Positions 1-64,000 of a DNA stretch of 64,000 nt are shown piece after piece. The notes beneath the pieces are model-generated. The model was not told where the DNA came from, made no database searches, and was given only the letters and a program-made list of their open reading frames with translations. The translations under genes were made by a program, and so were the position numbers. The DNA is from Saltatorellus ferox (GTDB lineage: Bacteria; Planctomycetota; UBA1135; GCA-002686595): positions 2,418,001 to 2,482,000 of the forward strand of contig CP036434.1 of assembly GCA_007751475.1 (NCBI GenBank), in the 5' to 3' direction. Within the stretch, counting starts at the first letter, position 1, and every line of letters starts with the position of its first letter.

Positions 1-836
1 GGGATCGCGCGCCGCAGCGCCCCGTCAGCCCGGGCATCGAGGTGCCCGTGCTCTTCGAAAACGACCAGCTGCTCGTCGTGGACAAGCCAGCGGGCCTCGC
101 GGTCGAGCCCGAGCGGTGGATGCGAGAGCTCGGTTCGCTCGCGGGCGCGCTGCTCCAGCTCGCCGAGGATCGAACCGAGGAACTCGACGGCAGCCTCGAG
201 AACGGCCTCGCCTTCCGGCCGCGCCTCGTTCACCGCATCGACAAGGACACGACCGGCGCGGTCCTCGTGGCAAAGACCATCGAGGCCGAGCGTGTGCTGC
301 GCGAGGCCTTCCATTCCGGCGGGATCAAGAAGACCTACCTCGCTCTCGTCGAGGGCGAGCCGTACCTCGATGACGACGAGGACATGATCGTGGATCAGCC
401 CATCGGGCCGGTCCTGAAGAAGAGCGGCCGCATGCGCATCGCGCCCGACGGAAAACCCTCGCAGACGCGCGTCAGCATCGCCGAGCGCTTCGATGGCTAC
501 ACGCTCCTGCGCTGTGAGCCCATCACCGGCAGGACCCACCAGATCCGCGTGCACATGGCCCACGAGGGCTTCCCCCTCGTGGTCGACGCCTTCTACGGCA
601 GACGAACCGAGTTCAAGCTATCCGAGTTCAAGGCCGGCTACCGCTCCAAGCGGGGTCGCCCGGAGAAGCCGCTCATCGATCGACTGACGCTTCACGCTTA
701 CGAGGTCCTCTTGGCGCAGGAAGTCGCCGGTCCGCTCGGCGTGGCAGAGGGGGAATCGCTTCGCGTCTTGGCGCCGATCCCGAAGGACTTCGAGACGCTC
801 CTGAAGCAGCTACGCAAGGTGCGCCCTCCGAGGTAG
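1..836 (+). CDS. RluA-family RNA pseudouridine synthase (5' end outside window)
   Basis: Isomerises uridine to pseudouridine in rRNA or tRNA; the exact target cannot be told from sequence. The catalytic motif HRIDKDTTG, with the aspartate typical of RluA/RluC/RluD enzymes, is clear, as are the early VVDKPAGL segment and the later TGRTHQIRVHMAH segment that shapes the active site. The reading frame is open from base 3 to the left edge, and the first possible start (GTG at 42) lies immediately before the catalytic domain. The gene therefore probably begins upstream, perhaps with an S4 RNA-binding domain. The stop is at 834-836. Confidence 0.88.
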   Translation, partial: DRAPQRPVSPGIEVPVLFENDQLLVVDKPAGLAVEPERWMRELGSLAGALLQLAEDRTEELDGSLENGLAFRPRLVHRIDKDTTGAVLVAKTIEAERVLREAFHSGGIKKTYLALVEGEPYLDDDEDMIVDQPIGPVLKKSGRMRIAPDGKPSQTRVSIAERFDGYTLLRCEPITGRTHQIRVHMAHEGFPLVVDAFYGRRTEFKLSEFKAGYRSKRGRPEKPLIDRLTLHAYEVLLAQEVAGPLGVAEGESLRVLAPIPKDFETLLKQLRKVRPPR

Positions 837-863
837 CACCGTTCCATCGCGCCCCCCCCCGAT

Positions 864-968
864 CTCACAGCCTGAGCGAAGTTGCCTCTTGCAGGCTGTT
901 CGATGTCCCTGGCGCCTCCGCTAACGCGGACGCGCGTCGGCCAGAGCCTTTCTCGCTCTGGCTCTCAC
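864..968 (+). repeat. Dispersed palindromic repeat, family R, copy 1
   Basis: Non-coding stretch between the RluA-type gene and truD. It carries CAGCCTGAGC at the left, then an inner inverted repeat around CCGCTAACGCGG. The same layout occurs at 2926-3025 (opposite orientation) and 50803-50912. This copy is the most diverged in its inner stem (GGCGCCTCCGC against GGACGCGCG). Confidence 0.7.
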
Positions 969-981
969 TGCATAATCAAAC

Positions 982-2712
982 GTGAAACTCAAAGTAAGAC
1001 CCTCTGACTTCAAGGTCACCGAACGCCTCAAAGAAGGCATCATCACACCGGGCGGCGGTCACCGCGTCTATCGCGTCATCAAGGAGAAGCTGACCTCGAT
1101 GGAGGCGGCGACGGAGCTTGCTGCGCACACAGGCGTTTCCACCGGCGACATCGGTATGGCGGGACTCAAGGACCGCCAGGGCGTCACCACCCAGTTCATG
1201 AGCGTGGCGCGCGGACCGAGCGTTTCCGTCTCCGCTGGCGCGCAGAGTCAGTCCCTCGGGATCCAGAGCATCGGCTTCTGCGAGGAAGCGATCACGGCAG
1301 AGGCCTCCGACGGCAATGACTTCCAGATCGTGATCCGCGACCTCCGCGACGGGGAAGTCGATCACCTTCGCACGGCGCTGGAGCCGGTTCGGGCTTCGGG
1401 GCTGCCGAACTACTTCGACTCCCAGCGCTTCGGCAATCTGCGCCACGGCCAGGGATGGATCGTGCTCGATCTTCTGCAGGGCGATGTCAGCGGCGCACTG
1501 AAGCGTCTTGTGGCGAGCACTTCCTCCTTCGAACCGCCCGCGCGGAGGCGCCTCAAGGAGGCGCTCGGACGTAGCTGGGGCGATTGGAGCGCCTGCCGCT
1601 CGATCGCGGGCAAGCTCGGCCGCCATCACTCGGTCTTCGAGCATCTGAAGCGCGACCCTGACGACTTCGAAGGCGCCTTCGACCGCGTCGGCACGCGCGA
1701 GCGTCTCATCCACCTGTACGCCTTCCAGTCGCACCTCTGGAACCGCGCGCTGGCGCTCTGGGTCCAGGATCACTTCGAGGAGCGCATCAGCCTCCGCGGG
1801 ATCGAGGGCATGCTCCGTTTCCCGGTGGGGGAGTTCCAGCTTCCGCCCGAGTGGGGCGGTCAGTTCATGCTGGCGGGCAGCCAGCTCGACGGCGTCACCG
1901 ACCCTCTCCAGCGCGAACTCTACGAGCGGACGCTGGAGCGGCTCGGCTTGACCGTGCAGGCGCTCGACATGCCGAACCTGGCCGGGTTCCAGCTCAAGCC
2001 GGAGCCGCGGCCAGCGATCGTGCATCCGCTCAAGCTGCGCGTTCGTCCGGCGGAGGAAGACAACCTCCATCGCGGTGCGCGGATGGTCAAGGTCGAGTTC
2101 GGTCTGCCGCGCGGCGCCTACGCCACGATGGTGATCCAGCGACTCGTCGGCCAGTCGACGGGGGGCGTGGACGAGCGCCCGCCGGCCGCGTTCCAGCCCT
2201 CCCGCGAGGAGCGGGGCGAGCGCGGTGGAGGCCATGATTTCGGCGGCGACCGATCGGATGCCTACGGCGATCCGCGCGGGAACGACCGCGGAGATTCCTA
2301 CGGGGGCGAATACGGCGGCGATCGTCGTGGTGGAGCCCGGCGTGGTGGCGTTCGGGGCGGTGGCGCCCGGAGGGGCGGATCCCGAAGGGGCGCGCCGCGA
2401 AGCGGTGGCGGAGGCTACCGCGGTGGCGGTTTCGGGCCCACGGAGGACAGGAACTTCGAAAGGCCCGATCGAGGACCTCGCCCCGACGGTGGCGAGCAGG
2501 ACTTCGGCGGAGACTTCCGTCCCCGAGGCGGAGCTCGCCGATCGCGCGGCGGTTCTTCCCGTCGAGGTGGGGGTGGACCCAGAGGTGGGCCCAGAGGTGC
2601 CAGCTCAAGGGGCGGCAGCTCCAGGGGAGGCGGGTCACGCGGAGGCGGGCCACGGGGCGCAGGACCCAGGGGTGGCGGAGCACGTCGCCGCGGCGGCAGC
2701 CGCCGCCGCTAA
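982..2712 (+). CDS. truD: tRNA pseudouridine synthase TruD with Arg/Gly-rich C-terminal tail
   Basis: TruD makes pseudouridine at position 13 of tRNAs. The family signature GLKDRQGVTTQ is present with the catalytic Asp at residue 64, followed by NYFDSQRFG, the second conserved TruD block. Residues 1 to about 395 cover the catalytic fold. From about residue 400 to 576 the protein becomes almost entirely Arg, Gly and Ser, with many RGG triplets; the E. coli enzyme (about 350 residues) has no such tail. The start is GTG at 982 with no obvious Shine-Dalgarno sequence. Palindromic repeats lie on both sides. The catalytic assignment is secure; the role of the tail (RNA binding) is inference. Confidence 0.93.
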   Translation: MKLKVRPSDFKVTERLKEGIITPGGGHRVYRVIKEKLTSMEAATELAAHTGVSTGDIGMAGLKDRQGVTTQFMSVARGPSVSVSAGAQSQSLGIQSIGFCEEAITAEASDGNDFQIVIRDLRDGEVDHLRTALEPVRASGLPNYFDSQRFGNLRHGQGWIVLDLLQGDVSGALKRLVASTSSFEPPARRRLKEALGRSWGDWSACRSIAGKLGRHHSVFEHLKRDPDDFEGAFDRVGTRERLIHLYAFQSHLWNRALALWVQDHFEERISLRGIEGMLRFPVGEFQLPPEWGGQFMLAGSQLDGVTDPLQRELYERTLERLGLTVQALDMPNLAGFQLKPEPRPAIVHPLKLRVRPAEEDNLHRGARMVKVEFGLPRGAYATMVIQRLVGQSTGGVDERPPAAFQPSREERGERGGGHDFGGDRSDAYGDPRGNDRGDSYGGEYGGDRRGGARRGGVRGGGARRGGSRRGAPRSGGGGYRGGGFGPTEDRNFERPDRGPRPDGGEQDFGGDFRPRGGARRSRGGSSRRGGGGPRGGPRGASSRGGSSRGGGSRGGGPRGAGPRGGGARRRGGSRRR

Positions 2713-2715
2713 CCT

Positions 2716-2917
2716 GCATTATTCACGAGTTTGCACCACCAGCACGCCCAAACCACGCCGTGGCGGCGTCAGACGGCAGCCTTTGGCTGCCGCCCGCTTC
2801 GCGGGCTCCCTCACAGAATGCTCGACGGGCCTACGGGCCCGCCTCCGCTTCGTTCGGTCGTCTTCCTTGCCACGCCGCGGTTTGAACGCACTGGTGGAGC
2901 AAACTCGTGAATAATGC
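2716..2917. mobile_element. 202-bp MITE-like element with 48-bp terminal inverted repeats
   Basis: The first 48 bases (2716-2763, beginning GCATTATTCACGAGTTTGC) match the reverse complement of the last 48 (2870-2917) at 41 of 48 positions, with the outer 19 identical. The interior has smaller hairpins, such as GGCAGCC-TTT-GGCTGCC. It encodes no convincing protein and has no obvious target-site duplication. It begins 3 bp after the truD stop. A non-autonomous mobile element is the natural reading; a large structured terminator is the alternative. Confidence 0.65.
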
Positions 2918-2925
2918 CGGCTAAG

Positions 2926-3025
2926 AGCCTGAGCAAGTAGGGCTCTGGCTCGACGCGCATCCGCGCTGGCGGATGCGCCAGGGACGTCGAACAGGCTGGA
3001 AAATGGGGTTTCGCTCAGGCTATGA
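2926..3025 (-). repeat. Dispersed palindromic repeat, family R, copy 2
   Basis: Reverse-oriented relative of the elements at 864-968 and 50803-50912. It is bounded by AGCCTGAGCAA and TTTCGCTCAGGCT, with the inner stem GCGCATCCGC / GCGGATGCGC. It lies only 8 bp from the MITE-like element. Confidence 0.72.
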
Positions 3026-3102
3026 GCATGCCGCATCGGTCGCCGGCCTCTGTTACCCTCGGCGACCGTTCTGATCCGTCCCTTTCAGCCTGAAGCTCCG
3101 CC

Positions 3103-3918
3103 ATGAGATCGAGTAACCCCGTCCTCAGAGATTCCGCGTTCCAGTCGTCGATCGAGGGCGCTCGATTCGGAAGCGCCGAGCAGGACCAGCTCGCCCGCGG
3201 CCTCATGACCGTCCAGGGAACCATGGCGAAGACCGCCATGCTCCTGGCCGCGGTCGTCGTCGCGGCGTCGTTCACCTGGCGCAAGTTCATGCTGGCCGCC
3301 GACGGTCTCCCATCGGGGTCCAGCATCATGCCGTGGATGCTCGGCGGCGTGATCGCTGGCTTCGCCCTGTCGCTGATCATCATGTGGAAGCCGAAGCTCG
3401 CGCCGAGCCTCGCGCTGCCCTATGCGCTCGCCGAGGGCCTCTTTCTCGGGGCGATCTCCGCGGTCTACGCCAGGAGCTTCAGCGGCGAGAACGCGGTCGC
3501 GGGTCTCGGCGGCGGCATCGTCTTCCAGGCGGTGACGCTGACCTTCACGGTCGCGCTCTCCATGTTCGGGCTCTACGCCTTCCGCATCATCCGGGTGACC
3601 GAGCGCCTGCGCTCGATCGTCTTCGCCGCGACCGGCGGCATCGCGCTCTTCTACCTGCTCAGCTTCGTTCTCGGCTTCTTCGGCATTCACATGCCCTTGA
3701 TCCACTCCAGCGGCATGGCCGGTATCGGCTTCTCGATGTTCGTGGTTGGCCTGGCGGCGTTCAACCTCCTGCTGGACTTCGATCTGATCGAGCGCGGGGC
3801 CAGGGGCGGCGCGCCGAAGTACATGGAGTGGTACGGCGCGGTGGCCCTGCTCATCACGCTGGTCTGGCTCTATATCGAGATCCTGCGGCTCCTCGGGAAG
3901 CTGCGGTCGGACGACTGA
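3103..3918 (+). CDS. Bax inhibitor-1/YccA family membrane protein
   Basis: 271 residues with about seven hydrophobic segments from residue 45 onward. The N-terminal MRSSNPVL and the charged C-terminal region after the last helices fit the bacterial Bax1-I/YccA family. Family members are inner-membrane proteins linked to calcium leak or to FtsH protease control, but the function in this organism is unknown. It is followed 40 bp later by the methylthioadenosine phosphorylase gene on the same strand. An ftsH gene is present far away in this window (55517-57916), which allows but does not show a link. Confidence 0.85.
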   Translation: MRSSNPVLRDSAFQSSIEGARFGSAEQDQLARGLMTVQGTMAKTAMLLAAVVVAASFTWRKFMLAADGLPSGSSIMPWMLGGVIAGFALSLIIMWKPKLAPSLALPYALAEGLFLGAISAVYARSFSGENAVAGLGGGIVFQAVTLTFTVALSMFGLYAFRIIRVTERLRSIVFAATGGIALFYLLSFVLGFFGIHMPLIHSSGMAGIGFSMFVVGLAAFNLLLDFDLIERGARGGAPKYMEWYGAVALLITLVWLYIEILRLLGKLRSDD

Positions 3919-3958
3919 GGGGTCGCGCCGGGGCCGGTGGGCGGCGTAGGATGGAGCC

Positions 3959-4870
3959 ATGAGCCCCTCCTCCCCACAACCAGCGGCGCCCCCGGCCGAG
4001 GAAGTCTCGGTCGGCGTCATCGGAGGCTCAGGCCTCTACGAAATCGACGGTCTCACCGGGATCGAAGAGATCGTTCTCTCCACGCCCTTCGGTGAGCCCA
4101 GCGACTCCTTCGTCGTCGGGCGCCTCGAGGGCGTTCGCATGGTCTTTCTGCCCCGGCACGGCCGCGGTCACAGGATCTCGCCCAGCGAGATCAACTACCG
4201 CGCGAACATCTGGGGCATGAAGCGCCTTGGCGTGAACCGCATCCTCGGCGTCGGCGCCGTCGGATCCTTGAAGGAGGAGATCCCGCCCGGCGACTTCGTG
4301 GCCGTCGACCAGTTCATCGATCGCACCCGGCACCGCGCGGACACCTTCTTCGAAGGAGGCGTCGTCGCCCACGTGATGTTCGGGGACCCCGTCTGCGCCG
4401 GGCTCCGCGGAGTCCTCCGGGATGCCGCGACAGAAGCCGGGGTCAAGGTCCACGACGGAGGCACCTACGTCTGCATGGAGGGCCCACAGTTCTCCACGCG
4501 CGCCGAGTCGCAGATGTACCGGGGCCTCGGCGCCCACGTCATCGGCATGACGAACCTCCAGGAGGCGAAGCTCGCCCGCGAGGCCGAGATCTGCTACGCG
4601 ACGCTCGCCATGTCCACCGACTACGACTGCTGGTTCGAGGGGCACGACGACGTCACCGTCGACGCGATCCTGGCGGTCATGGCCAAGAACGTCGGCTTCG
4701 CGCGGGAAGCCGTTCGCCTGGCCGCGCCGCGCGCTCACGCGCTCGGCAGCTGCGGCTGTCATCGCTCCCTCGAGACGGCCATTCTCACCTCGCCCGCCGC
4801 GATCTCCGAGGAGGCGCGCTTGCGCCTCGGGCTGCTCCTGGAGCGCCCCCTCGGAGCGCGCAAGGGCTGA
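3959..4870 (+). CDS. mtnP: S-methyl-5'-thioadenosine phosphorylase
   Basis: Phosphorolyses methylthioadenosine to adenine and methylthioribose-1-phosphate in methionine salvage; cytoplasmic. The family start VGVIGGSGLY is at about residue 19, the phosphate-binding PRHGRGH follows, then the substrate-site block CMEGPQFSTRAES and GMTNLQEAKLAREAEICY. The Asn-Leu-Gln form resembles the MTAP branch of the purine phosphorylase family 2, and YDCW also favours MTAP over PNP. Length (303) is normal. No other methionine-salvage gene is nearby. Confidence 0.92.
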   Translation: MSPSSPQPAAPPAEEVSVGVIGGSGLYEIDGLTGIEEIVLSTPFGEPSDSFVVGRLEGVRMVFLPRHGRGHRISPSEINYRANIWGMKRLGVNRILGVGAVGSLKEEIPPGDFVAVDQFIDRTRHRADTFFEGGVVAHVMFGDPVCAGLRGVLRDAATEAGVKVHDGGTYVCMEGPQFSTRAESQMYRGLGAHVIGMTNLQEAKLAREAEICYATLAMSTDYDCWFEGHDDVTVDAILAVMAKNVGFAREAVRLAAPRAHALGSCGCHRSLETAILTSPAAISEEARLRLGLLLERPLGARKG

Positions 4871-4906
4871 TGCCCCGCCCTGGCCCGCTCGCTCCACCGC
4901 CACGTC

Positions 4907-6679
4907 ATGAACCACCTCGATCCAGTCCGCTTCGCTCGTCCAATCCTCACGACCGGGGGGCTGCTCCTCCTGGCCGCCGCCTGTAGCTCCAGCGGTCGCG
5001 GCGCCGGCGCCCCGACCGACGCCGGCCTCGGACCACTTCTGGGCGGACACATCGGGCCAGCCGTCGCGTCGTCGCCCGCTGGCGGTAGCGGGCCGTCGCG
5101 CTTCGTTCCGCCCCTGCTTGGAATCTTCGAGCAGGGCGCGGCCATGGCGATCGCGACCGATCTCGATGCGTTCTATCGCTCTCCGGCGAGCGATGGCTAC
5201 GAGCGTGCGATCGATCGCGTGATCGCAGGTCTTTACGGGGCGGGCTTCGGAGCCGAGGACGGGTTCGAACTCCAGGTCCTGTCGAATTCGATGTCGGAGC
5301 CAGCATGGACGCCCATCTCGGCCGAGATCAACGTCCTGGGAATGCGCGGCGGAGACATCGTCGCGCGGGTGCCCCTGGCGGGCTTCACCGATCCCGCCGA
5401 CGAGTTCCGCCTGCTGATCGCCGAGGGCGCGCCGTCCTGCAGCGTGCAGGGCGCGGCGGTGTTCCGACTGGAAGACGTGATCCCGGGTGCCATCCTCGTC
5501 ACGGACCAGTCCGTTCGAAGCGTCGAGCAAGAGGCGGTCAAGAGGGGGGCCAGCGCCATCGTCTCGTGGTTCCAGCTTCCCTACTGTGACGACCCGACGG
5601 GCCAGGAACGTCAAATCGAGGCCATCTTCCAGGGGTCGGTCAGGCCCGGCGCGACGATCCCGAGCTTCTACGTCTCGCCTCGGATCGCCGACATCATGGA
5701 GGTGGGCTCGAAGCAAGGTTCGACCTTCGAGCTGGTCGCACGCGTACGGCGCGAGGTTCGCCCGCTCCGGACCGCGGTGGCGAGCATTCGCGGCGCCGAG
5801 CGGCCGAACGAGTCGGTCTACGTGGTGTCCGCGGTGAGCGGCGCCGGCGCGAACGACAACGCGGCGGGGGCGGCGGGAATCCTGGAAGGGGCGCGGGCTC
5901 TCAAGCGGCTCATCGCGTCCGGTCAGATCGAGCGACCGCGGCGTACGATCCACTTCGTCTTCGGCAAGGAGGCCGAGGCTGGCGGAACCGCGCTGGACGA
6001 AAAAGCAGACACGCCTGTCGCGGCGATCGTGGCCGATATGATCGGTGCGAGCTACGAGAAGACGGGGGCGATCTGTCTCCTCGAGCGTGGCTGGGACCCG
6101 GCCGCGATCGTGAGCCTTCCGCCGGATGCGCATACGCCCTGGGGAGCGGGAAGCGTGGCCGAGGAGGACATCCTGCCCAATGGGCTCTCCATCGTCCTGC
6201 GCGAGGCGCTCGTGGACGTGGGGCTCGCCATCGCGGACGAGTCCGGCCCGCCCTGGTCCACCCGTGAGCACCCGTGGGAAGGGGGCAGCGACCACGATAC
6301 GTTCCTCGGCCGAGGGATCGCGGCGGCGCTCGTCTGGCACTTCACCGACTTCGCGTACTCCACGAGCCTCGATCGGATGGATCTCGTGGACGCAGAAGAG
6401 CTGCGCCGCACATCGGTGGCGATCCTCGCAGCGGCGGCGGCCGTGGCGGACGCGCGCCCAGGGGACCTCAACCGGTACATGGCCTCCCTGGCGATCGAGC
6501 GAGACCTTCGCCTGAAGGCGTCGACGGCGGAGGGAGCGCCCTCAGGCCTGCGGGAGATCTGGGTGGACTGGTTCGCAGGGACGGAAGCCTGGTTGCGGGC
6601 CCTGACGGCCGGAAAAGCGCTGCCCGAGTTCGAGGGCCTGAGGGCGCTCGATTCGATCTCCACGTCCGCTGATAGGTAG
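4907..6679 (+). CDS. M28-like lipoprotein, probably with a degenerate zinc site
   Basis: The N-terminus has a lipoprotein signal ending in LLLAAACSS. A protease-associated-like region lies between roughly residues 130 and 280, then an M28 aminopeptidase-like fold: GANDNAAG, a glutamate-rich segment KEAEAGG, VADMIGA, SDHDTF and WHFTDFAYSTSLDRMD. These match the metal-ligand blocks of M28 enzymes except the first. Where the family has a HYD-type histidine, this protein reads VVSAVSGAGANDN, so the first His ligand is missing and the loop is shortened. Compare the intact HYD in the second M28 protein at 17100-18212. It may be inactive or use altered metal binding. Confidence 0.72.
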   Translation: MNHLDPVRFARPILTTGGLLLLAAACSSSGRGAGAPTDAGLGPLLGGHIGPAVASSPAGGSGPSRFVPPLLGIFEQGAAMAIATDLDAFYRSPASDGYERAIDRVIAGLYGAGFGAEDGFELQVLSNSMSEPAWTPISAEINVLGMRGGDIVARVPLAGFTDPADEFRLLIAEGAPSCSVQGAAVFRLEDVIPGAILVTDQSVRSVEQEAVKRGASAIVSWFQLPYCDDPTGQERQIEAIFQGSVRPGATIPSFYVSPRIADIMEVGSKQGSTFELVARVRREVRPLRTAVASIRGAERPNESVYVVSAVSGAGANDNAAGAAGILEGARALKRLIASGQIERPRRTIHFVFGKEAEAGGTALDEKADTPVAAIVADMIGASYEKTGAICLLERGWDPAAIVSLPPDAHTPWGAGSVAEEDILPNGLSIVLREALVDVGLAIADESGPPWSTREHPWEGGSDHDTFLGRGIAAALVWHFTDFAYSTSLDRMDLVDAEELRRTSVAILAAAAAVADARPGDLNRYMASLAIERDLRLKASTAEGAPSGLREIWVDWFAGTEAWLRALTAGKALPEFEGLRALDSISTSADR

Positions 6680-6717
6680 TCGAGGCGCGGCGCGCTCCCA
6701 GTTCTTAAGCTGGAAGC

Positions 6718-7962
6718 ATGCCTCACGATCAGCACCCAAGCGGCGATCACGCCGACCGAAACTCCATCGATCCCCTGGACGGACCGGCAGGGTCGCCCTC
6801 GCGGCGAACTCTGCTCCGTGGGGCAGCGGCCGCCGCGGCCGGTGCGCTCACCGCGGGTGCCGCCGCTGGCCAGAAGAAGGTCGGCCCGGTCCTCCCTCGT
6901 CCGGGAAGGCCTGGACCGGGCGGACCCGGCAAGGACGGCCCGCGTCCGACGTCGCCGGTCCTCATTGGCTCGGCGAACGCGCTCCCGGGAATGCAGCGCT
7001 ACTACACTGACCTGCAGAAGGGGGCCGAGCCCCTCGACGTCGCCATCGAAGTGGTGAAGATCGCGGAAGCCGATCCGGCCGACCACTCGGTGGGCCTCGG
7101 CGGCCTGCCCGACGAGGATGGCAACATCACCCTCGACGCCGCGTGCATGCACGGACCGACGCACAACTCGGGCGCCGTCGCCTGCATCAAGAACATCCTG
7201 CATCCTTCCGAGGTGGCGCGCCTCGTGATGGAGCGAACGGATCACTGCTTGATCGTCGACCAGGGCGCGTACCGCTTCGCACGCGACCACGGCCACCCGC
7301 ACACCGATCTGATGACGGAGGAGACGCGCCGGATCTGGATGCAGTGGAAGGAGTCCATGAGCGACCGCGACGATCGTCTTCCCCCGCGGAAGAAGTCGAG
7401 GCCCCTCGAGGAGGGCAAGAGCCAGAAGTCCGGCATGCTGATCGACGTCCACGGCGAGAAGGTGGCCGTGGAGGATCTCCTTTGGGACAAGCGCATCACC
7501 GGCACGATTCACTGCTCGGCGCTGAGTGCTGCAGGAGAAGTCGCCTGCACCACGACCACGTCAGGGCTGTCCTGGAAGATTCCGGGCCGCGTCGGGGACT
7601 CACCGATCGTGGGGGCAGGGCTCTACTGCGACCAGGAAGTGGGCAGCGCGGGTGGTACCGGCCGCGGCGAGTCCGCGATCCTGGCGAACGCCAGCTTCGC
7701 CGTGGTGGAGCTGATGCGCCAGGGCGCCAGTCCGCGCGAGGCCCTGCGTGAGGTGCTGCATCGAGTGGAGCGACAGGCGCTGCGGATGGCGCAGTGGCAG
7801 CCCGCTCTCGTGGACGCCCAGGGCCAGCCGACGTTCGACCTCCAGCTCTACTGCGTCAACCTCCAGGGAGAGACGGCGGGTATGAGCCTGAAGGGTCAGG
7901 GGAGCTACGCCGTGGCGGACGCCGCACGTGGCCCTCGCCTGGAGAAGCTGGAACACGTCTGA
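6718..7962 (+). CDS. N4-(beta-N-acetylglucosaminyl)-L-asparaginase (glycosylasparaginase-type Ntn hydrolase), Tat-exported
   Basis: An Ntn hydrolase that cleaves itself to expose a threonine nucleophile and then hydrolyses the asparagine-sugar amide bond. The Tat-like signal SRRTLLRGAAAA is at residues about 22-33. The precursor has the family blocks DHSVGLGGLPDEDGNITLDA near residue 120 and the putative cleavage site G-T at Thr263 (GTIHCSAL), followed by GRVGDSPIVGAGLYCD and GTGRGE. In most characterised members the residue before the nucleophile is Asp; here it is Gly, as in some bacterial relatives. Likely periplasmic glycan or amide degradation. Confidence 0.82.
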   Translation: MPHDQHPSGDHADRNSIDPLDGPAGSPSRRTLLRGAAAAAAGALTAGAAAGQKKVGPVLPRPGRPGPGGPGKDGPRPTSPVLIGSANALPGMQRYYTDLQKGAEPLDVAIEVVKIAEADPADHSVGLGGLPDEDGNITLDAACMHGPTHNSGAVACIKNILHPSEVARLVMERTDHCLIVDQGAYRFARDHGHPHTDLMTEETRRIWMQWKESMSDRDDRLPPRKKSRPLEEGKSQKSGMLIDVHGEKVAVEDLLWDKRITGTIHCSALSAAGEVACTTTTSGLSWKIPGRVGDSPIVGAGLYCDQEVGSAGGTGRGESAILANASFAVVELMRQGASPREALREVLHRVERQALRMAQWQPALVDAQGQPTFDLQLYCVNLQGETAGMSLKGQGSYAVADAARGPRLEKLEHV

Positions 7963-7987
7963 GCGGTGCGTCCGCGGTGGGCGCTCT

Positions 7988-9103
7988 TCAGCGGGGCGGG
8001 GCCATGCTCGCGAGGAACTCCGCCTCGCTGAGCCGCCCGTCGTAGTCGATGTCGAGCATGTTCAGCACGCTCTTCAGTCGAATGGGATTGAAGGAGCGGC
8101 CTTCGAGTCGCTCCAGATCCTCCAGCTCGACGAAGCCGTCGTTGTCGATGTCGAGGCGACGGAAGGGCGGGACCGGGCCGGCGATCCGCGGCGGGTGGGA
8201 ATCGCCCATGTCCTGGACAGCGCCGAAGAGGTCGAGCACCGTGCTGGCGCCGGGCATCACGGGCTTGGGGGCTGCGCTGCTCCCGCCGAGCGGGCTCAGG
8301 TACGACGCGAGCCGATCGAGTTCATCGACGCCGAGCGTCTTGCTGCCGTCGACGTCCAGACGAAGGAAGACGTCCTTGCTCTCGAATACGCGTGCTTCCT
8401 GATCGTAGTCCCGCAGGATCGTCTCGAACTCGAAGCGACTGATCGCGCCGTCCCCGTCGGTGTCGTAGGCCACGCGAAGCTGCCCCGCGTTTCTCCGGCG
8501 GGGCGCGCCGTCCAGGTCGGCGAGCACTGGCTCGACGATGCGCCGGTTCTTCGACGCCTCCTCCTCGACGTAGCCGCTGAACTCTTCGAACGTCATCCGG
8601 CCGTCGTTGTCCTTGTCGAAGAAGCAGAACCGCGGCGCGTCGAAGCGCATCGATGCGGCGGCCTCGCGGAACGAAATCCATTCACTGCTGTCCGCGTCGG
8701 CGACGCTGAACCAGAGCTTCTGCTGGCGCTCGGGTGGGTGGCCGAAGACCGGGTTGTTCGGATCGTCCAGGCCACCGAGGGGGCCATTGCCCGTCCGGTC
8801 GCCGTCCGGGTTGGTCGTGGGCGCGCCATAGGCGCCGCCTGATCGGCGGATCGCGTCGATCGCAGTGGGCTTGCCGATGCCCCGCGGAATCGACGGGCCC
8901 GTGGCCGCCCCCCTCTTCGAGCGTGGCTTCCCTCCTGCACGGCCTCGCTGGGGCAAGGCGCTTCCCGCTGCGCCGGTGACCGGGTCGGCCCCAGGGACCG
9001 CTGCGTGGGCCGCTCCGGAAGAAATGGTCGCGGGGAGGCCCAGCGAGAGGACCAGCGCGGCGGAAAGGGCGATCTGACGGGGCGTGGGGCCTTTGCGAAG
9101 CAT
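7988..9103 (-). CDS. Secreted protein with six EF-hand-like calcium-binding motifs
   Basis: 371 residues from the ATG at 9103, chosen because it is followed directly by a signal peptide (ALSAALVLSLGLPATISSGAAHA); the frame stays open upstream but without a signal. Acidic loops of EF-hand type repeat along the protein: DADSSEWISFRE, DKDNDGRMTFEE, DTDGDGAISRFE, DVDGSKTLGVDE, DIDNDGFVELED and DIDYDGRLSEAE. Six loops suggest a calcium-dependent secreted or periplasmic protein; the function is unknown. It is transcribed away from the symporter gene's terminator. Confidence 0.8.
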   Translation of the reverse strand: MLRKGPTPRQIALSAALVLSLGLPATISSGAAHAAVPGADPVTGAAGSALPQRGRAGGKPRSKRGAATGPSIPRGIGKPTAIDAIRRSGGAYGAPTTNPDGDRTGNGPLGGLDDPNNPVFGHPPERQQKLWFSVADADSSEWISFREAAASMRFDAPRFCFFDKDNDGRMTFEEFSGYVEEEASKNRRIVEPVLADLDGAPRRRNAGQLRVAYDTDGDGAISRFEFETILRDYDQEARVFESKDVFLRLDVDGSKTLGVDELDRLASYLSPLGGSSAAPKPVMPGASTVLDLFGAVQDMGDSHPPRIAGPVPPFRRLDIDNDGFVELEDLERLEGRSFNPIRLKSVLNMLDIDYDGRLSEAEFLASMAPPR

Positions 9104-9149
9104 GACGGAAGTATCGGCCGGATCAGGGCGACGGGGGAGGGTCTGACAC

Positions 9150-9190
9150 GAAAAACGGCCCGGAGGTCCCAGCGGGAACCTCCGGGCCGC
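9150..9190 (-). terminator. Rho-independent terminator of the symporter gene
   Basis: Read on the minus strand: a GC-rich stem (GCGGCCCGGAGGT pairing with ACCTCCGGGCCGT, loop around CCCGCTGGG), followed directly by TTTTT. It lies 20 bp past the stop of the symporter gene at 9211. Confidence 0.85.
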
Positions 9191-9210
9191 GCGCCCGCAG
9201 GCGTCAGCCG

Positions 9211-11010
9211 TCACGCGCCGGGGGTCTGCTTCATCTCGCCCGACTTCTTCTTGGCCACGTACTCGTCCAGCTGCGCCTTGACCTTGCCCGACAGAAGGAT
9301 CACCCCGAGGACGTTGGGGATGGCCATGCCGAGGATCATCAGGTCACCGAAGTTCAGGACCGCTTTCGCCGTGATGACGGAGCCGAGGAACGTGAAGGTC
9401 AGGAAGAGCGCCTTGTAGAGGAGTCCGAGGCCGTCTCCGAAGAGCCAGGCGAAGCAGCGCTCGCCGTAGTAGGACCACGAGATCATCGTGGAGAACGCGA
9501 AGAGGGCGACCGCGATGCTGAGGACGTAGGGGAACCAGCTCAGGGTGGTCCCGAAGGCCTGGCTCGTGAGGGCCGCGCCGTTCTTGGAATCGATGAAGTT
9601 GGCGAACTGGGTCAGCTCACCGGCTTCGTCGACCCGCACGTAGGCATCGGTGATCACGATCACGAGGGCGGTCATCGTGCAGACGATGATGGTGTCGATG
9701 AGCGGCTCCAGAAGGGCCACGATGCCTTCTCGAACCGGGTACTCCGTCTTGGCAGCGGAGTGTGCGATCGCCGCGGAGCCCACGCCCGCTTCGTTGGAAA
9801 ACGCGGCCCTCTGGAAGCCGACGATCAGGACGCCGACGATGCCGCCGAGGGCGGCGTCGGGGTTGAACGCCCCGTCGATGATCGTCTGGAAGGCGGGGCC
9901 GACATGGCCGACGTTGGAAAGAATCACGAAGAGGCAGGCAGCCACGTAGATCCCGCACATGAGCGGCACGATCTTGGACGCAACGTCCGCGATCCGGCGG
10001 AGGCCGCCGAGGATGACGGCGCCCACGGCCACCGTCATGATGGCGCCGTAGATCCAGCCGTTCTCACGCACGCCGTCGGCGTTCTCGCCGAAGAACGAGA
10101 CCGTTTCCCCGATGGCGCCGAGGGACTGGTTGACCTGGAAGCTGTTGCCGCCCGCCAGCGACCCTCCGATGCAGAGGATCGCGAACATGACGGCGAGGAC
10201 CTTGCCGAGGCCGCCCATGCCCTGCTCCTTCAGACCGTGGGAGAGGTAGTACATCGCGCCGCCCATCACGCTGCCGTCGCTGCGCGTCTGGCGGTACATC
10301 TGGCCCAGGGAGCACTCGGTGAACTTGGACGCCATGCCGAGGAAGCCCGCGAGGATCATCCAGAGCGTCGCGCCCGGTCCACCGAGGGAGATGGCGATGG
10401 CCACGCCCGCGATGTTGCCGAGTCCGACCGTGGCGGAGAGCGCGGCGGAGAGCGCTTCGAAGTGGCTGACTTCGCCCTCCTCCGCGAGATCGGGATCGTC
10501 CCACTTGCCCCGGGTCACCGCGATCGCGTGCCCCACGAGGCGGAGCTGGACGAAGCCCATCCGCACGGTGAAGAAGATCGCGCCGAGGACGAGCCAGAGC
10601 ACCGCGAAGGGAATCGTCTGCTGGCTGAACGTCTTCTCGCCGTTCGTGAACGGAATCGCGGTCGGCGAGACGCCGGTCGTCCCGGGAATCGGGATGGGGA
10701 AGAAGAAGATGCCCTCGATGACGGTGTTGACCGCCGTCATCTTCTTGTCGACCGTGGTCTGCCAGTCTTCTCCGCTGTCCTGCGAGACGCTGTCTTCCAC
10801 GACGTCCGAGACGGCGCCAGCGGCGTTCTGGACGGCGTCCGTGGCTTCTCCTGCGGCGTTCTCGACCGCATCGACGGTCTCCTGGAGGGCTCCATCGGCC
10901 TCCTGGGAGGCCGGCGCGTCGGCGTGGGAAGAGGCGGCGGCTGGGCTCGAAGCTGCGGCGCAGAAAAGCGACAGGACGAGCGGGATCAGCAGACGATGGG
11001 GGGATCGCAT
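9211..11010 (-). CDS. AGCS-family sodium:alanine (amino-acid) symporter
   Basis: Start taken at 11010, where a signal-like sequence (RLLIPLVLSLFCAAASSPAAA) begins. The first about 100 residues form an exported, Ala/Asp-rich extension with repeats of the type ETVDAVENAAG/DAVQNAAG, likely amphipathic, which is unusual for the family. The transporter proper follows with the AGCS hallmarks SATVGLGNIAGVAIAISLGGPGA (in shorter blocks), GMASKFTE and FQRAAFSNEAGVGSAAIAHSAA. It imports small amino acids using the sodium gradient at the inner membrane. A terminator follows. Confidence 0.9.
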   Translation of the reverse strand: MRSPHRLLIPLVLSLFCAAASSPAAASSHADAPASQEADGALQETVDAVENAAGEATDAVQNAAGAVSDVVEDSVSQDSGEDWQTTVDKKMTAVNTVIEGIFFFPIPIPGTTGVSPTAIPFTNGEKTFSQQTIPFAVLWLVLGAIFFTVRMGFVQLRLVGHAIAVTRGKWDDPDLAEEGEVSHFEALSAALSATVGLGNIAGVAIAISLGGPGATLWMILAGFLGMASKFTECSLGQMYRQTRSDGSVMGGAMYYLSHGLKEQGMGGLGKVLAVMFAILCIGGSLAGGNSFQVNQSLGAIGETVSFFGENADGVRENGWIYGAIMTVAVGAVILGGLRRIADVASKIVPLMCGIYVAACLFVILSNVGHVGPAFQTIIDGAFNPDAALGGIVGVLIVGFQRAAFSNEAGVGSAAIAHSAAKTEYPVREGIVALLEPLIDTIIVCTMTALVIVITDAYVRVDEAGELTQFANFIDSKNGAALTSQAFGTTLSWFPYVLSIAVALFAFSTMISWSYYGERCFAWLFGDGLGLLYKALFLTFTFLGSVITAKAVLNFGDLMILGMAIPNVLGVILLSGKVKAQLDEYVAKKKSGEMKQTPGA

Positions 11011-11095
11011 GGGCGTCGGGGAGGGATGTGGAAAAGAGGGGGCCGCGCAGTTTGCCAAAACCGGAGCCCCATCGGAGGTCCCGCGTACCGGACGC

Positions 11096-11869
11096 TTACT
11101 TCGAGCGTCGCTTGGGCAGCCCGCCCGCGATGCGTCCGGTGAACATGAAGGTGCCCTCGATCCGCATTCCGGGCTGGGGCGGAGGGTGTCCATCGCAGTG
11201 GAGTTGCCAGGGCGACAGAAAGAGCAGCAGCGGTCGATCGGGCGCGTCGCAGATCGCGATTTCGACCGGCTCCGAGGTGAGTTCGTTCTGGATCCGGCGG
11301 ATTTCTCGGATCCTGAGGGAGACGTCGCAGCAGCCGCCGGGCTCGTCGGGTGACCCGAGCGGGCGAATGTACGCGCCCGCGGGGCGATCGAGGATCGAAG
11401 CGGGCTCGACCTCCTCGTTGGCGATCACCCGCTCCACGTGAACGGCGAACCCGGCGACGCTGACCGCCAGCACGTGGCCAGGCGAGACCCTCGATCCGAG
11501 ACGGCGTGCGTCCGTGATCCAGGTCGAGAGCCGGTACGCACCCCCGGGCTCATCGTCTTCGGCGGGCCCGATCGGCGGTGAGGCCCATCCCGAGAGCAGC
11601 GCATCGAAGGGGCTGTCGGGCTGGCGGACGATCGAGGTCACGGCGAGCCGAAGCCGGTGGGGGACCTTGAAATGCGGTGTGAGGGTCCAGAACGAGCGAT
11701 CTGGAGCGCGGTCCGCGCGGAGTTCCAGCCCGCTCCCGAGGGACAGCGTGCGGTGGTCTGCGGGGTCACCCCGCCAGGCGGCGGCCTCTCCGCGCGTCCG
11801 GACGATATCGACCAGGTCCTCCTCACCGATGGCTGGCGAGAATCCAATGCATTCGAGCAGGAAGTCCAT
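11096..11869 (-). CDS. Hypothetical protein, 257 aa
   Basis: No family recognised. There is no signal peptide or membrane helix. The first residues (MDFLLECIGFSP) are followed by a region rich in short beta-like stretches. A C-terminal part contains PAGAYIRPLG, DVSLRIREIRR and PGMRIEGTFMFTGRI, which could be a beta-barrel domain. It is divergent from the lipoprotein gene at 11896, with 26 bp between the possible starts. Codon use matches its neighbours, so I take it as a real gene. Confidence 0.6.
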   Translation of the reverse strand: MDFLLECIGFSPAIGEEDLVDIVRTRGEAAAWRGDPADHRTLSLGSGLELRADRAPDRSFWTLTPHFKVPHRLRLAVTSIVRQPDSPFDALLSGWASPPIGPAEDDEPGGAYRLSTWITDARRLGSRVSPGHVLAVSVAGFAVHVERVIANEEVEPASILDRPAGAYIRPLGSPDEPGGCCDVSLRIREIRRIQNELTSEPVEIAICDAPDRPLLLFLSPWQLHCDGHPPPQPGMRIEGTFMFTGRIAGGLPKRRSK

Positions 11870-11895
11870 GGGGTGCGGCCGGATACCATGTATCG

Positions 11896-13341
11896 ATGGC
11901 CTTGCTGACCGACATTCTAGGGACTGCGCGACCCGCGCGAGACCCTCTTCTTCATGCCCGGGTGACCTCGGACCCGGTCTTACGCTTTCGATGCGGCGCG
12001 GCCCTGGCGATCGGGGCGGCTTTCGGCTGCCAGGGCCCCTCGCCAGAGGCGGAGGCCGTCCGCGTGAAGGACGTCGCGGCGGCCGATCCCGGCCGGGCTC
12101 TGGTCGAGCGACTGGCTGGAATCGACGTGCTTCACGTGGACCTCTGGGAGAGCGGCGAGCGAGCCGCGAGGATCGAGGGTCTGGCGCAGCTCGATCGCAC
12201 CCCTTCGGTCGCGGGCGGCTACGCGCTGGCCGGTCGCCCCGTCAGGCTCTCGTTCCTCCACGATCCCGACGCCGATGCCGCGGCCGATGGGTCGCTTCGA
12301 CGGGTGGTGGTCGAGCTGAACTGGCTCGGGGTGGACGCGAGCGCCCTTCCTGCGGCCAGCGTTCCAGCCTCGGTCGAGCCGCTGCTCCGCGGTCTGGATC
12401 CGGCCGATCGCGCGACGCTCGTTGTCCACACGGCCGGCGGTCGTCCATGGGACCTCGGCCTCGCGCCGCTTTCCTACCACGCCGAGCAGCTGCGCGAGAT
12501 GGCTCTCGCCGAGGACGCTGCGCGAAGCGCCGCCATTCCTTCCGCCGCGCCGTTCGCGGACTCGGAGCCCGCCGGCGATGCTCTCCAGCGGGCCGCGCTC
12601 GATCCCTTCCTTCGCTTCTGCGAGGCCGAGCTGCTCGTGCGTCGTCCGGACGTGCAGCAGCCGTACGGTGCCTCGCCCGCCAGCGTCTGGTTCGGCGACG
12701 TCGTCGCCATCGATCCGGGACCCGACGGCGCGGCGCTCCGATGCCTTTCGGGCCTGATGCACCGGCTCTTTCTCGAGGACCTGCCCGGGGGTGTGGCGGC
12801 CGAAGAGGCGGAGCGCGCTCACACGCCGAGTCTCGACGAGGACTGGGCGGTGCCGCGCTTTCTGGCCCTGCGCGAGATGATGGGGAAGGAAGCGTTTCGC
12901 GGCCTCCTTCGCGCCTTCGTGGATGCCCATCGCGGCGGGAAAGCCGTGACCTGGGATGACCTGGCGACGGCCGCCGAGGCCGTCGCGCCGGACCTCGGCG
13001 CGCGCTTCGTTCGAGCCTGGCTGCGGAATCCGTCGGAGGCGCGCGTGAAGACCCGCTGGCGCTACGACGAGGCGCGCGGCCGAGTGCTCCTCCGCGTGGA
13101 CCAGGTGCATGAGCTTCAGGGCGGCCAGGTCGCGCCGGCCTTTCCATTCCTTCTGCCGGTGAGCATCACGGACGCAGCCGGCAACGTGACCCGGGAGGTG
13201 CTGGAGATCGACAAGCGCCGTGACCTCCTCGAGATCGACGCGCCGACGCTGCCCGTGCGCTTCGACGTGGACCCGGACGAAACCCTTGCTCCGCTCCTGA
13301 CGCTGGAGCCATCGGACCCCGAGGATCCAGAAGCCCGTTAG
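11896..13341 (+). CDS. Lipoprotein with C-terminal resemblance to M1 aminopeptidases, lacking HEXXH
   Basis: The lipobox is IGAAFGC at about residue 48 from the ATG at 11896; an in-frame GTG at 11962 would give a normal-length lipoprotein signal and may be the true start. The C-terminal third (LREMMGKEAFRGLLRAF, then the acidic and aromatic stretch DLGARFVRAWL, then a beta-rich end with VDPDETLAPLL) follows the order seen downstream of the catalytic domain in M1 peptidases. No HEXXH zinc motif is visible, so enzymatic activity is unlikely. Its TAG stop overlaps the GTG of the next gene (TAGTG). Confidence 0.55.
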   Translation: MALLTDILGTARPARDPLLHARVTSDPVLRFRCGAALAIGAAFGCQGPSPEAEAVRVKDVAAADPGRALVERLAGIDVLHVDLWESGERAARIEGLAQLDRTPSVAGGYALAGRPVRLSFLHDPDADAAADGSLRRVVVELNWLGVDASALPAASVPASVEPLLRGLDPADRATLVVHTAGGRPWDLGLAPLSYHAEQLREMALAEDAARSAAIPSAAPFADSEPAGDALQRAALDPFLRFCEAELLVRRPDVQQPYGASPASVWFGDVVAIDPGPDGAALRCLSGLMHRLFLEDLPGGVAAEEAERAHTPSLDEDWAVPRFLALREMMGKEAFRGLLRAFVDAHRGGKAVTWDDLATAAEAVAPDLGARFVRAWLRNPSEARVKTRWRYDEARGRVLLRVDQVHELQGGQVAPAFPFLLPVSITDAAGNVTREVLEIDKRRDLLEIDAPTLPVRFDVDPDETLAPLLTLEPSDPEDPEAR

Positions 13342-13877
13342 TGATCCTCGGCGACGCCACAGCCCCGGGCCGTCCTGACACGACGTTCGCGACTCCACCG
13401 AAGGAGCTGCGGCGCGCGTATCGGAGTCTCGTTGCGGACGTCAAGCTGGCGCTCCTCTCGGAGATCGGCGCTCGTTCGGTGTTCGATCACATCGCGCGGC
13501 GCGCGCGGGATCCTGAGCTGGCGGTGGTCGCGAAGCAGCTGAACGAGGACGGGATCTGGCTCGTGGCCCGCGTTCAGGAGCTCATCCGCAGCATGGGAGG
13601 AAAGCCGCGCCGTACGAGTTTTCGGCGACGTGCGCTGGCGCGCGTTCTCGTGCACGGCGTCCCGATCACAGGGCCGCGGCCCGCCCTGCGCCTGATCCGT
13701 CACGCCGAGGAAACCGTGGCGCGCTGGTACGCGCAGTACGCGCTCTTCCTCGTCCGCATCGGCGATCATGAGCGGGCCCAGGCCTTCGAAGACCTGCGCG
13801 CCATCAAGATCCGGCACGCCCAGACGATCGGCGCCTGGGTGGACAACATCGGCCGAGGTCACGGCCGCTCCTTCTGA
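13341..13877 (+). CDS. Ferritin-like four-helix protein, hypothetical
   Basis: 178 residues, nearly all helical, with a long-spaced pattern of Glu and His residues (SEIGARSVFDH, LIRHAEETVARWYAQYALF, FEDLRAIKIRHAQTIGAWVDN) suggesting a ferritin-like four-helix bundle. It starts at a GTG that shares one base with the previous stop, so translation is probably coupled. It is followed 10 bp later by the AhpD-like gene, which suggests a joint role in oxidant handling. The fold assignment is inference from pattern, not a recognised family. Confidence 0.6.
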   Translation: MILGDATAPGRPDTTFATPPKELRRAYRSLVADVKLALLSEIGARSVFDHIARRARDPELAVVAKQLNEDGIWLVARVQELIRSMGGKPRRTSFRRRALARVLVHGVPITGPRPALRLIRHAEETVARWYAQYALFLVRIGDHERAQAFEDLRAIKIRHAQTIGAWVDNIGRGHGRSF

Positions 13878-13887
13878 GTCTCCCGCC

Positions 13888-14487
13888 ATGCCCTGGATTC
13901 GCACCATCTCCGTCGACGAGGCCACGGGGCGCCTCGCCAGGACCTACCAGGCCGCCATCCAGCGCGCGGGGCGCGTCTTCGGCATCCTGCGTGCCCAGAG
14001 CCTGTCGCCGCCGATCCTCGATGCGTCGATGGGCCTTTACCAGAAGATCATGTACGCGGCCGAGGGAATCAGCCGCCGCCAGCGCGAGATGCTGGCGACG
14101 GTCGTGAGCCAGGTGAACGCGTGCCACTACTGAACCTGTAGCCACGCCGATGACCTCCGTGTCGAGGTCGACCGGGAATGGTCCGAGCAAGAGGAGAGCG
14201 AGCGCGCTGCGTTCGTCGAAGGCATCCGCGTGGGCTGGCGCTCGCTGTCTGGAATCAGCGCGGAAGATCGCGCCCTCTGCGTCTTCGCCGAGGCGCTCAC
14301 GCGCGAGCCGGCGGGAATGCGCGAGTCGCACGTGCAGGCGCTGCGCGCCGAGGGTTTCGATGACGTGGCGATCCACGACGCGATCCAGGTGATCGCGTAC
14401 TTCAACTACATCAACCGCATCGCAGACGCGGTCGACGTCGAGCTGGAGCCCGAGTACCCGCCGCATCCGAGGGACGCTGACCGTTGA
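13888..14487 (+). CDS. AhpD/CMD-like peroxidase-related protein with in-frame TGA; probable selenoprotein (CxxU)
   Basis: The reading frame from ATG 13888 runs to TGA at 14131-14133, then continues in the same frame to a second TGA at 14485-14487. Read through, it gives 199 residues. The first half ends VSQVNACHY and the second resumes TCSHA, later HDAIQVIAYFNYINRIAD: both halves match carboxymuconolactone decarboxylase/peroxidase-related proteins end to end. The TGA is codon 82, at the place of the second Cys in the family's CxxC redox motif, giving C-H-Y-U. A hairpin follows at a SECIS-like distance. The alternative is a Cys-to-stop pseudogene. It overlaps the next gene by 4 bp. Confidence 0.78.
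14147..14175 (+). promoter_or_regulatory. Candidate bacterial SECIS hairpin
   Basis: The stem GACCTC (14152-14157) pairs with GAGGTC (14164-14169) around the six-base loop CGTGTC, which contains GT near its 5' side. An outer CCG/CGG helix (14147-14149 with 14173-14175) can extend it past a small internal loop. The apical loop starts 24 bases after the TGA at 14131-14133. Bacterial SECIS elements are hairpins inside the coding region just downstream of UGA, with a G-U in the apical loop. This was found by eye and not folded by computer. Confidence 0.55.
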
Positions 14488-15449
14488 GCGCGAACTTTCA
14501 CGTACCCGGGCTCGATGCGAGCGAGCCGCAGCCCGCGCTTCTGCTCCACAGCGATCCGTCGGAGCTGATGGTGGTGCTCGAGGCGTGCCCTGGGCTTCGC
14601 TGGAGAGCGGCGTCCAGCGGACCGGAAGTCCTGGCGGCGCTGGAGGCTCACCGGCCAACGGTCGTCTTTTCGCTGAAGCACTCGGGCTTCCCCGGCGACG
14701 AGCATCGGCCCGCGATCATGGCGCCGTCGGTGCGCTGGTTCCACGTCGGCGGCTCCGGCGTCGATCATCTCGCGGGCTACGACTGGAGCCGGGTGACGAT
14801 GACGACCTGCGCGGGCGTGCTGGCGCCGTTCCTGGCGGAGCGCGCGGCGGCGGCGCTCTTGTATCTCTCCACTCGTCTCGACGAAACGGTGCGTTCGACG
14901 GCCGAGCGGCGGTGGGAGCCCACGCGGTTCGCGTCGCTCCAGGGAAAGACCGCGGTGATCGTCGGCGCGGGGGCGGCGGGCACGGAGCTGGCGCTGCGCC
15001 TGCGGCCCTTCGGGCTGCGGCTCGTCGGCGTGCGGGCGAGCGGCGAGCCGCATCCCGCCTTCGACGAGATGCATGGACCGGGCGCGCTGGCCGAACTTCT
15101 GCCGCGCGCCGATGTGCTGTCGCTGCACGTGCCGCTGAACGCTGCTACCCGGCATCTGATAGGCCAGGCCGAGCTGGAGCGTCTGCCCGCGGGCGCGATC
15201 CTCTTGAACTCCGCCCGCGGCGCGGTCCTGGAGGAGCGGGCGCTCCCCGGCGCGCTCGACCGAGGGCTCGGAGCCGCCTGGCTCGACGTCTTCGAGGTCG
15301 AGCCGCTGCCGGTGTCGAGCCCGCTCTGGTCGCACCCCCGCGTCTTGATCACGCCGCACCAGGCGGATCAGGTCGGAGACTATCCGATGCGTTTCGCCAG
15401 GCGATTCGCGGAACTCTGGGCGGAGCTTACCGCCCGCCGTCCGCGATGA
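14484..15449 (+). CDS. D-2-hydroxyacid dehydrogenase, NAD(P)-binding
   Basis: A D-isomer-specific 2-hydroxyacid dehydrogenase. It has the nucleotide-binding stretch VIVGAGAAGTELALRL (residues about 155-170), then HVPLNAATRHLIG, NSARGAVLEE (catalytic Arg), DVFEVEPLP (catalytic Glu) and ITPHQAD (catalytic His). Length is normal at 321. The substrate cannot be predicted. The start is TTG at 14484, inside the stop of the AhpD-like gene (TTGA overlap), so the two are almost certainly co-translated. Confidence 0.87.
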   Translation: MSANFHVPGLDASEPQPALLLHSDPSELMVVLEACPGLRWRAASSGPEVLAALEAHRPTVVFSLKHSGFPGDEHRPAIMAPSVRWFHVGGSGVDHLAGYDWSRVTMTTCAGVLAPFLAERAAAALLYLSTRLDETVRSTAERRWEPTRFASLQGKTAVIVGAGAAGTELALRLRPFGLRLVGVRASGEPHPAFDEMHGPGALAELLPRADVLSLHVPLNAATRHLIGQAELERLPAGAILLNSARGAVLEERALPGALDRGLGAAWLDVFEVEPLPVSSPLWSHPRVLITPHQADQVGDYPMRFARRFAELWAELTARRPR

Positions 15450-15461
15450 GGGCGGCCCCGA

Positions 15462-16439
15462 TCATTCGAGTACCACCTCGATCGCGTCCGTGAAGTTCGA
15501 GGTGATCGTGGGATTTGCGTCCCGGAACCAGCACTGGAAGTTCCAGCTTTCGCCGGCCGCTCCGACGACGGGCCCGGTCGGCTGGGGGATCTGCGTCAAG
15601 TCCACCGTGACGGCGATTTCACCCGTGGCACCTGAGTTCTGAATCTGGCCGATGAAGCGTCCCACGGCGCCGCCGACGCAGAGGTTGCCCTGGCTGCCGC
15701 CCGGGTTGGCCGCGAAGCCCTGGGTGCTGGAGACGATGAAGAAGCCAAAGCTGGAGGTCGGCAGAGCCGACGCCAGCAGGCCGAGGTCGTTGTTCGCGAC
15801 GAAAGGCGAACCGGTGGCACGCACCGTCCCGGAGGCGCCCGACGAGTTCGGTACGGCGGGCCCGCAGTAGTTCGTGCCGAACATCGGTTCGAAGATCGCG
15901 ACGTCCGGAAGGGAGAACTCGATGAAGTTGCCGGCGCCGAAGAAGCCGAAGTTGTAGGAGGTCCACGTCGAACTCGGCCAGGAGCCGAGTTCGGTCGTGA
16001 TGTCGGTCGAGCTGAACAGGGTGCCCGTGCTATCGCCTGCTTCCAGGGTCACTCCGCCGCCGTTCATGGCAGGCGCGTTCATCATCTGAATCCGATCGGC
16101 CACGGGGAAGTCGTTGATGATGCCGACCTGGCCGCCGGTGAGCATCTCGCGGTAGCCGCCGATCTCGACGTAGGAGGCCGCGCCGTCGATCGTGTAGTTC
16201 GTGTACTGGCCGGCGACGAGGTCCATCCCGGGGACGGACACCTCGACGTGCAGAAGCGCAGCATCGCCGACGACGACGGTGCTGAAGACGCCTCCACCGG
16301 AGGGGTTGGCCGTCACGACCACGCCTGTCGCCTCCAGAATGATGTCTCCGGCGGCCGCTGTGGGGGCAAGAAGGAGCGCGAAGGCGGTGCAGGCGAGAGC
16401 GCCGAGGCGGCCGGTTCGAGTCGGGATGAGGTGCTTCAT
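15462..16439 (-). CDS. Secreted protein with lineage-specific C-terminal domain (copy A)
   Basis: A signal peptide is at the start (LGALACTAFALLLAPTAAAG). The mature N-terminal half is beta-rich with no recognised family. From about residue 190 to the end comes a domain also found at the C-termini of three other proteins in this window: an early YC, then NSSG, LPTSSFGFF, PGGSQGNLCVGGAVGRF, WNFQCWFRD and SNFTDA near the last residues. Its constant terminal position suggests a sorting, anchoring or adhesion role, but this is inference. Confidence 0.72.
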   Translation of the reverse strand: MKHLIPTRTGRLGALACTAFALLLAPTAAAGDIILEATGVVVTANPSGGGVFSTVVVGDAALLHVEVSVPGMDLVAGQYTNYTIDGAASYVEIGGYREMLTGGQVGIINDFPVADRIQMMNAPAMNGGGVTLEAGDSTGTLFSSTDITTELGSWPSSTWTSYNFGFFGAGNFIEFSLPDVAIFEPMFGTNYCGPAVPNSSGASGTVRATGSPFVANNDLGLLASALPTSSFGFFIVSSTQGFAANPGGSQGNLCVGGAVGRFIGQIQNSGATGEIAVTVDLTQIPQPTGPVVGAAGESWNFQCWFRDANPTITSNFTDAIEVVLE

Positions 16440-16518
16440 GGCCCGTACGATACCCTCCCTTTCTTTTCCTGGATAGTTTCCGGAGGGTTTCGGGCGGATG
16501 GGGATCGATCCCAGGCCT

Positions 16519-17103
16519 TCAGCGTGACTTGCGCTGGCGTTTCGCCTCCTCCGAGACGATGCGACGCGCGCGGGCCCGGACCGAGGCTTTCGGATCGTCG
16601 GCTCCCGCCTCCAGAGCGCGCCGCGCGGGCTCCTCGTACCGTGGGTGCTGAAGGCTGAGGCGGTAGAGTCCGTCCATTGCCCAGGCGCGCAGGAAGGCGT
16701 GCTCGGACTGGCAGCCGTTCGTCAGGAACTCGGCGAGAGGCTTCGCGCACGTCGCGGGGATCTCCAGGTGCTGAATGAGCTGCGCGAGGTGGAGCCGCGC
16801 GTCGACGGGGTCATTCTCGTAGGGGGCTCTCTCATGGGGGTCTCTCTCATGAGGGTCTGCGTCTAGCCCACGTCGAGCGAGGCGCTCGACCGACGCCGCG
16901 GGGATCGCTCGACCGCTGCGGGCGTGCCGCAGCAGGAGCCAGGACGCCGGTACGGAGAACTCCGGGTCACCGCAGCCCGCGATCAACTCGTCGACCCAGC
17001 CGTGTCCACCCTCCGGCGGCATGCGCCGATCCGCTTCCGTCGCGAGGGCGTCGACGCCGCCTTCGCGGTAGGCATCGGCCAGGGCCCGCAGAAGGGCCGT
17101 CAC
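16519..17103 (-). CDS. Hypothetical protein with HEAT-like C-terminal repeats
   Basis: 194 residues from GTG 17103, which overlaps the stop of the M28 peptidase gene by 4 bp (GTGA), indicating translational coupling. It is helical throughout; the C-terminal stretch LRAWAMDGLYRLSLQHPRYEE and the following RRALEAGADD look like HEAT or Armadillo-type helices. The middle has a short tandem repeat in DNA and protein (DPHERDPHERAPYENDP). The function is unknown; it could act with the upstream peptidase. Confidence 0.66.
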   Translation of the reverse strand: MTALLRALADAYREGGVDALATEADRRMPPEGGHGWVDELIAGCGDPEFSVPASWLLLRHARSGRAIPAASVERLARRGLDADPHERDPHERAPYENDPVDARLHLAQLIQHLEIPATCAKPLAEFLTNGCQSEHAFLRAWAMDGLYRLSLQHPRYEEPARRALEAGADDPKASVRARARRIVSEEAKRQRKSR

Positions 17104-18212
17104 AGCTCGGTGTCCTCCGACACGAATTCCTCGAGCACCGCGGCCAGCCCCAGGGTCACTCGGGCGAGGCTCTCCGTGTCGAGCCGTTCCGGCAGGTCCT
17201 CGCTCGTGTGATAGTACGGGTCGCGGAACACCGCGGTGTCCGTCACCATGAGCGCGCGGTAGCCGACCTGGGCGAACGACCAGTGGTCGGACCACCCGAC
17301 ACCCGCGATCGCCGATGGCAGCGAAGCGCCTTCGCTGGGAAACTCGCTCAGCGCGCGGAACCGACCGATCGTCCTGCGAACGAGTCCGGAGGAAAGCAGG
17401 TTCCCGACGAACGCGACGAAGTTGCCGCGGCTCGGGTAGGCGGCGCGCAGGATCGTCGACGGATAGTTCTGGGAGCCGTCCTCGTCGGTGTAGTAGCCGA
17501 GGGTTTCCAGGCTCCACATCGCGCGGATGTCGTCCTTGCGGTCGCGGCACGCGCGAGCGTAGACGAGGCTCCCCATCGTGTCCTGCTGGAAGTGTGGCGG
17601 CTCTTCGTTCGTGAAGAAGACGAAGCGCAAGGTACGATCGCACGGCGCGCCTGCGAATCGCTTCGCGAGCGCCAGCAGCGCGGCCGTCCCCGAGCCGTTG
17701 TCGTTCGCCGCAGGCACTCCGTAGAAGCCGTCGTAGTGAGCACCGACGACGACGATCTCCTCGGGAAGGGTTCGGCCGATGATCTCGACTTCGAGGTTCG
17801 CGGTCGTCTGGCCGGCCACTTCGAAGGGGATGCGGAGTGGGTCGTAGCCGTGGGCCGTCAGCTGCCGTTCGAGGTAGACCAGCGCCGCTTCGAGACCCAC
17901 CGGGTGTTCGAGGCTCCGCGCTCCGATGACGCGGCCGAGTTGATGCAGGTGCGCCGCGAGTTCTTCGGCCAGCGTTTGCTCGGGGACGGTGGCAGGGGCC
18001 GTCTCTCCCGAGAAGCTCCGCCCCGGCATTCTGACGCTGAAGAACCAGCCGGCGCCAGCCAGTGCGAGGATCGTGAGCACGAAGCCACGCCGGATCCTGA
18101 AGTGCCGCCAGGCGGATCTGCGAGGAGCGTCTGGCCCGGAAGCACCGTCGGGTTCGTGGCTGATCGGGTCGGAGGCATCGACTGGCATGCGCTGGTAGCT
18201 TCCGGACTGCAC
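17100..18212 (-). CDS. Membrane-anchored M28-family zinc peptidase
   Basis: A single N-terminal membrane segment (GFVLTILALAGAGWFF, about residues 43-58) is followed by a periplasmic M28 domain with all ligand blocks: VVVGAHYDG, ANDNGSG, FFTNEEPP, a Glu/Asp position in SLETLGYY, GWSDHWSF and the final YHTSEDLPERLD. The family removes N-terminal residues from peptides (leucine or glutamine-cyclase-like branches). It lies in a two-gene operon with the HEAT-like protein. An ATG at 18188 is a possible alternative start. Confidence 0.88.
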   Translation of the reverse strand: MQSGSYQRMPVDASDPISHEPDGASGPDAPRRSAWRHFRIRRGFVLTILALAGAGWFFSVRMPGRSFSGETAPATVPEQTLAEELAAHLHQLGRVIGARSLEHPVGLEAALVYLERQLTAHGYDPLRIPFEVAGQTTANLEVEIIGRTLPEEIVVVGAHYDGFYGVPAANDNGSGTAALLALAKRFAGAPCDRTLRFVFFTNEEPPHFQQDTMGSLVYARACRDRKDDIRAMWSLETLGYYTDEDGSQNYPSTILRAAYPSRGNFVAFVGNLLSSGLVRRTIGRFRALSEFPSEGASLPSAIAGVGWSDHWSFAQVGYRALMVTDTAVFRDPYYHTSEDLPERLDTESLARVTLGLAAVLEEFVSEDTEL

Positions 18213-18262
18213 TCACGGCTGTCAAAGGTCGTCTTTAGGCTCGGCCTGGTAATCTGATCCCC

Positions 18263-18673
18263 ATGAAACTCTTCGATCCAGGCCCGCGCGACCGTTCCAC
18301 CTCACTGGGCCTGCTGCTCCTCCGCCTCGCCGCTGGCGGAATGATGATGAGCCACGGCATTCCGAAGCTCGCCAAGTTCAGCGAGCTGAAAGGCAGCTTC
18401 CCTGATCCGCTGGGGATCGGCCATCTGCTGTCGCTCGTCAGCGCGATCGGCTGCGAGGTGGGCTGTGGACTGCTCGTGGTTCTGGGACTGGGAACGCGTA
18501 TCGCCACCCTGCCCGTCGTCTTCACGATGGGCGTGGCCGCGTTCATCGTCCATGGCTCGGATCCCTGGGCGAAGAAGGAGCTGGCCGTGCTCTACGGGCT
18601 CGTGTTCCTCGCGTTCTTCTTCACGGGTGCGGGGCGCTTCTCCATCGACGGCAAGAACGCGAAGTCCGGCTGA
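18263..18673 (+). CDS. DoxX family membrane protein
   Basis: 136 residues with four hydrophobic segments and the DoxX pattern LLLLRLAAGGMMMSHGIPKL at the start, then GLLVVLGLGTRIATLPVVFTM (described here in parts) and a C-terminal GAGRFSID. DoxX proteins are small inner-membrane proteins associated with redox or thiol stress; the exact role is unknown. It is divergent from the M28 operon with 50 bp between, and upstream of the large unknown gene at 18747. Confidence 0.87.
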   Translation: MKLFDPGPRDRSTSLGLLLLRLAAGGMMMSHGIPKLAKFSELKGSFPDPLGIGHLLSLVSAIGCEVGCGLLVVLGLGTRIATLPVVFTMGVAAFIVHGSDPWAKKELAVLYGLVFLAFFFTGAGRFSIDGKNAKSG

Positions 18674-18746
18674 AGCGTGTAGCCAGGGCGGAAGAGTCCT
18701 GGTGCGACCCGTGGGGTGGCTCTTGCGTTTGAGTTAGTCTTCTTGG

Positions 18747-20999
18747 ATGGCCGATCGACCGTCCCTTTCCTCCGTGCCGACCCTGGCTCTCGTGGCCACC
18801 TCGGTGCTCTTCGCCAGTCTGGGTACGACCCTCGCGCTGCGTGGATTCGTTCTGGGCGAGTCTGGACGCGGGACGCAAGAGCCGACCCTCGACGCCGCGG
18901 CCGCGCTCATCGATCACCCCAGGATCGAGATTCGGGCTGGCTCGAGTGAGGAGTCCGTCGTCCGCGGCGCGGCGCTGCGCCTGGCATCCGCATGGAGGGA
19001 TCTCGGCCACGCGGGCGCACTGGCGTCGAGTGCCGAGAGCGACGCGGAGACTGCCGGGCACATGGTGGTGACGCGCCCCTTTCCCGAATCGCTGCCCGCT
19101 GAATCGAAGTTCTGGGCCTCCCTCGGTCTGACCCGGGAGGGCGATCTCCTGGTGACGGGAGAGGGCCATGCGTGGCCCATGGAGTCCGCGGGAGTCGCGA
19201 TCACGCTGATGCCCGCTCATCTGGAGCGCGCGGGCGAGAGGCTGGCCCCGCTGGAACTCGCGGACGTCGCGTCGGCCTGCGCGGGCGCGATCACCGTGAT
19301 CATCGGGAAGACCGCCGATTCCGCTTCGGTCGTCCACGGACTCGATGCCCTCGGGCGCGGCGGCCCTCCCGTTGCGCCCAGGCTCGTTCTCTGGAGCGAG
19401 GGGCAGCGGGTTTTCGAGGCTCGGCTCGACGAGCGAGGCGGAGCCATTCTTCCGGGGGCCGAGTTCTCCGTCGTGTCCGGCCCGAGACCGGCGGGGGAGC
19501 GGTTTCAGGAGCTGTCTCAGCGAGCAGCGGGCATCGTATCCACGATCGGGTCCTTCGGATGGGAGAGCCAGGCACCGCGCGTGCTGGAGTGGTCGAGCCT
19601 CGCGGCACGCGCCCGTGATGGTGCCGCGCAGCGCGCGGGTTGGTACGACGCGGCCGTGCATGCGCTCGTGGTCAAGGCAGGCGTGCCTGCGAGCGAGGAC
19701 GACGCTCTCTTCGCCTTCGCCGAAGCGGAGCTGCTCAGCGCCTTCGGGCCGCCCGGGACTCCTTGGTTGGCGCGCGGCCTCGTCCACGAGCTGGTCCGGA
19801 GCAGCGGTGGATTTACGCTCGAGGAGATCGAGTCGCGTTCGGGCGCGGTGACCTTCGACGAGATCGTCGGGCCTGGACGTGGGAGGAATCGGATGGTTCT
19901 GGCGCCTGCGGAAGCGCGACTCGCGCGGTGTCTGTGCGAAGAACTCGGAATGGGAGTCGCCGAAGCCTGGGGCTTGGCGGTGGCCGGGAACGTGGATCTG
20001 GATCGGTCGCTGCGCGAGCGCTGGAAGGCGAGCCTCCAGCGCTTCCCGATCGAACGGAGGTCGCCCTCGATGCGGCTGACGAAGAGTGGGGCGCGGGTCG
20101 AGGTGAAGGCGACCGCGAGTGAGCTCGCGAGCCCGGATTTCCTGCGGGAACTCGACCGGATCGCAGCCCTTGGTTTTCGGGGGATCGCCCTCGAGGTGCA
20201 CGTTCCCGTGGCGCCGCCGGGAGCGACGGAGCGGCGGCATGCGCTGGACGGTCTCGGCGGCTGGGGGCGGGACGTCACGATTCAAGGAGACGGGCTCGTT
20301 CTGGCCTGTGCGCTGGAAGCGCGGTCTCGCGGTCTGGATGTGACGCTGGCGCCGCGCTTCGTCACCAGCGCCTCCGGGGGGGCCGGGCGACAGCAGATCC
20401 ACGGTAGCTCCGAGCGGCTTCTGCTGTACGGCGAGCGTCGCGCGCTGGCGATGGAAGGGATGGCGTGGCTTGCGGAGCAGGCGGAGGCCACTGGACTGGT
20501 CGTGCTGGACTCCGAGGACATGCCGTGGATCTATCCCGACGCGGCGTCGGTGCCCGATCCCGAGGCGCTGGCTGCGCTGGAGAACACGCGGCGTCAGGCG
20601 CTCGTGTACTCGGCGCCCTTCGCGGGTGAGCGTTTCGTCTTCACCCCCGCGCCGAGGGTGCGCGACCTGGCCCTCGAGAACCTGGCGAGTCCGGCCTTGC
20701 GCGGGCTGCTCCAGGGGCCGCTCGCTCACGTGAAGCTCCGCGTCGGTCTGGACGTTCAGCGAAGGCTTCAGGGTTCCGGGTGGAGGGAGCGTTCGAGTTC
20801 GAGCGAGGTGGCCGCGGAGCCCGCGCGCTCGGAGTTCGCGCTCGTCGGGCCCTGGTACGTTCGGGCGCGGGACGCTGACCGATCAGGCGTGGACGCACCA
20901 GACCTCAGCTTCGAGGAAGATGCGCGCCTCCGGGACCTGAGCGGCGCGATCAGCGCGGAAGCTGTTCCAGGAGCCGCTGGATCAGATCGGCCGAGGTGA
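18747..20999 (+). CDS. Large hypothetical exported protein, 750 aa
   Basis: Starts with a membrane or signal segment (PTLALVATSVLFASLGTTLAL, residues about 11-31). The middle has a region resembling a gluzincin-like or substrate-binding fold but no HEXXH. The C-terminal third (FLRELDRIAALGFRGIALEVHV, then LDVTLAPRFV and TGLVVLDSEDMPWIYPD) follows a beta/alpha-barrel rhythm like glycoside hydrolases, without a family I can name. Its last 50 bp overlap the end of the convergent sulfatase gene. Amino-acid composition and codon use match the neighbours. Confidence 0.65.
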   Translation: MADRPSLSSVPTLALVATSVLFASLGTTLALRGFVLGESGRGTQEPTLDAAAALIDHPRIEIRAGSSEESVVRGAALRLASAWRDLGHAGALASSAESDAETAGHMVVTRPFPESLPAESKFWASLGLTREGDLLVTGEGHAWPMESAGVAITLMPAHLERAGERLAPLELADVASACAGAITVIIGKTADSASVVHGLDALGRGGPPVAPRLVLWSEGQRVFEARLDERGGAILPGAEFSVVSGPRPAGERFQELSQRAAGIVSTIGSFGWESQAPRVLEWSSLAARARDGAAQRAGWYDAAVHALVVKAGVPASEDDALFAFAEAELLSAFGPPGTPWLARGLVHELVRSSGGFTLEEIESRSGAVTFDEIVGPGRGRNRMVLAPAEARLARCLCEELGMGVAEAWGLAVAGNVDLDRSLRERWKASLQRFPIERRSPSMRLTKSGARVEVKATASELASPDFLRELDRIAALGFRGIALEVHVPVAPPGATERRHALDGLGGWGRDVTIQGDGLVLACALEARSRGLDVTLAPRFVTSASGGAGRQQIHGSSERLLLYGERRALAMEGMAWLAEQAEATGLVVLDSEDMPWIYPDAASVPDPEALAALENTRRQALVYSAPFAGERFVFTPAPRVRDLALENLASPALRGLLQGPLAHVKLRVGLDVQRRLQGSGWRERSSSSEVAAEPARSEFALVGPWYVRARDADRSGVDAPDLSFEEDARLRDLSGAISAEAVPGAAGSDRPR

Positions 21000-22452
21000 G
21001 CTCCGTGGCGGCCGTGGGGTCAGGGTGGGTGGAGCAATCGAAGAGTCGCGGCTCGGCCCAGCCGTTGTCGGTGCGCCGGGCCACGAGGCGGTAGCGGTCG
21101 GTGCGAACCGTGCCCCACGGTCCGAAGTAGGCGGCGACGGAGGTGCGCGGCGCTCGACCTGGATCGCGCAGGACCGGAGTGAGGTCGATGCCGTCGAGGG
21201 GGGCCGCCATCGGTGCCTCGGAAAGGCTCGCGAGGGCCAGGAGTGTCGGTGCCAGATCGATGGACGCGACCAGCGATGCGGTCGCCGAGCCCGCTTTCGT
21301 CACGCCGGGTGCGCGCACGATGAGGACGCTGCGGAGCGATCGATCGAGGACCGTGTGCTTGCCCCAGACGCCGGACTCACCGAGGTGCCAGCCGTGGTCG
21401 CCCCAGAGCACGACGATGGTGGAGTCCGCGAGGTCTTCGGACTCGAGCGCGTCGAGGACGACGCCGACCTGGCGGTCGACGTAGCGGACGCAAGCGAGAT
21501 AGGCGCGACGCGCGGTGATCGCTTCCTGTGCGTCGAGGGGAAGACGCGGCCCAGGCCCATCGAAGAGGTCTGAATCGTAGCGCGTGAACTCTGCGCTCCT
21601 GTGGGTCGATGGCACGCGGAGGTCCGGCGGTGAAGCGGGCGCTTCGATCTCGATGCCCGCCATCGCTTCCCAGTCCGCGCGGGGGGCGACGAAGGGCAGG
21701 TGAGGCTTGTAGAAGCCGACGCCCAGGAAGAAGGGCGAATCGGCGGCCTTCAGTTCGCGAAGTTTCTGCGCGGCCGCTGCGGCCATGAGGCCATCGGGAA
21801 GGTCGGTGTCCTTCTCCGCGGTGAACTGCATCAGCGCGCGGTGGTTCTCGCCGTCTTCGCGATGCTCTCCGTTCGCGTAGGCGAAGAACGCGCCCCAGCC
21901 GCGCTTCCAGGGGCCGAACGGCGTGGCCAGTTCGTCCCAGGCATGGGGGAGTTCATGATCTCCGTCGCCCTGGCCCGAATAGGCGAACACGCGGCCATCG
22001 GGCGTGTGTGAGATCTTTCCGATGCAGACCGTGTGGTAGCCGCCGCGGCGGAAGGCCTCGGGCAGGCTCTGTGCGACCGGTCGACCGCCGGAGTCAGAGA
22101 GGGCGGCGGGCCTCAGCTTCGTGGCGCCCTGGTAGAGCGCTTCGTTGGCGAGCGCGCCGGAGGCGGCGGGGCTGCGGCCGGTGAGCAGCGCATAGCGCGA
22201 GGGGCCGCACGAGGGAGCCTGGACGAAGTGACGATCGAAGCGTAGCGCGGTCGCGGCGAACGCGTCCATGTGTGGAGTGCGCGCGGCCGTTGAACCATAG
22301 CAGCCGAGTTCGGGGCGGAGATCGTCGATCGCGATGAACAGGACGTTCATCGGCGCGGGAGAATCCGGTTCCTGCGCGCTGCAGGGTGCCGCGAGCTGGA
22401 GTCCGAAAAGGGACGTCCCGAGGAAGGTCGCGAGGAGGCTGGCGACCTCCAT
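20950..22452 (-). CDS. Sulfatase, iduronate-2-sulfatase-like (formylglycine type)
   Basis: Start taken at ATG 22452, directly before a signal peptide (LATFLGTSLFGLQLAAPCSA). The sulfatase fold begins MNVLFIAIDDLRPELGCYG (metal-binding DD). The activation motif CGPSR has its cysteine at residue 82 (to be converted to formylglycine), followed by LLTGR. GVGFYKPHLPF and VVLWGDHGWHLGE complete the active site. The pattern is closest to iduronate-2-sulfatase-like members of family S1, abundant in Planctomycetota that degrade sulfated polysaccharides. It starts 2 bp after the stop of the small gene at 22455. Confidence 0.9.
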   Translation of the reverse strand: MEVASLLATFLGTSLFGLQLAAPCSAQEPDSPAPMNVLFIAIDDLRPELGCYGSTAARTPHMDAFAATALRFDRHFVQAPSCGPSRYALLTGRSPAASGALANEALYQGATKLRPAALSDSGGRPVAQSLPEAFRRGGYHTVCIGKISHTPDGRVFAYSGQGDGDHELPHAWDELATPFGPWKRGWGAFFAYANGEHREDGENHRALMQFTAEKDTDLPDGLMAAAAAQKLRELKAADSPFFLGVGFYKPHLPFVAPRADWEAMAGIEIEAPASPPDLRVPSTHRSAEFTRYDSDLFDGPGPRLPLDAQEAITARRAYLACVRYVDRQVGVVLDALESEDLADSTIVVLWGDHGWHLGESGVWGKHTVLDRSLRSVLIVRAPGVTKAGSATASLVASIDLAPTLLALASLSEAPMAAPLDGIDLTPVLRDPGRAPRTSVAAYFGPWGTVRTDRYRLVARRTDNGWAEPRLFDCSTHPDPTAATELTSADLIQRLLEQLPR

Positions 22453-22454
22453 GC

Positions 22455-22673
22455 TCAGCTCTCCTTGGCGGCGTCTTCCGCAGCGATCTTCCCGCGCTTG
22501 CGAGGGGCGACGCCCTGGATCTCGATGGATCCATCGTCGAGGAGAGCCTTGATGGCGGGCTCCTCCGCCTGCTTGGGCGAGATTTGCCCCTTGCCGCCGG
22601 GCACGAGAAAACAGCGCTTGCCGCCCGCGAGGGGCAGCCGAATGGGCTTGGTGGTCTTGTTCTTGATGTCCAT
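22455..22673 (-). CDS. Small hypothetical protein, 72 aa
   Basis: Starts MDIKNKTTKPIRLPLAGG and continues with CFLVPGGKGQISPKQ, then a Lys/Glu-rich end. The beginning reads like a small beta domain (turns at GG and PGG), with no signal or membrane helix. The ATG at 22673 is the first Met after the palindrome; the frame upstream only translates the palindrome. It is separated by 2 bp from the sulfatase gene, so the two probably form an operon. No function can be given. Confidence 0.55.
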   Translation of the reverse strand: MDIKNKTTKPIRLPLAGGKRCFLVPGGKGQISPKQAEEPAIKALLDDGSIEIQGVAPRKRGKIAAEDAAKES

Positions 22674-22752
22674 GATCGGGGACGACGGTAAGCAAACCGG
22701 CCGCGAAGCGCGCACCCGGATCCAAGATCCCCACCAAAACCCCTCACCCGCC

Positions 22753-22907
22753 AAGCCGATACAAACGGACCAGGTGCATCCATTCCGGAACAAACGGACC
22801 AGGTGCATCCATTCCGGTACAAACGGACCAGGTCCGTTTGTACCGGAATGGATGTACCTGGTCCGTTTGTTCCGGAATGGATGCACCTGGTCCGTTTGTA
22901 TCGGCTT
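22753..22907. repeat. 155-bp near-perfect palindrome built of ~36-bp units
   Basis: Arms of 77 bp are symmetrical about the single base at 22830, with only one mismatch noticed (GTGCATCC against GGATGTAC). Each arm contains two tandem copies of a unit with ACAAACGGACCAGGT and CATCCATTCCGG. The right end runs into the stop codon of the ASPIC/UnbV gene (22906-22908). It could form a very strong hairpin and may act as a transcription end or a REP/BIME-like element. Confidence 0.85.
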
Positions 22908-25443
22908 AGCGGGTCAGGGTTTGCCAGGTGTTGAGGGGGGCCTCGTGGGTTGTTTTTTGGCCACCTGGCCAGGTCACTTCGATCGAGTCGATCGCGGTGG
23001 CCTTGCCCAGGCCGAAGTGGAGTTCGGGGGCGTTGCCCGTCAGGTAGCCCTGGCCCGCTCGCAGGGACTGGCGGTGGGTTTCGTCGTTGGTGAGCTTGAT
23101 GGTGACGGTCGCGCCGATGGCGTAGGGATTGAGGCCCGGTTGGCGCAGACGGATTCCCTTCCATTCACCCAATCGGGGAGAATCGTTTCTCAGGAGGATG
23201 ACGCGGCCGTTGTTCGAGGTAACCAGAAGGTCCACGTCTCCGTCCTGGTCGTGGTCCGCGCCGATCGCTCCCCGGGACGACTGTGCGATCGTGGTGACCG
23301 CCGGCGGGAGGGGGTCAGCGAGGCGGAACTTGCCCGTTCCATCGCCGAGAAAGAGCTGGTCCGTCTGGCCCACGCAGATCCCCGTGCTCTCGTAGTCCGG
23401 GCTCGTGTAGCCGTTCGCCACGTAGAGGTCCAGGTCTCCGTCGAGGTCCAGGTCGAAGAGCTCCGCTCCCCACGACGTCTTCCCGATTCCGCTCGGGCCC
23501 AGGCCCGAACGCACCGTGTAGTCATGGAAAGAGGCGCGTCGGCGCTTCGAAGAACGGTCCGAGACCACGCTGTTGAGGTAGAGCGCGTTCGCCTCCAGCT
23601 CCCAGTTCGTCAGGAACACATCCTCGTCCCCGTCGCGGTCCACGTCGCCGACCGCGAGCCCCATCCCGCCCCGCGGGTCGTCCAGGCCCGTCGAGAACGA
23701 CACGTCCTTGAAGGTTCCATCGCCTTCATTCCGAAAGAGGACGTTGAACGAAACGTCGTTCGCCACGTACAGGTCCTCGTCGCCGTCCTGGTCGAAGTCC
23801 CAGAAAACCGACTGCATCCCGCGACCCTGCACGTCCAGAAGACCGAGGGCCTCCGTCGCATCCTCGAAGGCCAGCTCGCCTCTCTCAGCCAGCAGGTTTC
23901 TGAGGTACACGTTCCGCTGGCCCGGGAAAGCGAACGGCAGCATTTCGACCGGATCCTCGCGCTGGTAGCGGCCGAGCTCCTCCGCGGGCGGCATCTTCTC
24001 GAGGTCGTACTCGAGGTAGCTCGTGATGTAGAGATCCAGATCGCCGTCTCCGTCCGCATCCGCCGCCGTGACGCTCGCGCTCCAGAGATCCAGCTTCGGC
24101 AGAAGCTCCGTCGCCTCGGTGAACGCGCCGTTGCCCTTGCCGAGGTACAGGCGGTCCGGTCCGTAGTTCGCGCAATAGAGGTCGAGATGGCCGTCGCCAT
24201 CGACGTCCACGAAGAGCGCTCCCATCCCCGCGTCGCCGCGGCCGAGCCCCGCCGCCAGCGTGATGTCCTCGAAGCGCCCGCCTCTTAGACCACGGTAGAG
24301 CCGATCGGGAAGGGGATCGGTTCCGGGCCGCCCCGCGCCCTGCAGGATCACCAGGTCGAGCCATCCATCTCCGTCCACGTCACCCCAGGCCGCACCCGGC
24401 CCCATGGTGGGGCGGATGTCGAGCTGCTCCGCCGCGCCCTCGAAGTGCACCACGTCGATACCGCTTTCCCGCGTGGCGTCGACCAACGCCGCGCCCGGAG
24501 TCCTCGCTGGATCCCCCCGAAACGGCGCTTCTCGGTTGGGCTGTTTCTCGGCCGAGTCCACGTGGAGAAAGAGCGTCATCCCGATACCGGGTAGCTCGAG
24601 TGCTTCCGCCAGCCCCTCGGGCATCGCGAAAGCGAGTTTCGACGCATCGTTGCCGCGAGGCGTGAGGGCCGCCACCTTTCGCGGCTTGACCTGCTGCACG
24701 AACATGGCCGCGTCCAGCGGCGCCTCGGTGGCCAGATCGAAACTCCCTCCCTCCAGCTCGAGCGTCAGATCGATCGTCAACTCCGTCCCGTCCGAATCCA
24801 GCACCAGCGGTCGCAGCGGATCCGCGCGCAGGAACGCCTCGACGCCTTCCACTGCCATCCGCCACCCGAGGTCCGAAGGCGACTCGGGCGCGCGACTCGG
24901 AGGTCCGAACAGCAGCAGAGTGGACACCTGCCCCGCCTCCGGCGGCGTCAGGACGACCCTGCCGCCGCGAACGCAGTGGCCGTCTCGCCGAATCAGATGC
25001 CCAAGGTCCCAGCTGGCGTTCGCCCCCCCGGATCGAGCCGCCCTGGGTGCCGTCGACCCCTTCACGACGACCGGCCTCGACCCATCGAGGATCACGAACT
25101 CGTCGCGGCCGTGCAGGAGCGCCGTCACCGACACCTCCGGCGGCTTGCCCGGCGTACTCAGTCTCACCTGGAACTCCCCACGCACCAGCGCCCCGCGCGT
25201 GACCTCGGGGGACAGCGAGGTCAGCGGGGCGAGAAAGCTATCCGACGCGAGCGGGGACCCCAGGACCTGAACTCCCTCCGGCGTCGAGATCGAGATCGTG
25301 CTCTTCACCGAGCCCGAAGGTTCGGGCTGGGTGCCTGCGCCATCTTGCGAAACGAGGGAGCCCGGCGAGGGAGCAGGCGGACGGACGGGAGCGAGGAGGG
25401 CCGGGACGGCAAGAAGGCACATCGGCGGGATCAAGCACTGCAT
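22906..25443 (-). CDS. Secreted CRTAC1-like protein with FG-GAP/VCBS repeats and C-terminal ASPIC/UnbV domain
   Basis: Start at ATG 25443 with the signal MQCLIPPMCLLAVPALLAP. From about residue 320, repeated calcium-binding blades of type DVDGDGWLDLVI, DVDGDGHLDLYCANYG, DADGDGDLDLYI, DFDQDGDEDLYVAND and DLDLDGDLDLYVANGY form a beta-propeller. The last about 75 residues (AIGATVTIK, GYLTGNAPELHFGLG, IEVTWPGGQ) are an ASPIC/UnbV domain. This architecture is common in Planctomycetota and is exported; its ligand is unknown. It ends in the large palindrome. Confidence 0.9.
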   Translation of the reverse strand: MQCLIPPMCLLAVPALLAPVRPPAPSPGSLVSQDGAGTQPEPSGSVKSTISISTPEGVQVLGSPLASDSFLAPLTSLSPEVTRGALVRGEFQVRLSTPGKPPEVSVTALLHGRDEFVILDGSRPVVVKGSTAPRAARSGGANASWDLGHLIRRDGHCVRGGRVVLTPPEAGQVSTLLLFGPPSRAPESPSDLGWRMAVEGVEAFLRADPLRPLVLDSDGTELTIDLTLELEGGSFDLATEAPLDAAMFVQQVKPRKVAALTPRGNDASKLAFAMPEGLAEALELPGIGMTLFLHVDSAEKQPNREAPFRGDPARTPGAALVDATRESGIDVVHFEGAAEQLDIRPTMGPGAAWGDVDGDGWLDLVILQGAGRPGTDPLPDRLYRGLRGGRFEDITLAAGLGRGDAGMGALFVDVDGDGHLDLYCANYGPDRLYLGKGNGAFTEATELLPKLDLWSASVTAADADGDGDLDLYITSYLEYDLEKMPPAEELGRYQREDPVEMLPFAFPGQRNVYLRNLLAERGELAFEDATEALGLLDVQGRGMQSVFWDFDQDGDEDLYVANDVSFNVLFRNEGDGTFKDVSFSTGLDDPRGGMGLAVGDVDRDGDEDVFLTNWELEANALYLNSVVSDRSSKRRRASFHDYTVRSGLGPSGIGKTSWGAELFDLDLDGDLDLYVANGYTSPDYESTGICVGQTDQLFLGDGTGKFRLADPLPPAVTTIAQSSRGAIGADHDQDGDVDLLVTSNNGRVILLRNDSPRLGEWKGIRLRQPGLNPYAIGATVTIKLTNDETHRQSLRAGQGYLTGNAPELHFGLGKATAIDSIEVTWPGGQKTTHEAPLNTWQTLTR

Positions 25444-25594
25444 GACGTGGATCCTACGGCTTCCGCGCCGGCCTCCCACCCCGTGGTGGACGTCCCTTTC
25501 TCAGGCCCCCCGTAATTCGCGGTAAACTGGCGCCATCCAGCGGGGTAGCCCCTCCGGAAACCCACGAAAACCAGCCTCCACCCAGGAGTCCTCC

Positions 25595-27550
25595 ATGCTT
25601 GAACGCTTCCCTTCCACGCGTGCGCTCGCCGCTCCATGGCTCGCCCTCGCAGGCTTCGCCTCACCCGCGCTGGCTCTATCGCCCGCACCCCAGAGCCAGG
25701 CCCTTTTCCAGGACGCCTACGTCAAGGCGTCCAATACCGACCCTGCGGATTATTTTGGCTACTCGATCGCAGTCTTCGGGGATCGCGTGGTGGTCGGCGC
25801 CCGCGATGAGGACAGCGCCGCCACGGGCGTCAACGGTGATCAGTTCAGCAATGCAGCCCCGAATTCAGGCGCAGTCTACGTCTATCGACTGGTCGCTGGC
25901 CAGTGGACACAGGAGGCGTACCTCAAGGCCTCGAACGCGGAGGCGGGCGACCGGTTCGGTGCCGCCGTGGCGCTTGGGGGCGACATCCTTGTCGTTGGTG
26001 CACCGGGCGAAGCCAGCGGCGGCTCCTCGCCCTTCCTGAACAATGCTCCCGGGGCAGGCGCGGTGTACGTCTTCCGCTTCATCGACGGCGGCAGCGGCGG
26101 GGAGTGGGTGCAAACCCACTACCTGAAGCCCTCCAATCCCGGCGCCCAGGACGAGTTTGGCACGGCCCTGGACCTCGATGGCCCGCGCCTCATCGTGGGA
26201 GCCGAGGGTGAGGATAGCGGCGATCCGCTGAACCCTCTCGATGACACGTCCATCGATGCGGGAGCCGCCTACATCTTCCTGGAGACGTCCTCGCAGAACT
26301 GGATCCAGTCCGCCTACCTCAAGTCGCCGAGCCCCGACAGCGGTGACAACTTCGGCGTGTCCGTCGGCGTCGGGGCCACCCCGTCGCCAGGCGTCTTCCG
26401 CGCGGTCGTCGGGGCTCGCTACGAGGACAGCAACGCTACGGGAATCGGCGGCGACTTCTCCAACAACAGCGCTGCCAACGCAGGGGCCGCTTATGTCTTC
26501 CAGGAAAACGCATCGACCTGGCAGTTCGATACGTACCTCAAGGGATCGAACACGGGCACGGGCGATAGCTTCGGCTACTCGGTCACGATCGATCGAGACC
26601 GTATCCTCGTGGGAGCTCCCTTCGAAGACAGCTCGGTCGGAGGCGTGAATCCGTCGCAGTCGGACAACGTCTTGAACAGCGCCGGCGCCGTCTACAGCTT
26701 CAGGCTCGGCTCCGGCGGCTGGACCGAGGATGCTTACGTGAAGGCCTCCAATCCCGGGGCATCCGACTACTTCGGCGTGAGCGTCGCCCTCGCGGGAACC
26801 CACATGGTCGTAGGCGCCTCCCGGGAGGCCAGCACCTCCACGGCGATCGACGGTGACCAGACCAGCAACGGCGCCGGAGGATCGGGCGCCAGCTACCTCT
26901 TCTCCAACCGGCTTACTCCGAACTGGGTCCAGGACGCCTACATCAAGGCCTCGAACGCCCAGGCCAACGACTACTTCAGCATCCCCGCCGCGTTGACCGA
27001 CCGCTGGCTCGTGGTCGGCGCTGTTCGCGAAGACGGTAGCGGCTCGGGGATCGGCGCCAACCAGTTCTCCAACGGTTCCTCCGAGTCCGGCGCCGCCTAC
27101 TTCTTCCGCCTCGGCGACGGGCCTTTCCTCAACTACTGCTTGCCGACGATCAACAGCACGTTCCAGCCCGGCCGGATGTCGGGTACCGGATCTGGCCTCG
27201 TGATCGCCAACGACGTGGTCCTGACCGCTTCTGCGCTCCCCGCCAATGCCTTTGGCTTCTTCATCGTCGGACGGGATCGCGCCTACGTGATCCAGCCCGG
27301 CGGTAGCTCGGGGAACCTCTGCATCGGCGGCGGTGCCCTCGGACGCTACGTCGGCCCCGGCCAGGTCCAGAACGCGGGTCCCGGCGGAACGATCTCCCTG
27401 GCCATCAACTCGGCTGCCATCCCGAGCGCAGTGGGATTCCTCGCTGCGCTGCCCGGCGACGAGTTCCACTTCCAGGCCTGGTACCGCGACTCCGTCGGCG
27501 GGACCCCTGTCTCCAATTTCACCGATGGATTGACGGTGCTCTTCCGCTGA
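25595..27550 (+). CDS. Secreted FG-GAP (integrin-alpha-like) repeat protein with the lineage-specific C-terminal domain (copy B)
   Basis: After a signal peptide (LALAGFASPALALS) come about seven blades, each starting near AYVKASN or AYLKASN followed by DYFGYSIAV-like and VVVGAxxED-like segments, an FG-GAP beta-propeller. From about residue 514 the protein switches to the shared C-terminal domain: NYCLPTINST, LPANAFGFFIVG, PGGSSGNLCIGGGALGRY, FHFQAWYRD and SNFTDGLTVLFR at the very end. Extracellular or surface-located. A strong terminator lies 17 bp after the stop. Confidence 0.85.
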   Translation: MLERFPSTRALAAPWLALAGFASPALALSPAPQSQALFQDAYVKASNTDPADYFGYSIAVFGDRVVVGARDEDSAATGVNGDQFSNAAPNSGAVYVYRLVAGQWTQEAYLKASNAEAGDRFGAAVALGGDILVVGAPGEASGGSSPFLNNAPGAGAVYVFRFIDGGSGGEWVQTHYLKPSNPGAQDEFGTALDLDGPRLIVGAEGEDSGDPLNPLDDTSIDAGAAYIFLETSSQNWIQSAYLKSPSPDSGDNFGVSVGVGATPSPGVFRAVVGARYEDSNATGIGGDFSNNSAANAGAAYVFQENASTWQFDTYLKGSNTGTGDSFGYSVTIDRDRILVGAPFEDSSVGGVNPSQSDNVLNSAGAVYSFRLGSGGWTEDAYVKASNPGASDYFGVSVALAGTHMVVGASREASTSTAIDGDQTSNGAGGSGASYLFSNRLTPNWVQDAYIKASNAQANDYFSIPAALTDRWLVVGAVREDGSGSGIGANQFSNGSSESGAAYFFRLGDGPFLNYCLPTINSTFQPGRMSGTGSGLVIANDVVLTASALPANAFGFFIVGRDRAYVIQPGGSSGNLCIGGGALGRYVGPGQVQNAGPGGTISLAINSAAIPSAVGFLAALPGDEFHFQAWYRDSVGGTPVSNFTDGLTVLFR

Positions 27551-27567
27551 GGAGTCGCCACGCTCCA

Positions 27568-27619
27568 AAAGGAAAGCGGCCCCGCCAGGACTCGAGTCCT
27601 GGCGGGGCCGCTTTCCTTT
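27568..27619. terminator. Perfect 26-bp-arm bidirectional terminator
   Basis: A perfect inverted repeat with no spacer. Its arms begin AAAGGAAAGCGGCCCCGCC and mirror to GGCGGGGCCGCTTTCCTTT, so both strands end the stem in a run containing T. It sits between two convergent genes (ends at 27550 and 27640) and should stop both. Confidence 0.92.
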
Positions 27620-27639
27620 CGGCGCGATCGCAGCAGCGA

Positions 27640-27888
27640 TTACGCCAGCTTCAGCTCACGAATCGTGTCGATCAGGAAATCGATCGATGTCTCCTTGTCC
27701 ACGTCGATGACGCGGCCGCTTCCCTTGAAGGGGTTGAAGATCAGCGCGCCGGTGGCGGCCCGTCCATCCTTGAAGTAGACGGTGACCTTGTCGGCCGTGC
27801 GTGCGCCCTGGAGGGCGTCATAGATCTTCTCTTGCGTCATTTGGCGGGCCTTGCGGACCGAGGTCGGGGCAGATGCGGTGAATGCCAT
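27640..27888 (-). CDS. Small hypothetical protein, 82 aa
   Basis: Starts at ATG 27888 (MAFTASAPTSVRKARQ), then MTQEKIYDAL, KVTVYFKDGRAATGALIFNP and IDFLIDTIRELKLA. The core looks like a small SH3/Sm-type beta-barrel (VTVYFKDG.A.GALIF) capped by a C-terminal helix. There is no signal peptide. It ends just before the shared bidirectional terminator. An internal ATG 16 codons in could be the real start. Function unknown. Confidence 0.6.
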   Translation of the reverse strand: MAFTASAPTSVRKARQMTQEKIYDALQGARTADKVTVYFKDGRAATGALIFNPFKGSGRVIDVDKETSIDFLIDTIRELKLA

Positions 27889-28027
27889 GTTGGTGACGGT
27901 GCGCTTGCGCGCGATTCTCCTGTGCGGTGCGCTCTCGATGAAAAACCATCGCGATCGCGGAAAGTGGCGCCTTCGAAAACGAACGTCCTTGCAGAATCCA
28001 CCGGCGTGCGAACCGGCGGCTTCGGAC

Positions 28028-28831
28028 TCAGACGGTTGCGGTCGCTTTCTCGGACGTCGTGGAATGGGTGGGGCCGCCATCCTCGTGCGCGGTGGACCCT
28101 TCGGAAGAGGCACCGTTCGAGGAGAGGGCGAGGATCTGATCCAGGTGGGGTACAAGGAGGCTGGACCAGGTCTCGAAGTTGGCGCCGCCCTCGAGCCGCG
28201 ACTGCAGCTCGGCAAAGGGGACGAACTCACCCTGGAGCTGCTCGACCTCGCGGATCCGCGCGTCCCCACCGAGAAGGTGGAGGACCTGAACGAAGCCAAC
28301 GTGGACGGCGCCCACCGGGTTGGTGTCATCGTTGATGAGCCCCACCGGGACCAGGCGAGTCTCGCCGGTCACGATAAGCTCTTCTTCCATGACTTCACGG
28401 CGCGTGGCCGCGGGTAACGGGTCCAGAACTCGCTCGGCCCTTGGGCCAGCGGACGCGCCAGCGGGGACGCCAGCGGGGACTACAGCGGGGACTACAGCGG
28501 GGACAGCATCGATGGGGTTCACGTGACCCCCGACGCCAAGGGTCAACTTGTCGTGAAGGCGGGCGTCGCCGCCGCCTTTCGTCCGCTGGAGAAGGAGCAC
28601 CTCCTCTCCACGAACCACGACGGTGTAAGGGATCACCTGCTTGAGGCTCGGCGTGCGCTCGGCGTACGGACGCTCGACGAAGAATCCTTCCTCTCGGACA
28701 CACGAGTCGAATTGCTCTCGCGACCAAAGGGGTCCCGTCCAGCCACCCGTCCCGCTGCCGAAGAGGCAAAGGCCGTGCGGAGCATGCTCCGGGAACAGCG
28801 CGGTCCTGGGGACGACGAAAACGAATTCCAT
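28028..28831 (-). CDS. NUDIX hydrolase (COG4112-like) with an expanded repeat inside the Nudix box region
   Basis: Begins MEFVFVVPRTALF at ATG 28831, and has GFFVERPYAE, KQVIPYTVVVRGEEVLLLQR, GDARLHDKLTLGVGGH and RREVMEEEL. These are the landmarks of the COG4112-type NUDIX phosphoesterases, with EVMEEEL as the metal-binding helix. Between GGHVNPID and that helix lies an insertion rich in Val-Pro-Ala coded by 12-bp tandem repeats (28445-28504), which lengthens the Nudix loop beyond the usual. The likely reaction is hydrolysis of a nucleoside diphosphate-linked compound; the substrate is unknown. Confidence 0.8.
   Translation of the reverse strand: MEFVFVVPRTALFPEHAPHGLCLFGSGTGGWTGPLWSREQFDSCVREEGFFVERPYAERTPSLKQVIPYTVVVRGEEVLLLQRTKGGGDARLHDKLTLGVGGHVNPIDAVPAVVPAVVPAGVPAGASAGPRAERVLDPLPAATRREVMEEELIVTGETRLVPVGLINDDTNPVGAVHVGFVQVLHLLGGDARIREVEQLQGEFVPFAELQSRLEGGANFETWSSLLVPHLDQILALSSNGASSEGSTAHEDGGPTHSTTSEKATATV
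28445..28504. repeat. 12-bp tandem repeat within the NUDIX gene, about 5 units
   Basis: Units GCCAGCGGACGC, GCCAGCGGGGAC (twice) and TACAGCGGGGAC (twice) in direct succession on the plus strand. Translated on the minus strand they give VPAV and VPAG steps. Its length is a multiple of three per unit, so copy-number change keeps the frame. Confidence 0.85.
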
Positions 28832-29494
28832 GGCGTCGAGTCGGTGGCGAGGGCTGGGGAAAAGTGAGGGATCGTGGGGGACTCGCTCCCGAGGCCACGC
28901 ATCCAGGGCGTCCGAAGAAATTTCGAACCTTCTGGAAAGGTGGGCTGGAACCAGGCCGATGCACACGGCTCAGAGGCGATCGGGAGGCGGCTGTGCGAAG
29001 CGCGCCTCTCGCAGTGGGCAGCGCGGAACCCGTCCCAAAGAGACGGTCCCAAAGGATGATCCCAAGGATCATCCCAGCGGGATGGTCCGCAAGGAGGATC
29101 GGGTGAACCCCTGGTGGGTGATCCCCGGGTCACCCCGCGCAGCTCGCTGGGGAAGGTCATGTGCGGTGGCCTTCCCAAGCCTTGTTTTTTTCGGGCCCCG
29201 GGGAGCGCAAGCGCTGCCCCGCATCGCGCTGCCGATCAAGAAAGATCGGCCACGCGTCCTCAGAATGAGGGGATCAGCAAGATCCGTCAAGGCACCCAGT
29301 GCAAGATCCTGCGTGGGAAGAGGGTGCATGCGCTAGATGAAGTGCCTTCGTCGCGCAGCAGCGGGCCGCGGAACTTCCCTCGGCCGTCCGTTCCCAAGTC
29401 ACTGCAATACAACCCGTTGGGGGTGTGCTGCGACGCTGGGGCAGACCGCGCATCGACTGGGCAGGTTCCTAAAATTTTCGTTAGGAAAGAAAAT
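28832..29494. other. 663-bp stretch without recognised gene
   Basis: No protein frame here shows family resemblance and no tRNA or known RNA was recognised. It contains several inverted repeats, such as GGATGATCC/GGATCATCC at about 29054-29074, a hairpin near 29206-29222 (GGGGCAGCGC/GCGCTCCCC on the minus strand) and an AT-rich hairpin TTCCTAA/TTAGGAA just beyond the 3' end of RNase P RNA (about 29467-29488), which may end that transcript. The rest could be the leader of the NUDIX gene. Confidence 0.5.
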
Positions 29495-29903
<409 letters not shown>

Positions 29904-29910
29904 GCGCGGC

Positions 29911-29939
29911 ATCATACTGCCCGAACGCGGAGAGCATCA
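29911..29939 (-). promoter_or_regulatory. Probable rnpB promoter
   Basis: On the minus strand TATGAT (29911-29916) stands seven bases before the 5' end of the P1 helix at 29903, a correct -10 to start distance. A weak -35 (GTGATG or TGATGC, near 29934-29940) lies 17-18 bases further up. Confidence 0.6.
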
Positions 29940-30014
29940 CGCTGATCCGCACATCTGAACGGACCACCTCTCTTCCACGGCCCTCCCCGCGGCCCACCCT
30001 TCCCTGGCGAAACG

Positions 30015-30902
30015 ATGGCGATCGAAGACGACTTCTTCCTCACGAACCTGGAGCTGCGCGACTCGACCGAGACGGGGGAGGTGGCCGAAGGTCTATCGCA
30101 CTCCTCGATGAAGGGGATGTTCTTGCTCACCGTGCTCGAGCTGGCGGCTCGCGGCGAGCCGAAGGGCGCGGTCACGGTGATCCACGACGCAGGGGACACC
30201 GGCGACCGCTACAAGTCGCTGGCCAGCGATCTCGCTGAGGCGGGCTGGGCCGTCGCGCTCCCCGATCTGCGCGGTCATGGGTTGACCGAAGGGACCCGCG
30301 GTCATTCGAACGGCCTGCGCGAGGTGTGTCGCGACATCCAGGAGATCCAGGACCACCTCGCCTACCGCATGCCGCACGAGCCGAAGGTTCTCGTGGGCAT
30401 CGGGCTCGGGGCCAACTACGCGGCCACCTACGCGGTCGACCATCCCGGTGTTCTCGCGGGACTCGTCCTGATCGCTCCGCTCTGGAAGCCAGCCTTCGTG
30501 CGTCCAGCGGCGCCCAAGGGCTTCTCGAAGTTCTTCAAGAAGATCGGCCCCGACAGCGTCGGAAGCACCGGCTACACGGCCGACGCCCTGACGTCTGCGG
30601 CCGCCCAGGCGACCGCGTGGTCCGCTTCGGAGCTGACCCACGACCAGATCACGCTGCGCGCCATCGATGAGGCGGAGCGCAGCGCCCGAGAGCACCTGCC
30701 GAAGGTCAGCGCGCTGAACGTGCCGACGCTCTTCTTGCACGGCAGCGAAGATTCGATCAGTGACCCCGGCCCCACGGCGGCGCAGTCAGGCTCGAAGGTC
30801 GAGGTCCGGATCCTCGACGGTCAGCGCCATCATCCGGTTCACGACAAGAAGAGCGCCGAGGTGCGCGCCGGCATCGTGAGCTGGCTTGCGGGCCTCCTGT
30901 AG
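30015..30902 (+). CDS. Alpha/beta-hydrolase fold protein with nucleophile Ser replaced by Gly
   Basis: Resembles monoacylglycerol-lipase-like hydrolases (VTVIHDAGDTGDRYKSLA, DLRGHGLTEGTRGHSNG, then a helical cap). The nucleophile elbow that normally reads G-x-S-x-G reads GIGLG, with Gly130 in place of the serine. The acid (HGSEDSISD) and a late histidine (RHHPVHDK) remain. The protein is therefore probably not a classical hydrolase; it may bind a ligand or partner. It is convergent with ruvX (9 bp between the stops). Confidence 0.8.
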   Translation: MAIEDDFFLTNLELRDSTETGEVAEGLSHSSMKGMFLLTVLELAARGEPKGAVTVIHDAGDTGDRYKSLASDLAEAGWAVALPDLRGHGLTEGTRGHSNGLREVCRDIQEIQDHLAYRMPHEPKVLVGIGLGANYAATYAVDHPGVLAGLVLIAPLWKPAFVRPAAPKGFSKFFKKIGPDSVGSTGYTADALTSAAAQATAWSASELTHDQITLRAIDEAERSAREHLPKVSALNVPTLFLHGSEDSISDPGPTAAQSGSKVEVRILDGQRHHPVHDKKSAEVRAGIVSWLAGLL

Positions 30903-30911
30903 CCCGGCGCG

Positions 30912-31373
30912 TCAGGCCGGTTCGCCCTCGCGGATCCAGTCCTCGAGCAGCACCATCGCGCTCCACGGGTCACGTCGCGCCTTGCGATCCTTCCCGTGAT
31001 AGCCGGCCTCGCGCAGCCGCTCTTCTGCTTCCTTGGTGGAGAGTCGCTCGTCCTGGCGGACGATCACGAGTTCCGGGTAGCGCGCCTCCACCTCGGCGAT
31101 GAAGCGGTCCACCTCGGCGGCCCGCCCGCCCTTCGTGCCGTCCATGTTCCACGGATAGCCGACGACTAGGTGGCTGATGTCGCGCTCGCCCAGGAGCTTC
31201 GCGAGCTCCTTCAGCGCAGCCGGATCGCCGCCCTCGGGCGCGTCCAGCGGCGTGATGACGAGCCTCATCGTGTCGGTGGCGGCGAAGCCCGTTCGCTTCG
31301 AGCCGTGGTCGACGCCGAGCGCGCCCTTCCTGGGGCCTTTCTTGGGACCCGGAGTCCCCTGGGAAGCTGTCAT
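30912..31373 (-). CDS. ruvX: Putative pre-16S rRNA nuclease / Holliday junction resolvase-like RuvX (YqgF)
   Basis: An RNase H-like fold with the nucleophile block LGVDHGSKRTG (Asp in GVD), the strand LVVGYPWNMDGTKGG, then VIVRQDERLSTKEAEERL (Glu/Arg) and the C-terminal acid DPWSAMVLLEDW. Homologs process the 5' end of 16S rRNA precursor. Its ATG shares one base with the TGA of the AsmA-like gene (TGATG), so the two are co-translated. Length 153 is slightly above the usual 140, from a Lys-rich N-terminus. Confidence 0.9.
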   Translation of the reverse strand: MTASQGTPGPKKGPRKGALGVDHGSKRTGFAATDTMRLVITPLDAPEGGDPAALKELAKLLGERDISHLVVGYPWNMDGTKGGRAAEVDRFIAEVEARYPELVIVRQDERLSTKEAEERLREAGYHGKDRKARRDPWSAMVLLEDWIREGEPA

Positions 31374-34300
31374 CAGAAGCGCGCGGGCCGTTCGCTGAAG
31401 CCCGGCAAGGGAAGTCGGTCGCGCTCGTCGCTCGGCGCGAAGAACTGGGAGATCAGGCCGCGCAGCACCACCGTCGGGCGGTCCATCGTTCCGCGGACCG
31501 AGACCCGCAGCAGGCTGTTCTGAATGCGGTACAGCAGCCGCGTGAGAGGACCCAGCGCGTCGACGAGCCGATAGCGCACTTCCAGGTCACTGGTCACGTC
31601 GCCCTCGAACGTCATCGAGGCGCTTCCCACGAGCGAGAGCAGGTCACTGTCCACGCGCATCCGGTCGAGCAGCAGCGCACCGTCCTCGATGGTGTACTCG
31701 CAGATGAGTTCCCGGAACAGCACCGTGGTGTCGATGCCGAGGCGCTGGGAGAGCGCCTGGAAGACCGGGATGGCCCAGAGCGCCGAGTCCCGGATCGTGA
31801 TCTTGCCGCCGCCGCGCATCTCGATGAGGTGCTCGAAGTCGCCTGCGAGCCTCATCGATAGGTCCATCTCACCTCGGTTGGCGAAGTTGGAGTCGAAGAC
31901 GCCGCGGAGGAACTCGCCGATGTCGACGGTGCTCATCTGGGCGGCGAGGCGGAAGGGGAAGGGAGCCTTCAGGTCCATGGCGAAGAGGTCGGCCCCCCGC
32001 GCGACGTCGCTCCCGAGCGCGCGCAGGCGACCGCCCTCGAAGCCACCGTCGAAGGCCTCGATCACGAGCCGCTGGCCGACATAGGTCATCTGCATCCGGG
32101 CGTTCTCCAGGCGCCTGCCGGCGATCGCGCCGAAGAGGCCGTCGATGGTCGCGCGAGAGCGGAGTTCCTTTCCCTCGTGGTTCAGGTGCAGGTCCATCGA
32201 CTCGATGAGCGCGACCTCGATCGGAGCGCCCAGGTTGATGAAGGCGTCCTCGATCCGGATCTGTCCGTCGAGTTCGACGTGCCGGGTTCCGTCGCGGCGC
32301 TCGGTCAACTCGAGCCAGGCTCCGTCGATGTCGAAGGTGCCGCTCGCTCGAAGATCGTCGAGAACCGTGCGCAGGGTCTCCTCGTCGAGGAAGAAGCTCA
32401 GGTGCTCACGGTCGATGGGGAGTCCCCTTGCGCTCAGGCGAGCGCGCAGCGTCGACCCGTCGGGCTCAGGCTGGTAGACGAGCCCCGACAGCTGGATCGC
32501 CGTTTCGCCGAGACGAGCGTCGATCTCTTCACCGATCCACTCCTCGGTCGCGGCGTCGAATCGGAAGTGCGCGGACACATCTCGCAGGATCTGGCTGCCG
32601 CCGACGCCGAGCTTGTCGAGGCGCGCTTCGACTCCGATCACGCTATCGGTGGTGGGCAGGCCCGGGGCTTCGGGTAGCGTGAAGGCGGCGGCGAAGTCCA
32701 CGCGTCCCGCGACGTCGATGCCGTCCGTGTCCACGGGGTCCATCCCGCCCTCCGCCGAACTCGCCGCGCGCGCCGCGTTCGTGAGGGACCCGACGAGGCT
32801 TCGGTTCGCGATGTCGAGCCCTGCGCCGAACGCTGACAGGCGAACGGGGCCGTCGCCGGAGGTGGTGATGCGCGAGACGATCGGAACGCTCGGGCCGACC
32901 TGGCGCCATTGGCCCTGAATGGCCGCCGACATGGCCATGTGCGGCGCGTCGGGGCCCGAGGGGTCCGGGAGAACCTCGGGCGGCATCAGCGCCGTCGCGA
33001 GGAGTCGTCCCTGCACCTCGCGGGTGATGATCGGGAACTGGGTCGGCTGGACGCTCAGGCCGCCGCGGGAGTCGTTCGGCCGGATCTCGGCGTGAATCTC
33101 CATGCCCCCGAGGTAGGCGTCGAGGCCTGGCAACTCGCCGGTGTCGGGGCTCGCGAGGCTCGCCCGAAGAGCGGCGGCTTCGAGCGATGGCAGGGGCTGA
33201 ACGGCCGTGAGGAAGAGGTCCACGAAGCCCGAGACGCCCGTGGCGTCGAGGCTTGCGGCAGCGTCGGGGCTCTTGCGCGCCAGTTCCTCCCGGAGCTCCG
33301 GGGATCGACCGTTCACGCGACGGGCGTCCACTTCGATCCAGCTGACGCTGCGCGCGTTCCCTTCCGGCGCACCCTGGCCCGCCACGCGTCCGTGCACGTG
33401 CAGCGGTTCGCGAGCGATCGGGGTCGTCGCCTCCAGGTCGAACTGCACGAGGGCTCGCCCGCGCTCCGGCCCTCCGCCATCGGTCTGGATCCTGAGGCTC
33501 CCCGTCGCGCCCTCGATCGGAATGGGCAGCTCGCGCCAGCGAAAGCCCACGCCGGCGAGCGTCGTATCGAGGTCCATGCTGAGTTCGCGCCGGTCGACGG
33601 TGCGCCACAGCTCGAGCTGGAGATCGAGCGTGCCGCCTCCGGGGCTCCAAGTGGGGATGAGCTCGGCGACCTCCGGAACGCCGTACAGCCCGCGCATCGC
33701 CGTCTCGAAGTCCCGGTCGAGGGGAAGGCGCTGGCTCGTCACCACGAGGTGGAACGGCGTCGGGACGAGGTCGATGAGGGATTCGTCGGCGAAGCGCCAG
33801 ATGGGGGTGAAGTGGAGCGAACCCTGAACGTCGACGGGACCGCCGGAGTGCGTGCCCGACATATCGTAGAACGCGAGCTGTCCGGGGAAGCGGCCTTCGG
33901 GCCGGATGCTCCACGTCACGTCGCCGACGACGCGGCGGACCGGGAGGGGGAAACCGATGTCGCGACGTCCGGTGCGCCGATCGATTCCACCGTGGTATGC
34001 GAGGCTCGCGTCGCCGCGGGCGCGAATGAGGATCAGGCGTTCCAGCGACCGCGAGACGGGCTGGTCAGGCACTTGAACCGTCGGGATCCTGACGCCGATC
34101 GATACGTCCGCGGACCCTTCCGGCGCGAGCATGCGATCCAGCTCGACGATGCCCTCCTGCCCGGCGGCGAGTTCACTCAGCCTCTCCCCGAGCGGCGCGC
34201 CGGGGATATCGACCCAGACTTCGAGGGTCGACCCCTGCGGCGCGCGGGTCCCCGCGCGGAACGCGGCGTTTCCCTCGAGTTCCTCCCACTGTGCGGTCAG

Positions 34301-35425
34301 CGTGCCGCCGGCGCTCCATGCGCTCGGGTCGAGCGCGTCGGACGCGCCTTCAGGGTCGAACCCGACCTCGGCGAGGAGGTCGACGCCCGTCACAGGGCGC
34401 GAGCGCGACCCTTCCAGCCAGGGGAGCACCAGGCTGCCCTCGCGCATCTGAATCCTGGCGGCCACGGCCGGGAGCACCGAATGATCGAGTTCGTAAGTGG
34501 CTTCCAGCGTGAGATCGAGCCGAGCTCTCGGTTCGAATCGAGCCAGCGCACTCACGGGCGCGATGTCGCCCACGGGCTCGAGGGAGAGCGCCAGCGACCT
34601 CGCCACGCCGCTGACGCGTGCGATCCGATCGGCGCCGACGGTTCCGCTGATCCATATATTGCCCTGGCCGTCCTCCTGGGGCGGGGGGTCGCCGAACTCG
34701 CCGATCCGGAGGCTCGGAGTAAAGCGTCCAGAGATTCGAGTTCCCACCGAACCGGTCGCCTCACTGGAAGGCTGGGTCAGTGACACGTTGGCCGTCCCGA
34801 GGTGCATCGTTCGGCCCCCTGGGAGGGCCAGCGCAATCGCGAAGTCGCGCAGGGCGACCTCGGGGCTCTGGGCGAGGAGGTCGACGGTAGAACCCTCGGA
34901 TTCAGACCCTGAATCCTGGAGCCCGCGGGACATGGACTCGGACAGGAGGATCGAGCCGCCGTCGACATCGACTCGGTCTGCGTAGACTCCGCGGGTGAGC
35001 GACCACCCGAAGCGGAGGCTGATCTGGCGAGCCATGAGCCCTTGCCGGGGGTCCTCGCGCGGGACTTCGGCGCCTCCGCCGCGCGGGTTCACGCCGGCGC
35101 TCGGTCCCATGGAAAGGCCGGTGATGGCGACGCTTCGCTTAAGCCAGAGGACGTCCACATCGTCGATCTCGACCTTCTGGCCGAGCGGGCCTTCGACGCG
35201 CTCCGCGACGGCGTCCGCGATCCAGCGCTCGAGGTTCGGGTGGTGCTCGATGATCGTGGCGACGGCGATCAGCGCGAAGGAAAGCCACCCAAGGCCGAGA
35301 ATCGCCCGGAAAACGCCGCGCTGGACGGATTTCCCGACTCTCGCGGTTCGCGACGGATACGCCTTCAGATCGGTGTTCGCTGCACCGTCTCCGTCGTTCG
35401 TATCGGGGGCGTTTTGGGGCTTCAC
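31373..35425 (-). CDS. AsmA/YhdP-like envelope protein, 1350 aa
   Basis: One N-terminal membrane anchor (AILGLGWLSFALIAVATIIE, residues about 42-61) is followed by IEDDVDVL-type beta-helix repeats over more than 1200 residues, the layout of AsmA-like proteins that bridge the envelope and are implicated in phospholipid movement to the outer membrane. The C-terminal part (GGGKITIRDSALWAIPVFQALSQ in segments, then LLLDRMRVDSDLLSLVG and RGTMDRPTVVLRG) is the most family-like. It is followed by the coupled ruvX. The family is clear, the substrate is not. Confidence 0.82.
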   Translation of the reverse strand: MKPQNAPDTNDGDGAANTDLKAYPSRTARVGKSVQRGVFRAILGLGWLSFALIAVATIIEHHPNLERWIADAVAERVEGPLGQKVEIDDVDVLWLKRSVAITGLSMGPSAGVNPRGGGAEVPREDPRQGLMARQISLRFGWSLTRGVYADRVDVDGGSILLSESMSRGLQDSGSESEGSTVDLLAQSPEVALRDFAIALALPGGRTMHLGTANVSLTQPSSEATGSVGTRISGRFTPSLRIGEFGDPPPQEDGQGNIWISGTVGADRIARVSGVARSLALSLEPVGDIAPVSALARFEPRARLDLTLEATYELDHSVLPAVAARIQMREGSLVLPWLEGSRSRPVTGVDLLAEVGFDPEGASDALDPSAWSAGGTLTAQWEELEGNAAFRAGTRAPQGSTLEVWVDIPGAPLGERLSELAAGQEGIVELDRMLAPEGSADVSIGVRIPTVQVPDQPVSRSLERLILIRARGDASLAYHGGIDRRTGRRDIGFPLPVRRVVGDVTWSIRPEGRFPGQLAFYDMSGTHSGGPVDVQGSLHFTPIWRFADESLIDLVPTPFHLVVTSQRLPLDRDFETAMRGLYGVPEVAELIPTWSPGGGTLDLQLELWRTVDRRELSMDLDTTLAGVGFRWRELPIPIEGATGSLRIQTDGGGPERGRALVQFDLEATTPIAREPLHVHGRVAGQGAPEGNARSVSWIEVDARRVNGRSPELREELARKSPDAAASLDATGVSGFVDLFLTAVQPLPSLEAAALRASLASPDTGELPGLDAYLGGMEIHAEIRPNDSRGGLSVQPTQFPIITREVQGRLLATALMPPEVLPDPSGPDAPHMAMSAAIQGQWRQVGPSVPIVSRITTSGDGPVRLSAFGAGLDIANRSLVGSLTNAARAASSAEGGMDPVDTDGIDVAGRVDFAAAFTLPEAPGLPTTDSVIGVEARLDKLGVGGSQILRDVSAHFRFDAATEEWIGEEIDARLGETAIQLSGLVYQPEPDGSTLRARLSARGLPIDREHLSFFLDEETLRTVLDDLRASGTFDIDGAWLELTERRDGTRHVELDGQIRIEDAFINLGAPIEVALIESMDLHLNHEGKELRSRATIDGLFGAIAGRRLENARMQMTYVGQRLVIEAFDGGFEGGRLRALGSDVARGADLFAMDLKAPFPFRLAAQMSTVDIGEFLRGVFDSNFANRGEMDLSMRLAGDFEHLIEMRGGGKITIRDSALWAIPVFQALSQRLGIDTTVLFRELICEYTIEDGALLLDRMRVDSDLLSLVGSASMTFEGDVTSDLEVRYRLVDALGPLTRLLYRIQNSLLRVSVRGTMDRPTVVLRGLISQFFAPSDERDRLPLPGFSERPARF

Positions 35426-35548
35426 GGGGCTCTATCGGCCGTTTCGGGCCACTTCACCAGGGCTATCGTCGACCGAAGCGGTACGAACCATGACCCGCCA
35501 TCCTGCGGATTCGCGGCTGAAATGCCAGATACCCTTCGATTCTGATCG

Positions 35549-35577
35549 TTGACATTGCCATTTCCGGTAGCCAACCT
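35549..35577 (+). promoter_or_regulatory. Possible promoter of the histone-like gene
   Basis: A perfect -35 hexamer TTGACA (35549-35554) followed after 17 bases by a poor -10, CAACCT (35572-35577). An AAAGGAG Shine-Dalgarno-like sequence (35648-35654) lies 13 bases before the ATG at 35668. Confidence 0.35.
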
Positions 35578-35667
35578 CGCGCAGCGTCACGGATTCCAAC
35601 ATGCCACCGCACACCGGAAACCACCCCCCAAGAACCCTTGCCGTTCCAAAGGAGCGGCCCACGAACC

Positions 35668-35949
35668 ATGGCTAAGAAAAAAGCCTCACGCTCGACCAAG
35701 AAAGCGTCCAAGAAAGCTCCCGCCCGCAAGGCCCCCGCACGCAAGGCTGCTGGCAAGAAGGGCTCGAAGAAGAAGGCCGCAACCGGCGACCTCATCATCA
35801 GCAAGAGCCGCACGAAGGCGATGGCGTCCCTCAACGTCTCGTCCGACTTCTACGGTGCGCTTGACGCCAAGGTCCGCGAGATGATCACGATGGCCGAGCA
35901 CCGCGCCACCGAGAACCGCCGCGCCACGCTGCGTCCGCAGGACCTGTAA
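35668..35949 (+). CDS. Bacterial histone-fold protein with Lys/Ala-rich N-terminal tail
   Basis: 93 residues. Residues 1 to about 40 are nearly all Lys, Ala, Arg, Ser and Pro (KKASRSTKKASKKAPARK and similar), like H1 or eukaryotic histone tails. Residues 43-93 follow the pattern of a single histone fold: VSSDFYGALDAKVREM as the long helix, AEHRATENRRATL with the Arg-x-Thr pair (R85, T87), then RPQDL, ending where the third helix would begin. Archaeal histones show SDDAR..L...EEM and GRKTIKAEDI at the same spots. It is probably an abundant chromatin protein; the fold is an inference from alignment by eye. A strong terminator follows. Confidence 0.7.
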   Translation: MAKKKASRSTKKASKKAPARKAPARKAAGKKGSKKKAATGDLIISKSRTKAMASLNVSSDFYGALDAKVREMITMAEHRATENRRATLRPQDL

Positions 35950-35974
35950 AGGTCACGCGGTTCGTTCGAACCGA

Positions 35975-36028
35975 CCCTGCCCCGGGGCGGTTGCTGGCGA
36001 CAGCGATGGGCGCGGGGCAGGGTTTTTT
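35975..36028 (+). terminator. Rho-independent terminator of the histone-like gene
   Basis: CCCTGCCCC (35975-35983) pairs with GGGGCAGGG (36014-36022) and is followed by TTTTTT (36023-36028). Confidence 0.88.
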
Positions 36029-36095
36029 CGTGCCCCGGTTCTGGGCTCGGTTCTGGGCTCGGTCCTGGGCCCGCTTCCGAACCGGGCGCGAACTC

Positions 36096-37970
36096 CTACC
36101 GCCCGCGCTGCGTCAAGGCGAGCACATCGAAGAGCCGCCCGTCCTCGTCCATCGCCTGGAGTTCGAGCTGGTCGCCGTGGATGGCCACGTGCACGAAGTG
36201 GTGCCGCCGCATCTTCTTGTGCCCGAACCAGGTGTTCGTCGCGTCGAAGTCCTCCAGGTGTCCCCCGCCCCCGGCCGCGGTCACGTAGATGACGCCTCCG
36301 TCGGCGTAGGAGGTCACCTTGCCGTCCTTGATGGGGAAGGTCCGCTCGTAGTCATGGACATGTCCCGAGAAGCACAGGTCGACGCCGTGCGCCTCCAGCA
36401 AGCCGAGGATGTTCTGGACGTTGAGGTCACCACGGGTGGAGCCCGTTTCGGTCGTGTCACCGTAGTCGTCGGAGTCCGACGTGTACGGCGGCTGGTGCAG
36501 GACCGCGAAGCGCCAGGTGGCCTCGGAGTCGGCGAGCGCGCCCTTCAGCCACTCCAACTGCTCCGACTGGTCCGCCAGGGAGCGGTTGCCGTCGAGCAGG
36601 AAGAACTCCGCGTGCCCGTAGCGCAGTGAGTACCAGCGCTCTGGCTCGGGCAGCGACATCAGGTCGTAGTACAGGCGAGCGTCCTGCTCGTGGTTCCCGA
36701 GCACGGGCACGAGGGGCGCGTGCTCGATGAGCGGGCGCATGCTCGGGAAGAAAGTGTCGGTCCAGTCCGCGTGCGTGGATCCGGTGTCGACGAGGTCGCC
36801 GCAGTGAACGACGAAGTTCGGGCGGTGCTCGAAAGCGAGGTCCGACACGCGCTTCGCCACGTCGCCCTGGGACTGGGTATCGCCGACGACGGTGAAGGTG
36901 AACGCTCGGTCGTCGCGGTCGGGTGCGGTGCGGAAGGAGCGCGTCTCGCTATCCACCGTGGTCTCCTGTCGCCCGCCGATCGCTTCGGTTGCGGACATGC
37001 GGTAGAAGTACTTCGTGTCCGGCTCGAGGCCCCTGACGACGAACTCGTGGATCGTGCTTGGCGTCGGGGTCGCGGGCTCGAACTCGACCCAGGCGCGCTC
37101 GTCGTCCATTCGGACGTAGAGGCGGGCGAGACCGGGGAGGCGAGTCTCCGCCAAGACGCTCACGCCGTCGGTTCGGGGCCAGGTCAGGTACGGCGGGATC
37201 GTCCACTCGAAGAGCGCGTCGGTCCAGGGCTCGCGGCCAGCGCGGTCCGCGCCCTCGGCGGCAGCCGCCTGAAGCTCGGGCTCGTCGAGGGCGCGGTCGT
37301 AGAAGCGCAGGTCGGCGAGGCGACCGTCGTGGGGATAGAACTCGTCTGAGTCGCGGTACGCGCCGACGGTCAGCCGCGCGGAGTCGGACATCAGGGCGGG
37401 GCCCTGCGTCTCGGTGGACTCGGCGGAGAGGACGCCGTCGACGTAGAGGCGCGAGGTGCTTCCGTCGTAGGTCGCTGCGACGTGGTGCCAGCGGCCGACC
37501 AGGTAAGGGGATGCGGCGCGGAGGTAGACGAGGCGCCCGTCGCCGTCGTCGGTGGACGCCGTCGAGATCCCGAAGGTGAAGGCCGAGTCGTCGTAGCCGA
37601 GGAGCCAGCCCTTCTCGAAGGCGCCGTTGTCCTCGATCGCGCCCAGGATGCCGCCCCAGCGCCGGGGCGTTTCGACGGCGACCCAGCCCTCGACCGTGAA
37701 GGCCGAGGTCGGCAATTCGAGGAAGTCCTCTGCGACGAACGCGTCGTCCGCCACGTTGAAGATGGTGCCGCCACCCGCTTCGAGTGGCGCTACTTCGACA
37801 CGGGACTCCCGCCTCAGTCGGCCCGCCATCGAACCTCCGAGCCGGCCCTGGCCATCGAGCTCCAAGAGGAGCTCCGCCGCGGAGGCGCTCCTGGCCCGAT
37901 CCGGGCTCCAGCTCGCGACGACGAAGGGGACAGAGAGAAGGGCGGTGACGCCGAGAGAGCCACGTATCAT
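36096..37970 (-). CDS. Secreted LamG + purple-acid-phosphatase-like metallophosphoesterase
   Basis: A signal is at the start (GVTALLSVPFVVASWS). Residues about 65-225 form a LamG/concanavalin-like domain (FTVEGWVAVETP, GRWHHVAATYDGSTSRLYVDG, RLADLRFYDRALDEPEL). A fibronectin-type segment (LPGLARLYVRMDD, HEFVVRGLEPDTKYFYRM) then leads into the phosphoesterase: VVGDTQSQ, VHCGDLVDTG, VLGNHEQD, LHQPPYTS and FSGHVHDYER, giving all metal ligands. An extracytoplasmic phosphatase with a carbohydrate-like binding domain; the substrate is unknown. Confidence 0.9.
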   Translation of the reverse strand: MIRGSLGVTALLSVPFVVASWSPDRARSASAAELLLELDGQGRLGGSMAGRLRRESRVEVAPLEAGGGTIFNVADDAFVAEDFLELPTSAFTVEGWVAVETPRRWGGILGAIEDNGAFEKGWLLGYDDSAFTFGISTASTDDGDGRLVYLRAASPYLVGRWHHVAATYDGSTSRLYVDGVLSAESTETQGPALMSDSARLTVGAYRDSDEFYPHDGRLADLRFYDRALDEPELQAAAAEGADRAGREPWTDALFEWTIPPYLTWPRTDGVSVLAETRLPGLARLYVRMDDERAWVEFEPATPTPSTIHEFVVRGLEPDTKYFYRMSATEAIGGRQETTVDSETRSFRTAPDRDDRAFTFTVVGDTQSQGDVAKRVSDLAFEHRPNFVVHCGDLVDTGSTHADWTDTFFPSMRPLIEHAPLVPVLGNHEQDARLYYDLMSLPEPERWYSLRYGHAEFFLLDGNRSLADQSEQLEWLKGALADSEATWRFAVLHQPPYTSDSDDYGDTTETGSTRGDLNVQNILGLLEAHGVDLCFSGHVHDYERTFPIKDGKVTSYADGGVIYVTAAGGGGHLEDFDATNTWFGHKKMRRHHFVHVAIHGDQLELQAMDEDGRLFDVLALTQRGR

Positions 37971-38010
37971 GGGCCCAGGTTAGCCGATTCTTCGGCGCCA
38001 GGATGCCATT

Positions 38011-38086
38011 GGGGTTGGGCGCAACGCCGCGAGCGCGGATCCGGGCGGTGCTCGCGGAATCGCATTCTATGGCGCAGACTCCTGGC
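38011..38086. repeat. 76-bp imperfect direct repeat, left copy
   Basis: It contains TTGGGCGCAACGCCGCGAGC and ends TGGCGCAGACTCCTGGC. The match with 38629-38704 is about 70 percent overall and exact over the last 17 bases. It abuts the stop of the membrane-protein gene at 38087. Confidence 0.7.
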
Positions 38087-38575
38087 TCACGCGGAGAAGA
38101 TCTGCTGGCCGCCGGACTCCCTGGCCGTACGGTCCGCGATCTCCTGGCAGGCCTCGTCGGTCGGGATCGTGAGCAGCACGCGCCCTCGTTCGATCTCGTC
38201 ATCCACCTGCCGGAGCGCGTGATCGAGCGGCTGGTGGCGCGAGAAGAGCACGGCGAGCGTTCCGAGCGCGATCCCCAGGGATCCCAGTCCCATCGTTGCG
38301 ACCAGTCCGATGTCCCCCAGCCAACCGGAGAGGTCGATGATGAGACCTGCCAGCACGCTCGCTCCGAAAATGACCGCGAAGCGTCTCAGCACATCCTCCT
38401 CCCTGGCGAGCTGGGCGGAGGTCCCGTCGAGGTCGACTCCGAGCAGGGGATCGAGGTCCCGGTCGTGAACCCTGGTGTCCTGCAGGCGCGAGTAGGGGGG
38501 CTGCACGACCAGTTGACGGCGAGCTTCTTCTGCTTTGGCCCGGGTCGAGTAGACGACGAAGAGAACGCCTTTCAT
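38087..38575 (-). CDS. Hypothetical small membrane protein
   Basis: 162 residues from ATG 38575 (MKGVLFVVYSTRAKAEEARRQL). A cytoplasmic N-terminal region is followed by two close hydrophobic segments (FAVIFGASVLAGLIIDLSGW in parts and IGLVATMGLGSLGIALGTLAVLF) and a short acidic C-terminal domain. The start resembles small proteins of the DUF1269/glycine-zipper kind, but I cannot name a family. It is flanked on both sides by a 76-bp direct repeat, so the gene with its promoter may have moved as a unit. Confidence 0.55.
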   Translation of the reverse strand: MKGVLFVVYSTRAKAEEARRQLVVQPPYSRLQDTRVHDRDLDPLLGVDLDGTSAQLAREEDVLRRFAVIFGASVLAGLIIDLSGWLGDIGLVATMGLGSLGIALGTLAVLFSRHQPLDHALRQVDDEIERGRVLLTIPTDEACQEIADRTARESGGQQIFSA

Positions 38576-38628
38576 GGCCAGGAATACGCCGGGGCAGGCA
38601 CCCCGGATGCGCTGCCTTCTTCGAAACC

Positions 38629-38704
38629 GGGTTTGGGTGCCACGCCGCGGGCGCGGGCTCTGCAAGGACTCGAGAAACGGCAATCCGTGGCGCAGACTCC
38701 TGGC
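38629..38704. repeat. 76-bp imperfect direct repeat, right copy
   Basis: Same orientation as the copy at 38011-38086, 618 bp away. It contains TTTGGGTGCCACGCCGCGGG and ends TGGCGCAGACTCCTGGC. Confidence 0.7.
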
Positions 38705-38775
38705 CATGGCGCCCTTCGTTCTCACTGCTGTCTTGGTGGATCCCTCCGCGAAGAGCATACTGGTGGGGTTTCACC

Positions 38776-39954
38776 ATGAACCAGAGCCAGCCCCTTCTAC
38801 CACGCGGCTTCCGCGCTTCCGCCGTCCACTCCGGCATCCGCAAGAACAAGCAGCGCCTCGACCTCGCGCTGATGGTGGCGGATGAGCCGCGCCCACTCGC
38901 GGCCGTGTTCACGAAGAGCCTGTTGCTCGGCGCGCACATTCCGGTGTCCCGCGCCTCGCTGGAAGCCTCCGGGGGGCACGTCCGCGCCATCGTGGTGAAC
39001 GCCGGGAACGCCAACTGCTCGACGGGCCCCCAGGGGCTGGAGGACAACCGCACCGTGACCCGCCGCACGGCCGAGCGGCTCGGCTGCGCTCCGGAAGAGG
39101 TCCTGTTCTTCTCGACGGGCGTGATCGGAGCGCTCCTGCCGATGGATCGAATCCTCACGGCGCTTCCCGGGCTTTGCGACAGCTTGAGCGAAGGGGGAGC
39201 GGAGGAGTTCTCGCGCGCCATCATGACCACCGACCTCGTGCCGAAGATGGTGGTCGATTCCCTCGGTCAGGACGGCGACGGTCCGCGCCTCATGGGCTTC
39301 GCCAAGGGCTCGGGCATGATCCATCCGGACATGGCCACCATGTTCGGTTTCCTCCTCACGGACGCGTCCCTGGGGGAGGATCCGCGCGGGCTCCTGCAGC
39401 GCGTCAACGGGCGCTCCTTCCAGCGCATGACCGTGGACGGCGACACCTCGCCCAACGACTCCGTCGTTCTATGGGGCACCGGTCTGGCCGGCGAGGCGCC
39501 CGACATCGAACCCGCGGTCACTCGAATGGCACAGGACCTCGCGCGCAAGATCGCCGCGGACGGAGAGGGTGCCACGCGACTTCTCTCGATCCGCGTCACC
39601 GGCGCTCCGGACGAGGCGGCTGCGGTCCTGGTGGGCCGCACGGTGGGGACGAGCCCGCTGGTCAAGACTGCCGTGCACGGACGCGATCCGAACTGGGGAC
39701 GCATCGTCGCCGCCGCCGCGCGGGCGGGCGTCCCTTTCGACCCCCAGCGATCGTCGCTGCGCATCGGCGGAGCCGAGGTCTACCGCGCGGGCGTCCCGTG
39801 CCCCGAGAACGAGAACGCCGCGCACGAGCACATGCTGAAGGATCACGAGGTCCGCATCGAACTCGACCTCGCCGCTGGCACGGAAGAAGCCGAGTGCTGG
39901 ACCTGTGACTATTCGGCGGACTACGTGCGCATCAACGCGGACTATCGGAGCTGA
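38776..39954 (+). CDS. argJ: Bifunctional glutamate N-acetyltransferase/amino-acid acetyltransferase
   Basis: Transfers acetyl from N-acetylornithine to glutamate in the arginine pathway; self-cleaving. The autoproteolysis site is in KGSGMIHPDMATMFGF (A187-T188), the threonine becoming the nucleophile of the beta chain. VVNAGNANCSTG and TVHGRDPNWGRI (here AVHGRDPNWGRI) are further family blocks. 392 residues is normal length. It stands alone, without other arg genes nearby; its last 23 bp overlap the end of the convergent glycosyltransferase gene. Confidence 0.95.
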   Translation: MNQSQPLLPRGFRASAVHSGIRKNKQRLDLALMVADEPRPLAAVFTKSLLLGAHIPVSRASLEASGGHVRAIVVNAGNANCSTGPQGLEDNRTVTRRTAERLGCAPEEVLFFSTGVIGALLPMDRILTALPGLCDSLSEGGAEEFSRAIMTTDLVPKMVVDSLGQDGDGPRLMGFAKGSGMIHPDMATMFGFLLTDASLGEDPRGLLQRVNGRSFQRMTVDGDTSPNDSVVLWGTGLAGEAPDIEPAVTRMAQDLARKIAADGEGATRLLSIRVTGAPDEAAAVLVGRTVGTSPLVKTAVHGRDPNWGRIVAAAARAGVPFDPQRSSLRIGGAEVYRAGVPCPENENAAHEHMLKDHEVRIELDLAAGTEEAECWTCDYSADYVRINADYRS

Positions 39955-41611
39955 GCGGGCCGTCTCCGTCTTCGGCCGACTTGCGATAGATGCGCACGTC
40001 GTAGCCCCGGTAGTCGAGCGGCCAGTCGGACCGCTCGATGGTCTCCACGAGGTCGTACCTGTACCCGCGCCGCCGCTCGAAGAGCACGTCCTCGAAGAAG
40101 TCGAAGTCCCTGGGGCCGAGGCGGCCGAGCGTGCGCTTCACCGGGTCGAACGGGAACCTCGGGTAGTAGTTCGGGTCCTCGAAGACGTTGTAGATCGGCA
40201 GGAAGCGGCGCCGGGGGAACACGATCCATTCGGGCTTCGTGTGGACGTCGACGAACTCGTAGCCGGCGGGGGCCCGAAGCGCCGTTCGTTTCTTGCCGAG
40301 CGCCGAGGGCGGGAACCCGAGCGGGCCCGGGGGGATGTGCGCCTTGATCCAGTCGTCGGCCCGGTATCGCGTGTCCGACGCATAGCGCTGATACACGGTC
40401 GCTGCGGTCATGCCGAGGGCGCAGAGCACGTACGCCGCGGCGATGGCGCGGCCCGCTCCCGCTGGCCGCCACCGTGACAACGTGCTCAGGGTGATTCCCG
40501 TGCAGGCGGCGGCGAGCGGCATGAGCGGCATGCAGTAGTCCGGAACGAGCGCCTTGGCGGCGGTCGCGAAGTAAGCGCTGAGCGACAGGATCGCTCCGAG
40601 CAGAGCGGCGGATCGGTGGCCGCGCCCAAGGAGAGCCAGGCCGACCGCCGACGGGACCAGGATCCAGACGGGCGCGCACTGGGTGAGCGCGTCCCAGAAC
40701 TGATCGAGATCCCACGAGGTGATCTCCTGCTTGCTGCGATACTCGTAGACGATCGAGTTCTTGAAGTCCTCGAACCGGTAGACGCAGCCGGGGACGATCG
40801 CCACGAAGGTCGCCAGGGAGACGGCGCCGGTCTTCGCGAGGAAGGCCGCGCCGCGGCTGATCGAGAGGTCACCCCGGCGCACCGCTGCCGCGGCGATCGT
40901 GAGGACTGCGACCACGCCGATGCCGGACGTGTAGCGCGCCGCAACGGCCGCGCCGAGCGCCAGGCCGAGGCGAAGCGCGTCGCTCCCTTCGAACCGCTTT
41001 CGCTGGTCCACGACGAGCGCGACGTGGAACACGAGAAGCAGCATGAACGCGCCTGCCGTATCGGTCTGTACCACGGCGTTGGTGACCACGGGCCACGGCT
41101 GGAGCGCGGTCGCCGCAGCGATCCAAGGGCCTGCTCGGCCGAAGCCGAGCCGCCGGGCGTAGGCCAGGATCAGCAGCGTTCCACCGAGGCCGAAGATCAG
41201 CACGAGGAGCGCGCGCAGGAACAGGAGCGCGCGTTCGTAGCTCCAGTCGCCGACCATCGATGCCCCGTCGGGCATCCAGTCCTGATCCTCGGAGTACTTC
41301 ACGAGCACGCCGTCGTCGCCCCAGCCGAACGCGGTCTTGACGGGCCACCAGGCGAGGGAGCCCACGTGGTGGACGAGCAGCGGATACCGGAAGTCCTCGT
41401 TCGTCGCGAGGGAGTCCGGGAAGTCGTCGGCGTAGCGAACGATCTTCGACTCGTCGGGGTGCAGGGCGAACTGGTCCGGATCGTGGATCGCGGAGCCCCA
41501 GAGGATGGGATAGAGGCGCAGCGCGAGGCCGATGAGAAGCCATAGCGCGATCCAGCCGCGGCCCGAGAGTGGCGCGGGAGAGGGGAGAGCGAGGGGCGGG
41601 GCGGAGGACAT
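39932..41611 (-). CDS. GT-C type membrane glycosyltransferase (family 39-like)
   Basis: 559 residues with about ten hydrophobic helices. The first periplasmic loop carries HPDESKIVRYADDF, where the acidic residue is the putative catalytic base of PMT/ArnT-like enzymes that use polyprenyl-phosphate sugars. The C-terminal end is soluble and charged. ATG 41611 is chosen over GTG 41620 because of the AGGTAGGTGG sequence before it. The gene sits right after tsaB on the same strand. Donor and acceptor are unknown. Confidence 0.78.
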   Translation of the reverse strand: MSSAPPLALPSPAPLSGRGWIALWLLIGLALRLYPILWGSAIHDPDQFALHPDESKIVRYADDFPDSLATNEDFRYPLLVHHVGSLAWWPVKTAFGWGDDGVLVKYSEDQDWMPDGASMVGDWSYERALLFLRALLVLIFGLGGTLLILAYARRLGFGRAGPWIAAATALQPWPVVTNAVVQTDTAGAFMLLLVFHVALVVDQRKRFEGSDALRLGLALGAAVAARYTSGIGVVAVLTIAAAAVRRGDLSISRGAAFLAKTGAVSLATFVAIVPGCVYRFEDFKNSIVYEYRSKQEITSWDLDQFWDALTQCAPVWILVPSAVGLALLGRGHRSAALLGAILSLSAYFATAAKALVPDYCMPLMPLAAACTGITLSTLSRWRPAGAGRAIAAAYVLCALGMTAATVYQRYASDTRYRADDWIKAHIPPGPLGFPPSALGKKRTALRAPAGYEFVDVHTKPEWIVFPRRRFLPIYNVFEDPNYYPRFPFDPVKRTLGRLGPRDFDFFEDVLFERRRGYRYDLVETIERSDWPLDYRGYDVRIYRKSAEDGDGPLSSDSPR

Positions 41612-41620
41612 CGACGCCAC

Positions 41621-42331
41621 CTACCTGCGCCGTAGCTTGGCCTCGAACGCGCGCAGGTAGAGAGGCTTCACGCCGTCCGCGCCGCGGTGCTCGTCCCAGG
41701 TGCCCTTCGTCGGAGACTCCAGCGCGCCGAGGGAGAGCAGAGCCGCGGCATTCGGGTCCTCGCTCCGAACCTCCATGCTTCCGCGGCGGCTCTCGGGGAT
41801 CACGGCGTCGATGGCCTTGAGGGCCCCGTCGTCCGCCAGCCAGATCCGCTCCGACCCGAGGATCTCCACGGCCTCCTCGGCCGCGCAGCAGATCGGTTCC
41901 TGGAACTGGATGAGTCCCGTGAGCGAGCGGCCGTAGGCGGCCAGGTAGACGCTGCCGCCGAAGGCGTTGCGAAGGACAGCGGCGCGCTCTCCGGCGCGAA
42001 GGGCCGCGTAGGCGAGCGCCTCGAAGGAGGAGATGCCGAGCAGCTCCGGGCCGGAGCCCTCCCCGGAGAGCCCGATCGAGAGCCCGAGGGCCGTCGACGA
42101 GCCCACGCGCAGCCCGGTGTAGCTGCCTGGCCCCGTGCCCACGACGATGCGCTCGATGTCCGAGGCCTCGGCGCCAGCGCTGCGGACGATCTCGTCGAGG
42201 AGCGGGAGCAGGTCGCTCGCGTGCGACTTCGACTCGTCCAGGCTCGAAAGCCGGGGCGGACCTCCATCGATGGATACGGCGATGGATGACGGGCGCGAAG
42301 AGGTCTCGAGGGCGACGGCGAGGCGGGGCAT
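41621..42331 (-). CDS. tsaB: tRNA threonylcarbamoyladenosine biosynthesis protein TsaB
   Basis: A regulatory partner of the TsaD transferase in making t6A37 on ANN-decoding tRNAs. It begins LAVALETSSRPSSIAVS and has the family block VVGTGPGSYTGLRVGSSTALGLS at about residues 63-85 (quoted in full only in part here), with an ASKHK fold and no catalytic residues of its own. SSFEALAYAAL follows. Length 236 is normal. It precedes the glycosyltransferase gene with almost no gap. Confidence 0.9.
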   Translation of the reverse strand: MPRLAVALETSSRPSSIAVSIDGGPPRLSSLDESKSHASDLLPLLDEIVRSAGAEASDIERIVVGTGPGSYTGLRVGSSTALGLSIGLSGEGSGPELLGISSFEALAYAALRAGERAAVLRNAFGGSVYLAAYGRSLTGLIQFQEPICCAAEEAVEILGSERIWLADDGALKAIDAVIPESRRGSMEVRSEDPNAAALLSLGALESPTKGTWDEHRGADGVKPLYLRAFEAKLRRR

Positions 42332-42637
42332 CCGGGGAGTATCGCAGGCGAGTGGGCGTGGGGGGGCAGTTCCCTTGCTCGTTTCGAGGTCGCACGAGCG
42401 TTTGCGATCGCGCCAGGGCGGCCGACGCGCCCTGGAGATGGTGGGGTAGCGGAGCAGGGGCCCAAAGCAAGGGGCCGGTCCGAACGGGGGGGATCCCGTA
42501 GAGCGTAGCCCTGAATCCAGAGTTTCTCTGCGGTCTCCCGGAGCGGCCTGCGGTGAAGCCTCGAGCGAGCCTCTTGCTCGCGACCCTCACCTCACGCGGG
42601 GCGGATTCCTGCGATCGCCAACCGGGCACTCTTCACC
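42332..42637. other. 306-bp divergent intergenic region
   Basis: Between tsaB (minus) and the secreted protein at 42638 (plus). I see no repeat, RNA gene or convincing promoter in it; it must hold the start signals of both genes. Confidence 0.4.
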
Positions 42638-45001
42638 ATGAACGCCACGACTCTCACGCTCTTTCTTCCCATGGCTCTCTTCGGATCGCCTCTCGCGGTC
42701 GGGCAGTTCGCGTCCCCTGCTCTCGAATTCCTCGACTCTCCGGGAGAGGCGGAAGGCTCTTCCGTAGAGCTTCCTCTGGAGTCCGACGTCGTGGTGTTCC
42801 AGGAGCACGACGGGACTCTCTGGTGCCGCGGGCGGCACTTCAAGGCCTCCGCCGATATCGGTGGTTTCACCTACGTGCCCTTCTTCGGTAGCGAAGCACC
42901 GCGCAACTTCCCCGTCCGGTTCGGGCTCGCGAGCGTGACCGCCGCCGGTGAGCCGATGCCAATTCCGGAAGCCACTCGCGTCCGTCTCCAGGGGAATCGG
43001 GTCATTCTCGGACGGGGCCCGATCGACGAGGTCTACGACGTCTCGATGGGATCCGTCGAGCAGAGCTTCGTTCTGAATGCCGCGGGACTGCGGGGCAACC
43101 TCGTCCTTCACGTGGACGTCGACACGGACCTCGTTGCCAGGGAATCCTCCTCCGGTGTTCGGTTCGAGAACGCCTGGGGCGCGGTGGACTACGAGCACGC
43201 GGTCGTCTTCGACGCTGCGGGGAGCCGACTCGAGCTACCCATTCACCTGATCGAGGGGCAGGTCCGTCTCGAAGTGCCCCGGGCTTTCCTCGCGGGGGCG
43301 AGCGACCCCATCACCGTGGATCCAGTCATCTCGTCGACGAGCCTGTACCTCAACCTGGCGAAGGACGCGATCACGCCCGACGTTGCTTTTCTGGGGGCGA
43401 CGTCCAGCATGGGCTCCACGAGCACCGGCTACGTCTTCGACGTTCCGTTCTCGGCCACCGATCACGACGTTCGCTTCGTCCAGGTGAACGCGAATACCAC
43501 GGCCATCTGGGTGGACTTCACCACGGCGAACTGGGTTCTGCCGAAGGTGGCTAGCGACTCTGGATCCCGGCAGTACCTCGTCACGGCGCTCGGCGCGAAC
43601 GCGAGCGGACTCAACGACGTCTACGCGGTCGCCATCCGCTCCAGCAACCTCGACCTGAGCCCACGGGTCATCGTCGGCGATACGTTCGTGGGGCAGTGGA
43701 ACAACCACGCATGCGACGTCGCCGGAAAGTCGAGCGGGCCCTCGCTCTTCAAGATCGTCTGGGAGCGCGAACTCCTGGTCCCCGGCCGACGCGTCATCCG
43801 AAGCGCTGCCGTGACGCCCGTCCAGCCGCACAGCACCGCGACGCCGCCCTCGGTATCGACCCTCGAGTCCGTGACGGGTCCATCCGCGACCGAGGACTTC
43901 ACGCTCCCCGCGATCTCCAGGTCATCGGGGGGCCCAGGCAACGGGGAATGGCGCTGCGTCTTCCTGCGTGAGGACTTCGCCACGGGAGTTCAGAAGATCT
44001 ACGGCGCCCGCTGGACGGACACCAACCAGCTCTCGAGTCCGCCCGTTTCTCTATTCACCCCTTCGATCGGATTTCGGATCCAAGGACTCGATGTTTCGGA
44101 GGGTCTAACGAGCCGGCCGGGTCCGCTGTTCGGTGAGGCTCTCTACTGCGTGACGGCGTCCATGACGAACCCGTCGGGCGGCGACGACGTGTGGGTCTAC
44201 GGAGCGGAGCGCGACGAGATCTTCGGGGCCTCTCTCTTGAGCTCCCGCGAGCACCGTCCGCTCAATCCCGAGCAGGCGTACCCGAGCGTGGGGGCCACGG
44301 CGTCCCAGTTCGTGGTCTCCTATCGCGAGTACGACCCCGCATCGAATCACTACCAGTACCTCTTCAGCGGCGTTCACATGACGAACTCCGGCAAGGTCGG
44401 TGTGAGCGAACGTCGAACGCTCCTCCTGGACGCAGGTGATCGCGAACCGCTGTTCCCAGCTTCGATCGCCACCTCCTTCTCTGCGGGCTTGCCGGGAGAG
44501 ACCTTCCGCGTGATCGCTCCCGTACGAACGGGAACGGGCACCTTCGAGATGCGGGGGATCGTCGCCAGCGTCGGAGAACCGGCAACCATCGGCTACCAGT
44601 ACTGCAACGGCACCCTGAACTCCACGGGAGACTACGGTTTCATCTCGATCTCGGGCGGCGCGGGCCCGGTCGCGTCCAAGACCCTGCACGCGTCGAGCCT
44701 GCCCCTGAGTCAGTTCGGCTTCTTCCTCACGAGCCAGGGCGGCTTCGACACGGTGCCGGCCGCAGGGAGCGCAGGTCGCGTCTGCATCTCGGGCGCGCCG
44801 ATCGGACGCTACTCGCAGAGCGCGGAGATCTTCACGACAGGGTCGACGGGGCGCGCGACGTTGGCGATCGATCCCATGGCTCTGCGGGCACCAAGCGGAA
44901 ACGTGGTCGGAGCGGCCGGGCAGACCTGGAACTTCCAGGCCTGGCACCGCGATTCGCCGGGGGGAAGCAACTTCACGAACGCGGTGTCGCTGCTGCTCTG
45001 A
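42638..45001 (+). CDS. Large secreted protein with lineage-specific C-terminal domain (copy C)
   Basis: A signal peptide is at the start (TLTLFLPMALFGSPLAVGQ). The N-terminal third (CRGRHFKASADIGGFTYVPFFGS, GSVEQSFVLNAAGLRGNLVLHV in parts, ITVDPVIS) matches the decayed gene at 48262-50611. The middle is beta-rich and may be a propeller. From about residue 652 comes the shared terminal domain: YQYCNGTLNSTG, SQFGFFLTSQ, GRVCISGAPIGRY, WNFQAWHRD and SNFTNAVSLLL at the end. It lies next to the kinase gene, convergent, 16 bp between the stops. Confidence 0.75.
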   Translation: MNATTLTLFLPMALFGSPLAVGQFASPALEFLDSPGEAEGSSVELPLESDVVVFQEHDGTLWCRGRHFKASADIGGFTYVPFFGSEAPRNFPVRFGLASVTAAGEPMPIPEATRVRLQGNRVILGRGPIDEVYDVSMGSVEQSFVLNAAGLRGNLVLHVDVDTDLVARESSSGVRFENAWGAVDYEHAVVFDAAGSRLELPIHLIEGQVRLEVPRAFLAGASDPITVDPVISSTSLYLNLAKDAITPDVAFLGATSSMGSTSTGYVFDVPFSATDHDVRFVQVNANTTAIWVDFTTANWVLPKVASDSGSRQYLVTALGANASGLNDVYAVAIRSSNLDLSPRVIVGDTFVGQWNNHACDVAGKSSGPSLFKIVWERELLVPGRRVIRSAAVTPVQPHSTATPPSVSTLESVTGPSATEDFTLPAISRSSGGPGNGEWRCVFLREDFATGVQKIYGARWTDTNQLSSPPVSLFTPSIGFRIQGLDVSEGLTSRPGPLFGEALYCVTASMTNPSGGDDVWVYGAERDEIFGASLLSSREHRPLNPEQAYPSVGATASQFVVSYREYDPASNHYQYLFSGVHMTNSGKVGVSERRTLLLDAGDREPLFPASIATSFSAGLPGETFRVIAPVRTGTGTFEMRGIVASVGEPATIGYQYCNGTLNSTGDYGFISISGGAGPVASKTLHASSLPLSQFGFFLTSQGGFDTVPAAGSAGRVCISGAPIGRYSQSAEIFTTGSTGRATLAIDPMALRAPSGNVVGAAGQTWNFQAWHRDSPGGSNFTNAVSLLL

Positions 45002-45017
45002 CGCGCATGCGCGCGAG

Positions 45018-47600
45018 CTACCTCGACTGCTTGGCCAGAGAGTCGCGGAAGTCGACGCGAGCTGCGTGCTTCGGATCTTTCTCGTCCGTGAGTTCGACGA
45101 GCTCACGGGCGAGCGCCAGCGCCTCCGACGTTTCGCCCTTCTCGGCGAGATACTGCACGAGCATGCCGAGCGCCGTGAGGGTGTTGAAGCCTCTCTCTCC
45201 GCCGGTCGCCTTGCGGAGGTCCCATTCCTCTCGCGCGGTAGAGATTGCCTCGTCGAGCCGCCCCGCGCTGCGGTGGATCTTGCCCTCCAGTCGCAGGAAG
45301 TCCGTGCGATGGGCCTCCGCGCTGCCGAAGACCTTCGCGCTGTGTTCGCGGCTCCGCTCCAGCAGCGGCTCGGCCTCCTCGAAACGCTCCATGCGAACGA
45401 GGAAGTCCGCCTTGGTGAGGGCCAGCATGAACGTCGCATGGTTCGGCTCATCGCCGAACGCGGTGGTGAACGCCTCCGCCTCCTCGATCTCGGTAAGCGC
45501 TTCTTCCGTTCGGCCCGCATCGCTCAAAGCGCTCGCGAGAGCCGCGCGCACCTGTAGCTGGTTCCGGCCAGATCCCTCGAGCCGTTCGTAGTCCGACTTG
45601 CACGTCAACAGCTCGCTCACTGCGTCCCTGCTCCGTCCCATCAGCCGGAGGTTCGTGGCCCGGTCCATGCGGATCGTGACGGGGAAGAGGCTGGTCGCGG
45701 CGACGTGATCTCTCGCGATTTGAAGCGCTTCCACGTAGTACGCCTCCGCCTCGTCACGACGGTCCCTGGTCGAGGCGTTCTGGCCCAGTCGGTGCAGGTC
45801 GGCCATGACCATCGACTCGTTCGCCGGCTGCATCGCACGCGCCACTTCCAGGCACTCCTGCAGGACCGCCTCCGCTTCCTCGAGCTGGCCAGAGCGGCCG
45901 TAGCAGATGCCCAGGTTCACCAGAACATAGTGATACTGGGGGTGGTTCCAGCCGAAGGCCTGCTCGACTCGCGGTTTGATCAGCTTCGTGAACTCGATCG
46001 CTTCCGAATAGCGGCCAATCACCTCGAGAAGGTCCGCCCACATGAGGTCGATGTCGAGGCGGTATTCCGACATGGGCTCGAACAGCAAAGCCGCTTCGTC
46101 CTTGGCCGATTCGAGCAGCTCGACGGCTTTCGGGAGTGCTCCGAGTCGAAAGTACCCTCGCCCGAGCTGGCTCTTCGCGATCAGTCGAGCCCTTGGGTCC
46201 TCGATCTTCTCTAGCTTCGGGACGTGGTCGTCGAGGAGGTCGCGGACGCGAACATCGCTGCCCATGGCGTAGCTCCCGAGGGCCTCGAACATGCGCGTCT
46301 GGAACTGGTTGAGCGTGCGCGAGATGTTCCCCTGCTCCGTCGCTTCGTCGCGCGCCGAGATGGCGTCGAGGCGATCCTTCTCACTGCGGGCGGTTGCCTG
46401 ATTCGCGCGGACGAGGCCGAAGCTCAGAGCGGCGATGATGCTGGCGATCGTGAGCAGGAACGCGCGGTACTTGCGGGCCATTCGGTGTATGCGATACCAG
46501 CTGCTCGGCGGCGCCGCTTCGATGGGTTCGTGTGCGCGGAAGCGCGCGAGGTCCTCGGCGAACTCCGCCGCCGATCCGTAGCGGCGCGAAGGATCCCGCG
46601 ACACGGCCTTCGACAGGATCCAGCGGAGCTCCTGGGGGAGCGCCGCGTCCGGCCGAGGATCGGCCTGCTGGAGCTGGGCGATCGCCCGCAGGAAGCTCAT
46701 GTCGCGGAGCGGAACCGGTGGCTGCCCGGAGAGGAGTTCCCACAGGATACATCCGAGTGAGTAGACGTCACTTCGGACATCGATCGCGAGGGGCTTGCCG
46801 CTGAGGTGCTCGGGACTCATGTAGGGAAGCGTGCCCATGAGGCTGCCCTCCGCTGTCTCGAGCGCCGACAGGCCGAGCGCGCCCGAGTCCTGGGGGCGCG
46901 CGAGACCGAAATCGATGACCTTCGCCGTGCCTTCGCGATCGACCAGGAGATTGTTCGGCTTGAGGTCGCGGTGGATCACGCCCTTCATGTGTCCGTGGTG
47001 GACGGCCTTTGCGCACTGCTCCATGAGCTCGAGCCGGGCCTCCTGGGGGAGGCGCTGGCGGGCCGCGTAGGTGGTGATAGCGAGGCCGTCCTCGACGAGT
47101 TCCATCGTGTAGTAGGGGAGCGGCTGCCCCGCGACGACGTGGGTGCCCGCTTCATAGAAGCGCGCGATGCCCGGGTGGTTGAGCTGGGCGAGGAGCTGGA
47201 ACTCGTGCCGGAACCGCCGCATCTCGTCCTCGCTGGCGAAGATACCCCTTAGCGTCTTGAGCGCGACGACGCGCTTCGAGCCGTCGTGCGCCGCCTTGAA
47301 GACGAGCCCCATCCCGCCGGAGCCGAGCAGCTCCTGGATCTCGTAGTCGCCCACACGGCCGTTCTTCAGCGTCTCAGGATCGATCTGGTCGGTGCGATCG
47401 GGGATGAAGATACGGGGCGCGACGCCCTCCAGGAACCTCGAGTCCATCCTGGCAGCGGCGCCCAGCAGCCGCTGCAAGCGCTCCAGTTGCTCCGGCCGAC
47501 CCTCGCACCGTTCTCTCAAGAACGCCTCTCGCGCCTCGTCATCCAGGGGGAGAGCGGCATCGTAGAGCTGCCGGAGTTCGGTCCAATCGTCTTGGTTCAT
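45018..47600 (-). CDS. Membrane Ser/Thr protein kinase with TPR-like sensor region
   Basis: A Hanks-type kinase domain at about residues 85-355: LLGSGGMG, VALKTL (Lys), VIHRDLKPNNLL, VIDFGLA and GTLPYMSPEHL. A membrane helix follows (FLLTIASIIAALSFGLV), then over 400 residues of helix pairs with TPR character outside. The 45-60 residue N-terminal region is of the type found with TIGR02999 sigma factors (MNQDDWTELRQLYDAALPL). It is divergent from the ECF sigma gene with 65 bp between starts, the usual pairing in Planctomycetota and Acidobacteria. Confidence 0.92.
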   Translation of the reverse strand: MNQDDWTELRQLYDAALPLDDEAREAFLRERCEGRPEQLERLQRLLGAAARMDSRFLEGVAPRIFIPDRTDQIDPETLKNGRVGDYEIQELLGSGGMGLVFKAAHDGSKRVVALKTLRGIFASEDEMRRFRHEFQLLAQLNHPGIARFYEAGTHVVAGQPLPYYTMELVEDGLAITTYAARQRLPQEARLELMEQCAKAVHHGHMKGVIHRDLKPNNLLVDREGTAKVIDFGLARPQDSGALGLSALETAEGSLMGTLPYMSPEHLSGKPLAIDVRSDVYSLGCILWELLSGQPPVPLRDMSFLRAIAQLQQADPRPDAALPQELRWILSKAVSRDPSRRYGSAAEFAEDLARFRAHEPIEAAPPSSWYRIHRMARKYRAFLLTIASIIAALSFGLVRANQATARSEKDRLDAISARDEATEQGNISRTLNQFQTRMFEALGSYAMGSDVRVRDLLDDHVPKLEKIEDPRARLIAKSQLGRGYFRLGALPKAVELLESAKDEAALLFEPMSEYRLDIDLMWADLLEVIGRYSEAIEFTKLIKPRVEQAFGWNHPQYHYVLVNLGICYGRSGQLEEAEAVLQECLEVARAMQPANESMVMADLHRLGQNASTRDRRDEAEAYYVEALQIARDHVAATSLFPVTIRMDRATNLRLMGRSRDAVSELLTCKSDYERLEGSGRNQLQVRAALASALSDAGRTEEALTEIEEAEAFTTAFGDEPNHATFMLALTKADFLVRMERFEEAEPLLERSREHSAKVFGSAEAHRTDFLRLEGKIHRSAGRLDEAISTAREEWDLRKATGGERGFNTLTALGMLVQYLAEKGETSEALALARELVELTDEKDPKHAARVDFRDSLAKQSR

Positions 47601-47665
47601 CCTGGTGAGGTCGGTTCGTAGGGTGAGCGTCCTGCAGCTTGCCAGTTCTGGTTCGGGCCAGGACA

Positions 47666-48226
47666 ATGGTATTCGTGGCCGACGAACTGACCCATCTCAT
47701 GCGACGAATGTCCGCCGGGGACCCCGCTGCGTCCGAGGCGGTGTGGTCGACGGTCTACGACCAGCTCCGAGCGATCGCGCGTCATCAGATGGTCACCGGG
47801 CCGAAGGGTGCTTCCCTCCACCCCACCATGCTCGTGAACGAGGCGTGGCTCAAGCTGGCGGGCAAGGAGGTGGCCTGGAGCGACCGCAAGCACTTCTTCC
47901 TGCTGGCGAGCCAGGTCATGCGGTCGGTGCTCGTCGACGCCGCGCGTCGTCGCGGCGCAGCGAAGCGGGGTGGAGATCTTCACCTCATCGATGTCGAGAT
48001 CGACCTGATGCCGGGGGGCGGGACCCCATTCGACATCCTCGAACTCGACGAGACACTCCAGCGACTGGCCGTCCACAGCGCGCGCATGGCGAAAATCGTC
48101 GAGCTTCGCGTCTTCGGTGGACTCGATCACGCGGAATGCGCGGAGTCACTCGGTTGTTCGCTGCGTTCCGTGGAGAGCGACTGGCATTTCGCCAAGGTCT
48201 GGCTGTACAGCGAGCTTGCGCCCTGA
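47666..48226 (+). CDS. ECF sigma factor, TIGR02999 type
   Basis: 186 residues from ATG 47666. Region 2: LTHLMRRMSAGDPAASEAVW, YDQLRAIARHQM, LHPTMLVNEAWLKL, HFFLLASQVMRSVLVDAARRR. Region 4: MAKIVELRVFGGLDHAECAE, LGCSLRSVESDWHFAKVWL. The pattern AKRGG between them is typical of TIGR02999. These sigma factors usually work with the kinase beside them. No anti-sigma factor is seen nearby, so control is probably by phosphorylation, as proposed for relatives; this is inference. Confidence 0.9.
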   Translation: MVFVADELTHLMRRMSAGDPAASEAVWSTVYDQLRAIARHQMVTGPKGASLHPTMLVNEAWLKLAGKEVAWSDRKHFFLLASQVMRSVLVDAARRRGAAKRGGDLHLIDVEIDLMPGGGTPFDILELDETLQRLAVHSARMAKIVELRVFGGLDHAECAESLGCSLRSVESDWHFAKVWLYSELAP

Positions 48227-48261
48227 CGGGCGGGTCGGAGCAGCGTGCGGCCGTTCGAGGG

Positions 48262-50611
48262 TCACTGAAACAGCAGCGAAACCGCGTTCGTGAAGTTCGA
48301 CGTGATGACGCCCTGCACGCGATCGCGGTGCCAGAGCTGAACGAAGAGGCGCTGGCCCGACACCGCCGCCATCGTCGCGGCGCTGGTCGGCAGGAATCTC
48401 GGGTCCATGTTGAGGCTGATCACCCCCGTGGAACCGCTCGATGCGACGAAGTTCGAATACCGCCCGATCGCTCCGCCGACGCACAGGACGCCCTGGCTTC
48501 CACCGGGGTGGATCACGTAGACCTGGGCTGTTCCGGTGAAGAAGAATCCGGAGGAGTAGCGCGGAAGGTCCACGGCGACGAGCGCTTTCGGGTCGCTGGT
48601 CGAGCGGTTGCCATAGAGCGCGATGAAGCCGCGGCGGCCCGTGCTGTTCGGCGCTCCGGAGCAGTACTGGTACGCGGCGGAGTCGGGCCCGCTGGCGAGG
48701 TGGGTGGCTCCCATGATCTCGTAGTCCTGCTGGACCGGATCCTTCCCGGACCACGCCATCGCCGACTCACGGCTCGCTCGCCCTCCGGACGCCTGGGAAG
48801 CGATCATCGGACCACCTCTCGGATAGCGAGGCGACGTGCCGAGCTGTGTACGCCTCTCCGAGATCGCGGCCCGACTACCTTCTACGAGGTCGAACGTCGT
48901 CGTGTAGAAGGCGTAGTCCGTCGTACCGGGCACTGACTCCGAGTATCCCACGAGAAACTCCTCGTTGGTGGTTCCAAGGGTCGCGGTCTCGCGGAGCTCA
49001 CCTGGACGCGCATGTTCGACGTCGATCAGGTTGGAGGAATAGACTCGACTCGTCTGCCGGCAGAGAAGGATCTGGTGGACCTGGACGAGGCTGAAGGGGC
49101 TCGAAAGGAAACTGACGGCGTAGACCGGGTCGCTGGATCCGACGCGCAGCGCGTCCGAGACGTCGACGCCATCGAAGTCGATGCCCCAGGAAAGGTAGGG
49201 GGAGCTATAGATGTGAGCCGGACCGCTGACGAGCACGCCGGCCGCGCTGACCTGGGCGGCGTCCACGTGCTCGTCGTTCGTACCTGTATCCCGATAGATG
49301 TACGCCAGGTTCCACGTGTTGACCGTCAGCGGGTCTCCGGTCGACTTCGAGACCGCGATGTCGAACGTCACGACCTGGCTGGAGGTGCCAAGGAAGTGCT
49401 CCTGCCCCAGCTGGCCGTCGTAGGTGACGGTCCGGTAGCGGCCGTAGTACTGGGACGACGAGAGCCCCCTGCACCAGGCCACCAGGAAGGTGGGGCCCGT
49501 GGATAGGGAGCGATTGCCGCCGACGTCCGGGCTCGTGTTGTTCGCGCCGCCCGCCGCGGAACCGATGATGATCTCCGGTCCGAGGATGCGCGTGACTTCG
49601 CCGAAGATCCTGCCCACGATCTCGTTCGACCCCGCGGAGCCAAGGCGCTCTGCCACGATGAGCGACCGATCGGCCCAGTTCAAGTTCGCGATCTTGGGTC
49701 AATACCAATTCGCGGAGCTTCCATCGATGTAGCCGCTGTGAGCGAAGGTCCCCGAAGAGGTCAGGGTCGTCCGGAAGATATCGTTGTCCGTGCCTGAGAA
49801 GCGGTCCTCGTAGACGTAGGTGTAGTGGTCCGTCGTCGCGTCGTAGGCCACGTCCGGATAGCTCTGATCCTGGCTCGCCGTATCGACCGCGAAGGTGGTC
49901 AGCAGGGGATCGACGACGACGCCGCCGCAGGGCCTCGCGGAGGAACGCAGCGGGAACCGTGATCTCGATGGCACTTCCCGTGAAGCGTATGGGTGCGGAA
50001 GCACTACGGCCTCCGCCGTCGATCGCAGTGGCGAGGCCGTAGTCCATACCGCCGAGTCCGGACTCGAAGCGGAGCCCCGAAGCGTTCGCCAGGCCATCCA
50101 GTGGTGAGACGACGCCCAGGACGAGCACCAGGTCACCGTTCGCGCCGGCAGCGTCGACCGAGAAACTCTGCTCGACGGACTCCAGCGCGAAGTCGTACAG
50201 GACTTCGACGGCGCCGCGATCGAGGACAAATCGATCTCCTCTCCGGGAAACGCTGGCCGCTTCGGAAAGGGCGAGCGCTTCGCCCCCGAGTGTCGCGGCC
50301 TTCAGCCTGAAATCGATCGGGTAGTTCTCAGGGGCCGCCGACCCGAGGAAGGGGATGTAGGTGAAGCCCGACCCGGACACGCGCGCCTTGTAGGTCCGCC
50401 CCCGAACCCAGGTTCCGTCCGCGTGCTCCGTGAAGTGAAGCGCCGCGTGCCGATCGTGGTCGCCTGCGAAAAGCTCCGCCGACAGCATGGGGGAGGTCTC
50501 CAGCAGGGCGCTCGACTGGGCCCCGGCCATCGGAATTAGCTGAACTGAGGCCCAGAGGAGCGACAGGCCGAGTGACAGGGAACGCGCGGGGAGGGAACGC
50601 GGATGATTCAT
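48262..50611 (-). pseudogene. Decayed paralog of the secreted protein at 42638, with the lineage-specific C-terminal domain (copy D)
   Basis: Start ATG 50611 with a signal (LSLGLSLLWASVQLIPMAGA). The frame matches the paralog through WVRGRTYKA, GFTYIPFLGSAAPENYP and SVEQSFSVDAAG, then breaks by one base around 49925-49940, in a GC-rich CGG/CGT run. The continuing frame reads VVVDPLLTTFAVDTASQDQSYPD in parts, until an in-frame TGA at 49699-49701, where the paralog has Leu in ANWVLPK against ANWY-stop-PK. Downstream, from the next Met (49683), the rest is open to the normal end: FFFTG, PGGSQGVLCVGGAIGRY, SNFTNAVSLLFQ. One frameshift plus one nonsense codon, unless the assembly has errors. Confidence 0.8.
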
Positions 50612-50802
50612 GGCGATGGGAGGAGCCAGCGGCGAGGCTGGCTCTCGGAGGAAGCGGGGGAGGTCGTCCGTTCGAGACGATTCCGCGGAGTTCTGGCCGT
50701 CAGGCCAGCCCCGCACCCCGTCTCTGCTCCTCCACCGCAATCCGGACCGCAGACCCGCAAAGGAATCACCCAATCCCGTGATGCGACGCCCCGCCCCTTC
50801 CT

Positions 50803-50912
50803 CTCACAGCCTGAGCAAAAGTCCATTTTGCTCATCGTTGGATGCCCCTGGCGCATCCGCTAACGCGGATGCGCGTCGAGCATGAGCCATCTTTGCTCAG
50901 GTTCTCAAGTGC
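50803..50912 (+). repeat. Dispersed palindromic repeat, family R, copy 3
   Basis: The best-formed copy: outer stem CCTGAGCAAA with TTTGCTCAGG, inner stem GGCGCATCCGC-TAAC-GCGGATGCGC. Its right end overlaps the glmM stop by a few bases. Related to 864-968 and 2926-3025. Confidence 0.78.
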
Positions 50913-52299
50913 TCGCCCGCGCCGCGATCTCCTCGCGCAGCGTGTCCACGAGGTCGTCGCCGATCTCCTGGATGCGCGCTGCGTCCGGTCCTTCCACCAT
51001 CACGCGCGCCTTGGACTCCGTGCCCGAGTAGCGCACGTTCACGCGGCCGTCGGCGCCGAGCTCCTCTTCGTAGCGCATCCGCTTCTCCTGGAAGATCGGG
51101 AGCGTCTCCAGCGCTGGCTTGGCGGCCACCTTGAGGCCCAGGAGCACCTGGGGGAAAGGAACGAACGGTGCAGCCAGCTCGGAGAGCGTCTTGCCCGTGC
51201 GCGCGCGGACGCCGAGCACGTGCAGCGCTGTCAGTAGCCCGTCGCCGATGAAGCCGCTGTCGGCTCCGAAGATGATGTGGCCGGATTTCTCCCCGCCGAG
51301 GCGCAGTCCGTTCTGGCGCAGGCCCTCGACGACCTGGCGGTCGCCGACGCCCACCTCGACCACGCCGACGCCCACGGGCTCCAGGGCTCGATGCAGGCCG
51401 CGATTGCTCATGACCGTGGCCACGATGCGCAGGTCGCTCCAGAGGCCGCGGGCCGCCGCGTCGCGGGCCAGGATCGCCATGATCGCGTCGCCGTCGACGA
51501 GATCACCCTTCTCGTCCACCAGCAGGCAGCGGTCTGCGTCACCGTCGAGGGCCACGCCGAAGTCGGCGCCGAGGGCCTTGACGCGCTCCTGCAGCGGCTC
51601 CGGGTAGGTCGATCCGCAGCCTTCGTTGATGTTCGTTCCGGTCGGTGCCCCGAAGAGCGTGGTGACCTCGGCGCCGATCGCCTCGAGCACGCGCGGGCCG
51701 ACGTGACTGGCGGCGCCGTTCGCGCAGTCGATCACGACCTTCGCGCCCGCGAGGTCGAGCGGCTCGCCGCTCTTCGCGAGCTGGATGAGGTGCTCGGCGT
51801 AGAGGTCCTCGAGGTGTGCGTCGTGGGTGAGATCCAGGGAGCCGGCCGCCTGGCCGCCGGGATCGACGCGGTTCATCTCCTCGCGGAGACGCATCTCGAT
51901 CTCCGACTGCTGCGCGTCGGTCAGCTTCGAGCCCGCGCCCGCGAAGAGCTTGATGCCGTTGTCTTCGGCCGGGTTGTGCGAGGCGCTGATCATCACGCCG
52001 AGGGACACGTCCTGGGTCGCCGTCAGCCACGCGAGACCCGGCGTCGGGAGGAGCCCAGCGGTTCGAGCGGCGACGCCCGAGGCCGCGAGCCCCCGCGCGA
52101 GCGCTTCCTGGAGCGCCTTCGCCGACGCGCGCCCATCATGGGCGATCAGCGCCTCGGCCGCGTGCCCCGAGCCGACGCCGAGGACCGTGCCCGCCGCTCG
52201 CCCCAGGGCCTCGACGGCCTCGACCGACAGCCACCCTTCCAGCGCCTTCCCGCGAATCCCGTCCGTCCCGAAGATCTCCTGGCTCATCACTGCTTGCAT
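50905..52299 (-). CDS. glmM: Phosphoglucosamine mutase
   Basis: Converts glucosamine-6-phosphate to glucosamine-1-phosphate for peptidoglycan and LPS precursors. It starts MQAVMSQEIFGTDGIRG; the active-site serine block is GVMISASHNPAEDNGIK and the metal loop DGDADRCLLVDEKG. The C-terminal phosphate-binding part VNVRYSGTESKARVMVEG is present. ATG 52299 is preferred because AGGATGAGTAGG precedes it, with the stop of the CdaA gene just one base before (TAGGATG); ATG 52287 is the alternative. It is the last gene of the ftsH-folP-cdaA cluster. Confidence 0.94.
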   Translation of the reverse strand: MQAVMSQEIFGTDGIRGKALEGWLSVEAVEALGRAAGTVLGVGSGHAAEALIAHDGRASAKALQEALARGLAASGVAARTAGLLPTPGLAWLTATQDVSLGVMISASHNPAEDNGIKLFAGAGSKLTDAQQSEIEMRLREEMNRVDPGGQAAGSLDLTHDAHLEDLYAEHLIQLAKSGEPLDLAGAKVVIDCANGAASHVGPRVLEAIGAEVTTLFGAPTGTNINEGCGSTYPEPLQERVKALGADFGVALDGDADRCLLVDEKGDLVDGDAIMAILARDAAARGLWSDLRIVATVMSNRGLHRALEPVGVGVVEVGVGDRQVVEGLRQNGLRLGGEKSGHIIFGADSGFIGDGLLTALHVLGVRARTGKTLSELAAPFVPFPQVLLGLKVAAKPALETLPIFQEKRMRYEEELGADGRVNVRYSGTESKARVMVEGPDAARIQEIGDDLVDTLREEIAARAST

Positions 52300-52300
52300 C

Positions 52301-54337
52301 CTACTCATCCTGTCCCTTCTCTTCGGGCGCTCGCGTGAGCGCAACTGTCCGGTCCGACTCATCGAGTTCCAGGCGCAAGGACGCTCCTGGATTTTCCTTG
52401 GCGGCCCCGAAGAGGGGGCCCAGCGACGCGCGCCAGAGCGGGTCGAGAGAACCGACCTCGACCTCCGTTCGCAGTCCTGGCGAGGCCGCAGCGCGCTCCG
52501 TGTCGACGAACACGCGCGCGTTCTCGCGCACGAACTGGAGGATCTCCAGGCGCATCGTCGTCTGCAGCGACTCGTCGATTCCGTCGCTGATCAGGCCGCG
52601 TGTCTTCACGAAAGCGGTGACCGTTTCCGTCGGCGGCAAGAACCTCGGAGCGGCGTCTCCCGCGGCCGCATCGAACGATACGAGCGCGACTTCCAGCTCC
52701 AGTTGACCGACGACGGTCTCCCGCGGCAGGAGCCTGCCGCGCAGGAAGAGCTCCTCGCCGAGCATCACCTCGCCCAGCTGGCGAGCCTCCATCGCCTCAC
52801 GATCAGGAACGAGGCGGACGACGAAGCCCGTCCCGGTCGAGCGAGAGAGGTCGATCGGCTCGAACGCCAGGAGCGCGGGGTTCTCGGTCAGCCGAGCCAC
52901 GTCCTCCTTCGGGCCGCGCACGGTGACCACGCCAGGGTTGAACTCCACCGAGGCGGTGTCGAGCTCGGCACCGATCGGCGTCTGAATGCCAATCAAGCTG
53001 GCTTCCACCGGTGAGTCCAGGGGGCTGCCCGCCGCTGTGCCTCCGCCGAAGGAGGCCAGCGTCGGCGAGATCGCGCTCTCGTCGTAGCGCTCGACCCTCA
53101 CGGCGAGGAACCCGCCAGGTGTGCGCAGATCGACGTCGAGCCCACGAATCGGTCGATCGACGCCCCATGTGATCTCACCGGGCCTCACGTTCTTCTCCGT
53201 GCCGACCCAGTCGTCCGTGACGATCAGCACGCCGCCGAGTTCGCCGCCGACCAGCGCCAGATCCGCCTGGGCGGCGGTCGCGTCGATCATGATCGAGTCG
53301 CCTGACCGCGGCGACGCCAGGTGCAGGTCCCTGGACGGCAGGACGATGCGCAGGATGCCGCGGGTGGGCGTGAGCTTGGCGTCCTCGCCGGCCTCCACGC
53401 GGACCTCCAGCGTGTACTCCTTGGACGTTCGGATCGAGCGGAACGCCAGCAGGAAGAGGCCGACGCCGACGGCGAGCGCCATCGCCTTCTGGCCAGGATT
53501 GGCGATGAGCCCCTTCAGGAACTTCATCACGGGATGGAAGCGTCCACCCGCATGGCGCCCGTCCTTCCCCGCTTTCACGTCGTCGTCGCCCCCGAGGCGA
53601 GAGCGCAGCACGGCCCCGAGTTCGTCGCGGAGCACGCGACGCTCCATCTTGCCGTTCTGGCAAACGGTGATGAGCCCCGTCTCCTCCGAGACGGCGACGA
53701 CCACGGCGTCCGTTTCCTCGGAGAGACCGAGGGCGGCGCGGTGGCGGGTGCCCACGGACTGCGCGAGACGGTCGTTCTCGGACAGCGGAAGGATCGCGCC
53801 CGCGGCGGCGATCCGGTCCTCGCGGATGATGACGGCGCCGTCGTGCAGCGCGCTGTCGGTGTGGAAGATGCTGTCCAGGAGAAACCGGTTGACGCGAGCA
53901 TCGACGCGCTGGGCCGTCTGCGTCCACGGATCGAGCGGCGTCTGCCGCTCGAAGGCGATGAGCGCGCCGCGCTTGCGCTTGGCCATCGACACGCACGCGC
54001 TCGCGACCTCGTCCACGACGTCCTTGGCGCGCGAGCCGATCACTCGACTCAGCAGCGGATTGTCCCCGAGGCTGATGATGCCTCGCCGAAGCTCGGGCTG
54101 GAACACGATCGCGAGGATCACCACGGCGAAGCCCGTGACTCCTTCGACGATGAACTGCAGCTCCGAGAGGCCGAGCCAGCGAGCGACGCCCAGGAGCGCT
54201 CCGAACACGACGATCAGCGCGATGACGACGCCGCGGATCAGGCCGCTCCCACGGGTCGTCCGCAGGAACGACAGCACGATGTGCGACCCGACCGTCAGAA
54301 CCAGGATCTGACCAATCGTCTTGGGGTCGAGCAACAT
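52301..54337 (-). CDS. cdaA: Diadenylate cyclase CdaA fused to a CdaR/YbbR-like region
   Basis: Makes cyclic di-AMP from two ATP. Three N-terminal membrane helices (residues 1-80), then a DAC/DisA_N catalytic domain with the two signature motifs DGA (residues 166-168) and RHR (198-200, in GTRHRAALGLSEETD). At about residue 265 a second membrane segment starts (KAMALAVGVGLFLLAFRSI), followed by about 370 residues of beta-rich YbbR-like repeats outside, ending QDE. In Firmicutes CdaA and its regulator CdaR are separate neighbours of glmM; here they appear as one 678-residue chain, with glmM still next. Confidence 0.88.
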   Translation of the reverse strand: MLLDPKTIGQILVLTVGSHIVLSFLRTTRGSGLIRGVVIALIVVFGALLGVARWLGLSELQFIVEGVTGFAVVILAIVFQPELRRGIISLGDNPLLSRVIGSRAKDVVDEVASACVSMAKRKRGALIAFERQTPLDPWTQTAQRVDARVNRFLLDSIFHTDSALHDGAVIIREDRIAAAGAILPLSENDRLAQSVGTRHRAALGLSEETDAVVVAVSEETGLITVCQNGKMERRVLRDELGAVLRSRLGGDDDVKAGKDGRHAGGRFHPVMKFLKGLIANPGQKAMALAVGVGLFLLAFRSIRTSKEYTLEVRVEAGEDAKLTPTRGILRIVLPSRDLHLASPRSGDSIMIDATAAQADLALVGGELGGVLIVTDDWVGTEKNVRPGEITWGVDRPIRGLDVDLRTPGGFLAVRVERYDESAISPTLASFGGGTAAGSPLDSPVEASLIGIQTPIGAELDTASVEFNPGVVTVRGPKEDVARLTENPALLAFEPIDLSRSTGTGFVVRLVPDREAMEARQLGEVMLGEELFLRGRLLPRETVVGQLELEVALVSFDAAAGDAAPRFLPPTETVTAFVKTRGLISDGIDESLQTTMRLEILQFVRENARVFVDTERAAASPGLRTEVEVGSLDPLWRASLGPLFGAAKENPGASLRLELDESDRTVALTRAPEEKGQDE

Positions 54338-54581
54338 CGTGAGAGCAGGGAGTGAGAGGGGAGAGCGGGAGGGTCAGGTATCCGGGAGCGCGGCCCGAAA
54401 CGAGTCATCGAATGATGCCCTCCGAGGCCCCGGATTCGCGCTGGTTCCGCGTCGAATTGTGGTTGGGGGCTTGCCCCATCACGGATTTCATCGACAGGCG
54501 GGAGGCGCACGTCGGAGGGAGATCGACGCCGTTCCCCGGGTCCTGCCCAACTACGGGAGCTCCCGGGCGAATCCGTCCCGA

Positions 54582-55499
54582 TCAGGAACAGCCACGCGCG
54601 ATCGCGCGCGCCACCAGTACCGCCTCGCGCATGACGGACACGTCATGAATTCGAAGGATCTCGACGCCTTGCTGGACGCCCAGGACGATGGCGGCGGCCG
54701 TCCCGCCGATGCGGTCCGAGGGCGTATCGAGCCGCTCCGCGGCCAGCCAGTCCCCGGGATCCTCGGCTCCGGTGATGTGCCCGATGAAGGACTTTCGCGA
54801 TGCGCCGAGGAGGATCGGATAGCCCAGCTCCCGCAGTTCTCCGAGCCGGCCGAGCAGCGCGAGGTTGTGGGGGAGGCGTTTGCCGAAACCGATCCCCGGG
54901 TCCAGCGCGATCCGATTCGCCGGGATCCCGACCGCCAGGGCCGCGTCGGCCCGCGCCTTCAGATGCCCTGCGACCTCCGCGACGGGGTCCGAGTAGCGAG
55001 GGTCGACCTGCATCGTCCTGGGATCTCCCTGGCGATGCATCAGGACGATGTGAACATCCCGCGCTCTTGGACCCCGCCGTAGGTCGGCGACCGCCTGGAG
55101 CATGCGAGGATCCGCGAGGCCGGCGCTGACGTCGTTCACGATCCGAGCGCCCGCCTCGACGGCGGCTTCGGCGACGCCGGCCTTCATGGTGTCGATGGAG
55201 ATCACGGCTCGCGTCTCGTTCGCGATCGCGCGGATCACGGGCACCACCCGCCGTAGCTCTTCGTCTTCGGCCACGGGGTCCGCGCCGGGTCGCGTCGACT
55301 CGCCGCCGATGTCCAGCACGTCGGCCCCCTCGGCGATCAGCGCCTTGGCCCGCGCGACCGCGGCCGCGGGTTCGAGGTATTTGCCGCCGTCCGAGAAGCT
55401 ATCGGGCGTCACGTTGAGGATACCCATGAAGCACGGGCGCCGTAGCGCCCGTGCTTCCTCGGTCGGAGCGTCCCAGGGCCAAGGTGGTTGAGACTTCAT
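54582..55499 (-). CDS. folP: Dihydropteroate synthase
   Basis: Joins p-aminobenzoate to the pterin pyrophosphate in folate synthesis. The N-terminal block MGILNVTPDSFSDGG and the phosphate loop IGGESTRPGA are intact; then SIDTMKAGVAEAAV, IVNDVSAG, IVLMHRQGDPRTMQ, LDPGIGFGK and ILLGASRKSFIG follow in family order. Length 305 is normal. It lies 17 bp after the stop of ftsH on the same strand; a 244-bp gap separates it from cdaA, in which I see no gene. Confidence 0.96.
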   Translation of the reverse strand: MKSQPPWPWDAPTEEARALRRPCFMGILNVTPDSFSDGGKYLEPAAAVARAKALIAEGADVLDIGGESTRPGADPVAEDEELRRVVPVIRAIANETRAVISIDTMKAGVAEAAVEAGARIVNDVSAGLADPRMLQAVADLRRGPRARDVHIVLMHRQGDPRTMQVDPRYSDPVAEVAGHLKARADAALAVGIPANRIALDPGIGFGKRLPHNLALLGRLGELRELGYPILLGASRKSFIGHITGAEDPGDWLAAERLDTPSDRIGGTAAAIVLGVQQGVEILRIHDVSVMREAVLVARAIARGCS

Positions 55500-55516
55500 T
55501 TCGCCGTTCGCCCCGG

Positions 55517-57916
55517 TCAGGCGGGGGAAAGACCCGAGAGGGACGGGCCTTCGCCTCCGAGTTCCGTACCGAGGCCCGTCTCCGGGCGCGGGGGCGGCGT
55601 GGCCTTCTTGGTTCTGCGCTCCTCGCGCAGCTCCTCGGCCGTCTTCTCACGGAGCCCTTCCGGCGCCGTGCCTGCGATGAGCTTCTGGATCTCGGTCTTG
55701 TCGAGGGTCTCGTAGAGCAAGAGACCCTTGGTCAGGCGCTCCACGGCCTCCTTCTCCTCACCGACGAGCTTCTTGGCGAGTTCGTACGCGTCCTTCAGGA
55801 AGCGCTTGATCTCCTCGTCGATCTCGCGAGCGGTCTCCTCGGAATGCCACTTGCTGTTGCCCAGCTCGGTCCCGAGGAAGTCGGAGCCCTGGCGCTCGGC
55901 GTAGTTGATCGGACCGATCTTCTCGCTCATGCCCAGCTCGGTGACCATCGCTCGCGTCAGCTCGGTCGCGCGGCGGATGTCGTCCGACGCACCGGCGGAG
56001 ATGTCGCCGCAGAAGATCTCCTCGGCGACGCGGCCGCCGAAGAGCATGGCGAGCTGGCCCAGGAGACGCTTCTTCTGGGTGTGGTAGCTCTCCTTCATCG
56101 GGAGCATCATCGTGGCGCCGAGCGCGCGGCCCCGCGGCACGATCGTGACCTTGTGCGGCACGTCGATCTGGCCTTCCAGCTTGGCCGCCACGATCGTGTG
56201 ACCGGCCTCGTGGTAGGCGGTGATCTCGAGATCGTCGGCCTCGACGTTGCGCGAGATCTTCTGGCGCCCGTAGCGCACCTTCGCGGCGGCCTCTTCGAGG
56301 TGCGACATTTCGATCTCGTCCTTCTTGTCGAGCACGGCCATGATCGCCGCCTCGTTCACGATGGCCGCGAGATCCGCGCCGGAGTACCCGGGCGTCGCGC
56401 GGGCGAGGTCGATGGCGTCGATGTTCTTGTCGACCTTCACCTTCTTCAGGTGCACGTTCAGGATGGCCTCGCGGCCCTCCATGTCGGGCAGATCGATCGT
56501 GACCTCGCGGTCGAAGCGGCCGGGGCGCAGAAGCGCCGGGTCCAGCACGTCAGGGCGGTTGGTGGCCGCGACGACGATGATGCCCTCGTCGGTGCTGAAG
56601 CCGTCCATCTCGACCAGTATGGCGTTGAGGGTTTGCTCCCTCTCGTCATGACCGCCGCCCATGCCGCTGCCGCGGCGGCGACCGACGGCGTCGATCTCGT
56701 CGAGGAAGATGATGCACGGAGAGTTCTCGCGCGCGGTCTTGAACAGGTCACGCACACGGCTCGCGCCCACGCCCACGAACATCTCGACGAAGTCCGAGCC
56801 GGAGATCGAGAAGAAGGGCACCTCGGCCTCACCGGCGATCGCCTTGGCGAGCAGCGTCTTGCCGCAGCCCGGTGAGCCGACCAGCAGCACTCCGCGCGGG
56901 ATGCGCCCGCCGATCCGCGTGAACTTGCCGGGGTTCTTCAGGAACTCGACCACCTCGCGCACTTCTGCCTTGGCTTCCTGCGCACCGGCGACGTCCTCGA
57001 AGGTGACGCCGGTGTGGTTCTCCTTCGTGTACATCTGAGCGCGGCTGCGGCCGAAGCTCATGACGCCCGCGCCCGACCCCTGACTGCGCATCTGGCGCAT
57101 GAAGAGCAGGAAGACGGCGAAGATGAGGATCCAGGGACCCCACGCCAGGAGCATCATCGTGAGCGAGCCGTCAGCGGGTCCATGGACCGTGCCAGCGTCT
57201 TCGCGCAGGTCGAAGCTGAAGACCTCGGGGGTGACGTTCTTGTCCTCCAGCGCCTGGGTGAGCGACGCGAGCCGCGGCGAGACCTTGGTGACCTGGAGGC
57301 CCACCACCTGGTCCGACTCGGGGCTCCCACCGAGGATCTTCTCGAAGCTGGCGCCTGCCTTGGCGGTTCCGAATACGAACAGCTTGTCCGTGTGGCGCGT
57401 CGCCCCGCGCGGCTTGGTGTCACCAGCTGCGCCGGGAGTCTCGGCTCCTGGGGTCAGTGGGGCAGAGGTCGAGCCCTTGGGGTCGTTCGCATTGGCGAGC
57501 GCGGGGCTCGAAGGATCCTGGGTCACCTCGGTGACGATCCACGCCTCGCTGGGCACGAACGTGCCGGCGTTGATGGCTGCTTCGACGTCCGGCGCCTGGA
57601 CGGGCGTGTAGCGCGCTTTCGCCTTGATCTCCCGCCAGAGGCCTTCGTTGGCCCCGAGGCTGGCGACGGACAGATGGAAACGCTGGCCGTTCTCCAGCAC
57701 CCCCTCGATGTCGGACTGTCCCTTGAACTCCAGGCGCTGGATGGCGCCCGTCCGGAGTGAATGGAGGAAGACGTCCTGGCTGAATTCCTTCTCGTTGCGC
57801 AGCTGGCTGCCGCTGAACGCGACGAGCACCACGACGATGACGGTGAGGAACAGTAGGAAGGAGCCGAAGGGTCGCGGCTTGCGCGCCTTCTCCCCCTGGT
57901 TTTGCGAATCGGCCAT
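55517..57916 (-). CDS. ftsH: ATP-dependent zinc metalloprotease FtsH
   Basis: A membrane AAA+ protease that extracts and degrades misfolded or short-lived membrane proteins. An N-terminal helix ([16 protein letters not shown], residues about 19-34), a periplasmic region of about 215 residues (longer than in E. coli, with a Pro/Gly/Ala-rich insert), a second helix ([17 protein letters not shown]), Walker A GSPGCGKT with Lys353, Walker [17 protein letters not shown], the SRH region and the zinc motif HEAGH at 569-573. Length 799 is above average. It heads a cluster with folP, as in E. coli. Confidence 0.96.
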
Positions 57917-58134
57917 GGCTTGGTTATCGACTCGACCCGGGCCATTCTCCAGTGGACAAGTCTCAGGAGGGCAGTGCGCCTGTGTAATGCGCTGGCTCGT
58001 GGTCGGCTACCCGAGTGTAGGCCATCGGGCACCGGCTACCGACCTGTACGAGGGATCCTTCGCCACCGAAGGGGCGATTTTTGCCTGCACCGACGCGCTG
58101 GACGTCATTTTCGATGCGTCAGACGGTCCAGGTG

Positions 58135-58929
58135 CTACTTCGGAGCGACCTTCTGACCGTCCGTGAGAGGCACTGGCGGGTCCCCTACGCCCTGTAGCCC
58201 GGGTCCGAGCGGGCTCTCGGCCAGCGGCTTTCGAATCTCGGGAAGTAGCGGATCGCCGGGGCGCGTCACGCCGTATTCCAGACCCGCGAGAAGCAGCAGG
58301 AGAAGGCGATCAGCGGCGTTCGAGAGGGCTCGCTCGCGCTGCTCGACCTCCCGTCCGGGAACGTCGATCGCCGCGCCCACGGTGGGCTGCGCCTGGGCCC
58401 GACCGAGGACCGCACCGGTCTCGCCGTCGATCAGCTCCGCCTCGATCGTCAGGATCTCCAGCGTCTCGACGACCTGGTTGTCCGCGAGGCGGGCGCCCGC
58501 TCCACGGCGGAAGTTGGCGATTCGGCCTCGGATGAAGAGATCGGCGCGGCTCGGCGAAACCAGTCGCAGGGCCACGTGCCGACGCGCTGCGTCGCTGAAG
58601 GCGGAGTGGAGGTCGCGTTCCAGGTTCGGCAGGAGCGACTCGTTGCCGAAGATCTGAATCCCGATCGTGCGGGTGACCGAGGTCGCGTTCGCATCCATGG
58701 CCGTGCCCTCCAGTCCCAGACGGGCCGGGTCGTCGAGCGCGTCCTCGGGGAGCGCCGCGCGCGGAACCCGGGGCGCCAGTCCCGTCCGATAGCCGCAGCT
58801 GGCCCCGAGGAACGGGACGCTCGTCAGGAAGACAACGAGGAAGAGGGGCAGGAAAGGGTCGAGCCGGAAGGGAGCGGAGCGCGACCCATCCGTCCGCGCT
58901 GCTCCGCCGTGGAAGAGCCTGGCCGCCAT
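58135..58929 (-). CDS. LptE-like LPS-assembly lipoprotein
   Basis: 264 residues from ATG 58929. A hydrophobic segment (LFLVVFLTSVPFLGASCGYRTG) ends in a lipobox-like ASCGY. The following region (TRTIGIQIFGNESLLPNLERDL, then ALRLVSPSRADLFIRGRI) has the LptE pattern: a strand, FxN, a helix pairing with the beta-sheet, and the ADxxxxG loop. LptE plugs LptD in the outer membrane during LPS insertion. A long N-terminal leader precedes the lipobox. Its ATG shares a base with the stop of the BamD-like gene. Confidence 0.72.
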   Translation of the reverse strand: MAARLFHGGAARTDGSRSAPFRLDPFLPLFLVVFLTSVPFLGASCGYRTGLAPRVPRAALPEDALDDPARLGLEGTAMDANATSVTRTIGIQIFGNESLLPNLERDLHSAFSDAARRHVALRLVSPSRADLFIRGRIANFRRGAGARLADNQVVETLEILTIEAELIDGETGAVLGRAQAQPTVGAAIDVPGREVEQRERALSNAADRLLLLLLAGLEYGVTRPGDPLLPEIRKPLAESPLGPGLQGVGDPPVPLTDGQKVAPK

Positions 58930-60179
58930 CACTGATTGCCTCCTTCGCCCGACCCGCCGGGCGCGTCGCCGGACGCATCGCCTTCGTTCGCCGGCTCTTC
59001 TTTCGGCTCGTTCCGCTTGGGCTGAGTCGGCAGGGAATTGCTCAGGCCCGCCGGGCCCGTGATCCCGAGCCCGTTGTCGCCGAGGAACGCGTCGTTGATC
59101 CCGCCATCGAGGATGAGAGGGGCGTCCACGCGCTCGATCTCGTCGATGCTCGCCAGGAACGTGCGGATCTCCTCTTGCTGCTCCGGATTGCCGGCTCGTT
59201 TCCCGAACTCCAGGGCTCGGACCGCGTGCTGGCGCGCCCCCTCGGGGCTCTTCACGGTGGAATAGAACCTGGCCACGATCAGGTCATTGTCCGCGAGCCG
59301 CTGCAGGCAGTCCACCAGCGTACGGTCGACTTCGCCGCGGAGTTCGTGGTTGCCATAGCTCGCGATCCAGGCCTCGAGTTCGCTCAAGGCGAGCAGCATC
59401 GCGTCACGGTCGTAGGCCGGGCCGTCCAGGTCCGCGAGTCGCAGGCGGGGAATCTCGGCCTCGCTCTTGATGCGGTAGGGGGATCCAGGGGACCAGAGCA
59501 CCAGCTCGCGGTGTTTCTCGATCGCCACGTCGAACAGGCGATCCTTCGTATAGATCTGCGCGAGCTTCACGAGCGCATCGTCGCTCTTCTCATGCGTGGG
59601 GTACTCCGTCGCGAGGTACTCGAAGACGCCCGGTGCACGGTTGGAATAGGGGAACAGGAAGAGGCGCCGCCGCTTGTCGTTCGCGTAGGACTCGCCGATC
59701 TCCCACAGAAGGTCGCCCGCTTCGTCCCTGAGGGCGTGGCTCGGGTAGCGCTGGTCAACGCGCTGGATCAGGCGGTAGGCGTCGCTGCGCTCGTCGTCCT
59801 CGAAGAGGAGTCGCGCGCCGCGCAGGCCCGCCGGCACGGAGATCCGTGAGGGCAGGTCGCTCAGCGCCAGGTCCTCGAGGTCCTCGGCGTTCTGACTTCG
59901 TGCAGCGAGTTCCTCTGCGCCGACTTCCAGGATCGACTGCGCCGTGGCGCGCTGATCCGTCTCGATCTTCGGTGTCTTCAGCACCGAGAGCATCGAACCC
60001 ACCGTCTTCGCGAGGTCGCGATCGTCCGACGCCGTCAGGTTGACGCCCGTCGCGGCTTCGAGCGCCGGCGGCACCTCGTCGAGGTCCAGGGCCTTGGCGC
60101 CACCGATGGGCCCGGACTGGCAGCCCGTGGCGGCGAGCACGAGCAGCGCGGTGAGGAGGAGGAGTCGAATGGATGGCAT
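58929..60179 (-). CDS. BamD-like TPR lipoprotein
   Basis: Lipobox LVLAATGCQS at the N-terminus. Helix pairs of TPR type run from about residue 130: AYRLIQRVDQRYPSHALRDEA, VFEYLATEYPTHEKSDDALVKLAQ (in parts), AIEKHRELVLWSPGSPY and CLQRLADNDLIVARFY. This order resembles BamD, the essential lipoprotein of the outer-membrane beta-barrel machine. The C-terminal 60 residues are a Pro/Gly/Glu-rich tail. It is directly followed by the LptE-like gene; together they indicate a diderm envelope. Confidence 0.65.
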   Translation of the reverse strand: MPSIRLLLLTALLVLAATGCQSGPIGGAKALDLDEVPPALEAATGVNLTASDDRDLAKTVGSMLSVLKTPKIETDQRATAQSILEVGAEELAARSQNAEDLEDLALSDLPSRISVPAGLRGARLLFEDDERSDAYRLIQRVDQRYPSHALRDEAGDLLWEIGESYANDKRRRLFLFPYSNRAPGVFEYLATEYPTHEKSDDALVKLAQIYTKDRLFDVAIEKHRELVLWSPGSPYRIKSEAEIPRLRLADLDGPAYDRDAMLLALSELEAWIASYGNHELRGEVDRTLVDCLQRLADNDLIVARFYSTVKSPEGARQHAVRALEFGKRAGNPEQQEEIRTFLASIDEIERVDAPLILDGGINDAFLGDNGLGITGPAGLSNSLPTQPKRNEPKEEPANEGDASGDAPGGSGEGGNQ

Positions 60180-60202
60180 CGGGGAGGGGAGGGGTCGCTG
60201 TG

Positions 60203-61198
60203 TCAGCCTTCGGTCGCTCGTTCGTCCGGACCGGTCGCCCGCGCGCGGCGGTTGCGATCGGGCGCTCCGAGGAACTCTGCGTGGCTCTTGGGCCGGGTCT
60301 GGAGCTGATGGTCCAGGAATCGGCTCGCGAAATCGAGGACGCGCTCCCCGAACTCCGGTCCGTCCGGCTCCTTGGCCCGTGCGAGGGCTTCCTGGCCGCC
60401 GTGGAGCAGTTCATGGGCGGCCTCGAGAACGGCCACCGGAAGGGTCCCGATGCGCACCCCTCGGGCGTGGACCTCGCTCGCGTGGCGGGGGCAGAGCCTC
60501 CCGCCCGCCTGGGGAGAGAACGGCGCGCGCGGCTCGGGGACGCCCGTTGCAGGAACGGCGGGCGCGGGGTCCCCGCAGGTGGCGCAAACGCGCATCGACG
60601 GCTCGAGCCCGAGGACCTGAAGCAATCGGAGCTCGAAGCGCGCGAGGCGAAGGGGGAGGTGAGCGAGACGAGAGAGGTCCGGTGCCTCCGACGCCCGCGC
60701 CGCATCGGAGAGCGCGCGCCCGATCAGGTTGAGTTCATCGAGTGCGCCCGCGAGCAGCGAGTAGATCCCGCCATCGACGAAGCCTGACCGGGTGCAGTGC
60801 TCCACGAGTTCGATCGCGGTGTGTGCGGCTCGGTACGTCTCCAGGGACCCGGTGATCCAGCGGCGTCGGACGTCGACGTCGCCCGTGCGAAGGGTTCCGA
60901 GGCTGCTGATGCGTGCCGTTTCGGTCCGCGAGGTGGACGCCTCCCGCGGCGGATTCCAGTCGAGGCCCAGCGTGTCGAACCAATCGAGCACGCCCGAGAA
61001 GCGCGACTTCGGACGGTGCGCGCCCTTGGCGATCAGCTCCACCCTCCCGTGCTTCGCGGACAGGACGTGCACCACGAGCGAGGACTCGCCGTAGGGCGTC
61101 CTCTTCAGTAGAAGCGCCGAGTCCTGCGCTGGCCTCGGTGGCAGTCGGTCCTGGACCGGCCTTCCTGACCGGTTCGTCGACCCGGAGCGGGCGCTCAT
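60203..61198 (-). CDS. recO: DNA repair protein RecO
   Basis: Promotes RecA loading and strand annealing in the RecFOR pathway. The OB-fold N-terminus contains LLLKRTPYGESSLVVHVLSAKHGRVELIAKGA (in parts), the usual YGESSLIV..L...GR....AKGA pattern. A zinc site follows at CATCG and a later GGRLCPRHA. Helical C-terminus, length 331, with extra residues at both ends. Its ATG overlaps the stop of the CorC-like gene by 4 bp (ATGA), so the two are coupled. Confidence 0.85.
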   Translation of the reverse strand: MSARSGSTNRSGRPVQDRLPPRPAQDSALLLKRTPYGESSLVVHVLSAKHGRVELIAKGAHRPKSRFSGVLDWFDTLGLDWNPPREASTSRTETARISSLGTLRTGDVDVRRRWITGSLETYRAAHTAIELVEHCTRSGFVDGGIYSLLAGALDELNLIGRALSDAARASEAPDLSRLAHLPLRLARFELRLLQVLGLEPSMRVCATCGDPAPAVPATGVPEPRAPFSPQAGGRLCPRHASEVHARGVRIGTLPVAVLEAAHELLHGGQEALARAKEPDGPEFGERVLDFASRFLDHQLQTRPKSHAEFLGAPDRNRRARATGPDERATEG

Positions 61199-63006
61199 GA
61201 CGCCATCGGCGGCCGCGTCCGGTCGGAGGTCGAGCGCGAGCCGCGCGAGTCTCGATCTCTCGCGCCCGCGCCATTCGCTCCTTGACTCTTCCCGCTGGCA
61301 GACGTCGATTCCCGAGAGCCCCCGGTCGAAGCGTCGACTCCGCCCTCCACGTCCCGACCCCCCGAGGCGGCCTCTCGATCTTGCTTGAGCTGCTTCTCCT
61401 GGGCGGCGAGTTCCTCGCTCAGCTGGATCCGACCCGTCGTCGAGGCGAGGATCACCTTGAGCACGCGGCGGTCGGTCGCCTCGGAAACCTGATAGGTCAC
61501 GCCATCACGGGTGAACGATTCGCCCGCTCGCGGGAACCTCCCGAACTCAGCGAGCACGAAGCCCGCCAGCGTCTCGTAGTCCTCTTCCTCTGGAATGGAG
61601 AGGAACGCCTCTTCGTTGATATCGGCCACGTGCTCGGTGGCATCGACCTGAACGCGGCCATCGGGCAAGCGCTGGAACGCGGGCGGCTCTTCCTCTTCGA
61701 ACTCATCCTGGACGTGGCCGACGATCTCCGCCATCACGTCGGCGAGCGTGACGAGTCCGGCGGTGCCCCCGTATTCGTCGACGACGATCGCCATCTTCTG
61801 GCGCTGTTCACGGAATTCGGCCAGCAGCTCCGGGACGAGCTGAGTCTCCGGTACGAGCAGAGGCGGTCGCATGACCGAGCGGATCGACGTCGTTTCGACG
61901 CGGTCTTCGGCCACGGCTTTTGCTGCTTCCAGCGCGGTCAGCGTTCCGATGATCGTATCGATCGTGTCGACATAGACGGGAATACGGCTGAATCCGCATT
62001 CGGCGAAGACGGCGATGGCTTCGCGGAGGGTCGCGTTCGCCTCGATGGCGTCGATCTCGGTGCGCGGCGTCATGACCTCCGCGGCATCCGCTGCGCCGAA
62101 CTCGATGACGTTCGCGATGAGTTCCCGCGTGTCGGCACCGAGTTCGCCCTTCATCTCGGCGTCCTCGACCATGGCGCGGAAGCCCTCCACCAGGCGTCGG
62201 GTTCCGTAGTTCGCGTCGGGGGTGCCGATCGCGCGCAGGAGCATGCGCCTGATGAGCGTCAGTCCCCGTACGACCCAGGCCATCGGGCCGAGGACGGCGC
62301 CGAAGAGAGGCAGGCCCGTTCGAAGGATTCGCTCCGCGTGCGTTTGCGCGAGGGCGAGGGGAATCGACATCGTCGCGAGGTGAAGGCCGAGCCCGCCGAC
62401 CGCTCCCGTGAAGGCGAGCGCCTGCGCGAAGCGGATGGGCGCCGTCGCGCTGGGCGGGAAGAGGCGCAGCGAGAGAGTGAAGACCAGGGCGGCCGCGACC
62501 GCGCGTGCCACGAAGGCGAGGACGCCAGCGCTTGCCGCGAAGGTCTCGGCCTTGCCGGACGAGCGGGCTCCCAGCGCTGCTGCGGGAGCGTTTCCGCCGT
62601 AGCCGTTCTGCTGCTGGGAGCTGTCCTCTGGCTCTTCGTGAGCGGGACCCAGGTGACCCGGAAGCGCGCGCAGAAGGCTCGTGCTGAGCGTCGCGAAGAT
62701 GGCCGCGATGGCGACGGATCCGGTGAGGGCGAAGAGCAGCGTCGCGTTCGCAGGCGTGGCGAGGTGGACGGTGTGGTGGTGGAGACCTTCCTCCACCTGC
62801 TTGACCTCACCCGGCCAGCTCTGAGGCGCCTGGGCCGCCGCCCCCGGTTGCGCTGACTGGCCGGCAGGGACTCCCGCCGACAGGTCGGCAGGGATGATAG
62901 AGGGAGGCTCGTCCGCGTCCTGCGAAGGCTCGTCGGACGGGATCTGTAGGGAGGGGTGCGTCACTGGGGGCGGATAGCGCAGGGCGCTCGTTGGAGCCAA
63001 GAGCAT
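61195..63006 (-). CDS. CNNM/CorC-type transporter-associated protein with CBS pair (hemolysin family)
   Basis: Start at ATG 63006 (MLLAPTSALRYPPPV); GTG 14 codons later is possible. A low-complexity N-terminal region is followed by membrane segments (about residues 80-260), then EVMTPRTEIDAIE, a CBS pair (two regions around VFAECGFSRIPVYVDTIDTIIGTL in parts and RPPLLVPETQLVPELLAEF), VDEYGGTAGLVTLADVMAEIVG, and a C-terminal CorC_HlyC domain (DYETLAGFVLAEFGRFP, GESFTRDGVTYQV). Probably ion (magnesium/cobalt) efflux-related. The end is a long charged tail. It is coupled to recO. Confidence 0.86.
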   Translation of the reverse strand: MLLAPTSALRYPPPVTHPSLQIPSDEPSQDADEPPSIIPADLSAGVPAGQSAQPGAAAQAPQSWPGEVKQVEEGLHHHTVHLATPANATLLFALTGSVAIAAIFATLSTSLLRALPGHLGPAHEEPEDSSQQQNGYGGNAPAAALGARSSGKAETFAASAGVLAFVARAVAAALVFTLSLRLFPPSATAPIRFAQALAFTGAVGGLGLHLATMSIPLALAQTHAERILRTGLPLFGAVLGPMAWVVRGLTLIRRMLLRAIGTPDANYGTRRLVEGFRAMVEDAEMKGELGADTRELIANVIEFGAADAAEVMTPRTEIDAIEANATLREAIAVFAECGFSRIPVYVDTIDTIIGTLTALEAAKAVAEDRVETTSIRSVMRPPLLVPETQLVPELLAEFREQRQKMAIVVDEYGGTAGLVTLADVMAEIVGHVQDEFEEEEPPAFQRLPDGRVQVDATEHVADINEEAFLSIPEEEDYETLAGFVLAEFGRFPRAGESFTRDGVTYQVSEATDRRVLKVILASTTGRIQLSEELAAQEKQLKQDREAASGGRDVEGGVDASTGGSRESTSASGKSQGANGAGARDRDSRGSRSTSDRTRPPMAS

Positions 63007-63253
63007 AGCCCATGGCGCGAGGCCTTCCGCCCTGGAAAGGTCATGTCCTCGGCGGGGACGAGGCGGGGACAGTTCGTTACGGAACCGGAACGCTAGCCGA
63101 AGGTTCGGGCTCCCCGTGTAAGGAGGTCGCGTGCGTAAGAGTTTATCGGGATTGGACTTACGGCGATTTATCGCGGGGCGCTGGATGGCTGGCACGCGGC
63201 TCGCCTCTGTCGGTTCCCAAGGCAAATCCTCCTCCCCGAGCCTTCCTCCGATC

Positions 63254-64000
63254 ATGAGCATTGCAGTCCACGCCCCGGTCCTTACCGCGACCCATGCGCC
63301 CGCATCGACCTACTCGGTCCTCTCCAGAGACGATGAGACGTCGCTCATGGTCGCGTTCCAGGCGAGGCGCTCGACGGAGACCTTCGAGGCGCTCTACCGC
63401 GCCACGGCGCCTGGACTTTTGCACTGGATCGAGCAGCTCCATCTCCAAGGGCGCCTCAAGGGAGACCCGATGGACGCACTGCAGGACACCTTCGTGAATG
63501 TGTACCGCTACGCCGGCTCGTTCCGTGAGTCGGCGGCCGGCGGCTTCCGAGCCTGGGCTCGCACCATCGCTTCCAACGCTCTGCGTCGTGCTCGGCGGCG
63601 GCCCCGGTCCCTCGGCGTGCTCTTCAGCGAACTCGATGAGGCGGTCCTTCCCGACCCGGAGGACCGGGCCGCGGGGCCCGCGAGGATGGCTGAAAGCCGT
63701 GAGAACACGCTCGATCTGCGCAAGGCGTATGCGCTCATGCTCCTCCAGTACGCCCAGGCGTACCGGACGCTGAAGCCACGCGACCAGGAGGCTCTCGCCA
63801 TGGTGGAGGTGGAGGGACTGAACTACGCACAGGTGGGGGAACGTCTCGGGGTGGGACGGTCCAACACGAAGATGATCGTCTTCCGGGCGCGCCAGCGACT
63901 GCGGTCGCGCATCGCCGCGTTCAGCGCTGCCGCCTGTTCCGCCGATGATGCCGCCCATGGTGAGACCGTCGATGCGCCAGAACGGAACTCGCGCGCCGTG
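63254..64000 (+). CDS. ECF-like sigma-70 factor (3' end outside window)
   Basis: Starts at ATG 63254 and is open to the right edge, 249 codons. Region 2 covers about residues 40-115: TFEALYRATAPGLLHWIEQL, MDALQDTFVNVYRYAGSF, RAWARTIASNALRRARRR. Region 4 covers residues about 165-220: TLKPRDQEALAMVEVEGLNYAQVGERLGVG (in parts) and KMIVFRARQRLRSRI. The C-terminal residues visible beyond region 4 suggest an extension or an approaching stop. It is divergent from the CorC-like gene (247 bp between). No anti-sigma factor is visible in the window. Confidence 0.82.
   Translation, partial: MSIAVHAPVLTATHAPASTYSVLSRDDETSLMVAFQARRSTETFEALYRATAPGLLHWIEQLHLQGRLKGDPMDALQDTFVNVYRYAGSFRESAAGGFRAWARTIASNALRRARRRPRSLGVLFSELDEAVLPDPEDRAAGPARMAESRENTLDLRKAYALMLLQYAQAYRTLKPRDQEALAMVEVEGLNYAQVGERLGVGRSNTKMIVFRARQRLRSRIAAFSAAACSADDAAHGETVDAPERNSRAV

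Follow-up and report, generated by a model that had tools for sequence, protein, structure and literature searches.

The analysed window is a 64,000-nucleotide stretch of the Saltatorellus ferox genome (contig CP036434.1, positions 2,418,001 to 2,482,000 of the forward strand), and positions are counted from its first letter. On its forward strand, a predicted AhpD-like (TIGR01926) selenoprotein gene was located at 13888-14487. From the ATG at 13888 to the stop TGA at 14485-14487, the translation runs in one frame with one internal stop, the TGA at 14131-14133. The original prediction had described this single interruption and had placed it exactly at the second cysteine of a CxxC redox motif, and both points were borne out. 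The residues around the internal TGA are C79-H80-Y81-U82, with the TGA at the second redox position (CxxU) as the predicted selenocysteine codon, and the product comprises 199 residues if codon 82 is read through. The third-position GC content was 0.94 before the TGA and 0.85 after it, and both halves are coding-like. A mechanical ORF listing cut the gene in two (13768-14133 and 14230-14487), which is the split that had been expected of a gene finder. When the window was scanned for in-frame TGAs with open flanks and a nearby cysteine, 20 were retrieved; judged by reading the contexts, the TGA at 14131-14133 was the one that lay in the redox motif of a recognizable family. The remaining contexts looked repetitive and out-of-frame.

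The gene has neighbors on both sides on the same strand. A gene encoding a 178-residue protein (13341-13877) ends 10 bases upstream and is a recurrent same-strand neighbor; its best match lay on the selenoprotein gene's strand in 34 of 130 related loci (the window's own included), within 150 bases of the AhpD-like match in 26 of them, although many of the 130 loci include little flank and some are duplicates. The 178-residue protein had no match in Pfam or NCBIfam, and its alignment, by eye, looked helical and ferritin-like. The upstream gene is probably co-transcribed with the selenoprotein gene, and its product is a possible functional partner of the selenoprotein. The downstream neighbor is a D-2-hydroxyacid dehydrogenase-like gene (14484-15449; PF02826, 146.8 bits), whose predicted TTG start overlaps the selenoprotein stop (TTGA, 14484-14487), which would suggest translational coupling. 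It adjoins the selenoprotein gene in 11 of the 130 loci, which are the window's own and those of five genomes of the same genus, each present twice; among the loci holding flank, it lies beside the selenoprotein gene in same-genus loci only, and one further, distant dehydrogenase match was found in locus L106. Neither a promoter nor a terminator beyond chance was found beside the selenoprotein gene. A phage origin was rejected, with no match in the phage collection.

Residues 2-189 of the read-through protein matched TIGR01926 with 128.9 bits, above the cut-off of 81.8, and the PF02627 score was 46.2 bits. Its score for AhpD proper (TIGR00777) was 30.8 bits, far below the cut-off of 191.95; the AhpD-like identity initially proposed is thus to be qualified, as the family is the peroxidase-related TIGR01926 and not AhpD proper. 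The protein was also under the cut-off of TIGR04030, and it reached 74.6 bits over residues 3-189 against NF041238 (AhpD_rel_CFYUT), for which the cut-off is 175. The latter model describes an alkylhydroperoxidase-related (seleno)protein of a related family, sharing, according to the model name, the C-x-Y-U-T core; however, its length is 357, and this protein matched only positions 152-338. Modeled with AlphaFold2 at a mean pLDDT of 95.9, the read-through product is predicted to form one helical fold that continues across codon 82. The closest solved structures were the peroxidase-related 6k40 (Deinococcus radiodurans AhpD), 3c1l (Mlr4105), 2oyo, and 2pfx, which were nearest in both sequence (E 4.8e-24 and weaker) and fold (TM 0.78-0.82), while 6k40 and 3c1l have cysteine at the position aligned with the predicted selenocysteine.

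Five positions around the motif (E67, C79, Y81, position 82, and H86) were invariant across an alignment of 71 Sec-form proteins selected from the 111 non-redundant loci described below. The proton relay of AhpD-like proteins is reported for PA0269 as Glu36, Cys48, Tyr50, Cys51, and His55 (PMC3141380), and E67, C79, Y81, U82, and H86 correspond to these residues in identity and spacing. According to the same report (PMC3141380), the five relay residues have this spacing in both Mycobacterium tuberculosis AhpD and PA0269; the protein resembles PA0269 in having a tyrosine where M. tuberculosis AhpD has His132, and it differs from M. tuberculosis AhpD in subfamily, as indicated by the TIGR00777 score.

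Downstream of the internal TGA, a bacterial SECIS hairpin was predicted on the forward strand at 14151-14170. Its core consists of the stem strands GACCTC (14152-14157) and GAGGTC (14164-14169) around the loop CGTGTC (14158-14163; CGUGUC in RNA), and a T-G pair lengthens it to 7 bp, with G at loop position 2. The hairpin starts 18 bases past the TGA with its loop at 24, just where it had been anticipated. Fig. 2 of a 2026 review (PMC13188914) gives the bSECIS constraints as a loop of 3-9 nt, a stem of 4-16 bp, G in the first two loop positions, a spacing of 16-37, and an energy of at most -7.5 kcal/mol. Evaluated with our own script, the hairpin lies within these constraints (loop 6, stem 7 bp, spacing 24, -9.0 kcal/mol). 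The folding energy of 14129-14180 was ordinary, with a z-score of -0.35 and 67 of 200 shuffled sequences folding as well. The hairpin alone is therefore not striking, and its significance comes from comparison across relatives.

The codon aligned with codon 82 was TGA in all 130 loci, with identities down to approximately 43%. These loci, 50 from a genome search and 80 from named contigs, overlap and correspond to 111 non-redundant loci; because the selection took the best matches to this same protein, their uniformity describes the near clade and not all of TIGR01926. By record title, the 80 named loci belonged to Planctomycetota (37), Chloroflexota (17), Acidobacteriota (15), and Gemmatimonadota (2), with 9 unassigned, and the TGA form thus spans at least four phyla. 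Among 20 further loci, which were more distant relatives or second copies, 10 had TGA (L161-L170), nine had Cys (L151-L153 and L155-L160), and one had Leu (L154); this ratio is meaningless because the loci were picked partly for showing no TGA. The proposed comparison of homologues at this codon therefore gave TGA in every best-matching locus and Cys in more distant or nested relatives.

Many residues 3' of the TGA were invariant or nearly so, as were those 5' of it. Other disruptions of the gene in relatives, which had been named as a possible argument against recoding, were found as second stops in L023, L030, L032, and L043, and these sit at the C-terminus; in L023, L032, and L043, the two-TGA relatives that were read, the second stop was a TGA. 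One relative (G050:C37:21703-22226) was matched in two pieces, covering residues 1-97 (with the TGA) and 121-191, which reflects perhaps a frameshift or a divergent insert.

These comparisons bear on the explanation that the TGA is a nonsense mutation or a sequencing error in a decaying gene, of which only an 81-residue fragment would be made. The split in the ORF listing, the unremarkable energy of the single-sequence hairpin, and the relative matched in two pieces, if frameshifted, are in line with decay, but a decaying gene does not account for a TGA at the same codon in all 130 relatives or for the conserved and coding-like stretch that follows it. The explanation was rejected on the conservation of the TGA and the coding-like 3' half, and we regard its probability as negligible.

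The bSECIS model was passed by 95 of the 111 real sequences; the remaining 16 relatives failed this simple test. When synonymous codons were resampled, the pass rate was 28.5% (4440 sequences), and it was 15.5% over 14621 codon positions elsewhere in these genes. Across the 111 sequences, clear constraint on codon choice was confined to codons +8 to +12 past the TGA, with weak constraint at +10, and no constraint was detected at p<0.05 at codons +1 to +7 and +13 to +15. Within the hairpin, the Leu codon was CTC in 106 of 108 sequences (background 0.41), the Glu codon was GAG in 97 of 106, and the Val codon was GTC in 56 of 68. The Arg codon was CGT in 66 and CGG in 43 of 109 sequences, leaving no other codon in use (background for both 0.325, CGC being usual), while other conserved Arg positions of the same genes had CGC in 77 of 104, 36 of 71, and 20 of 32 sequences. 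Background codon frequencies are those of all 111 genes taken together, and the counts ignore relatedness. As CGT or CGG provides a loop G followed by U or G, the Arg codon choice coincides with the loop preference described for bSECIS elements (PMC13188914).

The third base of the Asp89 codon (14152-14154) pairs with the first base of codon +12 (Val94, 14167-14169), and the two covary. The combinations among the 111 sequences were C-G in 71, T-A in 23, T-G in 4, C-A in 0, and others in 13; thus, the amino acid at codon +12 (mostly Val/Ala versus Ile/Thr) goes with a synonymous choice at the Asp codon. Over the whole stem, the proportion of paired cells was 90.5% against 88.1 in shuffles, and two-sided changes numbered 24 against 8.2; each of these values was reached in 0 of 500 shuffles. 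Two other measures were unremarkable, namely the count of pairs that show a two-sided change (as high in 133 of 500 shuffles) and the count of further pair types (122 of 500), because a single strongly covarying pair carries the evidence. In slid controls, the paired proportion was between 27.7 and 53.8%, and the slide -1 control had a covariation score (0.138) equal to that obtained for the structure (0.133). Beyond the protein sequence, the hairpin is under selection at the nucleotide level.

The genome (7.7 Mb, single contig) was searched for the selenocysteine machinery, as had been advised, and selA, selB, selD, and tRNA-Sec were all found. The tRNA-Sec (70.9 bits; ARAGORN tRNA-SeC(tca), anticodon TCA) was the sole match over the cut-off in the genome, with eight further tRNA matches of the same search at 35.7-39.3 bits, under the cut-off. 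The selA match scored 453.5 bits, selB was over the cut-off (342.1 bits combined), and selD, at 327 bits, has its own in-frame TGA in the motif CAGU-AAK. In-frame TGAs were also present in 5 of the 16 AhpC-TSA matches of the genome, all in W-U-x-x-C contexts (G000:C1:7183619-7184056, 5748269-5748625, 7562799-7563152, 1005429-1005725, and 6044327-6044599; L176, L178, L180, L181, and L183, respectively), and two of these five genes have a model-grade hairpin in the simple SECIS test. The predicted selenoproteins in the genome thus number seven, comprising the five W-U-x-x-C genes, selD, and the AhpD-like gene. The selenocysteine reading put forward initially was supported, and of the adverse outcomes that it had named, those looked for (a genome without selABCD genes and close relatives disrupted elsewhere in the gene) did not speak against it.

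Among the 120 listed of 243 relatives from the protein database, position 82 was Trp in 50, Cys in 4, Ser in 6, Ala in 1, and a gap in 5, while 52 began after the selenocysteine position and 2 stopped before it. The 50 Trp entries are what might be cited for a reassignment of TGA to tryptophan (code 4), under which the residue would be Trp. Against this, the selenoprotein gene and the upstream gene both end in TGA, which is therefore a stop in the same operon; the position corresponds to the family's second redox residue, and 9 of the 10 loci read that lack the TGA have Cys there; and the genome has complete selenocysteine machinery and a hairpin under selection. By eye, the Trp entries seem to come mostly from contigs near 1 kb, and both they and the late starts are likely gene-caller effects widespread in metagenome protein sets, the former probably arising from gene callers switching to code 4. 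Code 4 was rejected on the TGA stops in the same operon, the Cys homologues, and the selenocysteine machinery, and is in our view extremely improbable.

The distribution of the TGA form was compared with that of selA in 392 genomes of the phylum. selA was detected in 114 of the 119 TGA-form genomes versus 128 of the 273 others (Fisher p 2e-23, a value that ignores relatedness). The 119 are the genomes with the TGA form among the matches listed, with E down to 3.1e-19, and the position of the TGA was confirmed only where the locus was retrieved; the 273 include 39 genomes whose matches were all weaker and beyond those listed. The TGA form occurred without a clear selA in five of the 119 genomes (G110, G120, G205, G226, and G310). 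A clear tRNA-Sec was found in G310 (69.7 bits), and the tRNA-Sec matches of the other four, which are draft genomes, were at most 50.6 bits, a range also reached by selA-less genomes. In these four, the genome may be incomplete, the gene may be a contaminant, or it may have persisted after loss of the machinery. Among the matches listed, the best match lacked the TGA in seven genomes, with Cys at position 82 in six and Leu in one; five of the seven had neither selA nor a tRNA-Sec match near 70 bits. Of the six genomes with a Cys-form best match, four were without selA, and G322 and G326 have selA and a clear tRNA-Sec. Cys forms were also found as second copies in G386 and G043, both of which have selA and a TGA form too.

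A quick tree was built from 84 rows (15 Cys, 68 Sec after thinning, and 1 other), and the Sec/Cys label changes at least six times on it. The Cys proteins P0002 and P0051 were nested in the main Sec clade, with fork supports of 94 and 91; 33 of the 81 inner branches of the tree were weak, and some long rows were uncertain. This topology suggests Sec-to-Cys replacements within the clade, the direction of change being a reading and not a result because the root of the tree was not inferred. As far as can be judged from the aligned codons, selenocysteine is near-fixed at this position in the near clade, with few Cys forms among close relatives.

A separate TGA-bearing paralogue clade (L161, L163, L165, L166, L167, and L170) carries the motif HHRRGLRR (HHTRGLRK in L170). 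In L161, L163, L165, and L166, the peptide HHRRGLRR is encoded by a different hairpin, near CGGCGC-GGTCT-GCGCCG, with a spacing of 18 and a loop starting with GG. The best hairpin of the model lay elsewhere in L167, and that of L170 was weak (-5.0); in L168, which is outside this clade, the SECIS model found no hairpin. The different hairpin of the paralogue clade implies that the SECIS element may have arisen or moved separately.

Taken with the conserved codon and the machinery, the hairpin at 14151-14170 likely acts as a bacterial SECIS, and on this basis the TGA at 14131-14133 is predicted, with near certainty, to encode selenocysteine, so that a single 199-residue AhpD-like (TIGR01926) CxxU protein would be made. 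SelB would bind the hairpin and deliver the Sec-tRNA to the ribosome; we infer both the insertion of selenocysteine at codon 82 and its efficiency. By homology, U82 would take the place of the second cysteine and be activated through the Glu/Tyr/His relay, and the activated U82 would reduce a peroxide or another oxidized substrate, with C79 resolving the resulting selenenyl intermediate. Peroxide is the likeliest class of oxidant because the nearest relatives are peroxidase-related.

The same selenoenzyme might instead perform reductive dehalogenation or another reduction, in the manner of the debrominase Bmp8. Selenoenzymes able to remove halogens exist, as exemplified by the deiodinases, and Bmp8 was retrieved both by Foldseek (6ohi and 6ohj; TM 0.71-0.72), behind the peroxidase-related proteins, and as a weak profile match (E 0.0022). 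The peroxidase-related structures were closer (6k40, E 2.4e-11 and TM 0.80-0.82; 3c1l; 2oyo), and the profile scored 6k40 approximately 126 bits above Bmp8. We consider dehalogenation or another such reduction unlikely, and dehalogenation of the Bmp8 kind is a weaker reading than peroxide reduction.

The statement that AhpD-like CxxU proteins are a known selenoprotein type agrees with the literature, in which both family and motif are in print. AhpD-like proteins were listed among new selenoprotein families (PMC1088965), and the review (PMC13188914) has an entry for an AhpD-like selenoprotein (TIGR01926, CxxU, example MCB9421940.1) from the Sargasso Sea study (Zhang 2005) and one for NF041238 as AhpD-related CxxU. 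For AhpD-like 1, the GOS survey counted 299 forms with Sec and 902 with Cys (PMC2398784), and selenocysteine use by planctomycetes has been published (PMC4807772). Going by these descriptions, the Sargasso/GOS protein (TIGR01926 / COG2128) and the one presented here are alike in family, CxxU motif, and SECIS downstream of the UGA; unlike for AhpD-like 1 of that survey, the carrier lineage and genome context are known here, and few close relatives have a Cys form. As the family, the motif, and the selenocysteine trait of the phylum are already in print, the protein is not novel as a type. The consulted portions of the literature on AhpD-like selenoproteins, planctomycete selenocysteine, and TIGR01926 contained no account of this planctomycete clade or of the codon covariation, which is no proof of absence.

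What is new is the near-fixed predicted selenocysteine in the clade, a SECIS that constrains the protein sequence, and widespread misannotation. A bolder scenario, which we hold to be distinctly improbable, is that in a clade extending over Planctomycetota, Chloroflexota, Acidobacteriota, and Gemmatimonadota, the default residue of this enzyme is selenocysteine and Cys forms are later losses, that the hairpin froze part of the protein sequence, even the Val/Ala versus Ile/Thr choice five codons on, and that the protein, with the five UxxC thioredoxin- or peroxiredoxin-like TGA genes, would form an all-selenium electron chain for peroxide reduction. The gene is a clean example of a selenoprotein overlooked by gene callers. 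The alignment of 111 SECIS candidates, of which 95 satisfy the published model, could serve to calibrate the prediction of SECIS elements in GC-rich phyla. An RNA signal within the coding region has shaped the codons and apparently the amino acids of this family, which amounts to measurable dual coding.
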